Origin: a virus
Direction: 5' to 3' (one strand)
Length of the DNA stretch: 36,147 nt
IMG/VR virus record: IMGVR_UViG_3300044712_001188
Span: 1-36,147 of that record
The notes under the pieces were generated by a model. The model was not told the origin of the DNA and did no database searches. It saw nothing but the letters and a program-made list of their open reading frames with translations. Positions 1 through 36,147 of the stretch are shown one piece after another (within the stretch, counting starts at the first letter, position 1; each line of letters opens with the position of its first letter). The position numbers and the translations under genes were made by a program.

Positions 1-127
1 CCCCTCGCCCTGCACTGCACGGCCGAGAACTTCCGGAAGCCCGCGGTCCGGCAGGGCGTCCTCGCCCTCTTCGAGAAAGACTGCAAGGAGCTCGCGGCCG
101 CGGGAGACCAGCGGGAGATCCTGCTGA
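1..127. repeat. Left copy of 127-bp contig-closing repeat
   Basis: Bases 1-127 are identical to 36021-36147. The repeat lies inside a single continuous coding frame and its length equals a common assembler k-mer (127). It is best read as the overlap left when a circular or permuted genome is assembled linearly, not as a biological terminal repeat. Confidence 0.95.
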
Positions 128-681
128 GCTTCAGCACGGACCCGTACAACGAGCTCGAGGACCGGTACCACATCACCCGCGAAATGATCAACCTCCTCAA
201 CAAAAACGGCCTGCATTATACTATCCTGACGAAAGGCAGAAGTCCGTTGCGTGACATCGAACTGATGCTGCAGCGGCCCGACCTCTGCCGGTTCGGGACC
301 ACGCTCACGCTCCTTACCGAGAGGGACTCTGCAATCTGGGAACCGGCCGCAACCTACGGCAGAGAACGCATCGAGGCCCTGCGGTATGCGGCCCTGAAAG
401 GGATCCGCACCTGGGCGAGCATCGAGCCGGTCCTCTACCCGCAGCAGTCCCTCGAGCTGATCCGGCTCGCCATCCCATACTGCCAGGAGTTCCGGATCGG
501 GAAGTTCAACCACTCTCCCCAGCTGCAGGAGTTCATGGCCTCGATCGGGTACGTCCCGCCCACCGATGCCGAGCTGATCCGGTTCGTGGAGAGCGCCCAG
601 GATCTGCTGGCGGGGACCGGCCGGACGGTCATTTTCAAGAAGGACCTGCAGCCGTACCTGCGGGAGGCACGCCATGAATAA
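1..681 (+). CDS. Radical SAM protein, SplB-like (C-terminal part; gene crosses the contig join)
   Basis: This is the continuation of the gene that starts at 35919; joined across the circle it encodes 260 aa. The N-terminal part carries the CxxxCxxC cluster (Cys25, Cys29, Cys32), which in radical SAM enzymes binds a 4Fe-4S cluster and S-adenosylmethionine. The part here contains the segment 'LSFSTDPYNELE', typical of the SplB/COG1533 group related to spore photoproduct lyase. The length fits a single-domain radical SAM barrel. The substrate cannot be read from the sequence; nucleic acid repair or modification is the usual guess for this group. The gene is last in a translationally coupled early operon and overlaps the next gene (start 674) by 8 nt. 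The reading frame is open from base 1, confirming that the join is in frame. Confidence 0.85.
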   Translation, partial: PLALHCTAENFRKPAVRQGVLALFEKDCKELAAAGDQREILLSFSTDPYNELEDRYHITREMINLLNKNGLHYTILTKGRSPLRDIELMLQRPDLCRFGTTLTLLTERDSAIWEPAATYGRERIEALRYAALKGIRTWASIEPVLYPQQSLELIRLAIPYCQEFRIGKFNHSPQLQEFMASIGYVPPTDAELIRFVESAQDLLAGTGRTVIFKKDLQPYLREARHE

Positions 682-892
682 CCCCCGCCCTCAAACCATG
701 TGGGCCATCGCCCGGAAAGGCTGGCGCTCGAATATCCGGGACTACATCATCCCAACGTCCGGCGAAATTAACCGGAAAGACGCGATCGAGAGGTTCGTTA
801 AACTCTTCCCCAAAAAGACATGGCCCGAGCTCCGAATGCAGGGGTTCTATGCCATCAAGGTGGAGATGGTGCCGATCGGAGGCCGGCCATGA
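674..892 (+). CDS. Hypothetical protein, 72 aa
   Basis: The ATG at 674 lies inside the end of the radical SAM gene, so translation is probably coupled. The product is basic and begins with an Arg/Trp-rich stretch (MWAIARKGWRSNIRDYI). It has no signal peptide, membrane helix or cysteine cluster. It ends in GGRP, because its last codons double as the ribosome site of the next gene (CGGAGGCCGGCCATGA). I do not recognise a family. Confidence 0.7.
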   Translation: MNNPRPQTMWAIARKGWRSNIRDYIIPTSGEINRKDAIERFVKLFPKKTWPELRMQGFYAIKVEMVPIGGRP

Positions 893-1353
893 CCCACCGG
901 ATCGCCATCCTCAAACCCGGCCGGCACATCTACACCAAAACGGAAGTCTCGCTCGATCGCAGCATGAACGAGATCAAGAAGATGCTCTTGGATAACGGCT
1001 GCACCCGCATCGGCACGCAGGAGGATCTCCGGGGCAAGGTCCCGATCCATACCCTCATCTTCGAGAAAGACGGGCTGCCATTTATGATCGAGTTCCCGGT
1101 CGTGTACGAGCGGCTGCGGAACAACCCCGACAAGCTCCGCATGGACCTCTCCGGCCGGATTATCAGGGACCGGATCAAGGTCCTGCTGATGGAAGTCGAG
1201 ATCGGGGCCTCCCCGTTCACCGCAGCAATGGCGCAGTTTGTAGCGATCGCGGACCGATCCACCGGGCACCCGGTCCAGATGGAGAACTATATGCTGGAGC
1301 ACCAGAGCGAGATCCCAAGTGGGACCCTATTCCTGCCCGGAGGCCGGCCATGA
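889..1353 (+). CDS. Hypothetical protein, 154 aa
   Basis: The ATG at 889 overlaps the previous stop (ATGA) and follows GGAGG with a 6-nt gap; this start was chosen over an upstream in-frame ATG at 820 that lacks a ribosome site. The protein is soluble, of mixed alpha/beta composition, with no cysteine cluster apart from one early Cys. The segment 'KVPIHTLIFEKDGLPFMIEFPVVY' followed by a basic helix (LRMDLSGRIIRDRIKVLLMEVE) suggests a compact globular domain. No family recognised. Like its upstream neighbour it ends in GGRP, because the same 16-nt start cassette recurs at 1338-1353. Confidence 0.75.
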   Translation: MTHRIAILKPGRHIYTKTEVSLDRSMNEIKKMLLDNGCTRIGTQEDLRGKVPIHTLIFEKDGLPFMIEFPVVYERLRNNPDKLRMDLSGRIIRDRIKVLLMEVEIGASPFTAAMAQFVAIADRSTGHPVQMENYMLEHQSEIPSGTLFLPGGRP

Positions 1354-1568
1354 ACCAGACCGATATCCAGGACCGCATCTCGGACATCCTCGCCGAAATG
1401 CAGGACCTCGCCTCCGACGCGGAACTATCGTATGGGGAGATCCTGATCGAAGTCGCGCTCGCGATGACCCGCGAGTGCACCGGCCAGGACCTGACCGCGG
1501 AGGAGAGGAAGAAGGAGATCGCCCAATTCCTCGCGGCCGTCCAGCAGAAAGCGGAGGCTGCTGCATGA
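1350..1568 (+). CDS. Hypothetical helical protein, 72 aa
   Basis: The ATG at 1350 overlaps the preceding TGA and sits behind the second copy of the GGAGGCCGGCC ribosome-site cassette. The product is acidic and almost entirely helical in appearance (heptad-like Ile/Leu/Ala spacing), with one cysteine and no membrane segment. Not recognised. Its tight coupling to both neighbours argues that it is expressed. Confidence 0.7.
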   Translation: MNQTDIQDRISDILAEMQDLASDAELSYGEILIEVALAMTRECTGQDLTAEERKKEIAQFLAAVQQKAEAAA

Positions 1569-2020
1569 AGCCCGGCATCCCCGGCCCATCGGACCGCGAC
1601 CAGATGCTCCGGTTCCGGGGCGAGATCCTGCGGAACGTTGACGCGGCGGTCCAGCTCTGCGCGAAGATCCACAAGGAAAGCGGCGGCCAGTGCGGCCTCG
1701 GGACCAACTGCCCCTTCCATGCAGCGTTCCGGCCCCACGCCCCATTCGGCTGCGAAGTGAGCGGCATCGAGCAGGTCCTCGGGGTTGCCGAGACGGTCCA
1801 GGAGATCGGCAGATGTCCGCACCAAGTCGAGAATAACGACTGCGCCATTTACCCGGACCAGTGCCAATTCCAAACCGATGACGGGAAGTGCGGCAGGGAA
1901 GCCGCCGCCCTCGCCCTTGCAGAGGCCCCGGACAAGCTGCCCGATGAGGATCCGGGATTCATCATAGAAGCCGAGATCCCGCCAGCAATGCCGGAAGGCG
2001 GCATGGACGTGATGAGATGA
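1565..2020 (+). CDS. Cysteine-rich hypothetical protein, 151 aa
   Basis: The start at 1565 overlaps the previous stop (ATGA). Eight cysteines are spread over residues about 32-110 in short loops (for example CGLGTNC), with a further His-rich patch (FHAAFRPHAPFGC). This resembles zinc- or iron-sulfur-binding proteins rather than a disulfide protein, since there is no signal peptide. The C-terminus is acidic and proline-rich. No family is recognised. It is one of about ten small cysteine-cluster proteins in the early regions of this virus, which suggests a common theme of metal-binding regulatory or nucleic-acid proteins. Confidence 0.7.
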   Translation: MKPGIPGPSDRDQMLRFRGEILRNVDAAVQLCAKIHKESGGQCGLGTNCPFHAAFRPHAPFGCEVSGIEQVLGVAETVQEIGRCPHQVENNDCAIYPDQCQFQTDDGKCGREAAALALAEAPDKLPDEDPGFIIEAEIPPAMPEGGMDVMR

Positions 2021-2190
2021 CCACCCAACCCTGTCCTTACCACGTCGAAAAGCAGCCCTGCGAGCACCGGAAGCGGTGCCCCCTGCTGCACTCGGCCGAC
2101 TACGTGGTCTGCACGGCCCTGTCGCTGCACGATATCGCCATGGTCCGGGCGTGGGTGGTCGGGAAGGCGCTGGACCGGGAGGAGATTTAA
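2017..2190 (+). CDS. Small Cys4 protein, 57 aa
   Basis: ATGA overlap with the upstream gene; stop TAA at 2188. The 57-aa product has cysteines at 6, 15, 21 and 32 with intervening His and basic residues (CEHRKRC), compatible with one zinc site, followed by an amphipathic helix. No family is recognised. It is short, but it is supported by coupling, by base composition like its neighbours, and by filling the gap between two other genes exactly. Confidence 0.6.
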   Translation: MTTQPCPYHVEKQPCEHRKRCPLLHSADYVVCTALSLHDIAMVRAWVVGKALDREEI

Positions 2191-2191
2191 A

Positions 2192-2572
2192 ATGGGGCAC
2201 TTTGAGAAGGGCGTCTGGAAAAAGGAACCGATAGAGCGGTTCATCGAAGCCTCGAAGGAAATGGCCGAATCTATCCAAGAGTGCACCGGCGCGATGATAG
2301 AATTCCATGGAACCCTCGAAGAAAGCGGATATTTCAAACAGGGCCGATGGATATCACCATTCGATGCACTCTTTGCCGAACCGTCAGAAGAACCGACGTT
2401 CAATGTTGAGCTGACATATGATGTCCCGATTTTCAGGCAGGGGGCGGTCATCCGGTGGGAGCAGAGGCACCATATCAAGACATTTACTCAATCTGAGATG
2501 AAATCGATGCTCCACAGCGACGGGGAGCGGATGTTTTTCGGCCCATGCAGTTTACCGCAGGTGCAACCATGA
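2192..2572 (+). CDS. Hypothetical protein, 126 aa
   Basis: Starts 1 nt after the preceding stop, with GGAGG at 2179-2183 upstream. The product begins with a helical region (IERFIEASKEMAESIQE), followed by a beta-rich part. No cysteine cluster, membrane helix or known motif is visible. The base composition is slightly more AT-rich than the preceding genes, which may mark a separately acquired block running to about 3460. Confidence 0.7.
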   Translation: MGHFEKGVWKKEPIERFIEASKEMAESIQECTGAMIEFHGTLEESGYFKQGRWISPFDALFAEPSEEPTFNVELTYDVPIFRQGAVIRWEQRHHIKTFTQSEMKSMLHSDGERMFFGPCSLPQVQP

Positions 2573-2880
2573 CCAAAGAATCGACACGAGACGACGCCTC
2601 GCACACCATCGGCGTATGGGGATACACTAAAGTAGAATTCCGGAAAGCAGAACACTTCCGGAACCTCAAACCGCCCTGCATGTTCCGGGACGGCCGCCGG
2701 ATCCACCCGAACGAAGAACACCCGAGCCAGCGGGGATACCTGTTTATCCGGCGCCCGGGGTTTGATCCCATCCTGCACCCGGAACAGCGGAAGAGCGCCT
2801 GCCCGTACTGCCTGAAGGTCCTGGATATGGAAAAGGCTGATGAGATCGCAGGAGAAAATGGAGAAGCAGCGAAGGTGTGA
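2569..2880 (+). CDS. Hypothetical protein with CxxC, 103 aa
   Basis: The start at 2569 (ATGA overlap) is preferred to an in-frame ATG at 2545 lying inside the previous gene. The N-terminal part is beta-rich and basic (IGVWGYTKVEFRKAEHF). A CPYC pair near residue 85, with an earlier Cys at about 45, may form an incomplete zinc knuckle. No family recognised. Confidence 0.7.
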   Translation: MTKESTRDDASHTIGVWGYTKVEFRKAEHFRNLKPPCMFRDGRRIHPNEEHPSQRGYLFIRRPGFDPILHPEQRKSACPYCLKVLDMEKADEIAGENGEAAKV

Positions 2881-2882
2881 CG

Positions 2883-3083
2883 ATGGAACTTACCGAAGAA
2901 AACCGAAAAGAGATCATTGCCTTTTTCGAGAGAAATAAGGACAACATCATCGAGGCCCCATCGATGACTCGTGATTACTATCAGAGGCCATCGGAAGACG
3001 GATCTTATTTCCATGAGAACGTACCTTATAATGAGATCACAGTCTTGATCCGGATGAGACTACCCCTCGTCGAGAAGGTGTAA
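2883..3083 (+). CDS. Hypothetical protein, 66 aa
   Basis: A GTG at 2877 would overlap the previous stop (GTGA), but the ATG at 2883 has the better spacing to GAAGGTG. The product is an acidic-to-neutral protein with an N-terminal helix (TEENRKEIIAFFERNKDNII) and a C-terminal strand. Not recognised. Confidence 0.6.
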   Translation: MELTEENRKEIIAFFERNKDNIIEAPSMTRDYYQRPSEDGSYFHENVPYNEITVLIRMRLPLVEKV

Positions 3084-3089
3084 GTGGCG

Positions 3090-3350
3090 ATGACAAAAGC
3101 CCACGATGTAACGATCCCGGTTGCCGATCTTCAGGCACTTTATCAGCGTGATGGAACTCCGTTAAAAAATCAGGGCATTATCATTGGTGGAACAGAAGCA
3201 GACGAGGCCATATCAGAGTTCCGGATCGTTCGCAGGAACCCGCCAAGCAAGAAATATCCGCACGGTAGTATCACCGTCGAAGCGGCGAGTGATACTGATG
3301 CCGGACCGGTCAAATCTAGTGGCCGCATGAAGATCATTCAGGGAGAGTGA
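3090..3350 (+). CDS. Hypothetical protein, 86 aa
   Basis: Starts at ATG 3090 (GTG at 3084 is the alternative), with GAAGGTG about 9 nt upstream. The product is a mostly beta protein with a basic middle (RIVRRNPPSKKYPHGSITV). No cysteines, no membrane segment, no recognised family. Last clear gene of the early small-gene block. Confidence 0.65.
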   Translation: MTKAHDVTIPVADLQALYQRDGTPLKNQGIIIGGTEADEAISEFRIVRRNPPSKKYPHGSITVEAASDTDAGPVKSSGRMKIIQGE

Positions 3351-3353
3351 GCG

Positions 3354-3464
3354 ACGACGAATCTGTTTGATCGTTTCCTCTTGGATTATCCGGTAATAGT
3401 TGGAGCGATTGCCGGTCTCATTACCGGCCTCCTTGTCGGCATCCTCATAGGAATTACACTTTAA
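3354..3464 (+). CDS. Putative small membrane protein, near-cognate ACG start
   Basis: The frame after the stop at 3348-3350 is open to TAA at 3462 and reads as a short polar N-terminus (TTNLFDRFLLDYP) followed by one strongly hydrophobic, glycine-zipper helix (VIVGAIAGLITGLLVGILIG). There is no ATG, GTG or early TTG in frame. ACG at 3354 stands 8 nt after GGGAG, and CTG at 3363 is the other option. The hydrophobic pattern argues for a real single-pass membrane peptide, perhaps a lysis or envelope accessory. The non-standard start keeps confidence low. Confidence 0.4.
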   Translation, partial: TTNLFDRFLLDYPVIVGAIAGLITGLLVGILIGITL

Positions 3465-3590
3465 TCCCCCCCTTTCTCACCTCCGCCTTATCCGCTTTTC
3501 TGCATTTTCTATAACGGCATAATCTCCCGCCTGCTATTCTTTCATCATTACAACACCCGGACAAAAGAGCCGGGGGAGTTTTTGACAGAC
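3465..3590 (+). promoter_or_regulatory. Intergenic region with possible promoter and hairpin at the ribosome site
   Basis: The 126-nt gap is pyrimidine-rich and less GC-rich than the genes around it. A TATA-like stretch (TTTCTATAACGG, near 3506-3517) could start a transcript near 3535. Just before the next gene, CCCGG (3556-3560) pairs with CCGGG (3570-3574) across a 9-nt A-rich loop. The right arm overlaps the GGGGGAG ribosome site, so the hairpin could limit translation of the gene at 3591. Confidence 0.35.
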
Positions 3591-4283
3591 ATGACAGCGC
3601 CACAGATCGCAATTCCGGCGGGGCTTTTCAAAGCAGGAAAGACCGGCGCCGGGGGCCAGCCGAGGCCCATGAAACGCATCCGCCGCGACATCTTCCAGCT
3701 CACCAACATGCTCTATGGGCTTACGATGACCGGCGCGTACAAGGGACTGGATCCCAAATCGGTCATCGTCGACATTGCCTATGACGGTGAAGTCGAGCAC
3801 GACCCGCACACATCACGCCCGCTGAAATTCGTGACAGACGACCCGGCAACCCCCGGGTTCTGGCTCGGCACCTTCAAAGCGCCGAACAACAGGGAGGAAT
3901 ACTCCGCGGAAGGCAAGCACAAGGTCCGTATCAGTGTTGCCCCCCGGCAGGCCCCGTCCACGCAGATGATCATGACCATCGTCGTCCCGAAAGACGGGGC
4001 AACAAAGGAAGTACAGACCACCATCGAAACCCGGATCCCGGTCTATGGCGCTGGCTGCAACGGGCAGTCTATCATCGTAGGGTACACGACCAAAACCGAA
4101 ACCACGACCATGACCGTGCCGGCAGAGACAGAGATCTCTTACGAGGGCGTGTCGGTCAAGCAGATCCTCGGTCCCCGGGACTTCTCGCCCGAAGCTGGCG
4201 GAGCTACCGCAGAGTTCGAGTTCGAGATCTACCCGACCAGTGAATCCCCCTTCGGTGATGGCGGCGCCCCCAGGAACGACTGA
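3591..4283 (+). CDS. Hypothetical beta-rich protein, 230 aa
   Basis: ATG 3591 is chosen; a TTG at 3582 lies only 3 nt from the ribosome site. The protein is largely beta-strand by composition, with many Thr/Val/Ile runs (MIMTIVVPKDGATKEVQTTI), no signal peptide and no membrane helix. The N-terminal 30 residues are basic and glycine-rich. It has its own likely promoter and precedes a membrane-anchored partner (4289). Together they sit between the early and virion modules, a position often held by late regulators, lysis or virion-associated genes. No family recognised. Confidence 0.75.
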   Translation: MTAPQIAIPAGLFKAGKTGAGGQPRPMKRIRRDIFQLTNMLYGLTMTGAYKGLDPKSVIVDIAYDGEVEHDPHTSRPLKFVTDDPATPGFWLGTFKAPNNREEYSAEGKHKVRISVAPRQAPSTQMIMTIVVPKDGATKEVQTTIETRIPVYGAGCNGQSIIVGYTTKTETTTMTVPAETEISYEGVSVKQILGPRDFSPEAGGATAEFEFEIYPTSESPFGDGGAPRND

Positions 4284-4288
4284 TCACC

Positions 4289-4738
4289 ATGATGATCGAG
4301 GAAACCCAGAACCGGACCTCCGCCAGCCCGGCGCTTATTGCCGCATTCCCGCAGTGGTATGGCCCGAAAGCCTGCGATCCGGACATGGGCGGCGGGGATG
4401 TCGAGCTCGACAACCTCCTTGCCAAACTCGCCGCGAAGTTCTGCGGGGTAGGTGGCGCCCTGTCCACCAGCTCCGAGCAGCATGCATTCCAGGCCGGCGC
4501 CCTCATCGGGTACCTTTACCTCAACCAAACCGAGTGCATCCCGGTCCCGGATTTCTGGATCAAGGAGAGTCACCACTTCTACAGCGGGCTCGTGATGGGC
4601 CGGGCCGCGAAGAAACTGGAAGACGCCAGCGGGCGGATCCCGTGGACCCCCGTGATTGTCGCAGCGGTCGGGGCGCTCACTGCCGGCACCGTGTACGGCC
4701 AGAGCCTCCTCTCGTGGCTCGCGAGTATCGCGGTATGA
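4289..4738 (+). CDS. Hypothetical protein with C-terminal membrane helix, 149 aa
   Basis: Starts 5 nt after the preceding gene. Residues 1-115 are soluble, with a glycine-rich loop (DPDMGGGDVELDN) and a helical stretch (NLLAKLAAKFC). Residues about 117-149 form a hydrophobic segment (VIVAAVGALTAGTVYGQSLL) ending at the C-terminus, a tail-anchor arrangement. It could be a lysis or envelope-active protein of an S-layer host, but this is a guess from topology and position. No family recognised. Confidence 0.7.
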   Translation: MMIEETQNRTSASPALIAAFPQWYGPKACDPDMGGGDVELDNLLAKLAAKFCGVGGALSTSSEQHAFQAGALIGYLYLNQTECIPVPDFWIKESHHFYSGLVMGRAAKKLEDASGRIPWTPVIVAAVGALTAGTVYGQSLLSWLASIAV

Positions 4739-5091
4739 ACACTATCGGGCCCGCGTCTGCCTGCCGTCTGGATGCTATCCCCCGGCACGGAGCAGAGCCC
4801 CATCGGGCGCGGTCCACCCCGCCCGGGCCCTTTCCCCTGCGTGCAGCAGGTCCCTGCTCACAACACGCCTGCTGCATCCGGGGATTTATCGCACGTCCCC
4901 TCCCGGCTCACAGTCCCGGGCGGAGATCATCACCCTGCCAGATGAGAGAGGAACAATGCAACGCACCGCACAGCAGAAGGACACGATACCCGGTACGAGT
5001 TCCATTCGATACTCCCCATCAGAGATAATTGTAGTCGCAATATCCTCACGCCCTCTTGAGGCAGGGGCCCTATAGGGATAGTCAGTCAGCA
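4739..5091. other. 353-nt mostly non-coding region before the terminase operon
   Basis: No convincing gene longer than 40 codons lies here. The left two-thirds are GC-rich and contain several short inverted repeats. The right end carries a perfect palindrome, CCCTATAGGG (5070-5079), whose TATA core lies about 20 bp upstream of the tRNA-like gene and may be its promoter. The position next to the small terminase gene also makes this a candidate packaging-signal region, but no cos or pac motif can be read directly. Confidence 0.5.
4956..5075 (+). CDS. Possible small ORF, 39 aa
   Basis: ATG 4956 lies 4 nt after GAGG and the frame runs to TAG at 5073. The product would contain a short hydrophobic stretch (EIIVVAIS) but no recognisable domain. 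It ends within the palindrome ahead of the tRNA-like gene. Weakly supported; it may be a chance frame in a regulatory region. Confidence 0.25.
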   Translation: MQRTAQQKDTIPGTSSIRYSPSEIIVVAISSRPLEAGAL

Positions 5092-5166
5092 ACAGGGTAG
5101 GGAAGCCAGGCCCGTCCCGGCAGGCCCATAACCTGCAGATCGGCGGTTCAAATCCGCCCCCTGTTA
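5092..5166 (+). tRNA. Initiator-type tRNA-Met(CAU)-like gene, aberrant acceptor/T stem
   Basis: The cloverleaf can be drawn: AACAGGG, T8 A9, D stem GGGA/TCCC, anticodon stem GCAGG/CCTGC with loop CCCATAA (anticodon CAT), T arm around TTCAAAT, and discriminator A. The A1-U72 pair, the GGGAAGCC D arm and the AGATCGG variable/T region match archaeal initiator tRNAs. Oddities: position 33 is C instead of U; the third anticodon pair is A-U instead of G-C; and there is one C too few between the T loop and TGTT, so only 11 of the usual 12 acceptor-plus-T pairs can form. CCA is not encoded. It may be a decayed, specialised or structural tRNA-like RNA. Its 3' end lies 3 nt before the ATG of the next gene. 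Confidence 0.7.
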
Positions 5167-5169
5167 TCT

Positions 5170-5304
5170 ATGACCCTTTGCGGAAGAATCCCGAACGACG
5201 CGGACTGCATGTACTGCCCCGACTCGTACGAGTGCGGTCTGGTGCAGGAAGAGGAGAAGCGGTTCATTGCCGAGCTCACGGAAAAGCACGGGAAGGGGAT
5301 CTGA
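5170..5304 (+). CDS. Small CxxC protein abutting the tRNA-like gene, 44 aa
   Basis: ATG 5170 follows the discriminator base of the tRNA-like gene by only 3 nt, so no ribosome site exists outside the tRNA. If the tRNA is released by 3' processing, the mRNA would be practically leaderless. The 44-aa product has four cysteines in its first 22 residues (CGRIPNDADCMYCPDSYEC), consistent with a zinc knuckle, then an acidic helix (EEEKRFIAELTEKHGKG). It is followed 3 nt later by the small terminase gene. Possible role in packaging or in regulating the late operon; not recognised. Confidence 0.6.
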   Translation: MTLCGRIPNDADCMYCPDSYECGLVQEEEKRFIAELTEKHGKGI

Positions 5305-5307
5305 GCG

Positions 5308-5754
5308 ATGGGCCGGAAGTGCAGTATTTGCGAGCACAAATCGCGACAAGAAATCGATTCCGCGCTCGTCAGTCCGGGCGCGGTATTACGCGACATAGCG
5401 AGCCAATACCGCGTTGGAAAAGACGCCCTATCGCGACACGTAAACGGGGGCCACATCGCGGAGAAGATCCAGAAGGCCCGCAACGCCCGGGAGGCGGTGG
5501 AGGCCGACAACCTCCTCTCCCGCATCGTGAAGCACCAGGGCCGGTTCGACAAACTGATCGAGCGGGTCCAGAAGACCGGGGATATCGATTGGGAGCTCAA
5601 GGTCCTGCACGGGCTCAAGGAGTACCTCGAGCTGGAAGGCAAAGCGACCGGCGCCTTCCGGGAGAAGGTCGAGCACAGCGGCAGCGTGGCCCTCGGGATC
5701 ACAACCCTCCCGGACGACGAGCTCGCAGATCTCCTGATAAAACGGAGGGGCTGA
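5308..5754 (+). CDS. terS: Terminase small subunit
   Basis: The 148-aa protein starts with a CSICEH cysteine pair and a DNA-binding helix-turn-helix (VLRDIASQYRVGKDALSRHV, about residues 28-47), then a long helical oligomerisation region and a short acidic C-terminus that would contact the large subunit. This is the usual build of terminase small subunits, which form rings that recognise the packaging site on viral DNA. The gene directly precedes the large terminase gene, as in most tailed viruses. Start: ATG at 5308, GGGAAGGGGATC upstream. Confidence 0.8.
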   Translation: MGRKCSICEHKSRQEIDSALVSPGAVLRDIASQYRVGKDALSRHVNGGHIAEKIQKARNAREAVEADNLLSRIVKHQGRFDKLIERVQKTGDIDWELKVLHGLKEYLELEGKATGAFREKVEHSGSVALGITTLPDDELADLLIKRRG

Positions 5755-5756
5755 TC

Positions 5757-7163
5757 CTGGCATCGGTCGAGGTCCGCAACGCTGCAGCCTGCCGGATAGC
5801 GCAGCGGTCCCCTGCGGACTTTGCCATCATTGTGTCCGGGGGCCGGTGGATAGAGCCCCCGCACCTCACCCTGATCAACAACCTCCTCCTCCGGATTGCT
5901 CGGGGGAGTCTCTCCCGGCTGCTGGTCTCCCTCCCCCCGCGGCACGGGAAAAGCGAGATGATCAGCAAGTATTTCCCGGCGTGGTATCTCGGCACGTTCC
6001 CCGACCGGCGCGTGATCCTCACCTCCTACGAGGCGGACTTTGCGGCACAGTGGGGAAGGAGGGCCCGTGACCTGCTCGAAGAATACGGCAAGGTATTCCC
6101 CGATCCAATCACGGTCAGCAGCGACAGCAGCGCCGCCAACCGATGGGATATCACCGGCCGGGCGGGCGGTATGACAACGGCGGGCGTTGGCGGCCCCATC
6201 ACCGGGAAAGGCGGACACCTGATCGTGATCGACGACCCGGTCAAGAACGCCGAGCAGGCAAGCAGCCCCACGTACCGGGAAAAGGCATGGGAGTGGTATC
6301 AGTCCACGCTCTATACCCGGCTCGAGCCGGGCGGGGCCTTGATCCTGATGATGACCCGTTGGAACCAGGGCGATCTTGCGGGAAAGATCATAGAGGAGAT
6401 GAACAACGGCGGGGAACGATGGGAGACCGTCAACCTTCCCGCGATCGCGGAACCCGGTGATATGCTCCACCGTGCGCCCGGGACACCGCTCTGGCCGGAT
6501 AGGTTCAGTCTCGCGGACCTTGACCGTATCCGGCGGACCGTGGGCTCCTACCACTGGGCGGCCCTCTACCAGCAGCGGCCCACCCCTCAGGAAGGCGGGA
6601 TGTTTAAGCGGCAGTGGTTCGAGATCGTGGACGATTACCCGCGGCACTGCCGGGCGGTCCGCAGATGGGATCTCGCGGCATCTGTGCAGAAGGGAGACTG
6701 GACCAGCGGCCTTAAGCTCGGGATCCTGGACGGGGTCTGTTACGTGATCGACCTCCAGCACGTCCGCGAGAACCCTGCAGGAGTGGAGGCCTTGGTCCGC
6801 CAGACCGCTGCAGGGGACGGCATCGCAACAATGATCCGGATGGAGCAGGAACCGGGGAGTTCTGGCGTGAACACCATCGACAACTACGCCCGGAGGGTGC
6901 TTGTCGGGTACAACTTCAAAGGCGTCCCGTCAACGGGGCCGAAAGAAGTGCGGGCCCAGCCGGTCTCTGCAGCAGCGGAGGCCGGCAACGTCAAGCTCGT
7001 CCGCGGCCCGTGGAACGGCGTCTTCCTGGATGAAGTGAGCATGTTCCCGAACGGGGACCACGACGATATTGTCGATGTCCTGTCCGGGGCGTTCACGGAC
7101 CTGACGCTGCAGCAGAGCGGCCACATCTGGGCCCGCGGGAAGAAGATAGGAGCAACATCATGA
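5757..7163 (+). CDS. terL: Terminase large subunit (packaging ATPase/nuclease), near-cognate CTG start
   Basis: About 468 aa. The ATPase part has the Walker A-type motif PPRHGKS (residues 60-66, the phage form of the P-loop) and a Walker B (LIVIDDP, near 155-161). The RNase H-like nuclease part has RRWDLA (near 303) and HDDIVD (near 435), the usual acidic metal ligands. The protein pumps DNA into proheads and cuts concatemers. No ATG or GTG exists near the N-terminus. CTG at 5757 lies 8 nt after a perfect GGAGG, whereas the first GTG (5832) would delete conserved N-terminal sequence. The end overlaps the portal start (ATGA). Confidence 0.95.
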   Translation: MASVEVRNAAACRIAQRSPADFAIIVSGGRWIEPPHLTLINNLLLRIARGSLSRLLVSLPPRHGKSEMISKYFPAWYLGTFPDRRVILTSYEADFAAQWGRRARDLLEEYGKVFPDPITVSSDSSAANRWDITGRAGGMTTAGVGGPITGKGGHLIVIDDPVKNAEQASSPTYREKAWEWYQSTLYTRLEPGGALILMMTRWNQGDLAGKIIEEMNNGGERWETVNLPAIAEPGDMLHRAPGTPLWPDRFSLADLDRIRRTVGSYHWAALYQQRPTPQEGGMFKRQWFEIVDDYPRHCRAVRRWDLAASVQKGDWTSGLKLGILDGVCYVIDLQHVRENPAGVEALVRQTAAGDGIATMIRMEQEPGSSGVNTIDNYARRVLVGYNFKGVPSTGPKEVRAQPVSAAAEAGNVKLVRGPWNGVFLDEVSMFPNGDHDDIVDVLSGAFTDLTLQQSGHIWARGKKIGATS

Positions 7164-8578
7164 CACGAAAGCAAGGAATAACCCGGCGGGTCCTGAGCCT
7201 GCTGGAGGGCCCGGTGGATGCGGTGCAGACCTGGGCAAAGGCATGGAATATGAAAGGCGGGCTGGATCTCACCCAGGACCCGGGCAGGGACTTCCGGAAG
7301 ATGCGAAACCTGCGGAACATCTACCTGCAGGGCGGGTATGTTGCGGAAGGCGTGGACCTGTACCCGCTCTATGCCATCGGCAACGGGTATGAGCTGGAGA
7401 TCGACGAGGAGAAAGGCGACGGCGAGGAAGCCAAAAAGAAGGTCGAGGAGTTCCTGACCAGGATCAACTTCTATGATGTCATGTGGCAGCTCATGGTCGA
7501 TGCCGAGACCGTGAGGGACGGGGTGGCGGAAATCGTCTATGGAAAAGGCGAGCTCGGGTCGGTGCCCGTGAACGTGGTACCCCGCCCGGCGGAGTGCTTC
7601 GAGTTCGATACCAACCTGAAAGGGGTGATCGAGAAATATATCCAGAAATTCGACAACCGGGGCAACACCGTCAAAGACGTCCCCCTGGAACCGGGGCAGG
7701 TCCTGCACTACCAGTACATGAGCCGGACCGACTCTCCCTACGGGATCTCGATCGTGGAGCGGGTAGTCCACGATATCAAGCGGGACACGAAGGTCACGGA
7801 GGCCATCACCGCGGGCATCTGCCTGCACGGGACCCCGAAGTGGCATATCCAGGCGAACAGCACCAAGCCCGACGCCCCACAGATGACCAGTACAGAGAGG
7901 TCAACGCTCGAGACCGAGTTCGAAGACTTCAATGCAAAGGACCAGTTCCTTACAGAGGGCGATGTTAAGGTCGTGGCCCTGGACACCGCGGGCGTGCAGA
8001 ACGTGCAGATGTACTCCGATGTCACCCTGCAGCGGGTGGTCGCCGGCATGGGGATCCCGGGCGAGCTGCTCGGGCTTCGGCAAGGAACCACCGACGCAAC
8101 CGCTGTCACCCGCGTCGGGGCCTTCTTCAAGAAGATCAAGAGCTGCCAGCGGGATATCGAACAGATGTGGAACACCCAGGTTATCGACAAGATCACCGGA
8201 AAGCCCGGCCTCGTGAAACTGAAACTGCAGGACACCGACCCGCAGGACTTTGCGAAGATGGCGACCGCGATCGCCCAGCTCAGGGCCGGCACGGACCCCG
8301 ATGCGGTATGCCCGGCAGCCTGGGCCCGGGAACAGCTGGGTATCCCTGAGGACGAGCGGACGGACGAGGAGAAGCCCAAGAGGCAGGTGTTCCCCCCGGG
8401 TTTTGGCGGGGGATTCCCGTTCGGGCAGATTCCAGGTCAGACCCCCGGGCAGCCCCCGCAGGACCAGCAGCCGCCCGGGCAAAATCCCGAAGAGCAGGAA
8501 GACGATCCAGAGAAGGAACTCGCGGCAGCCGCCCACGAGCTCGCGCAGATCATGAGGAAGGCAAGCGGGGGGGCATAA
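7160..8578 (+). CDS. Portal protein
   Basis: This 472-aa protein follows the large terminase with an ATGA overlap, the standard place for the portal. It shows portal-type features: an early 'YVAEGVDLYPLYAIGNGYEL' segment, a wing with 'VPRPAECFEFDTN', the stretch 'PLEPGQVLHYQYMSRTDSPYGISIVERV', and a helical stem ending in 'GMGIPGELLGLRQGTTDATAVTRVGAFFKKI'. The C-terminal 70 residues are rich in Pro, Gln and acidic residues and likely disordered. The portal forms the twelve-subunit ring at the capsid vertex through which DNA enters and leaves. Confidence 0.92.
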   Translation: MTRKQGITRRVLSLLEGPVDAVQTWAKAWNMKGGLDLTQDPGRDFRKMRNLRNIYLQGGYVAEGVDLYPLYAIGNGYELEIDEEKGDGEEAKKKVEEFLTRINFYDVMWQLMVDAETVRDGVAEIVYGKGELGSVPVNVVPRPAECFEFDTNLKGVIEKYIQKFDNRGNTVKDVPLEPGQVLHYQYMSRTDSPYGISIVERVVHDIKRDTKVTEAITAGICLHGTPKWHIQANSTKPDAPQMTSTERSTLETEFEDFNAKDQFLTEGDVKVVALDTAGVQNVQMYSDVTLQRVVAGMGIPGELLGLRQGTTDATAVTRVGAFFKKIKSCQRDIEQMWNTQVIDKITGKPGLVKLKLQDTDPQDFAKMATAIAQLRAGTDPDAVCPAAWAREQLGIPEDERTDEEKPKRQVFPPGFGGGFPFGQIPGQTPGQPPQDQQPPGQNPEEQEDDPEKELAAAAHELAQIMRKASGGA

Positions 8579-8579
8579 C

Positions 8580-9428
8580 ACGGCCACCCTCCCGCACCTC
8601 ACCCGGGCGATTAACCGATTCACCCGGGCCGCCATCGGATACCAGAAACGGAGGGAGAAGGACGCCCTCGCCAGCGCCCACCTGCTCGAAGTCGAGAACT
8701 TCTTCGAGAAGCAGTACCAGTCGGTGATGTTCCGGTTCATGTTCATGCAGGAGTATTTCCCGCAGGTCCCCCCGGAGCCCGTCCGGCTGATGGAAGCCAA
8801 ACGCCCTGCTAGCATCGAGGCCCTGAAACGGTGGGCGGACATCTGGCAGAGTGTCGAGTTCGACACCACGCCGATCCTGCAGGGGGTTGTGAAGGGCATC
8901 GAGGCCGACGCCCTGCTGAAAGGCGCGGACCAGCTCAGGGCGCAGCTCGGGTTCGACGCAAAGACCACGTTCTCCCTGAGTAACCCCCGGGCGGTCGCCT
9001 TCTTCCGGCAGACCGGCGGCAGTATCGACTACATCAAGGGCATCCAGGGGACCACGGCCGAGAGCCTCAAGACCCTGATCACCACGGCCCTGGATGAAGG
9101 CTGGAGTTACAACGACACGGCAAAGGAGATCCGGAAGTTGTTCGACGGCCCCATCAGCACGGACCGCGCCAGGCTCATCGCCACGCACGAGGCAGCGCAG
9201 GCATACGAGGCCGGCAACCGGGCCTTTGCGGATTCCATCAGGGATGACGGAATCGAGATGGAAAAGATGTGGACCACCTCGCACGACGACCGTGTCAGCG
9301 ATGGCTGCGCGACGAACGAGAGCGACGGCTGGATCCCCATCGACCAGCCGCACAGCAGCGGCGACCAGGAGCCGCCCAGGTTCCCCGGGTGCCGGTGTTA
9401 CGAGCAGTACAGGCAGGCGAAAGCATGA
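8580..9428 (+). CDS. MuF-like minor head morphogenesis protein, near-cognate ACG start
   Basis: The C-terminal half carries the MuF signature: 'ARLIATHEAAQAYEAGNRAF', 'MWTTSHDDRVSDGCATNESDGW' and the terminal 'PPRFPGCRC'. Proteins of this family ride on the portal and help assemble or mature the head. The open frame begins just after the portal stop, but the first GTG/ATG codons are at 8721/8724, with no ribosome site and after 47 coding-like codons. ACG 8580 is 6-7 nt after a G-rich Shine-Dalgarno tract (GCGGGGGGG) and yields a plausible helical N-terminus (TATLPHLTRAINRFTRAA). I take it as the likely start, giving 282 aa. Confidence 0.85.
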   Translation, partial: TATLPHLTRAINRFTRAAIGYQKRREKDALASAHLLEVENFFEKQYQSVMFRFMFMQEYFPQVPPEPVRLMEAKRPASIEALKRWADIWQSVEFDTTPILQGVVKGIEADALLKGADQLRAQLGFDAKTTFSLSNPRAVAFFRQTGGSIDYIKGIQGTTAESLKTLITTALDEGWSYNDTAKEIRKLFDGPISTDRARLIATHEAAQAYEAGNRAFADSIRDDGIEMEKMWTTSHDDRVSDGCATNESDGWIPIDQPHSSGDQEPPRFPGCRCYEQYRQAKA

Positions 9429-9874
9429 ACGGGCGCGTTTTTAACGGCATCAACAACAATGACGTTAAATCCATCAGCCCGGACTCGTTCCGGTTCCACG
9501 GCCCGATGAAGGCCCTGTTCTATCGGCTGCTGAAACTCATCAATCCCCCGCCGAAGGAATGGCTGGATGATGTCAGCGGTAACATGGCCGTTCTTCGTGA
9601 AATCTATGACGAGTACCTGCAGCACGAGAAACAAGCATGGCGGCGCGATGTACTGACCCGTGCGATCCCGTTCTCGCTCTGCCTTGCGAACTACGACGAG
9701 AATTATGAGGAGGTCGTCCAGTGGTTCCTGTACCGCATTATCCAGGAACAGAACCTGCTCCATTTCACCTATGAGAACCGGACGCCCGCGTGCTGGTTTC
9801 AGGATGGCAGGGGCCGGATCGGTCTGTCGAAAGAAAACCGGAAGATAGCGGAGGAGATGAATTATGTCGAGTAA
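9425..9874 (+). CDS. Hypothetical protein in head module, 149 aa
   Basis: ATGA overlap with the MuF-like gene. The product is a globular, mostly helical protein with many aromatic residues (AWRRDVLTRAIPFSLCLANYDENYEEVVQWFLYRI) and a C-terminal 'PACWFQDGRGRIGLSKENRK'. No membrane helix. Not recognised; its place suggests a minor head, ejection or assembly role. Confidence 0.75.
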   Translation: MNGRVFNGINNNDVKSISPDSFRFHGPMKALFYRLLKLINPPPKEWLDDVSGNMAVLREIYDEYLQHEKQAWRRDVLTRAIPFSLCLANYDENYEEVVQWFLYRIIQEQNLLHFTYENRTPACWFQDGRGRIGLSKENRKIAEEMNYVE

Positions 9875-10124
9875 AAAGAAACCCGAACCGAAAGCACAGC
9901 AGGAACCGCCCGCAGAACAGGAGCAGCCGGAGGCCCCTATGGGGTATGCCGTGGCAGACTCAATTCCACTCCCTGATGGGAGGCATGAAGTCGCTATCGC
10001 TCCCATGGCGGCCACGGCCCCGAGTATCGAGGACCGTGTAGCTGCGCTCGAGATGGCAAACATCGAACTCGAGAAGCGCCTTAAAAAACACGAGGAATAC
10101 CATTTCGGGAGGCCGGCCACTTGA
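9864..10124 (+). CDS. Hypothetical protein with C-terminal coiled coil, 86 aa
   Basis: Starts 11 nt inside the previous gene, behind a GGAGG. The first 30 residues are Lys/Pro/Gln-rich and likely disordered (SSKKKPEPKAQQEPPAEQEQ). Residues about 53-78 form a heptad-like helix (EDRVAALEMANIELEKRLKK). Could act as a small trimeric or dimeric adaptor. It ends with the GGAGGCCGGCCAC segment that serves as the ribosome site of the next gene. Confidence 0.65.
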   Translation: MSSKKKPEPKAQQEPPAEQEQPEAPMGYAVADSIPLPDGRHEVAIAPMAATAPSIEDRVAALEMANIELEKRLKKHEEYHFGRPAT

Positions 10125-10294
10125 CCAGCGGGGTCCCCCTCGCTCTCATCGAACGGGCATATATCAACGTCACCCGGAACCGGCTCTCCCATGCGGAGAT
10201 CGCCGCCCACCTCTCTCTTCTTTACGGCATACCCAGGACCCGGAAGGGCGTCATCGACTACACCCACCGGGCCCGCGTGAAATCAGTTAGTTAG
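10121..10294 (+). CDS. Small HTH-like protein, TTG start, 57 aa
   Basis: TTG 10121 overlaps the previous stop (TTGA) behind GGAGG. The product has a helix-turn-helix-like pattern (LSHAEIAAHLSLLYGIPRTRKGVIDYTHRA) and is basic. A DNA-binding protein just ahead of the capsid promoter could act as a local late regulator; that role is inferred from position only. The TAG stop overlaps the start of the inverted repeat at 10294. Confidence 0.6.
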   Translation: MTSGVPLALIERAYINVTRNRLSHAEIAAHLSLLYGIPRTRKGVIDYTHRARVKSVS

Positions 10295-10333
10295 TATAAA
10301 CCAAACTATACCCTTTGCGTTTCATATATCTAC
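10294..10333 (+). promoter_or_regulatory. Promoter of the capsid gene block
   Basis: The AT-rich gap holds two TATA-like boxes, AGTATAAACC (10293-10302) and AACTATACCC (10304-10313), which also form an inverted repeat GTATA-N8-TATAC (10294-10311). The second box lies about 25 bp upstream of ATG 10334, which lacks a ribosome site, so the protease mRNA is probably leaderless, as is common in archaea. Confidence 0.55.
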
Positions 10334-11296
10334 ATGCCAGAAGTGGCAACCATTTCTCCGCCCGATGCATCGAACAACACCGGAGGGTCCGACCAGCAAC
10401 CCCCCGACGGCATTCCCCACATCCGGGCGTTGCAGGTCGCATTCAATTCCGCAAACCGATTTTACGAGCTCGAAAGCGGCGATCTCCTCATCAAGGACGT
10501 CCCGCTGCTCGCTGAGGGCGAGTGGACCGACTCAGCACAGAAGACCCCGCTCTACTATCCCGCGAAGACTCTCGAAGCATATGCCGGCAACTGGATCCGG
10601 CGGACCGGCTATAACCGCCATATGGGCGGTGTGCCCCGGGACGAGAGCAACCGGGTGAGCGAGGCCATCAACCCGCATTTTGGTCATTTCACAGACGAGG
10701 AGGGCAACACCCACGCCGCTGTTCTCTCTGATCTCCTCGTCTATGGCTCCACCCCGAGCGGCAGGGCGACGCAGGAGCTGATCAAGCGGAAGAACATCAG
10801 GTACGTCAGCGTCGAGCACGGGGGCGATGAAGCGGAGAATCCGCAGACCCGCCGTATGGAGGCCTCGAGCCTTGTCTTCGGGGGCTTTGCCTTCGTGAAC
10901 AAGGGAGCCTGCAAGGTTTGCAGGCTGAACGAGGCTCCCGCTGAAGAAACCACCCCGGCACCCGTAGCGGGGCCGGTGGAGCAGGAAACCATGGACACCA
11001 AGGAACTGGAAGCACAGATCGCGGCCCAGGAGCTCAAGATCAAGGAGCTCTCGGCAGCGGTCGAGAAGGCACAGAAGCCTGCAGCACCTGTGATCGAGAT
11101 CCCCAAGGAACTCGCCGCGGTCCCGGGCGCGATGAAAGAACTCTCCGATGCACTCGGCACTATCAACAAGCGCCTGGATGCGCTGGAGAAGGACGGCACC
11201 CCTGCCACTGGAGCAGGCGTAACAAAGGAACTCGAAGCCCTGCCGGAATTCTACGTTCCCGTAGACCGGATCAAGGGCACCGTAGGAGGTCAGTAA
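10334..11296 (+). CDS. Head maturation protease fused to scaffold domain
   Basis: 320 aa. The N-terminal two thirds are the globular protease-like part, with 'LLIKDVPLLAEGEW', 'FGHFTDEEGNTHAAVLSDLLVY', 'IRYVSVEHGGDE' and 'SLVFGGFAFVNKGACK'. This is the layout of phage prohead proteases that sit just before the decoration and capsid genes, and His/Ser residues in these motifs are candidate catalytic residues. The C-terminal third is a charged coiled coil (KELEAQIAAQELKIKELSAA), the usual scaffold. An internal ATG at 10991 with its own ribosome site could make the scaffold alone. The assignment is from position and motifs; the protease class is not settled. Confidence 0.8.
   Translation: MPEVATISPPDASNNTGGSDQQPPDGIPHIRALQVAFNSANRFYELESGDLLIKDVPLLAEGEWTDSAQKTPLYYPAKTLEAYAGNWIRRTGYNRHMGGVPRDESNRVSEAINPHFGHFTDEEGNTHAAVLSDLLVYGSTPSGRATQELIKRKNIRYVSVEHGGDEAENPQTRRMEASSLVFGGFAFVNKGACKVCRLNEAPAEETTPAPVAGPVEQETMDTKELEAQIAAQELKIKELSAAVEKAQKPAAPVIEIPKELAAVPGAMKELSDALGTINKRLDALEKDGTPATGAGVTKELEALPEFYVPVDRIKGTVGGQ
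10991..11296 (+). CDS. Possible nested scaffold protein from internal start, 101 aa
   Basis: An in-frame ATG at 10991 is preceded by GGTGGAGCAGG, with GGAG about 9 nt upstream, and falls precisely at the border between the protease-like part and the coiled-coil part. The resulting 101-aa product is the complete scaffold domain. Phage lambda uses the same device (Nu3 inside gene C). Inferred from sequence; expression is unproven. Confidence 0.5.
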   Translation: MDTKELEAQIAAQELKIKELSAAVEKAQKPAAPVIEIPKELAAVPGAMKELSDALGTINKRLDALEKDGTPATGAGVTKELEALPEFYVPVDRIKGTVGGQ

Positions 11297-11297
11297 T

Positions 11298-11786
11298 ATG
11301 ACAGCAACCACCCTCGTTGCATTCGACCCGACTGACGGGGAAGGGGTTCGTCTCGGACCCACCAGGACCTTCAAAGCAACGGCTGCGATCCTCCGTGGAT
11401 CACTCGTCGCCTTTGATGCCAGTGGAGAAGATGACTATGTCTCCCCGGCGGGCACAACGCTCGGCGCTTTCGTCGGTGTTGCCCTGAACTCTCAGGCAAC
11501 CGTCGGAGGGGAAGTAACCGTCGCAATGGACGGATCGATCCTCTACGTCATGATGGCAGCCGACGATTCCGCGATCGACGCGGGCCACTGGCTCATGGTC
11601 GGATCTGTCGCAGGCACGGCCATTGAGTACGATCCCGCTATTGGGGCGCACGCGGCCACCCAGGACACGCAGAGCACTGCCCCGATCGGCAAGGCAATGC
11701 GCAACTCAGTTGCCGGTGCGGCGACTGTCGGGTCAAAAGTACTGATGATGATCCAGACCAGCCCGCAGCAGACTGCGAGCTCCTAA
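11298..11786 (+). CDS. Capsid decoration/stabilisation protein
   Basis: A 162-aa, cysteine-free, mostly beta protein lying between the protease/scaffold and the major capsid protein, where head decoration proteins (lambda gpD-like or DUF2190-like) are normally found. Sequence such as 'TFKATAAILRGSLVAFDASGEDD' and 'GVALNSQATVGGEVTVAMDG' matches the small beta-barrel style of such proteins. It would bind the outer capsid at the trimer axes after expansion. Confidence 0.75.
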   Translation: MTATTLVAFDPTDGEGVRLGPTRTFKATAAILRGSLVAFDASGEDDYVSPAGTTLGAFVGVALNSQATVGGEVTVAMDGSILYVMMAADDSAIDAGHWLMVGSVAGTAIEYDPAIGAHAATQDTQSTAPIGKAMRNSVAGAATVGSKVLMMIQTSPQQTASS

Positions 11787-11800
11787 GGAGGCTGAAAGAA

Positions 11801-12847
11801 ATGACACAACTTCTCATCAGGGCACTTGAAGCGGGTTTCCTTTCGGACTCTGCAGAACAGAAGAGACTCCAGAACGACATCATCATCCGCGACCTCTCGG
11901 CGTTCGAGCGGGCAACCGGCTCCAGATACATGATTCAGGGCGCGGACGGCAAGGTCAAGCCTGCCCGTGAACTGCTCGTCAGTGAGGACATCGCAAGCAC
12001 CACCCTCATCCAGACCGAGATCAACCGGACGATTATGGACGGTGCGCAGCCCGCACGCTGTATGCGTGACGTGGTCCCGGTCTTCCCGATGAAGGGGAAC
12101 ACCCTCCAGCTCAATATCGGAAGCTCGGGCCGGTACGCCCCGTTTGTCGGGGAAGGTGCGGAGTTCACACTCCGGAACCAGACCTACACCGCCCGCACAT
12201 GGACGGCAAAGAAGATCGGCGAGATCCCGCTCTGTACCAAGGAAATGGTGGATGACGGTCTCTTCTCGGTCGTCGAAATGGAGGTTCGTGCTGCAGGGGA
12301 AGCCTGTGAGAACACCCTCAACCAGTGGATGCTCCAGGTGCTCCTCGACAACGCCGGCAACGAGTACGATATCAACGCAGCCGTCGCCGCTCTCGGTGGT
12401 GCGGCCGCAATCCGCGAGGCAAAGGCCCTCATCGCCGCAGACGGTTTCCACGCCGATACCACGGTCATCCACCCCCAGGTCGAGACGTATGTCTGCAAGG
12501 ACTACACCCCGATCGCCTACAACCCGGTCGCCCAGGAACAGATGCGGACCGGCCTGCTCCCGATGATTCTCGGGACCAAGCTGTCCGAGTGCGGTGTCGA
12601 GCTCACCACCACCACAAAACCCGTGAAATCCGCCTCCTATGTCTGGGGAGCGCCGACCGACGGATATATCGGCATGGTTCTCTTCGACAGCCGCAAATGC
12701 GGAGGCATCGGCATGCGCCAGGATATGTTCGTCGAGGACTACCGCGACCCGCTCCGGGACCTCATCGGCGGCAAAGTCTCCATGCGTGTGGCCTGCCAGT
12801 ACGGCCTCGCAGACTCGATCTCCCGTGTCGAATACGGCGGAGCCTAA
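11801..12847 (+). CDS. Major capsid protein, HK97 fold
   Basis: 348 aa, behind the strongest ribosome site of the window (AAGGAGG, 9 nt before ATG). Features match HK97-type capsid proteins: a helical N-arm, 'RDVVPVFPMKGNTLQLNI', a P-domain strand region 'GEGAEFTLRNQTYTARTWTAKKIGEIPLCTKEMVDD', then the A-domain 'AIREAKALIAADGFHADTTVIHPQVE', and a final 'GIGMRQDMFVEDYRDPLRDLIGGKVSMRVACQYGLAD'. The residue before this last stretch region and the Cys pairs give no clear sign of covalent crosslinking. Position after protease and decoration genes supports the call. Confidence 0.92.
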   Translation: MTQLLIRALEAGFLSDSAEQKRLQNDIIIRDLSAFERATGSRYMIQGADGKVKPARELLVSEDIASTTLIQTEINRTIMDGAQPARCMRDVVPVFPMKGNTLQLNIGSSGRYAPFVGEGAEFTLRNQTYTARTWTAKKIGEIPLCTKEMVDDGLFSVVEMEVRAAGEACENTLNQWMLQVLLDNAGNEYDINAAVAALGGAAAIREAKALIAADGFHADTTVIHPQVETYVCKDYTPIAYNPVAQEQMRTGLLPMILGTKLSECGVELTTTTKPVKSASYVWGAPTDGYIGMVLFDSRKCGGIGMRQDMFVEDYRDPLRDLIGGKVSMRVACQYGLADSISRVEYGGA

Positions 12848-12851
12848 ACCA

Positions 12852-12868
12852 GAGGGAGGATATCCCTC
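12852..12868 (+). promoter_or_regulatory. Perfect hairpin enclosing the ribosome site after the capsid gene
   Basis: GAGGGA (12852-12857) and TCCCTC (12863-12868) are perfect complements around the 5-nt loop GGATA. The only Shine-Dalgarno sequence of the next gene (GGGAGG) lies in the left arm and loop, and the ATG at 12869 touches the right arm. Folding would hide the site and lower expression of the connector genes relative to the capsid gene. Confidence 0.6.
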
Positions 12869-13063
12869 ATGGTTTTGACTTCTGAAAACAGCGGCAAGTA
12901 CCTGACCCGGGACTACTGGCGGCGGAAGGAAGCGGGCGAGAAGGACTCGTCCAACCTCACCGCCGCCGATAAAGATTTCCTGGAGATCCAGGATGGCGAG
13001 GGGCAGGCAAAGCACGACCTGGAGCAGCTGAGGAGGAAAGCGGATGGCATTTGCGACGTATGA
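12869..13063 (+). CDS. Small protein after capsid gene, 64 aa
   Basis: Starts at the ATG touching the hairpin. The product is a charged, hydrophilic peptide (YLTRDYWRRKEAGEKDSSNL...DLEQLRRKADG). It overlaps the next gene by 20 nt. Similar short charged proteins often follow capsid genes in siphoviruses, but I recognise no family. Confidence 0.65.
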   Translation: MVLTSENSGKYLTRDYWRRKEAGEKDSSNLTAADKDFLEIQDGEGQAKHDLEQLRRKADGICDV

Positions 13064-13433
13064 CGAGGTGCAGCTCGAAGCAGGGACAGCCTGCGGAACG
13101 CTCACCACGGCCAACATCACCAGCCTGATCGTCCGCGTCGATGCCGAGATCACAGACACCCTTGCGGTGAGAGGCATCACGGCCCCCGCTGCCGACACCC
13201 GGCTCAAGACCGCCTCGATCGCGCTCACCATCGCCAAGATCAAGCGCCGGCAGGCCCACGAGCTCAGCCGGCCGAACTCCATCTCTCTTGGCGGGGATAT
13301 CTCCTTCAGCACCTCACCGGAGGCCGAGATTAAGGCCCTGGAGGATGCGGCAGCGAAGGCAATCGAGCAGTATGTCGCGTACGTGAACGGCAGCGGCGTC
13401 CGGGCAACCCGTATCCGATCGGGGTGCCACTGA
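13044..13433 (+). CDS. Head-tail connector (adaptor) protein, gp6-like
   Basis: 129 aa. The N-terminus 'MAFATYDEVQLEAG', then 'ITSLIVRVDAEITDTLAVRGI' and 'RLKTASIALTIAKIKRRQAHE', has the all-helical pattern of adaptor proteins that bind under the portal (the HK97 gp6/SPP1 gp15 type). GGAGG precedes the ATG at 13044. Its position, first in the connector gene series, supports the call. Confidence 0.75.
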   Translation: MAFATYDEVQLEAGTACGTLTTANITSLIVRVDAEITDTLAVRGITAPAADTRLKTASIALTIAKIKRRQAHELSRPNSISLGGDISFSTSPEAEIKALEDAAAKAIEQYVAYVNGSGVRATRIRSGCH

Positions 13434-14017
13434 TGCCGCTCCCCTCCGTTTTTCTCATCCACAGCGCCACCCTCCATCAGCTGCAGCAGCAGTTCACGCT
13501 CGGGTACGATGGCGGGACCGCGGTGTTCACCCCAGGGGCCACGCTCACGGGCGGGACCTCGCACGCCACCGCTGTCATCGTCTCGACCGGGGCCCAGGCA
13601 TCCGGCACGCTCACCCTGCACACCATCACCGGCACGTTCGCCAACGATGAAGCGATCACCGACAACAATGGCACCCCCGGGGCGGCCGTGGTAAACGGCA
13701 CGATCGCAGAGAAGTTCGGCAGTAACGGGGAGCTCGCGTACACGGACGTGACAGCGACCGTCTCCTGCCGGTTCGTTGCCCCGCAGGAATCCATGCGGGT
13801 AAATGGCCGGAACGTGCCGTATATCGTCAGCTCGCCCCGGGTCCTGCTTCCTGCAGGGACGGCCGTGAACGAAGGCGACACCCTGACCAGCACGGTCCTC
13901 GGGTTTGCCGGCACGTTCCGGATCAACTCCGTGAAGCAGACCTACGAGGCCGCCCAGGCTGCAGTATCGCACATCACCTGCGAGATTGCCGCTGCAGGGG
14001 CAACGGGAGGCGCGTGA
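13433..14017 (+). CDS. Neck/stopper-like protein with inserted beta repeat domain
   Basis: ATG 13433 overlaps the previous stop. The first 20 and last 90 residues look like a small neck protein (ending in 'LGFAGTFRINSVKQTYEAAQAAVSHITCEI', the typical beta-barrel end of stopper proteins). Residues about 27-95 form an insert rich in Thr/Gly/Ala ('GATLTGGTSHATAVIVSTGA', 'GTLTLHTITGTFANDEAITD'), a pattern repeatedly seen as an extra beta domain in phage structural proteins. The protein would close the connector after packaging. The insertion is unusual for this slot. Confidence 0.65.
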   Translation: MPLPSVFLIHSATLHQLQQQFTLGYDGGTAVFTPGATLTGGTSHATAVIVSTGAQASGTLTLHTITGTFANDEAITDNNGTPGAAVVNGTIAEKFGSNGELAYTDVTATVSCRFVAPQESMRVNGRNVPYIVSSPRVLLPAGTAVNEGDTLTSTVLGFAGTFRINSVKQTYEAAQAAVSHITCEIAAAGATGGA

Positions 14018-14220
14018 TGGCTGCAGATGACCCACAGACCGATCGCGAGCTCCTCCTCCAGATGAATGAGAAACTCGACACCCTTATCGGATGCAAAGAC
14101 GACCACGAACAAAGGATCCGGAACCTCGAAAACTCGTTCTGGAAACTCATTGGTCTGGCGTCGGTGATCTCGTTCATTGCCGGGTGGTTCGGCAGCAAGT
14201 TCCCCGGGAGCGGTAGCTGA
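14017..14220 (+). CDS. Coiled-coil plus membrane-helix protein, XhlA-like, 67 aa
   Basis: GTG 14014 (GTGA overlap) or ATG 14017 can start it. Residues about 5-42 form an acidic coiled coil (ELLLQMNEKLDTLIG... HEQRIRNLENSFW), followed by one hydrophobic helix (LIGLASVISFIAGWFG) and a short tail. This is the architecture of XhlA-type holin accessory proteins. A membrane protein among neck genes is out of place and may be a displaced lysis function, or an anchor for assembly at the membrane. Confidence 0.65.
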   Translation: MAADDPQTDRELLLQMNEKLDTLIGCKDDHEQRIRNLENSFWKLIGLASVISFIAGWFGSKFPGSGS

Positions 14221-14792
14221 TGCCTCTCGAAGGGATGGACGTGGTTGAGGGAAATCTCACCCGGTACATCGAGAGCAAGATCAAGCAGACCCGGACTGCC
14301 GCAAAACTCGGCGGGCAGGCTTACGCGAACGATGTGAAGGTCCTCGCACCTTACAAGACCGGCACCTATCGACGTTCAATCCATGTGGCCGAACCGGAAA
14401 CCAACGGGTTCCAGACCACTGTCAAGGTGGGAACGGACCTTCCCCATGGTCGCCGGCTGGAATTCGGCTTCTTCGACATGACCGACAAGCTCAAACGGCA
14501 CTTCTTCCAGTACCCCCGCCCGCATTTCCGCCCCCCGTTCGACACCGAACGGGCCCGGTACCTCGCCATCATGGCGGGGGAGATGCGTGACGATACCGAC
14601 TATCTCGGGCAGAAGATGGACGAGTGGACCACCAACACGCGGATCGCCGACATGTTACGCCCGGACATTACCGATTTGGGCAGTTACGGAGGCACCATCT
14701 CATCTGTTGGTGGCGATTTCATGGAGCCCGTGGTTGTGCAGGAAGGAGCACCGGTCAAACCCGGAGTACGGTATGTAGGTGATTGGGATTGA
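14220..14792 (+). CDS. HK97 gp10-like head-tail joining protein
   Basis: 190 aa. 'AYANDVKVLAPYKTGTYRRSIHV' followed by 'TTVKVGTDLPHGRRLEFGF' and 'RPHFRPPFDTERARY' is the recurring pattern of gp10-like proteins: a helix, 'aPvdTGtlr.Si', a strand 'vGt..pYA..lEfG', then 'p.pFlrpA'. They join the tail terminator to the connector. The family pattern is slightly altered (HGRRLEFGF). A C-terminal extension of about 70 residues is longer than usual. Confidence 0.8.
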   Translation: MPLEGMDVVEGNLTRYIESKIKQTRTAAKLGGQAYANDVKVLAPYKTGTYRRSIHVAEPETNGFQTTVKVGTDLPHGRRLEFGFFDMTDKLKRHFFQYPRPHFRPPFDTERARYLAIMAGEMRDDTDYLGQKMDEWTTNTRIADMLRPDITDLGSYGGTISSVGGDFMEPVVVQEGAPVKPGVRYVGDWD

Positions 14793-15202
14793 AGGATCCA
14801 ACCCTCGCGGTGATCTCGACCCTTAAGGCCAACACCGCAGTATCGGCCCTGGTCGGCACCCGCGTGTACCGGGCCACACTCCCGCCCGATTATTCAGTCA
14901 GCACCAGCGGCCCCGCGATCGCGGTCGTGCGGGTCGATAAGATCCAGGACGAACCGACCAACTCATCGAAGTATGCGACGGCCCGGATCCAGTGCACCAC
15001 GTTCGCCACTTCGGATCATGCGGCCGAGAACCTTTCGGACCTGATCCTCGCGGCGCTGGAAGACAAGCAGAACACCCTCATCGAAGGGGTAGCGATCTCT
15101 GACATCGAGGACGCCGGATCAGTCCCGGACAACAGCGACGGGCTCACCCTCGGGGTGTACCGCGATAACCACGATTTCAGGATCCAGTATCGGAACCATT
15201 GA
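14789..15202 (+). CDS. Tail terminator/completion protein (DUF3168-like)
   Basis: TTG 14789 overlaps the previous stop (TTGA). The 137-aa product starts 'KDPTLAVISTLKANTAVSALVGTRVYRATLPPDY', then 'GPAIAVVRVDKIQDEPTN', 'YATARIQCTTFATSDHAAENLSDLI'. This is the known pattern of tail-completion proteins of the gpU/gp17/DUF3168 type, which cap the tail tube. The position between the gp10-like gene and the tail tube gene agrees. Confidence 0.8.
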   Translation: MKDPTLAVISTLKANTAVSALVGTRVYRATLPPDYSVSTSGPAIAVVRVDKIQDEPTNSSKYATARIQCTTFATSDHAAENLSDLILAALEDKQNTLIEGVAISDIEDAGSVPDNSDGLTLGVYRDNHDFRIQYRNH

Positions 15203-15217
15203 AGGTGAAAAGGAACT

Positions 15218-15967
15218 ATGTCAGGACAGGCATTATCGGCAAAGGGGATCGCCCTCGTCTATAACGGGATGGTCCTCGCCGAAACCACGGAGGTATCCCC
15301 TCCGAAACTTGCATGGACGAAAGACGACGGGACCGGGCACAGCAGCACCCGGAAGGTTCACCTGCCCGGTGAGAGCGAGTACAGCGACGCCAGCTATACT
15401 GCCTTCGCCATCGACGACACCGCACAGGGGACGCTCGAAACCCTCGCAGCAGCCGGCACGATCGGCCTCTGGAAGATCGTGTATCCGTCAACGTGGAAAT
15501 ACCCGTTCAAGACCAGGGCGTTCTCCGCGTGGATCTCCGGCCTCGAGCCGGTGACCCCCAGGACCGGGCGGGCTACCTACAAGCTGACCCTTACGCCGGT
15601 CGAGGACGTGCCGGCAGCGGTCACCACGCTCGGCGCAGGGCTCACCACGCCGTTCCTCGCGTTCACGAACCAGGCATCGGAGGCGATCTCGGCAGTAACC
15701 CCGACGCTCGCAGCCACCACGTACAAGTACGCGGTGACGGCGTTCACTGACGACACCGGGATCAAGATCACCCCGACCGCAACGACCGGGACCATCTACG
15801 TAAACGGCACCATCGTCGCAACGGGGGCGGCATCGGCCACGATACCGTTGAACCTCGGCACCGGGGCGGTCACCACGATCTTTGTCCTGGTCGAGGAAGC
15901 GGCAACGAAGACCGTGAGGATCTACCAGATCGACGTGACGATCGGCACCGTGTCGAGCCCGCCGTGA
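15218..15967 (+). CDS. Major tail (tube) protein with C-terminal cadherin-like beta domain
   Basis: 249 aa, with a ribosome site (GAAGGTGAAAAGG) upstream. Residues 1-130 are the tube domain (for example 'WTKDDGTGHSSTRKVHLPGESEYSD', 'RATYKLTLTPVEDV'). Residues about 165-245 form an added domain (TYKYAVTAFTDDTGIKITPT, 'GTIYVNGTIVATGAASATIPL', 'TTIFVLVEEAATKTVRIYQI') with the hallmarks of the cadherin-like beta-sandwich family (PF12733). In tailed viruses such C-terminal domains decorate the outside of the tube and may bind host surfaces. Confidence 0.85.
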   Translation: MSGQALSAKGIALVYNGMVLAETTEVSPPKLAWTKDDGTGHSSTRKVHLPGESEYSDASYTAFAIDDTAQGTLETLAAAGTIGLWKIVYPSTWKYPFKTRAFSAWISGLEPVTPRTGRATYKLTLTPVEDVPAAVTTLGAGLTTPFLAFTNQASEAISAVTPTLAATTYKYAVTAFTDDTGIKITPTATTGTIYVNGTIVATGAASATIPLNLGTGAVTTIFVLVEEAATKTVRIYQIDVTIGTVSSPP

Positions 15968-15980
15968 AGGTGATCGCCTG

Positions 15981-16424
15981 ATGCTGTCATCAGTTCCGAT
16001 CACTCTCAGGGGAGACCAATACTCCCTCGTTTTCACACCCGAGGATGTGGACCTTATCGAGACCGAACAGGACGCCCCGCTGCTCCGGCTCATCCTGCCG
16101 GACAGCATGCTCCGGATCACCCGGCTCGGGATGTTCCTGAACTACGGGCTCAAGAAACCCGGCGAGTATGGGGCACACGGAGAACCCGTCCGGGCGCTCC
16201 CGCTCAACGGTGAAGGGAGGAAAGCCGCGATCGAGCTCGTCCGGCAGTACGTCCAGGGCAAACCCGCGACCGCCCTCACGGCACTGGCGAACATCATCAT
16301 CAAGGCTATCTCGGCGTCGTGGTTTATCCCCGTGGATTCAAAAGAGGCGTCTGCTTCCGTGCCTCAGGCGGTTGATCCGTCAAAAAACTCGGAAGGACCT
16401 GGATCGAGTCAGTCGAGCCAGTAG
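15981..16424 (+). CDS. Tail assembly chaperone, short form (gpG-like)
   Basis: 147 aa, lying between the tube and tape measure genes where tail assembly chaperones always sit. The N-terminal part is globular (PITLRGDQYSLVFTPEDVDLIE), and the last 15 residues are Ser/Gln/Gly-rich and look like a post-frameshift tail. At codon 135-136 the sequence is A AAA AAC in frame, so a fraction of ribosomes should shift by -1 and continue into the frame at 16388. The short form wraps and keeps the tape measure soluble until the tube polymerises. Confidence 0.85.
   Translation: MLSSVPITLRGDQYSLVFTPEDVDLIETEQDAPLLRLILPDSMLRITRLGMFLNYGLKKPGEYGAHGEPVRALPLNGEGRKAAIELVRQYVQGKPATALTALANIIIKAISASWFIPVDSKEASASVPQAVDPSKNSEGPGSSQSSQ
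16382..16421 (+). promoter_or_regulatory. Programmed -1 frameshift site with downstream hairpin
   Basis: The heptamer A AAA AAC occupies 16382-16388 in the proper phase (X XXY YYZ). After a 10-nt spacer, CTGG (16399-16402) plus TCGA (16404-16407) pair with TCGA (16413-16416) plus CCAG (16418-16421), leaving a 5-nt loop GTCAG and one A-G mismatch. Slippery heptamer plus stimulatory stem is the standard arrangement for -1 frameshifting. Confidence 0.85.
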
Positions 16425-16759
16425 CATACGGACTATGTGCACTCACCCCTATCGAACTCTGGAACATGCCGCCCCGGGACTTCCTGGCACTCGTGAAGGC
16501 GAAGCTCGCACACCGGAAGGAGGAACGGCAGTTTATCGATCGGGTCGTAGCAAACCAGACGGCCTACCTGCTAAACCTCTGGAGCGGGACCGATGCGAAC
16601 CCGGCGCCGTTCCAGGCAGAGAGGTGCATGGCGTTCGATTGGGAGAACAAAACGAAGGTCGTGAGGCCCGAGGAGATGACCGACGAAATGATGGAAGAAT
16701 TTGACCGGAACATGGACTCATGGGAGATCGTGACACGGGAGGCGAGGCGCCGTGGGTGA
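16388..16759 (+). CDS. Tail assembly chaperone, frameshift extension (gpGT-like)
   Basis: This frame has no own start before 16466 but reads as real protein from the slip point on (LGRTWIESVEPVAYGLCALT, then 'PIELWNMPPRDFLALVKAKLAHRKEE'). Joined to codons 1-136 of the upstream gene it gives a fusion of about 259 aa, like lambda gpGT. The extension domain normally contacts the tail tube protein and the tape measure. It ends 8 nt inside the tape measure gene. Confidence 0.85.
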   Translation, partial: LGRTWIESVEPVAYGLCALTPIELWNMPPRDFLALVKAKLAHRKEERQFIDRVVANQTAYLLNLWSGTDANPAPFQAERCMAFDWENKTKVVRPEEMTDEMMEEFDRNMDSWEIVTREARRRG

Positions 16760-17933
16760 AGAGGTAATCGGGTCTCTCTGGGTGATGCTCGGTCTCGACT
16801 CCACCCAGCTCAAGCAGGGCAAGGCCGAGGCCGAGAAAGCCCTGTCGGATTTCGAGAAGTCCGTCAACGTCTCGGAAGGCTCGCTCAAGAAAATGGCGAC
16901 CGGGATCGCAATGGTAGCCGGGGCCGAGCTCGCAGTCGGGGCAGCCATGACAAAAGCCGCTCTTGACGCCGCCCGGTACGGCGACCGCCTCCACGACCTG
17001 ACGCTGACCACCAGCCTGAGCGAGCGCAACCTCCAGCGGCTGAAATACGCCACCGAAGCGAACGCTGGCAACTTCGAGGAGGCAGCCGCCTCAATCGCGT
17101 TCTTTGCCCGGAGCGTCCGGGCTGCCGAGGACCCGACCAGCAACCAGTCAGAGGCCCTCAAGAAACTCGGGATCAACGCCGTCAAGTCCAACGGAGAGAT
17201 CGAGGACATGAACGTCCTGCTTCCGAAAGTGATCGATAAACTTCACCGTATGGACAACAACACCGAACGGCTGGCCCTCACTACGGCCCTGTTCGGCAGG
17301 AACACAGGGGAAGTTGCCAAGCTCATCGAGATGGGATCCGCAGGGCTCAATGCATACGGCGACGAGGCGGAACGGCTCGGGCTCCTTATGAGTCCTGAGG
17401 AGCTCGCGGTGCAGCAGCAGTTTAACCAGCAGTGGGCGCAGATGAACACCCAGCTGCAGCAGCTCTACATCGAGCTCGGCACCCAGGTTATCCCGATCGT
17501 CCAGCAGCTGATCCCGATCTTCGAGGAAGTAATGCCCGTTGCCGAGGCCATGATCGACGTGATCGGACTACTCACGAACGGGTTTGTTGCACTGGCAGAA
17601 AGTGCAATGGCCGCACAGTCGGCAGTGCAGGGCGTCCTGTCCGGTGACTTCAGCGAGGCGCAGGCCCATATGGCGAACGCAATCGCTGCAGCAGAACGGG
17701 GAGAAGGCAGCGCCGAGGACCTCGCCGGCATAACCCCCGCCGGAGGGAACCCCGGGGGCAAGGTCACGAAAGGCACGTCGATCTCAAAGAGCAAGGCGCT
17801 CTATAACCAGCGGAACGGCATCACCCAGGTCGTCCAGGTCAACGCGGTCCAGCAGAGCCCGAATCAGATCAATACCATCGTGAAGGCCGCCAGCCAGACG
17901 CTCGCAACCCAGATCCGGATCGGAGGCTTCTGA
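16752..17933 (+). CDS. Tape measure protein (short)
   Basis: GTG start at 16752, overlapping the chaperone extension. 393 aa, helix-rich, with an N-terminal 'IGSLWVMLGLDSTQLKQGKAEAEKALSDFEKSV' typical of tape measures, a hydrophobic Ala/Gly segment (MATGIAMVAGAELAVGAAMT), a long Gln-rich coiled region (VQQQFNQQWAQMNTQLQQLY), and two further hydrophobic helices near 255-290. It sets tail length and may form the ejection channel. At roughly 1.5 angstrom per residue it predicts a tail of only about 60 nm, short for a siphovirus. Confidence 0.88.
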   Translation: MGEEVIGSLWVMLGLDSTQLKQGKAEAEKALSDFEKSVNVSEGSLKKMATGIAMVAGAELAVGAAMTKAALDAARYGDRLHDLTLTTSLSERNLQRLKYATEANAGNFEEAAASIAFFARSVRAAEDPTSNQSEALKKLGINAVKSNGEIEDMNVLLPKVIDKLHRMDNNTERLALTTALFGRNTGEVAKLIEMGSAGLNAYGDEAERLGLLMSPEELAVQQQFNQQWAQMNTQLQQLYIELGTQVIPIVQQLIPIFEEVMPVAEAMIDVIGLLTNGFVALAESAMAAQSAVQGVLSGDFSEAQAHMANAIAAAERGEGSAEDLAGITPAGGNPGGKVTKGTSISKSKALYNQRNGITQVVQVNAVQQSPNQINTIVKAASQTLATQIRIGGF

Positions 17934-18796
17934 TGTTCGTCACCTTCTTATCCGGCCGAGGCATCACCTGGGATGACTCGCTCTTCACCAGCGACGAGCT
18001 GGTCCTTACCAACAACTACGACCTCGGGGCCGCCCCGGGCCGCGTGGCCTCGGTCGTCGCCCCCTACATCGATGGCGAGTGCTTCTATGGCGAGACCGTC
18101 GAACCCCGCGAGATCCTGCTGGAATACCTCCTGCAGTCCACCACTATCGCAGGTAGGGACGCGTTCATCAACACCCTGAAAACCGCGTTCAATCCCAAGG
18201 ACGGGCTCGGCCTGCTGACGCTCGACATGGAAGGCGTCGACCGGGCGATCTGGTGCGTGCCCCTGGGCGAACCGGTCTGCCTGCCTGCAGGAGGCCGGCG
18301 CCCGTTCCGCCAGCTCGTGCAGGTCCGGCTCCGTGCACCCTGGCCGCATTTCTTCGATCCCGTGATCAACACCGTCACCCTCGCCAGCTTCTCGGGCGGG
18401 CTGTCGTTCCCCTGGAGCACGCCCTGGACGTTCGGCACGGCCTCGACTACCGTCACCGTCACAAACGATGGCAACGTTGCGACGCCCGTCATCGTCACGT
18501 TCAATGGCGATATCACCAACCCCCGGATCGATAACCTCACGACGGGCAAGTACCTCAAGGCCACTATGGCCCTTGCAGCCGGAGAGGCCCTGCGGATTAA
18601 CACTGCAGCAGGAGAACACACGGTCGAGTACTTCCACGGGGGCCTGAATACCAACGGGTTCCAGTACCTCGACAGCGACAGCGAATTCTTCTGGCTCGAA
18701 CCGGGGGACAATATCCTCTCGTTCTCGTCGTCGTCCGCGCTCGGGGCCGGCTCCAGTTGTAGCCTCGAGTATTTCGACCAGTTCATAGGAGTGTGA
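17933..18796 (+). CDS. Distal tail protein (Dit-like)
   Basis: 287 aa, directly after the tape measure. The N-terminal half (to about residue 140) has the Dit ring-domain pattern: 'LVLTNNYDLGAAPGRVASVV', 'EPREILLEYLLQSTTIAGRDAFINTLKTAFNP' and 'RPFRQLVQVRLRAPWPHF'. The C-terminal half is a beta-sandwich (TTVTVTNDGNVATPVIVTFN ... LEPGDNILSFSSSS). Dit forms the hexameric hub at the tail tip to which hub and fibre proteins attach. Confidence 0.88.
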   Translation: MFVTFLSGRGITWDDSLFTSDELVLTNNYDLGAAPGRVASVVAPYIDGECFYGETVEPREILLEYLLQSTTIAGRDAFINTLKTAFNPKDGLGLLTLDMEGVDRAIWCVPLGEPVCLPAGGRRPFRQLVQVRLRAPWPHFFDPVINTVTLASFSGGLSFPWSTPWTFGTASTTVTVTNDGNVATPVIVTFNGDITNPRIDNLTTGKYLKATMALAAGEALRINTAAGEHTVEYFHGGLNTNGFQYLDSDSEFFWLEPGDNILSFSSSSALGAGSSCSLEYFDQFIGV

Positions 18797-18798
18797 AA

Positions 18799-19635
18799 AT
18801 GCCAAATACTGTTTATGCCGGGATACCCAACAGCCCGGCTGCAAAATTGCTCGCGCCGATATCCGCACTGGATACCGAGGCCACGCTGGATTACGGATCG
18901 TATCTCCCGGCGGCCCCCAATATCTGCACGTTCGGCACCGGAGAAGACGCGGAAACGGTGATGTATGCGACAAAGGTCGGGAACGTGATTTCGGGCCTTA
19001 CCCGCGATCTGGATGGCAGCGGGGCGCAACCTTGGGGGATCAACACGGTTGTCCGAAGGGGGTTCTGCAATTACGACTGGCAGGCCGCAATCGACAAGAT
19101 CGGGACGGGGAACGGACCGATCAGCCATACCGCCCTGGGCGACCTCACCGGTACAACCGGGCACACGGGGCTCCTCGATGTCGGCCTGACCCGGGCCCTT
19201 ACGGGGATGTCGCTCATCCGAAGCGTGGACAACTCCTCGATCATCCTTTCCGGTGGTTTCGGTATTGCAGGAAACGGGGCGATCTTCCAGCTCTACGGCA
19301 AGGACCACGCCACCTACCCCGGGAAATTCGTGATCTACGTCCCGAACGCCGCAAAGTCGGGGAACGTGCAGCTGATGTACGCTGACGGCGCCACCAACAC
19401 CCCGACGCCTGTATTCGCCGGCCTGAAAATGGGTGCAACCGCATCGGTGACTGATGGCGCGACCATCACCCACGGGTGCGGCACGACCCCGACATCGGTG
19501 GTTTGTACAGCATCGGTGGCAGGGGAGATCATCTCGGTCACCGCCAAGGGTGCCACGACATTTACGGTCGCGATTAAAAAGCACGACGGGTCGGCCGGAA
19601 CGTCGCAGACGGTGAACTGGATCGCGTGGTTATGA
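18799..19635 (+). CDS. Tail tip/fibre protein, 278 aa
   Basis: ATG 18799 is 8 nt after GGAG; a GTG at 18793 overlaps the previous stop and is the alternative. The N-terminus (ISALDTEATLDYGSYLPAAP, 'LTRDLDGSGAQPW') resembles baseplate attachment segments of phage fibres. The C-terminal 60 residues (VTDGATITHGCGTTPTSVVC... 'TTFTVAIKKHDGSAGTSQTV', 'NWIAWL') form a beta-sandwich found at the tips of many phage receptor-binding proteins. Probably a minor fibre contacting the host. Confidence 0.75.
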   Translation: MPNTVYAGIPNSPAAKLLAPISALDTEATLDYGSYLPAAPNICTFGTGEDAETVMYATKVGNVISGLTRDLDGSGAQPWGINTVVRRGFCNYDWQAAIDKIGTGNGPISHTALGDLTGTTGHTGLLDVGLTRALTGMSLIRSVDNSSIILSGGFGIAGNGAIFQLYGKDHATYPGKFVIYVPNAAKSGNVQLMYADGATNTPTPVFAGLKMGATASVTDGATITHGCGTTPTSVVCTASVAGEIISVTAKGATTFTVAIKKHDGSAGTSQTVNWIAWL

Positions 19636-19880
19636 TGGCGGAGCAGCGACCGACAGAGGCAGTCAAGAAAACCTCTGCAGAGCTCAAGACGATGACCGAA
19701 GCCCAGTTCCTGACGTACTATCGCGGGGAAGAGATCGCATGGACTGAACAGCTCGAGAAGGATGCAGCCTGGGAAGCGGAACTTCGGGAGTTCGACAATA
19801 CCCGGCCGCAACCCCTGAACGCCACTGACCGGGCGGCCCGGGCTGCGATCTTCACCAAATACGGGAAGACCCCGCCATGA
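19632..19880 (+). CDS. Hypothetical small tail-module protein, 82 aa
   Basis: ATG 19632 overlaps the previous stop. The product is charged and helical, with a Trp- and Glu-rich stretch (LTYYRGEEIAWTEQLEKDAAW). It is ATGA-coupled to the hub gene downstream. The pattern is like small chaperones that follow fibre genes, but no family is recognised. Confidence 0.65.
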   Translation: MMAEQRPTEAVKKTSAELKTMTEAQFLTYYRGEEIAWTEQLEKDAAWEAELREFDNTRPQPLNATDRAARAAIFTKYGKTPP

Positions 19881-21127
19881 ATTTCAACACCGACCCGTTC
19901 AACCGATCCCCGTTCAACCGGCCATACGAAGAGATCCCCAACGTCCTCTACATCCCGAAGCCGCACACGCCGGTGATCGAGAACTATCCCGTCGGGGTGT
20001 ATGACGAGAATTTCAACTGGATCGCCGAGATTGATGATTATATCTCGCTGTCCTGGACGCGGAGGTGGAGGACCGCGGGAGAGTTCGAGCTGCAGGTCAG
20101 CCGTTACGACAAGAGCGGGAACGATCGCGATCTCGATGCTGATTACTGGATTTCTCTCTACCGGGGGGGCATCGCTCGGATCGCCCAGATCAAAACCATG
20201 GAGCTCCCCCTGGATGCGAACGGGAAAGCCTCCGAGATCTGGACCATCCGCGGCCCTGATGCGAAAGGGATCCTCGCGTCCCGGATCGCCATGGTGGGCG
20301 TGACCAGCGGCACCGGGTTCGATACCCAGACCGCGGTGTCGGCAGAAGCGGCCATGAGGCACTATATCGACGGAAACATTATCTCGGCGACGGACGTGAA
20401 CCGCCGGATCGCCGCGCTCGAGTTCGAGACCATTCACGCCCCGCAGTTGGGAGGCACGGTCTCGTATTCCGCCCGGCTCGAGGACCTGCCGGCAATCCTT
20501 GAGGCGATCTGCCTGGCGTCACCGGATCAGGTAGGGTATGACGTGGTGTTCATCCGGTCCACCAAGAAGCTCCAGTACCGGACGCTCCTCGGCACGGACC
20601 GCTCGGCAACGGTGAAGTTCAGCACCTTAATCGGGAACGCCGCCGCGATGGCCTACACGCACGACCGGACACCCGTCAAGACCGTGGCTTATGTAGGAGA
20701 CGCCGGGGTGGACGCTGCCCGGACCTTCTCCGAAGTCTACGATGGGACGGAGCCGGCAGGGCTCGATCGTATCGAGACCTTCGTTGACGGGTCCGATACC
20801 ACCACGGCTGCAGAACTCACGCAGCGGGGGCACGAGACTCTTAACGAATGCGGGGCTGCCGAGACTGCCGAGTTCTCGGTGCTCAAGGACAAGTCGGTCC
20901 AGTACTCGACCAGGGCCGCGGCCGGCGACTACGATAACGGCGATATCGTGACCGTCGTCTATGGCGGGATCATGACCATGGCCGCCCGGATTGTGGAGAT
21001 CACCGAAGAGTACGGGGTGAACGGATCGTTCGACGATGTCCGGATCACCACGGGCACCTCGAAAGACGACCTGAAGAGGTTCTTCAGGCAACAGGAGAAG
21101 AAAAACAGCGTCAGGAGACGAGCATGA
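19877..21127 (+). CDS. Tail hub protein, Siphovirus Gp37-like
   Basis: 416 aa. 'VYDENFNWIAEIDDYISLSWTRRWRTAGEFELQV' near residue 37, 'LYRGGIARIAQIKTMEL', and the later 'DLPAILEAICLASPDQVGYDV' and 'AAAGDYDNGDIVTVVYGGI' match the ReqiPepy6 Gp37-like family (PF14594), which corresponds to the tail hub or tail-associated protein of siphoviruses. It would sit below Dit and carry the fibres encoded next. Confidence 0.85.
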   Translation: MNFNTDPFNRSPFNRPYEEIPNVLYIPKPHTPVIENYPVGVYDENFNWIAEIDDYISLSWTRRWRTAGEFELQVSRYDKSGNDRDLDADYWISLYRGGIARIAQIKTMELPLDANGKASEIWTIRGPDAKGILASRIAMVGVTSGTGFDTQTAVSAEAAMRHYIDGNIISATDVNRRIAALEFETIHAPQLGGTVSYSARLEDLPAILEAICLASPDQVGYDVVFIRSTKKLQYRTLLGTDRSATVKFSTLIGNAAAMAYTHDRTPVKTVAYVGDAGVDAARTFSEVYDGTEPAGLDRIETFVDGSDTTTAAELTQRGHETLNECGAAETAEFSVLKDKSVQYSTRAAAGDYDNGDIVTVVYGGIMTMAARIVEITEEYGVNGSFDDVRITTGTSKDDLKRFFRQQEKKNSVRRRA

Positions 21128-22200
21128 CCGAGACTTCAATGATGTATGCGGGGACTGCCACGGATACCCGCCAGTATCTCGCCGCAGATATCGCGGCGTT
21201 CATCCGTGCACAGGTCACCGATGGCGTCTGCCACGGGATCCTCAACGCCCTCGCGGTATCGCAGCATGGGGCGGGGGACCGCAGCGTGGATGTCGCCACC
21301 GGGAAAGGATGGGTTTACGGCTACTTCGTGAGCAACGACGCCGTGCTCAATCTCGCGGTGGACACCAACACCAGCGGCAATCCCCGGATCGACCGGGTAA
21401 TCCTGCGGAACACGGTCGCCTCCGGGATCTCCATTGTGATCCTGAAAGGCACCCCGGCAGCATCCCCCTCGGCCCCGGCCCTGACGCAGACGGCCGTCAC
21501 CTGGGAGATAAGCCTCGCCCAGCTCGCCGTGGCAAACGGGTTCACCCAGATCCTGGCGGCCAACATCACCGATGAGCGATCCTATGTGACGGTCAAGCGG
21601 TTCGACGACACTATCCTGGTGATTGATGGCAACATCGCAGCCGGGGGATTCAATGCGACCAACGTTGCGGACGCGGTCCTGGGGGACACGACCACTGAAG
21701 GCGATATCCTCAATCAGGCCCAGTACGCGGCCGCGGCTGCCTACTTCAACGCCCCGGCCGGCACGGTCTGGCATTTCGGCGTGGCGTCGATTCCGACCGG
21801 GTTCCTCATCTGCGACGGGGCGGCAGTCTCGCGGACAACCTACGCGAAACTGTTCGCCGCAATCGGGATCCTTTGGGGCCCGGGAGATGGCAGCACCACG
21901 TTCAATGTCCCGAACCTGACCGGGTATATCCTGGTGGGAAGAGACCCGGCGCAGGCCAGTTTTGATTACGTCGGGGATATCGGGGGCGAGGCCACGGTGA
22001 CGCTCGACGCGACCATGATCCCTGCCCACACTCACCCGGCATATTCCGTGCCAGGAACCTTCCCGGGCAGCACGGGGGGCACCCCTGCAACGGGCGGGGC
22101 CGTGAACACGTGGTCACCGGCAACCGGCAGCACGGGAGGCGGCGGGGCGCATAACAACCTCGGGCCGTACCTGAAACTCTCCTACGGGATCAAGGTGTGA
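21124..22200 (+). CDS. Tail fibre with collar domain, copy 1
   Basis: 358 aa, ATGA-coupled to the hub. N-terminal residues 1-160 form the shared attachment region (ALAVSQHGAGDRSVDVATGK, 'NPRIDRVILRNTVA'). A variable spacer is followed by a Phage Tail Collar domain (PF07484) at about 215-275 (IPTGFLICDGAAVSRTTYAK, 'GDGSTTFNVPNLTG'). The C-terminal part has an HTH metal-type motif (PAHTH, near 300) and 'GGGAHNNLGPYL'. Such proteins trimerise as receptor-binding fibres. First of three tandem paralogues. Confidence 0.88.
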   Translation: MTETSMMYAGTATDTRQYLAADIAAFIRAQVTDGVCHGILNALAVSQHGAGDRSVDVATGKGWVYGYFVSNDAVLNLAVDTNTSGNPRIDRVILRNTVASGISIVILKGTPAASPSAPALTQTAVTWEISLAQLAVANGFTQILAANITDERSYVTVKRFDDTILVIDGNIAAGGFNATNVADAVLGDTTTEGDILNQAQYAAAAAYFNAPAGTVWHFGVASIPTGFLICDGAAVSRTTYAKLFAAIGILWGPGDGSTTFNVPNLTGYILVGRDPAQASFDYVGDIGGEATVTLDATMIPAHTHPAYSVPGTFPGSTGGTPATGGAVNTWSPATGSTGGGGAHNNLGPYLKLSYGIKV

Positions 22201-23273
22201 TCATGGTCGAAACGTTCGGAATGTTCGGGGATGCAAGCGATGTCAGGACCTATAACCAGCCCGCATGGCTGGAGTTCATGCGGGACCTGCGGGGGGATGG
22301 GTATGTCTACAACGGCCTCGCTGTCTCGCAGCATACGCCCGCACTGATGGGGGTCGACGTCGCCATCGGGGAGGCGTGGATCCAGGGCTGCTGGTATTCG
22401 TCCAATGCCGTGATCGCGCTCGCCATCGCAGCAGCGGACGCCGTAAATCCCCGGATCGACAGGATCATCCTCAGGAACAACATCACGGGCAGCCGGAAGA
22501 TCACCGCGATGGTCCTTACCGGCACTCCCGCCGCGGTCCCTGTCGCTCCCGCTCTCACGAGGACCGCTGATATCTGGGATATCTGCATCGCCCAGGTAGC
22601 AGTGGCGGCCGGTGCGACCTCGATCCTGACGGCCAACATCACCGACAAGCGGACCGATTTAACGGTCTGCGGAGCCTCATATCCCGATTGCATAAGGGCC
22701 TCGGGCATCATTCCGTTGGAAGCGTTCAACGTGAACTCGAAGCGCCTGACGAATTCCGCTCTCCCTGCCGCTGGTGGCGACGGTGCCACGGTCGGTTACG
22801 CCAACACCAAGACGATCCCGCTCCCCACAGGGATCATCTACTGGTTTGCCGGGGCGGCAGTCCTTGCCGGGTACCTCGAGTGCAACGGGCAGGCAGTCTC
22901 GCGTACCACGTACCCGGGACTGTTCGCGGTGTTCGGCACGACCTGGGGAGCCGGTGATGGATCGACCACCTTCAACCTCCCGGACCTCCGGGGCAGGACG
23001 ATCTTCGGGTTCGACTCTACGCAGACGGAATTCGACGCGATCGCAAAGACCGGGGGGGCTGCAACCGTCACCCTAGCGGAAACGAACCTACCCGCCCACC
23101 ACCACTCTGCTGCAACCTTTAAGGTGGGATCGGCCGGTGTATCGGCCGGTGCCAACTCCAAGATCGCACCGGGGGCCGTGCAGGTCACGACATCGGACCC
23201 CGCGACCGGTGGGGGAGCACATAACAACCTGCAGCCGTTCGCAACCATGATTGCCATGGTCAGGGGGCTCTGA
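22197..23273 (+). CDS. Tail fibre with collar domain, copy 2
   Basis: 358 aa, ATGA overlap with copy 1. It has the same plan: attachment region (NGLAVSQHTPALMGVDVAIG, 'NPRIDRIILRNNITG'), spacer, collar domain (VLAGYLECNGQAVSRTTYPG, 'GDGSTTFNLPDLRGRTIFG'), HHH motif (PAHHH) and 'GGGAHNNLQPFATM'. Differences from copy 1 are concentrated in the spacer and in the region between the histidine motif and the C-terminus, as expected for host-binding tips. Confidence 0.88.
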   Translation: MIMVETFGMFGDASDVRTYNQPAWLEFMRDLRGDGYVYNGLAVSQHTPALMGVDVAIGEAWIQGCWYSSNAVIALAIAAADAVNPRIDRIILRNNITGSRKITAMVLTGTPAAVPVAPALTRTADIWDICIAQVAVAAGATSILTANITDKRTDLTVCGASYPDCIRASGIIPLEAFNVNSKRLTNSALPAAGGDGATVGYANTKTIPLPTGIIYWFAGAAVLAGYLECNGQAVSRTTYPGLFAVFGTTWGAGDGSTTFNLPDLRGRTIFGFDSTQTEFDAIAKTGGAATVTLAETNLPAHHHSAATFKVGSAGVSAGANSKIAPGAVQVTTSDPATGGGAHNNLQPFATMIAMVRGL

Positions 23274-23275
23274 AA

Positions 23276-24319
23276 ATGTCAGTAGTTTCGAGGATTTACG
23301 ACAGCACGAATTACACCCAGGCGCTGATCGCCGAGATCTTCGCCTCGCTCATTTCCGATGGGTACGCGTCAGGCCTCGCGGTCTCGGCCACGGCACCCGC
23401 CAGCATGGCCGTAAGCGTAGCGCTCGGCCGGGCGTTCATCCAGGGCTTCTGGTACAAATCCGATGCGGCCAACGTCCTGACGATCGCGGCAGCGGATCCG
23501 GCAAACCCCCGGATCGACCGCATCGTGATCCGGCTCGAGACCGGCGGGGCGAAGCAGGTCACCGCCCGCGTTCTCACCGGGACCCCTGCAGGAAGCCCGA
23601 GCGCCCCTGCCCTGACGCAGACCGCGGCAGTATGGGAGATCTCCCTGGCACAGATAGCCGTGGCTGCAGCCGCGTCGTCAATCGTTGCCGGCAACATCAC
23701 GGACGAACGGGGCAGCTCTGCCGTCTGCGGTCGCATGGCAATGAGGCGGGCGAGGTTCTCGGAGCTGATCGTGACCGGCAACATCAATCTCGGCGGCTAC
23801 AAGGTGACGGGCCTTGCGAACCCGTCCGCAGCCGCCCACGCGGTCAATAAAACGTACTTCGACGCGGGACTTACTGGCGGGGTCTTCGGTGTCAACAAAT
23901 GCGTGATCATCCCCTGGCCAGCCTCAACACTGCCCGCCGGATTCCTCGAGTGCAACGGGCAGTCTCTCGTCCGGGCAAGCTATCCCGCGCTGTTCACGGC
24001 GTTCAGCACCACGTTCGGCGCTGCCGATGGCACGCACTTCAACCTGCCTGACCTCCGGGGCCGGAACCCTTACGGTGCAACCTCCGCACTTGGGGCCACC
24101 GGGGGGGAGAAGACGCACGTCCTGTCGGTTGCCGAGATGCCGGGCCATACCCACACCCTGCACACGACGAACCAGGCCACGAACGTGACGCACGAGGCCG
24201 GCGCGAACCCGAACGTCAACTATACCAACTCCGGGCAGACGGAAGACACCGGCAGCGGCACGGCCCACAACAACCTGCAGCCCTACACGACGATGAAGTA
24301 TATCGTCTACGGCTCGTAA
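23276..24319 (+). CDS. Tail fibre with collar domain, copy 3
   Basis: 347 aa, starting 3 nt after copy 2. Same plan: 'SGLAVSATAPASMAVSVALG', 'NPRIDRIVIRLETGG', a collar domain beginning 'LPAGFLECNGQSLVRASYPA' and 'THFNLPDLRGRNPYG', then PGHTH and 'GTAHNNLQPYTTM'. It also has a 'VTGLANPSAAAHAVNKTYFD' segment typical of phage fibre shafts, absent from the other two. Last gene of the virion module; a terminator follows. Confidence 0.88.
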   Translation: MSVVSRIYDSTNYTQALIAEIFASLISDGYASGLAVSATAPASMAVSVALGRAFIQGFWYKSDAANVLTIAAADPANPRIDRIVIRLETGGAKQVTARVLTGTPAGSPSAPALTQTAAVWEISLAQIAVAAAASSIVAGNITDERGSSAVCGRMAMRRARFSELIVTGNINLGGYKVTGLANPSAAAHAVNKTYFDAGLTGGVFGVNKCVIIPWPASTLPAGFLECNGQSLVRASYPALFTAFSTTFGAADGTHFNLPDLRGRNPYGATSALGATGGEKTHVLSVAEMPGHTHTLHTTNQATNVTHEAGANPNVNYTNSGQTEDTGSGTAHNNLQPYTTMKYIVYGS

Positions 24320-24320
24320 C

Positions 24321-24333
24321 TTTTTTTAAAAAA
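24321..24333. terminator. Bidirectional poly-T/poly-A terminator between convergent units
   Basis: T7 at 24321-24327 directly followed by A6 at 24328-24333, 2 nt after the stop of the last fibre gene and 7 nt from the stop of the minus-strand gene. Archaeal transcription stops at T-runs on the coding strand, and this block supplies one in each direction. Confidence 0.75.
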
Positions 24334-24340
24334 GAGAGAT

Positions 24341-24664
24341 TTACCGGTGGAGCGTTACGCAGACCGGGAAATATTCCTGCAGGTCCGCCCGCCGCGAGAT
24401 CCGCCGCTCCCGGCTCTCCCAGGTCACGGTCCCCGCGTGGAGATCCGCGCCCGCATCGTGGTAGGTGTAGGTATCCTCCCGGGCGTCGTAAACGTCGATG
24501 ATTGAATAATTCAGGTGGTAGTGATCCGTCACCAGGGCCCCAGGGGAATAGTATGGGTACGCCCTCGGAACCGGCTCCGGGGATGTCCCGGCAATCACCA
24601 AAACCCCGGCCACGAAAGCGCCGGCAACCACCAGCGCCGCAACGACCCATGCAATCTTTTGCAT
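24341..24664 (-). CDS. Membrane-anchored hypothetical protein, 107 aa
   Basis: Residues about 4-27 are one hydrophobic helix (IAWVVAALVVAGAFVAGVLV). The rest is an extracellular-type, Tyr/His/Asp-rich domain (YYSPGALVTDHYHLNYSIID) with a single Cys. It has its own near-leaderless TATA promoter and follows the Excalibur lipoprotein gene on the minus strand. The pair, opposite to the virion genes and next to the integrase, looks like cargo expressed in the provirus, perhaps for surface change or exclusion. No family recognised. Confidence 0.7.
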   Translation of the reverse strand: MQKIAWVVAALVVAGAFVAGVLVIAGTSPEPVPRAYPYYSPGALVTDHYHLNYSIIDVYDAREDTYTYHDAGADLHAGTVTWESRERRISRRADLQEYFPVCVTLHR

Positions 24665-24690
24665 GGTTCAACTGTATCTCAGTTCGAGCC

Positions 24691-24700
24691 GATAAATATA
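24691..24700 (-). promoter_or_regulatory. TATA box of the minus-strand membrane protein gene
   Basis: On the minus strand the sequence reads TATATTTATC, centred about 31 bp before the ATG at 24664. That places the transcript start a few bases upstream of the start codon, a near-leaderless mRNA. Confidence 0.55.
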
Positions 24701-24709
24701 CTGGTTCTA

Positions 24710-25024
24710 TTATTCACAAGCAATGCCGTTCTTATCCCTGTCCAGCCGGTGCAGGTCACCCTTCCCCATACCCCGACAACGCTCGAAGCACTCCTGCGCC
24801 GCGCTATGGTCGGGAAAGTCGTCGCAGTTATATCGGTTCGCGGAACAGTCGCAGGGGCCGGCCATCGGGTCCGCGGCCGTGGTCCGGACAAGCGGGGCGA
24901 ACGTGGCAATTTTCGTCGGGGGCCCGCTCGGGATTTCGGTGGCCGGGACCGGATCGGGCTCGTCAGCACAGCCGGCAAGAAGGATAAAAGAGACGATCAA
25001 CACCATGGCGCCGATCTGTTTCAT
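24710..25024 (-). CDS. Secreted lipoprotein with Excalibur calcium-binding motif, 104 aa
   Basis: Residues 1-19 form a lipoprotein signal (MVLIVSFILLAGC, lipobox LAGC with the lipidated Cys near 19). A Pro/Thr spacer follows, then a Cys-rich domain (CDCSANRYNCDDF... CFERC) ending at the C-terminus in DRDKNGIACE, the Excalibur signature DxDxDGxxCE with Asn in the third acidic place. Excalibur domains (PF05901) are known mainly from bacterial surface proteins and nucleases and bind calcium in an EF-hand-like loop. The protein would be tethered outside the cell. Its ATG is only 4 nt after the 3' end of the tRNA-Leu gene, so it has no room for a promoter of its own. Confidence 0.85.
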   Translation of the reverse strand: MKQIGAMVLIVSFILLAGCADEPDPVPATEIPSGPPTKIATFAPLVRTTAADPMAGPCDCSANRYNCDDFPDHSAAQECFERCRGMGKGDLHRLDRDKNGIACE

Positions 25025-25028
25025 AAAG

Positions 25029-25113
25029 TGCGAGGGATGGGATTCGAACCCAAGAACTCCTGCGAGACTAACCCCTGAAGCTAGCGCCGTTGACCTGGCT
25101 TGGCTACCCTCGC
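25029..25113 (-). tRNA. tRNA-Leu (anticodon CAG)
   Basis: 85-nt type II tRNA on the minus strand: acceptor GCGAGGG/CCCTCGC, D arm with GCC/GGC, anticodon loop TTCAGGG (CAG), a long variable arm with CTC/GAG, T loop TTCGAAT and discriminator A; no CCA is encoded. One U-U mismatch at position 49-65 of the T stem is the only defect. It may supply CUG decoding in this GC-rich virus, or mark the attachment site, since the integrase gene is about 107 bp away on its 5' side. Its 3' end runs straight into the lipoprotein gene (CTTT then ATG). Confidence 0.92.
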
Positions 25114-25169
25114 TCGCATCCTTAACTTTTCACGCTCTGGTGCCTTGTTCCGTCGTGCGGCCCTGAACC

Positions 25170-25197
25170 TTACGCAATAACATGGCGTAATATATAC
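25170..25197 (+). promoter_or_regulatory. Integrase promoter with inverted-repeat operator
   Basis: TTACGC (25170-25175) and GCGTAA (25185-25190) form a perfect inverted repeat with a 9-bp spacer, one helical turn and a half centre to centre. Its right arm runs into the TATA box TAATATATAC (25188-25197). The box lies about 25 bp before ATG 25220, so the integrase mRNA is predicted to be leaderless, and a dimer bound to the repeat would block TBP. Confidence 0.65.
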
Positions 25198-25219
25198 CAC
25201 CCGCACACACTCAGGGATC

Positions 25220-26341
25220 ATGTCCGAGTACCTCAAGAAACTCCCGGGTATCGACGACACCAACCGGGAAACCCTCAAATCCTATATCCGGAAGCAGGAG
25301 CTGCGGCAGCTGCAGCCATCCAGCATCCAGGACAAGACCTGGCGGGTGTACTACCTCCTGAAATTCCTGAACTGGAAAGACGCCCGGGAGATCTCGAAGG
25401 AGGATCTGGAAGACTACATCATCGAGCGCAGGAAGACCGTGAGCCCCCGGACGCTGCAGGGGGATATGATCGAGCTCAGGATCTTCTTCAGGTTCCTGGA
25501 CCCCGCAAAGGAAAAAGAATTCTTTCCGGCGGACGAGCGGATGCAGAAACCCAAGATCGAATACCCGGACGCGCTCTCGCGGGAGGAGATCCAGCGCCTG
25601 GTCGAGGCCTGCCGGACGGTCCGGGACCGGGCCCTGGTCAAGTTCTTCTGGGATACCGGCTGCCGGCTCGATGAGGCCCTGTCCCTCAATATCGGGAAGG
25701 TCACGTTCGACCAGTACGGCGGTGAGGCCCGAATAAAAGGCAAGACCGGCGAGCGGATCAACTGGCTCGTGGACAGCGTACCGGAACTCCAGGCATGGCT
25801 CGCCACCCACCCCATGAAAGGAGATCCCGAGGCCCCGCTCTTCATCACGTACTCGAGGTACGGGTTCGGGGGCCGTCGCCTCAATGAACGGACCGTGCAG
25901 AATCTCTGCAAGGTCCTGCAGAAGAACGCCGGCATCTCCAAGGAGGTCCACCCGCATGCATTCCGGCACGCCAGGGCAACGGATCGGGCCCGGGAAGGAT
26001 TCACAGAGATGGAGCTCCGGATCATGTTCGGCTGGTCGAAATCCTCGAACATGCCGGCGGTCTATATTCACCTGTCCGGGGCCGATGTGAAGAAGAAGGT
26101 CCTCCAGAAAGCCGGCCTGCAGGAGGTCGAGGATACTCCCGGGGACCGGCCCCTGGACCCGGTAAAGTGCCCCCGCTGCGGCCTGCTGAATGAAAGGGGA
26201 TTCTGGACCTGCGCCCGCTGCAACACCCCCCTATCCCCCGACGCCATGCGGTACCTGCAGGTGGGCCGGGAGATCATGGAAGATCCCGATCTGATGATGG
26301 AATATGCCAGGAAGAAAAAACAGGAACTCGCGGTAAAGTAA
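25220..26341 (+). CDS. int: Tyrosine recombinase (integrase) with C-terminal zinc ribbon
   Basis: 373 aa. N-terminal SAM-like core-binding domain at about 15-105. Catalytic domain with Arg149 (TGCRLDEAL), Lys173 or Lys175 (IKGKTG), H246-x-x-R249 (HAFRH), Trp272 in the His/Trp position and nucleophile Tyr282 (VYIHLSG): the full set. After it comes a Cys4 zinc ribbon (Cys317, 320, 331, 334), a tail seen in many archaeal integrases of the SNJ2/XerA-like kind. The enzyme would insert and excise the viral genome; the adjacent tRNA-Leu is a candidate target. It is transcribed away from the tRNA. Confidence 0.93.
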   Translation: MSEYLKKLPGIDDTNRETLKSYIRKQELRQLQPSSIQDKTWRVYYLLKFLNWKDAREISKEDLEDYIIERRKTVSPRTLQGDMIELRIFFRFLDPAKEKEFFPADERMQKPKIEYPDALSREEIQRLVEACRTVRDRALVKFFWDTGCRLDEALSLNIGKVTFDQYGGEARIKGKTGERINWLVDSVPELQAWLATHPMKGDPEAPLFITYSRYGFGGRRLNERTVQNLCKVLQKNAGISKEVHPHAFRHARATDRAREGFTEMELRIMFGWSKSSNMPAVYIHLSGADVKKKVLQKAGLQEVEDTPGDRPLDPVKCPRCGLLNERGFWTCARCNTPLSPDAMRYLQVGREIMEDPDLMMEYARKKKQELAVK

Positions 26342-26351
26342 TCACTTTCAC

Positions 26352-26379
26352 GGTGCGCAGGTGCACCAGAATTTATACC
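26352..26379 (+). promoter_or_regulatory. Hairpin and TATA box downstream of integrase
   Basis: GGTGC (26352-26356) pairs with GCACC (26363-26367) around a 6-nt loop, 10 nt after the integrase stop. It is followed by TTTATACC (26372-26379), a TATA-like box that could start a transcript near 26402 for the small gene at 26425. Confidence 0.4.
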
Positions 26380-26424
26380 AATGAATAAAAATAAGGGTGT
26401 GTGTGGATGTGAGAGGGTGCCAGA

Positions 26425-26559
26425 TTGATCACAAAAGAAGAGGTAAAAAGAGCGATACTTGAACTCCGGGAGGAGCTCTTTATCGAGGGGGGTTGGGAGG
26501 CAATAGAGCGCAGATATCCGGATCGCCTTCCGCCCTCAAAGCGACCAGCTCCGCCTTAA
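26425..26559 (+). CDS. Small protein, TTG start, 44 aa
   Basis: TTG 26425 lies 8 nt after GAGAGG. The product begins with an amphipathic charged helix (ITKEEVKRAILELREELFIE) and a Trp, then 'AIERRYPD' and a Pro-rich end. It overlaps, tail to tail, the last 26 codons of the minus-strand regulator. Composition and promoter favour a real gene, but its length and the antisense overlap leave doubt. Confidence 0.45.
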   Translation: MITKEEVKRAILELREELFIEGGWEAIERRYPDRLPPSKRPAPP

Positions 26560-26719
26560 TCATTTTCCGGCGGATCTCCGGATCGATTTTTTCAAGAATT
26601 GCCCGCCTGATAACGTCGGTGAGGTTGTCGAACTGGTCCTTATGGTCCGCCTGATACTTGTCTAACTGTTCCCGCAACTCCGTTTCCATCCTTAAATTAA
26701 ACTGCTCTGTTCTCGACAT
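26480..26719 (-). CDS. Ribbon-helix-helix regulator (minus strand), 79 aa
   Basis: The first 45 residues fit the ribbon-helix-helix fold: a strand 'QFNLRMETELREQLDKYQAD' and a second helix 'FDNLTDVIRRAILEKI', with the conserved 'R.E..L...L' spacing of Arc/CopG-type dimers. It is read divergently from the RHH gene at 26862 across a 142-bp AT-rich gap with operator-like repeats. By position next to the integrase it is the best candidate for the provirus-state repressor; this is inferred. Confidence 0.8.
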   Translation of the reverse strand: MSRTEQFNLRMETELREQLDKYQADHKDQFDNLTDVIRRAILEKIDPEIRRKMIKAELVALRAEGDPDICALLPPNPPR

Positions 26720-26735
26720 CGGTTCCCCCGATAAC

Positions 26736-26756
26736 TGTCTATATTGTATCTAGACA
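26736..26756. promoter_or_regulatory. Operator-like inverted repeat O1
   Basis: TGTCTA (26736-26741) and TAGACA (26751-26756) are perfect inverted arms with a 9-bp spacer, overlapping the predicted promoter of the minus-strand RHH gene (minus-strand TATA-like ATATAAGT near 26766-26773 or AATATAGA near 26739-26746). Likely autoregulatory site. Confidence 0.6.
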
Positions 26757-26815
26757 TACTACTTATATTTTCAGGTAGAATTTGCATATAAATCAGGTAT
26801 AAAACAAATACACAA

Positions 26816-26852
26816 ACTATATATATGCATACGTTGTATAGACAAGATATAC
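26816..26852 (+). promoter_or_regulatory. Early promoter with operator O2
   Basis: The TATA run CTATATATATG (26818-26828 region) lies about 36-44 bp upstream of ATG 26862, giving a short leader with GGAGG. Between box and start, TTGTATAGACA (26834-26844) repeats the O1 half-site TTGTATCTAGACA with 2 bp removed, and GTATA-N7-TATAC (26836-26852) forms an inverted repeat. A regulator bound at O1 could also act here. Confidence 0.6.
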
Positions 26853-26861
26853 CAAGGAGGT

Positions 26862-27026
26862 ATGATGAAGCGTATGCAAAAAAACATCCGCATAACTGAA
26901 ACCGACCAGGAGCGCCTCGACCGCCTGAAAGATGCTGGCGTTGAGGTGACTGAGAGCGACCTGTTCAAGAAAGGGCTCAAGGTCCTGGAGTACTGCCACG
27001 TGAACAAGATCCCGGTACCCGTATGA
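26862..27026 (+). CDS. Ribbon-helix-helix regulator (plus strand), 54 aa
   Basis: ATG 26862 (or 26865) directly follows GGAGGT. The 54-aa product has an N-terminal basic strand (KNIRITETDQERLDRLKDAG) and a second helix (TESDLFKKGLKVLEYCHVNK), a typical short CopG-like dimer. First gene of the rightward early operon, opposite the minus-strand RHH gene. Cro-like antagonist is a reasonable reading of the layout. Confidence 0.75.
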   Translation: MMKRMQKNIRITETDQERLDRLKDAGVEVTESDLFKKGLKVLEYCHVNKIPVPV

Positions 27027-27175
27027 CCGCGCAGGCCCTGCCCCGCCAGATTGTGGACCAGCTCCGCGCTGAACGCGGGGGCATCGTGGACTTCGCCGTG
27101 GAAACCGGCCGCATCGTAATCGTCGAACCAAAGAGTTGTGAGCACAATGACAGCATTATCAAAAACCGAGAATGA
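27023..27175 (+). CDS. AbrB-like small DNA-binding protein, 50 aa
   Basis: ATGA overlap with the RHH gene. 'ALPRQIVDQLRAERGGIVDFAVETGRIVIVEP' follows the swapped-hairpin AbrB/MazE pattern (lPk.i...lgl..Gd.v.f.vedg.ivi.p). The polar tail (SCEHNDSIIKNRE) overlaps the next gene. Probably an early transcription regulator acting with the RHH protein. Confidence 0.65.
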   Translation: MTAQALPRQIVDQLRAERGGIVDFAVETGRIVIVEPKSCEHNDSIIKNRE

Positions 27176-27473
27176 TGGCGCCCCGTCAGCCCGTGGAAAG
27201 GATCAGGGGAACGCCACAGCAGTATCGAACGCCGAACGCCTTATCTTTTCCGGCCCGATCCGCGTCCGCGGCCTCAAGCCCCCCTACGTGCCCGGCTCCG
27301 GGCCCTGCACGGTGATGGACCTGCCCTGCAACCATCGCAAGGGGTACATGTGCCACAATGACTGCGAGTGCCCGCACGACCCGGCGCTGATCGAGGCATA
27401 CCAGGATCAGGTTGTCGAGAACACGCCCACGAGCCGGACGATGGAGCGGACCAGCAGGAGGGCGCGGGCATGA
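27147..27473 (+). CDS. Cysteine-rich hypothetical protein, 108 aa
   Basis: ATG 27147 is used (GTG 27138 is possible); either start lies within the previous gene. The N-terminal 35 residues are polar and probably flexible. Then follows a Cys/His cluster (GPCTVMDLPCNHRKGYMCHN, 'DCECPHDP') with five to six ligands, suggesting one or two zinc sites. The C-terminus is Arg-rich. Not recognised. Confidence 0.65.
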   Translation: MTALSKTENDGAPSARGKDQGNATAVSNAERLIFSGPIRVRGLKPPYVPGSGPCTVMDLPCNHRKGYMCHNDCECPHDPALIEAYQDQVVENTPTSRTMERTSRRARA

Positions 27474-27730
27474 TCGCAGCCGAAGCCATAACCAAGACCT
27501 CCGCCGATTGTGCCGCGTGCCCGGTCCTGGGCCGGTGCAACGCTCACATCACGGGCGGCAGCTGGGACCATGCGGCGGGCGCTCACCCGTGCCGGCCGGT
27601 AATCGCTCCGGCCCGGTCCCGGATCATCAACGCGGACGACCCCAACGCCCCGGCCACGGTCAGGGAACAGTGCCTCGCAAAGCTCGCGGAGATCCGGAAG
27701 GGCCCGCACACGGTCAGGACGGTGCACTGA
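27470..27730 (+). CDS. Small Cys-cluster protein, 86 aa
   Basis: ATGA overlap with the previous gene. Residues 14-41 hold four to five cysteines and several histidines (CAACPVLGRCNAHITGG... AHPCRP), a possible zinc or iron-sulfur site. The C-terminal helix is basic (EQCLAKLAEIRKG). Not recognised; related in style to its upstream neighbour. Confidence 0.65.
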   Translation: MIAAEAITKTSADCAACPVLGRCNAHITGGSWDHAAGAHPCRPVIAPARSRIINADDPNAPATVREQCLAKLAEIRKGPHTVRTVH

Positions 27731-27939
27731 TGGCCGCAGAAGAACAGATAACCCGGCACATCCACGAGACGAAGGACGCCCGGCCCGACAGCATCACCAT
27801 TGGCACGCCGAGCAAGGGCGGCGAGGTTAAGGTCTACTTCAACGCCACCTCGGATGCACAGGAGATCAAGAACCTGATCGATCAGGCGATGCAGGCCCGC
27901 AAGTACGCGAACGACGCGCTTGCCAAGTACGGAGCGTGA
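27730..27939 (+). CDS. Hypothetical protein, 69 aa
   Basis: The ATG shares one base with the preceding stop. The product has a beta strand (GGEVKVYFNATSDAQEIKNL) followed by a long helix (IDQAMQARKYANDALAKYGA). No cysteines. It looks like a small alpha/beta protein of one repeat; not recognised. Confidence 0.65.
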   Translation: MAAEEQITRHIHETKDARPDSITIGTPSKGGEVKVYFNATSDAQEIKNLIDQAMQARKYANDALAKYGA

Positions 27940-27944
27940 GCAGG

Positions 27945-28679
27945 ATGGCGGAAACAATTACCGGCGCCCTGCTCGACTTCTCCTTTGAGGAGAAGAAGGT
28001 CAACATCGAGGGCAAGATCTACCCCATGTCCGCGGACGCCGCGAAGTTCTGCCGGGTCTGCGGGATCCCCAAGAAGTCCTCCGTGGACATCAAGGTGAAC
28101 GAGAAGGGCGAGGTCGTGGATATCCGCCCGCACAAGGACCAGCAGCCGGCACCGGCAAAGCAGGAGGAAAAGAAAGATTGCACGTCCTCAGGAACTCCTG
28201 CAGCACCGGCCCAGGCAGCACCCGCAGCGGATGCCGAGATGCACGGCAAGCTCGACAAGATCGACACCAGCGCCCGGACCTTCTCGATCAAGGATGTTGG
28301 CGACGCCGTCCACCCATTCAAGTGGACCGACGTGCTCGACGCGGTCATGAAAAAGTGGCAGCCCGGGTACTACCTGACGGTGAAATACAACCCGGACACC
28401 TACGCCGTCAAGAACGTGACCTACTGGCAGGAGGGCAAGGAGGTCTGGCAGCGGGAGCACAAGGGCGGCAGCGGCGGGCGCGGGTATGCACCCAGGAACG
28501 AGAAGCCGGCGATCTACGGGTGCTGCTACACGGAAGCATGCGAGACCATGCGCCGGCTGATTGCCCCGCAGGTGCAGGGCGAGGGGGATCCCGAGAAGCA
28601 GTTCAACCGCCTCATGGACATCGCCCGGGACCGTGCGCTCAAGGATGCGGCGGAACTCTGCAAAGCGGCGGGGGCGTGA
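27945..28679 (+). CDS. Tandem OB-like protein, candidate ssDNA-binding protein, 244 aa
   Basis: GTG 27936 overlaps the previous stop; ATG 27945 gives better spacing to GGAG. Two segments share a pattern: residues about 4-62 (ITGALLDFSFEEKKVNIEGK ... VDIKVNEKGEVVDIRP) and about 99-165 (MHGKLDKIDTSARTFSIKDV ... LTVKYNPDTYAVKNVTYW). Each starts G-x-L followed by alternating strands and ends in a 'v.v.y......v.nv' strand, as OB folds do. They are separated by a Pro/Ala-rich linker. CRVCG and a GCCYTEAC pair add a possible zinc site. A single-strand binding role in replication is plausible but inferred. Confidence 0.7.
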   Translation: MAETITGALLDFSFEEKKVNIEGKIYPMSADAAKFCRVCGIPKKSSVDIKVNEKGEVVDIRPHKDQQPAPAKQEEKKDCTSSGTPAAPAQAAPAADAEMHGKLDKIDTSARTFSIKDVGDAVHPFKWTDVLDAVMKKWQPGYYLTVKYNPDTYAVKNVTYWQEGKEVWQREHKGGSGGRGYAPRNEKPAIYGCCYTEACETMRRLIAPQVQGEGDPEKQFNRLMDIARDRALKDAAELCKAAGA

Positions 28680-28680
28680 G

Positions 28681-28878
28681 ATGGACCTCACACCCGCAAC
28701 AACAAAAGAACTTGTCGCCGAGATCGCGAGGCGTGAGGGTGTTACAGAGGTCGTCTGCCCCGACCCGGACCACGAGTTCAAGGTTCGAGTTCAGGACGCT
28801 GATGGTCGCCCAAAGGAGCACGGCGTTTCCGGCATGTGCAATAAAGGCCCCGCCCGCATCCTGGTGGTGATCGACTGA
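28681..28878 (+). CDS. Hypothetical protein, 65 aa
   Basis: Begins 1 nt after the preceding stop. Helix (ATTKELVAEIARREGVTEVV) followed by beta strands (HEFKVRVQDADGRPKEHGVS... ARILVVID). The hydrophobic C-terminal strand and a short His-containing loop give a compact alpha/beta domain. Not recognised. Confidence 0.65.
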   Translation: MDLTPATTKELVAEIARREGVTEVVCPDPDHEFKVRVQDADGRPKEHGVSGMCNKGPARILVVID

Positions 28879-29030
28879 TGCCCCCGATCTACCTTGGCGC
28901 CATGGTCAACGGGCAGATGATCCGGTACCTCCACTCCACGCCCCCGACCCTGGCAGAGGCCGAGCTGCTGGCAAACGACATGAACGCGGGGCTGGAGAAG
29001 GCGGAGTATTTCGTGGAGGCGGGGGAATGA
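28878..29030 (+). CDS. Hypothetical protein, 50 aa
   Basis: The ATG shares its A with the previous TGA, and the stop overlaps the next start. The product is a strand followed by a helix (PPTLAEAELLANDMNAGLEK). Too short to assign; supported by its coupling on both sides. Confidence 0.55.
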   Translation: MPPIYLGAMVNGQMIRYLHSTPPTLAEAELLANDMNAGLEKAEYFVEAGE

Positions 29031-29431
29031 TCCCCCGCAAATGGAATCTCTCCCTCACCTACGAGCCAAAGGTCGAGGCTGTCAAGGCCGGAACGTGCCG
29101 GCAGACAATCCGCCCGGTGGGGAAAGGCCCGAGGAAAAGAGTGGGGGATCTGGTATCATTCCACGGCTGGTCTGGCCGGCCCTATCGCTCATCGTGGTCC
29201 TGGCGGATCCCCTATACCCCCCTGGTCGAAGTGATCGACATTATCATCCGTCCTGACTGTCTGAAACTCGCGGGGCTGTCTTTTCTATTCCCATGGTCAG
29301 ATCGGGGGATAAAAACCATCGCCGAAAAGGACGGGATCGTTCCCCCGACCGGAGAGGCCCTCCGGGATGTGCTGATGAGTAAGAACAAGATCCCGGACGC
29401 CGGGATTGAAGCGCAAATTTTGAGGTGGTAA
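29027..29431 (+). CDS. ASCH/PUA-like domain protein, 134 aa
   Basis: ATGA overlap. 'LSLTYEPKVEAVKAGTCRQTIRP', then 'RVGDLVSFHGWSGRPYRSSW' and 'PLVEVIDIIIR', follow the ASCH pattern: an opening strand, 'i..GkKt.T.R', 'kvGD.v.f', and a closing strand. ASCH domains are PUA-like beta-barrels thought to bind RNA or modified bases and are common in tailed viruses. The C-terminal part (GIVPPTGEALRDVLMSKN) is helical. Likely early regulatory or RNA-related role. Confidence 0.65.
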   Translation: MIPRKWNLSLTYEPKVEAVKAGTCRQTIRPVGKGPRKRVGDLVSFHGWSGRPYRSSWSWRIPYTPLVEVIDIIIRPDCLKLAGLSFLFPWSDRGIKTIAEKDGIVPPTGEALRDVLMSKNKIPDAGIEAQILRW

Positions 29432-29433
29432 TT

Positions 29434-30426
29434 TTGAAAATAGACATTCACATCACCGACGCCACGCCCATAGAGGCGCAGCGCATCCTTATCGGGATGC
29501 AGTTCGCAGACCATATCCTCGGCAATGATGAACCGCGGGCGACCGTGATGCCCAAGAAGCAGCCCGCCGATCCCACATGCGATGAGGAGACCGGCTGCAA
29601 GGGGTGCATTGATGGAGCCAAAGGGAATTTCGGGAAAGTCTGCGAGGAGTGCAGCCCACCCCCGGCCCCCATCGCCCCGAAGCTCAAGGCGAGGCATAAC
29701 CCGCCGGAGAAGACCGCCGAGAAGAAGAAGACCGGCCCGAAAACCGACCCCGCGAAGGTCAACCAGTACGGGATCCCGTCCGAGCTCTACCGGACAGACA
29801 AGAACCTCTATCAGCGCCTGTGGGGCCGGTGCAAGAAGCACGGGATCAAGTACGAGGCGGCCCTGGCAATGGAGGCCACGATGCGGAAGCGGCCGGAGAA
29901 GAAGGCGAAGGCCCCGGCGGCAGATACCACCAAGGATTCAGCTCAAGCAATTGCTCCAAGCAATGAAGCAAAGGCCCCGAAGAAGCCCAAGGTCAAGAAG
30001 CCCCACCTCCTGCACCGGATGAAGAACGCGAAACCCCCCGAGGCCCCGCCACAGCAGGAGGAGCCGGTCACGGAGTACCCGACCGAGCAGCCCCACACCG
30101 CAGCGGCCGAGGACCCGCTCGATCCCCCGCTGCAGCACGACGACACGCCCGAGACCTACACGGTCAAGGGCCTCGACCAGGACCTCGCGGACGCGCTGCC
30201 GGAGGAGCGGCCCCCCACCGGGCACGAGGAGAAACGCGAAGCCGCGAAGACCATGGAGAACATCAAGATCGGCGACCAGGTCCGGCAGGTTGCCGGCCTG
30301 AAGATCTGCGCCGGCATCGGGACCATCAAGCGGGCCGTGCCGGGAGATCCCCGCGTGCTCGTGGCGTTCGGCAACGGAACGGAATGGCTGGATCGCAAGT
30401 GCCTGGCGCCGGTGATGGCATCATGA
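29434..30426 (+). CDS. Modular protein: Cys cluster, disordered linker, KOW/SH3-like end, 330 aa
   Basis: TTG 29434 is 5 nt after GAGGTGG; GTG 29425 is the alternative. Residues about 50-75 form a Cys cluster (CDEETGCKGCIDGAKGNFG... CEEC). Residues 110-155 are a basic domain (VNQYGIPSELYRTDKNLYQR... CKKHGIKYE). Then come about 110 residues of Lys/Pro/Ala/Glu-rich low complexity, and finally a small beta barrel (IKIGDQVRQVAGLKICAGIG ... VLVAFGNGTEWLDRKCL) like KOW/SH3 modules. The pattern suggests a nucleic-acid scaffold protein. No family recognised. Confidence 0.65.
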   Translation: MKIDIHITDATPIEAQRILIGMQFADHILGNDEPRATVMPKKQPADPTCDEETGCKGCIDGAKGNFGKVCEECSPPPAPIAPKLKARHNPPEKTAEKKKTGPKTDPAKVNQYGIPSELYRTDKNLYQRLWGRCKKHGIKYEAALAMEATMRKRPEKKAKAPAADTTKDSAQAIAPSNEAKAPKKPKVKKPHLLHRMKNAKPPEAPPQQEEPVTEYPTEQPHTAAAEDPLDPPLQHDDTPETYTVKGLDQDLADALPEERPPTGHEEKREAAKTMENIKIGDQVRQVAGLKICAGIGTIKRAVPGDPRVLVAFGNGTEWLDRKCLAPVMAS

Positions 30427-30530
30427 CCCGCCAGGACCTCCAGCGGATCTGCCGGCATGCGATGTACCGGCGCGTGCCCGGGACGCGGGTGAAGGTGTGC
30501 GTATTCTGCGGGTACCGGTGGCAGCCATGA
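30423..30530 (+). CDS. Tiny CxxC protein, 35 aa
   Basis: ATGA overlaps at both ends. The product is very basic, with Cys10, His12 and a CVFCG pair at 26-29, enough ligands for one zinc knuckle. It fills the space between two longer genes exactly. Confidence 0.5.
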   Translation: MTRQDLQRICRHAMYRRVPGTRVKVCVFCGYRWQP

Positions 30531-31318
30531 TGCCCGAATCGCTGCGGATACTCCCCTCCGAGATCGGGCCGGTTATCCCGGTTGTGGACATCGAGGGGCT
30601 TCTCGGGTACAGCAGGAGCGCGATCAACAAGGTCCTCAAGGAGCATGAAGGAAAAATGACCCCTTGTAAAACCTTCCTCCCCCTTCCGACCGTCCGGGGC
30701 TCACAGCAGTTCCTGTGCCTCAACCGCGAGGGAGTTGACAACCTCCTCCTCCTCATTCACCCCTCGAAATCCCGTATGACTGCGGAAGGTTTCCTTGAGT
30801 TCCGGCGGGACCTGCTGAACAAGATGGGCGAGCCCAAATCTGTTGCGCTCACCACAACCGAAGCCGCGCCGGTCCCCGCCACCACAACGCTCGACAGCGA
30901 GATCCTGCACGCCCGCAAGCTCGCGGAGAAGTGCGGCAAGAACCCCGACGCCTTCCTGGCGATCGCGCTGGAGAAATGCGGGGACGGGGACTATGCCCGG
31001 GCCCTGCAGGCGCCGGCGCTCGTGCACGGTGAACCCGGCTGGCACAACGTAACCCAGCTGGTGGCGCTGTGCAACGATCCGCTCCTGAACCCCGAACGGC
31101 TGAACTATTTCCTGATGAACCGGGGGTTCCAGTACCGGGACGAGAACCGGCTCTGGCGGCTCACCCCCTCCGGCATCGAGCACGGCCGGGAGTATCTCTA
31201 CACGAGCCCCCACCAGCACAGCGAGATCCGGATATCGTGGCGGGAGTCAGTCCTGTACGCGTCGGGCCTGAAACGCCCCCTGTCCGTATCGCAGGCGCAG
31301 TTATCGGCAAAGGTGTGA
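30527..31318 (+). CDS. Phage antirepressor-like protein, 263 aa
   Basis: The start at 30527 overlaps the previous stop. The N-terminal 100 residues (VVDIEGLLGYSRSAINKVLK, 'GSQQFLCLNREGVDNLLLLI') have the pattern of phage antirepressor N-domains. The C-terminal part (GWHNVTQLVALCNDPLLNPE, 'RLNYFLMNRGFQYRDENRLW', 'RLTPSGIEHG') fits the KilAC/ANT domain (PF03374): 'vt.ia...g.s...lN..L...g.q......W.lt..g...g'. Antirepressors disable provirus repressors to trigger induction. With the RHH pair it points to a regulated temperate cycle. Confidence 0.75.
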   Translation: MMPESLRILPSEIGPVIPVVDIEGLLGYSRSAINKVLKEHEGKMTPCKTFLPLPTVRGSQQFLCLNREGVDNLLLLIHPSKSRMTAEGFLEFRRDLLNKMGEPKSVALTTTEAAPVPATTTLDSEILHARKLAEKCGKNPDAFLAIALEKCGDGDYARALQAPALVHGEPGWHNVTQLVALCNDPLLNPERLNYFLMNRGFQYRDENRLWRLTPSGIEHGREYLYTSPHQHSEIRISWRESVLYASGLKRPLSVSQAQLSAKV

Positions 31319-31320
31319 TC

Positions 31321-31578
31321 ATGGGCCGGAAGAGTAGACGCAACAGGAGCGTACGCCACGAACCGAAAGCCCCGCGGCAGCCGCCCATCGCCCGGGCGGT
31401 CCTTGACGCACTGCTCCAGGACGCGAAGATCGAGCGGATGACGCAGGCCGAGATCATGCAGGAGCTGGTCCGGAAGCATCACGGCGACGTGCCGGTCCCC
31501 GCGATCTGGAACCATATCGCAGACAGGAGAACACAGGCAGCAGCCACTACCCGCGGGATTAGCGGAGGTGCAGCGTGA
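31321..31578 (+). CDS. Small basic HTH-like protein, 85 aa
   Basis: Starts 2 nt after the antirepressor gene. Basic N-terminal tail (GRKSRRNRSVRHEPKAPRQP), then a helical domain with a helix-turn-helix-like segment (MTQAEIMQELVRKHHGDVPV, 'PAIWNHIADRR'). Probably binds DNA. No family recognised. Confidence 0.6.
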   Translation: MGRKSRRNRSVRHEPKAPRQPPIARAVLDALLQDAKIERMTQAEIMQELVRKHHGDVPVPAIWNHIADRRTQAAATTRGISGGAA

Positions 31579-32516
31579 CGTATTGCATTGATTTTTTCAG
31601 GAAGTTCAAGAAGGAGGGGAATTTTTGCGGGCTTGACAAGTCCGAGGTTTCGAGGCTCAATGTGTACCTCGAAATTGTAGAGCAGCTGATGAAACGGAAG
31701 ATCCCAGAGGAGCAGATCTATCAGAACTTCTCCGTTCGGGCAGCCCGCCCCCTCATCGAGGCGAAAGACGAGGCCCGTACTGAGGGGATGAACTTCGTTG
31801 CCTCCAAGCTCAAAGAGGGGAAGAAGGTGCAGACCGGGGACCTTCAGGACACCCTGAAAAGTTGGACATGTCCAACCACAAAACCCGCCGCGAAGCCCGT
31901 TCAGGAAAAGAAGCCCGAACCTGCGAAAGCGGAAAAGGCCGCAAAACCCCCCGAGTTCCCGGACCGCGTTCCGCCCGCTCCCTGCACCGTACCCTACCGG
32001 GCAGACCCGGCAAAGCCCGTGCAACCATCGCTCGGCGAGTCCGTGCGGAAGAGGGAGATGGAGCAGGCCGGGCCGAACCAGCAAGCGGAGGCCCCCACGT
32101 GGTCCATCGAGACCTGCCGGTCCGGCAAATGTCCGGATGGTCAGAACCACGTCACCCGGGGCAGCAAGGAGGCGGGCCTGGGAGATAAGTGCAACATCTC
32201 CGGCGGCTTCATCCGGGACCAGAAGTTCTGCCCCTACCTGGAGCGGGTGAAGCGGGCCGCGGCGCAGGGATTCACTCCCGCCAGCGTGATCGAGCCGGCC
32301 GGGAAGCCCTTGATCGAGCACCCGCCGTACAATGTGGTGCCCGTGAAAGTTACCGCAGACCAGGCCGGCCAGTGGATCACCGCGATTGTCCGGGGATATC
32401 TCACACCGTCGAGTCAACGGGTATGGGAGAGCATCAGGAAGTCCGGCGAGCTGGGAGATTCCGATCTTGAGATCTTCCAGGGCCTGATCGACAACGCAGC
32501 GGACAGGGTGCAATGA
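31575..32516 (+). CDS. Hypothetical protein with helical head and Cys cluster, 313 aa
   Basis: GTG 31575 overlaps the previous stop (GTGA). Residues 1-95 are helical and charged (LDKSEVSRLNVYLEIVEQLM, 'YQNFSVRAARPLIEAKDEAR'), slightly reminiscent of ParB-type helix bundles. Residues 100-165 are Lys/Pro-rich. Then follow six Cys (CRSGKCPDG, CNISGGF, CPYL) in a compact metal-site-like cluster at 180-220. The C-terminal 70 residues are again helical. A similar Cys cluster with 'CPxxL/H' recurs in the protein at 33451. Function unknown. Confidence 0.65.
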   Translation: MTYCIDFFRKFKKEGNFCGLDKSEVSRLNVYLEIVEQLMKRKIPEEQIYQNFSVRAARPLIEAKDEARTEGMNFVASKLKEGKKVQTGDLQDTLKSWTCPTTKPAAKPVQEKKPEPAKAEKAAKPPEFPDRVPPAPCTVPYRADPAKPVQPSLGESVRKREMEQAGPNQQAEAPTWSIETCRSGKCPDGQNHVTRGSKEAGLGDKCNISGGFIRDQKFCPYLERVKRAAAQGFTPASVIEPAGKPLIEHPPYNVVPVKVTADQAGQWITAIVRGYLTPSSQRVWESIRKSGELGDSDLEIFQGLIDNAADRVQ

Positions 32517-32635
32517 TGTCGCTCTCAAAACCATTTGCCTTACCTTACCTTACCTTAGTCAGTACACTCAGGAAGGAAGGAAGGAAGGAAGGGAAGATTC
32601 CAGAGGAAACATCAGGGTCCGGGTGTTCGAATTGA
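32513..32635 (+). CDS. Possible small ORF across the microsatellite, 40 aa
   Basis: ATG 32513 overlaps the preceding stop, and the frame ends at TGA 32633, overlapping the TTG of the next gene. The product simply translates the (CCTTA)n and (GGAA)n repeats (ALPYLTLVSTLRKEGRKEGK). Coupling on both sides is suggestive, but the sequence is so repetitive that the frame may be a by-product. Confidence 0.35.
   Translation: MMSLSKPFALPYLTLVSTLRKEGRKEGKIPEETSGSGCSN
32538..32590. repeat. (CCTTA)4 and (GGAA)5 simple repeats
   Basis: Four exact CCTTA units (32538-32557) are followed after 13 nt by five GGAA units (32571-32590). The first tract is pyrimidine-rich apart from one A per unit, and the second is all purine. 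They can pair through CCTT/AAGG with bulged A residues. It is the only simple-sequence repeat in the genome and lies in the short gap before an RHH gene. Confidence 0.85.
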
Positions 32636-33099
32636 GCGGCCCCCGGCTCGTTAAAACCTCCGTCCATATCCCCGAGGACCTCTATCTTCTCGCCCGGCAC
32701 CTCGGGCTCCGGAACCTCAACGAGTTTGTCCGGGATGCCCTCCAGGGCTTCGTTGACGGGCAGGAGGATCCCGTTGCCGATTCGGTCGCAACCCGGGCCC
32801 GGCAGATCGCCATTGATCTCCGTGCAAAGTCGATGCAGCAGCGGAAGATCACCTGCCGGACCGATGAGGAGAACGCAGAAATCGAACGGCTCCGAAGTGT
32901 CCGCCGCGCCCGGATCAACGAGGCCGTCCTTGTCGAGCTCCACCGGATCGGCGCCGACCGATTCGAGAAATACCTGGAAGATCCGGAAGGCGACTACCAG
33001 AGCATCCAGGACGACATCATCACCGCTGTCGGCAAGGCGTCCGGGTACTCCGTGGATCTGGCAGACGTGATTACCGCGTTCAAGGAGGTACGGGCATGA
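32632..33099 (+). CDS. RHH-type protein with helical C-terminal domain, 155 aa
   Basis: TTG 32632 overlaps the previous frame's stop (TTGA); GTG 32623 is an alternative. Residues about 7-45 (LVKTSVHIPEDLYLLARHLG, 'LRNLNEFVRDALQGFV') are a ribbon-helix-helix motif. The rest is helical and charged, with a single Cys. RHH proteins with extended helical ends occur as plasmid partition or replication-control proteins and as repressors. The adjacent repeats could be its target. Inferred from sequence pattern only. Confidence 0.65.
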   Translation: MSGPRLVKTSVHIPEDLYLLARHLGLRNLNEFVRDALQGFVDGQEDPVADSVATRARQIAIDLRAKSMQQRKITCRTDEENAEIERLRSVRRARINEAVLVELHRIGADRFEKYLEDPEGDYQSIQDDIITAVGKASGYSVDLADVITAFKEVRA

Positions 33100-33338
33100 T
33101 CCCCCTCACTATCCCCCACGGTGCACGGCGCCGGATCAGCAAAAACCAGCGGGTCGAAGTTGAACTCCTGAAGATCCGCGCCGCCAACCACCCCCGATTC
33201 TGCGCGATGGACCTGGCGAAGCGCACCAACCACTGCACGAACGGGATCGGCAATATCCTCCGGTTCACAACCGGGGTCCGTTGCCGGGGAAAAGGACTCT
33301 GGGAACTCACCGAAGATCCGATCAAGGTGCTGGCATGA
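33096..33338 (+). CDS. Winged-helix-like protein, 80 aa
   Basis: ATGA overlap. Helices 'RVEVELLKIRAANHPRFCAM' and 'DLAKRTNHCTNGIGNILRFT', then a short beta wing (TGVRCRGKGLWEL), are consistent with a small winged helix DNA-binding domain. Not assigned to a family. Confidence 0.6.
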   Translation: MIPLTIPHGARRRISKNQRVEVELLKIRAANHPRFCAMDLAKRTNHCTNGIGNILRFTTGVRCRGKGLWELTEDPIKVLA

Positions 33339-33454
33339 ACCCGCTCTTCCTCCCCCCGCTGGAAGGGTATAAAATCCCCGCCGTATGTTTCGCGATCGCG
33401 TTCGTGATCGTCTACCCGGTCTATCACAAACTCCGGTACGGGAGATGGCTATGA
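33335..33454 (+). CDS. Single-pass membrane peptide, 39 aa
   Basis: ATGA overlaps at both ends. A polar N-terminus (NPLFLPPLEGYK) leads into one hydrophobic helix (IPAVCFAIAFVIVYPVYH) and a short basic tail (KLRYGRWL), so the N-terminus should face outside. Small membrane peptide of unknown role. Confidence 0.55.
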   Translation: MNPLFLPPLEGYKIPAVCFAIAFVIVYPVYHKLRYGRWL

Positions 33455-34488
33455 AATCGAAGTCATGCAAGGCAAAAGGCCGGCAGTTCCAGCAGGATAC
33501 CCGGCTCGCAATAATCGCAAACTTCCGGATTAACGAGCTCGATATCCAGAGCACGGCCATGGGACAAGCCGGCTGCCTCGACACCGTGAAGGCCATCCAG
33601 GCGGCGCAGGAGAAGCGGGATCCCCACACTCACAACCCCGGCCCGCAGCCGGTCCAGGAAGGCTGCTGCGGGACCTGCGGCCACCACAAGGGCCGGAAGA
33701 CGTTCCACGAGAGCTGCCCCCGAATTGATGAGCTAGTCTTCAAGAAGGGGCCCAAGAGCGCCAAGGTCCTGATGGAGGAAACGCAGCGGGAGAGATGCGA
33801 GCACTGGATCTCGAAAGCCGAGCGGATCCCGAATGTCACCTGGTGCAGCACAATCCGGAACTGCCCCTCCCTCGATTGGGAAGGCGGGATGTGTACTAAG
33901 ACCGGCAAGAAACTCACCGATCAGAACTACTGCCCGACGCAGCACCTGATCGGGGAGACGGAAAAGCCGGCAAAGAAGTCGGAAAAACGGCACATCAAAG
34001 GATCCACCGGGGAATGCAACGGTTGCCGGTACGACAACCTCGGACCCGATCGCATCCCCGGCTCGGCCTGTCTGCATCCGGATTTTGGAACGACGGAGTT
34101 CTTAAAATATCCGATTAAGGGCGGATGCTACGAGGCCTTCTTTTTGAAGTACCGGATTAAAATCACGAAGACCGACGACAACAAAGACCTGGTAGATACC
34201 GGCAACCCGTATTTCCTCAACATCGCCCGGCAAGGCAAGAGGGATTTCGATCTGGTGATGACATCGGTACCAATGAAGGACCGGGACGAGCTGATCCATT
34301 CCGCACTAACAACGCTGAAAGGAGTCCCATCGAAGGCAGCAATACGTGAGAACTTCACTCTCGTAGATGAGACCGGGGAGTTCCAGCTGTCTGACTTCTT
34401 CAATGAAGAAGATGGCGCGGTACTGAAACCACAACCGAAGAAGAAAAGCGCGAGCAAGAAGTCGAAAAAACAGGAGGAAACCCTATGA
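33451..34488 (+). CDS. Cys-rich protein with a nuclease-like N-terminal remnant, 345 aa
   Basis: ATGA overlap. The first 42 residues (SCKAKGRQFQQDTRLAIIAN, 'ELDIQSTAMGQAGC') resemble the start of a phage nuclease/resolvase-like family (K.KGR.lqq.v...i...f.l...di.st.MG..G.D) but diverge before the catalytic acidic residues. Residues 70-235 hold about 16 cysteines in two groups (GCCGTCGHHK ... CPTQHL, and CNGCRYDN ... GGCYEAF). The C-terminal end is Lys/Ser-rich. Probable metal-binding protein; nucleic-acid role inferred. Directly upstream of PCNA and coupled to it. Confidence 0.65.
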   Translation: MKSKSCKAKGRQFQQDTRLAIIANFRINELDIQSTAMGQAGCLDTVKAIQAAQEKRDPHTHNPGPQPVQEGCCGTCGHHKGRKTFHESCPRIDELVFKKGPKSAKVLMEETQRERCEHWISKAERIPNVTWCSTIRNCPSLDWEGGMCTKTGKKLTDQNYCPTQHLIGETEKPAKKSEKRHIKGSTGECNGCRYDNLGPDRIPGSACLHPDFGTTEFLKYPIKGGCYEAFFLKYRIKITKTDDNKDLVDTGNPYFLNIARQGKRDFDLVMTSVPMKDRDELIHSALTTLKGVPSKAAIRENFTLVDETGEFQLSDFFNEEDGAVLKPQPKKKSASKKSKKQEETL

Positions 34489-35216
34489 TGAAGATCGAAG
34501 CGAAAACAATGGAGGCGTTCTGCAACATCCTGACCGCCCTTATTCACGAAAGCAGGCTGACCATCACCGAAAAGGACGGCATCATCACCAGGGCCGTGGA
34601 CACCGCCAACGTTGCGCTCGTCCAGGTCACGCTCCCGCCCACCGCATTCACCGAGTACAAAGTCGAGAAGTGCCAGGTCGGGATGGACGTGCACAAGTGG
34701 AAAGGCGCGATCGGCGTCATGAAGGCAGACGCCACGGTCACGATCGAGATCCCGAAAGACGGCCGGATCACCCTATCGGACGGCGGATACGACTACAAGA
34801 TCACGCCCCTGGACTGCAACACGATCCGGAAGGACCCGAACGTCCCCGGGTTCCAGCTGCCGAACGCACTGGAAATCGAAAGCAAGGAATACATCGAGGC
34901 AATCAGGGCCCTCGCCATCATCGGGGACAAGATCAAATTCACCATCTCCGGCTCGAGCCTCGAGCTCGCAGCCGAGGGCGACACCGACTTCCTGAAAAAG
35001 GAGATCCCGGGCGAGAGGCCGGCCGGCAAGAAGAACGAGACCGCCGCCTCTTCCCTGTTCTCGATCGAGTACCTGAAGGAGATCACCAAGGGCCTCAAGC
35101 ACACCGACAAGGTCACGATCCACCTCGGCATCGACCACCCTGTCCGGTTCGATTTTATGGCCGGCGAGATCGAGGCGTCGTATGTAATCGCCCCCCGCAT
35201 CGAGCAGGGGGAGTGA
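34485..35216 (+). CDS. pcn: DNA polymerase sliding clamp (PCNA)
   Basis: 243 aa, the usual length of archaeal PCNA (about 245-250). The two-domain pattern is clear: 'AFCNILTALIHESRLTITEKDGIITRAVDTANVALVQVTL', the 'GMDVHKWKGAIGVMKADATVTIEI' strand-helix, an interdomain loop near 110-125, and the second domain ending in 'VRFDFMAGEIEASYVIAPRIE', the classical PCNA C-terminal strand (YLLAPRIE). The trimeric ring tethers polymerases, ligase and nucleases with PIP motifs. No polymerase is encoded here, so the virus must use host enzymes on its own clamp. Confidence 0.95.
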   Translation: MMKIEAKTMEAFCNILTALIHESRLTITEKDGIITRAVDTANVALVQVTLPPTAFTEYKVEKCQVGMDVHKWKGAIGVMKADATVTIEIPKDGRITLSDGGYDYKITPLDCNTIRKDPNVPGFQLPNALEIESKEYIEAIRALAIIGDKIKFTISGSSLELAAEGDTDFLKKEIPGERPAGKKNETAASSLFSIEYLKEITKGLKHTDKVTIHLGIDHPVRFDFMAGEIEASYVIAPRIEQGE

Positions 35217-35218
35217 AT

Positions 35219-35509
35219 ATGTCGGCACTCGCGGTCAAGGTCTCCCTCAAACAGGAGGACGACGCCGAATACGGTCTCATCTGGAAAGCCGAGGTCAAGG
35301 ACTGGAGCCTGAACGCCCAGGGTGACAGCCTGGAAGAGGTCCTCGCCATCATGGAACGGAAGATCATCGTGTACCTGCAGGAGACCTTCGGCACCAAGCG
35401 GAAGATCTCCGCCAGCGTCGGTCTCGCCTCCGCCCGAGTAGAGTTCGAGATCGAAGTGGCGAAGGACCGGACGCTGAACGAATTCGCAAAGGAGGAGGCG
35501 AAACATTGA
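35219..35509 (+). CDS. HicB-like domain protein, 96 aa
   Basis: Starts 2 nt after PCNA. 'YGLIWKAEVKDWSLNAQGDSLEEVLAIMERKIIVYLQE' fits the HicB-like fold (partial RNase H-like: strand, '..v.d....a.GdSleEAl.nl...i..y'), and a second strand-rich part with a C-terminal helix follows. In toxin-antitoxin pairs HicB neutralises HicA, but no HicA-like gene is present. It may work as a stand-alone regulator or counter a host HicA. Confidence 0.6.
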   Translation: MSALAVKVSLKQEDDAEYGLIWKAEVKDWSLNAQGDSLEEVLAIMERKIIVYLQETFGTKRKISASVGLASARVEFEIEVAKDRTLNEFAKEEAKH

Positions 35510-35922
35510 GCGAAGCGGCGACCGTCAACCAGATCACCCTCACCACTCGGGGGCAGGTCCTCGACTTCCTCAGTGCCCGGCCCGACCCGGACGAGCTCAT
35601 CACCTGGACCTGCCCGGAATGTCACGCAGTCAACAGCGGGACCTATCACAGCCACATCACCCGGTGCGGCTCTTGCGGCCGGGGACATTTCCCGGCCATT
35701 CCCCTGCCGATCGTGGGGGACGCTAAGATCAGCGTGAAACGAGCCTTCATGAACGACCGGCTCACCCAGATCGCGGACAACATCACAGAGGCGGAGGACG
35801 AGATCCGGAGTCTTGAAAGCCAAATCGAAGATCAGGGACGGTATATCAGGAGATGGAAGGAAGAGCAGGAAGACCTGAAAAAGGAATTATGGCTGGACAG
35901 GGTAAGCACGGGGGATGCATGA
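35506..35922 (+). CDS. Zinc-ribbon protein with coiled coil, 138 aa
   Basis: TTG 35506 overlaps the previous stop. CPEC and CGSC pairs (about residues 36-57) form a zinc ribbon, with two His between. Residues 85-130 are a coiled coil (DRLTQIADNITEAEDEIRSL, 'ESQIEDQGRYIRRWKEEQED'). Likely a DNA- or protein-binding adaptor. It ends in ATGA overlap with the radical SAM gene. Confidence 0.7.
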   Translation: MSEAATVNQITLTTRGQVLDFLSARPDPDELITWTCPECHAVNSGTYHSHITRCGSCGRGHFPAIPLPIVGDAKISVKRAFMNDRLTQIADNITEAEDEIRSLESQIEDQGRYIRRWKEEQEDLKKELWLDRVSTGDA

Positions 35923-36147
35923 GGATCATCTACGAGCCCCGCGGCCGTGCCCTGGAGTATGCCCCCCTTGCTGCCAGCGGGTACCGCAACTGCAATCACG
36001 GCTGCCGGTACTGCTTCAATCCCCTCGCCCTGCACTGCACGGCCGAGAACTTCCGGAAGCCCGCGGTCCGGCAGGGCGTCCTCGCCCTCTTCGAGAAAGA
36101 CTGCAAGGAGCTCGCGGCCGCGGGAGACCAGCGGGAGATCCTGCTGA
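35919..36147 (+). CDS. Radical SAM protein, SplB-like (N-terminal part)
   Basis: ATG 35919 overlaps the previous stop. The frame runs out of the window and continues at base 1 on the circle; bases 36021-36147 duplicate 1-127. The CNHGCRYCFNP motif (Cys25, Cys29, Cys32) is the CxxxCxxC site for the 4Fe-4S cluster. The joined product is 260 aa; see the entry at 1-681 for the rest. Confidence 0.85.
   Translation, partial: MRIIYEPRGRALEYAPLAASGYRNCNHGCRYCFNPLALHCTAENFRKPAVRQGVLALFEKDCKELAAAGDQREILL
36021..36147. repeat. Right copy of 127-bp contig-closing repeat
   Basis: Identical to bases 1-127 and in the same reading frame of the radical SAM gene. Marks completeness of the circular map (36,020 bp unit). 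Confidence 0.95.

Follow-up and report, generated by a model that had tools for sequence, protein, structure and literature searches.

A tRNA-like element ahead of the terminase operon as a candidate processing signal for a nearly leaderless late mRNA in a presumed archaeal virus

Why should a tRNA-like gene end three nucleotides ahead of the start codon that opens the terminase operon of a virus? We examined this question in a virus record of 36,147 bases (IMG/VR record IMGVR_UViG_3300044712_001188, positions 1 to 36,147), the whole of which is referred to below as the window. Since the record has a 127-base direct terminal repeat at its ends, the genome is probably complete, either circular or permuted. 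Among named viruses, the nearest is Caudoviricetes sp. vir524 (BK063669.1), which has a Methanomicrobiales host and shows identities of 59% for the terminase large subunit (TerL) and 64% for a 233-aa protein encoded upstream, and we infer that the window virus infects a Methanomicrobiales-type archaeon. The features of the locus are as follows.

5024-5034, plus strand: promoter-like box GATAATTGTAG, a putative promoter; its counterpart in relatives is GATAATTGACC
5053-5077, plus strand: conserved leader CTCTTGAGGCAGGGGC with a small CCC-TATA-GGG hairpin
5091-5166, plus strand: tRNA-Met(CAT)-like element, the proposed t-element; A73 is at 5166
5126, plus strand: C33, replacing the conserved U33
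5142-5166, plus strand: T arm together with the 3' acceptor strand and the discriminator; degenerate relatives retain this portion and 5091-5097
5167-5169, plus strand: linker TCT; the proposed tRNase Z cut would fall between 5166 and 5167
5170-5304, plus strand: 44-aa CxxC open reading frame (ORF), p44, first gene of the terminase operon
5308-5754, plus strand: TerS-like ORF of 148 aa, similar in contigs L224 and L002
5755-7163, plus strand: TerL, with a putative start

The junction in the window and in relatives with full tRNAs

A tRNA with the anticodon CAT was placed at 5091 to 5166 (plus strand) by both ARAGORN and Rfam, the latter with a score of 51.5 bits (gathering threshold, 29); the start at 5092 given in the initial annotation was thus wrong by one base. 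The rest of its description of the junction agreed with the two programs and the ORFs, namely, the tRNA 3' end (A73, 5166), TCT, and the ATG at 5170 of the 44-aa protein; the TerS-like ORF and TerL come next. This ATG has no other in-frame start back to the upstream stop and no Shine-Dalgarno (SD) match of 4 nt within positions -4 to -18, as expected from the earlier claim that no ribosome site fits outside the tRNA, although such a match precedes many of the virus's other genes. The acceptor stem and T arm sit directly upstream of the ORF start, the arrangement required of a t-element. An encoded CCA after the discriminator, an antideterminant of tRNase Z, is absent from the window element, where TCT follows, and also from its relatives (TTCC, TCC, TTT, CTCA, TTCA, and ATCAA).

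Further contigs were sought by the D-arm pattern of the window tRNA, and the same junction, for which the initial annotation had suggested looking in related viral genomes, turned up there: a similar tRNA-Met lies 3 to 4 nt ahead of an ATG in four other viral contigs (L041, L042, L019, and L044, with the linkers TCC, TTT, TTCC, and TTCC as a group). In the fetched loci, an ATG-led ORF (≥40 aa) began first at a gap of 3 to 5 nt for only 6 (0.8%) of 735 other distinct viral tRNAs, which is about the chance level. To judge by these loci, the short gap is not a general habit of viral tRNAs, and the junction in the window appears to be more than chance. Among the matches listed, the tRNAs with CATAA and a nearby ATG were mostly from other phages, and their gaps were scattered.

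Two observations of a similar kind were made elsewhere. The contigs L170 (558-635), L176 (8650-8727), and L187 (7207-7284), retrieved with another pattern, share a 93-aa ORF whose ATG follows the end of a CAT tRNA-like gene by about 2 nt. In L111 (3990-4062), L154 (6341-6413), and L121 (14202-14274), a tRNA-Met lies 2 to 3 nt ahead of an ORF of 114 to 116 aa.

The tRNA-Leu on the minus strand of the window had been cited as a recurrence of the same layout. At this locus (24713-25113), the tRNA-Leu(CAG) adjoins the integrase, and CTTT separates it from the ATG at 25024 of an excalibur-domain lipoprotein, a gap of 4 nt. In vir524 the tRNA-Leu adjoins the integrase too, and there, as at five other tRNA-Leu loci, no ORF starts within 40 nt downstream (0/6 relatives). 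The tRNA-Leu was therefore not retained as a second case; it probably serves as an integration site, with a 4-nt gap in the window that we take to be fortuitous. In related records its anticodon is CAG, GAG, or TAA, which suggests different attachment sites.

Degenerate cloverleaves and minihelices at the same site

More members were reached through the shared upstream leader (CTCTTGAGGCAGGGNC after the GATAATTGACC box) and through relatives of the small first gene. At the matching site of vir524, where no tRNA is annotated, a cloverleaf is present, with the acceptor GCCGCTG/CCGTGGC (one mismatch), the T arm GCCGG-TTCAACT-CCGGC, and a lengthened anticodon stem that bears a large loop; T, CTCA, and ATG follow on its 3' side. 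The elements of L217, L248, and L256 resemble it. That of L253/L254 has a different sequence and a fully paired acceptor (7/7), while in L242/L252 and L255 only the acceptor (7/7, one G-U), the T arm, and a short connector are found, that is, a minihelix. The acceptor and T arm are what tRNA 3' processing recognizes. The gap to the ATG is 4 nt in vir524, L217, L248, L256, and L253 and 5 nt in L242/L252 and L255. Minimum-energy folding yielded cloverleaves; in the case of L242, it yielded an acceptor/T-arm helix carrying a small side hairpin. ARAGORN called no tRNA at the degenerate cloverleaves and minihelices of vir524 and the further contigs, and Rfam at an E value of ≤1 found none in L217, L248, L253, L255, and L256.

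The deposited start of vir524_00018 (9638) falls inside the tRNA-like element (L198, 9638-9713, BK063669.1). This start was rejected because L248 has no in-frame start at that place, and comparison with L248 and L041/L042 suggests 9713 as the true one. The 69-kb contig IMGVR_UViG_3300002220_000035 carries a pair of related late leaders, in which the element is a full tRNA-Met (L241, 6829-6909) and a minihelix (L242, 2640-2719), respectively; the pair possibly comes from two viruses or tandem proviruses.

The box-to-ATG distance, which is set by the intervening element, covers a range of 84 to 178 nt, while in the strong members the gap from element to ATG remains at 3 to 5 nt. The first genes are p44 in the window, MKSK in L019/L044, a CxxC protein in L255, and a small membrane protein in L041, L042, vir524, L253, and L242, four families among which no mutual similarity was detected. 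Since the first genes are unlike and the box-to-ATG distance varies this much, the start codon tracks the 3' end of the element. Two exceptions were found: in L243, a tRNA-like element with a lengthened anticodon stem is followed by about 16 nt containing the SD-like GGTGA, and in L005, a tRNA-Thr-like element lies 12 nt ahead of the ATG with the SD-like TGAGG between. (In L008, which is closely related to L005, the matching site is without a tRNA.) Thus, the variable long gap in relatives that was named beforehand as an argument against the proposal was not seen generally, but longer gaps do occur in these two contigs, both with SD-like sequence. A possible ribosome site in such gaps is what would be expected if the 3' end of the element were the 5' end of the mRNA. 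The junction has outlasted both the change of the downstream gene and the decay of the tRNA, which fits a processing of the tRNA 3' end that gives an almost leaderless mRNA.

Dinucleotide shuffles, with the T loop included in the score, reached the scores of the strong members in 0 to 2 of 400 cases, for forms that had been spotted by eye prior to scoring. The minihelix scores were marginal for L228 (8/400) and L224 (17/400) and not significant for L002 (37/400) and L207 (66/400), and the T-arm-like hairpins of the last two were not counted as tRNA-like. The context of the ATG in all four contigs is alike despite the weak or nonsignificant minihelix. The leader ranked first in eight of eight loci, among 100 to 497 ATG-led ORF starts in each. 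Over the acceptor and T arm of a 10-row set, in which the 5' acceptor strands of the degenerate forms were selected by complementarity, 95.8% of cells were paired and 9 of 12 pairs had changed on both sides; the paired-cell and covariation scores were reached in 0 of 500 shuffles. The viruses compared are related, so that these instances are not independent.

Decoding marks and alternative readings

The element had been described as initiator-like. Its A1:U72 pair and initiator-type D arm agree with this description, but its anticodon stem is AGG:CCT instead of the initiator G29G30G31:C39C40C41, and its loop has C33 (5126) instead of U33. Among the 23 archaeal initiators fetched as a yardstick, which came from Thermoplasmatota, U33 was present in 23 and GGG:CCC in 22. 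The three GC pairs are near universal in initiators, with G30 contacted in the archaeal 30S complex (PMC7005279), and conservation of U33 has been described for archaeal tRNAs (PMC7668247). The viral leader tRNAs lack the GGG:CCC stem, and six of seven have C33 (four Met-like, one Thr-like, and one Asp-like), compared with 20 of 894 (about 2%) other distinct viral tRNAs of the fetched loci, some of which are probably further copies from leader contigs. The retained A1:U72 pair and D arm make descent of the window tRNA from an initiator likely; its use as one is doubtful, and given C33 and the missing GGG:CCC stem, we rejected a functional initiator tRNA as its main role. To judge by these marks, the leader tRNAs look impaired in decoding.

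We consider it probable that the element at 5091 to 5166 is a viral t-element from which a tRNase Z cut would release an almost leaderless late mRNA, in the manner of tRNA punctuation. At the level of sequence, this reading is supported by the 3- to 5-nt junction, its independence of the downstream gene, the retained acceptor stem and T arm, and C33 with the lack of the initiator stem.

Alternatively, the element could be a cis-acting tRNA mimic that stays uncut in the mRNA leader, its shape recruiting or blocking the ribosome at the AUG or protecting the 5' end. The tRNA-like fold does abut the AUG, an initiator-type tRNA is the likely ancestor of several forms, and prebound initiator tRNA is used when archaea initiate on leaderless messages (PMC3600222). 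We nevertheless regard an uncut mimic as unlikely, for a P-site mimic would need the anticodon arm, which is gone from the minihelix of L242 and from the vir524 form, while both have kept the acceptor and T arm.

That the window encodes an ordinary tRNA for translation, with the short gap a matter of compact gene packing, would accord with its full cloverleaf of 51.5 bits and with the frequency of tRNAs in viruses. It is difficult to reconcile with C33 and the missing GGG:CCC stem, with the occurrence of degenerate and minihelix forms at the matching site, and with the near-chance gaps of other viral tRNAs, and we hold it to be quite improbable.

The leader at 5053 to 5077 (CTCTTGAGGCAGGG..CCC..GGG) is conserved at the DNA level across viruses with diverged proteins and is a possible late regulator or packaging site. 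A pac- or cos-like packaging or exchange site, made up of the leader and the inverted repeats upstream of the terminase genes with the tRNA as a passenger, would account for this conservation, for the frequent location near terminase genes, and for the difference in tRNA presence between L005 and L008. Such a site predicts neither the constant spacing of 3 to 5 nt to the start codon nor the paired changes in the acceptor and T stems, and in L002 some 5 kb separate the leader from the terminase genes; we rate this explanation as very improbable. Least credible of all is a functionless short gap inherited by chance in one lineage, since the gap persisted through the change of the first gene, a twofold variation in box-to-ATG distance, and decay to different forms, even though all members are related viruses and the tRNA-Leu of the window illustrates that chance can produce a short gap.

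Candidate mechanism and its relation to known systems

In the t-element reading, a tRNA or tRNA-like cloverleaf separates the first late gene from the late promoter. Transcription would start from the upstream box, tRNase Z of the host would cut after A73 (5166/5167), and RNase P might take off the 5' leader. The late mRNA would then begin with UCU-AUG, nearly leaderless and bearing a 5' phosphate, and would be translated as a leaderless message, without an SD site. The gating of late expression by tRNA maturation, also put forward in the initial annotation, would be a speculative extension of this scheme.

Like the window element, mascRNA of MALAT1 is a degenerate cloverleaf that serves as a processing signal; it differs in forming the 3' end of a noncoding RNA and not the 5' end of an mRNA. 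In human mitochondria, the mRNAs released by tRNA punctuation lack leaders. There, RNase P and RNase Z free the mRNAs at tRNAs that lie between ORFs (PMC10941002), whereas in the window a single element, of a kind often impaired in decoding, heads one viral operon, and other genes of the virus often have an SD sequence. Plant mitochondria also set mRNA ends with tRNA-like structures, but with a protein-only RNase P (PMC10941002), while the proposal for the window is a tRNase Z cut at the start codon. Archaea also have t-elements, which in Haloferax cells are cleaved by both RNase P and tRNase Z; in Haloferax volcanii, one such tRNA-like element lies upstream of 5S rRNA, and its 3' processing by tRNase Z forms the 5S 5' end (PMC4326828). 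The window element differs in being viral, in lying 3 to 5 nt before an mRNA start codon, and in ranging from full tRNA to minihelix among relatives, and its cleavage is predicted from sequence. Counting against a leaderless message is the observation that the mRNAs of methanogens are generally leadered (PMC3600222). Within the literature searched, with most subscription papers outside its scope, no such element was reported in archaeal viruses.

For the lineage as a whole, the chances seem to us about even that these archaeal viruses have a tRNA or mini-tRNA, dead in decoding, that is dedicated to 5'-end formation as an interchangeable module, with host tRNA maturation creating leaderless late mRNAs and the series of forms, graded between full tRNA and minihelix, recording the conversion of a tRNA into an mRNA-processing signal. 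Since tRNA finders miss the degenerate forms, such elements may be widely overlooked. The proposal predicts an mRNA 5' end at one named base. If it is true, a virus would employ tRNA punctuation like that of mitochondria, its late gene expression would be tied to host tRNA maturation, leaderless mRNAs would be made in hosts whose own are mostly leadered, and the retention of worn-out tRNAs in such viruses would be explained.
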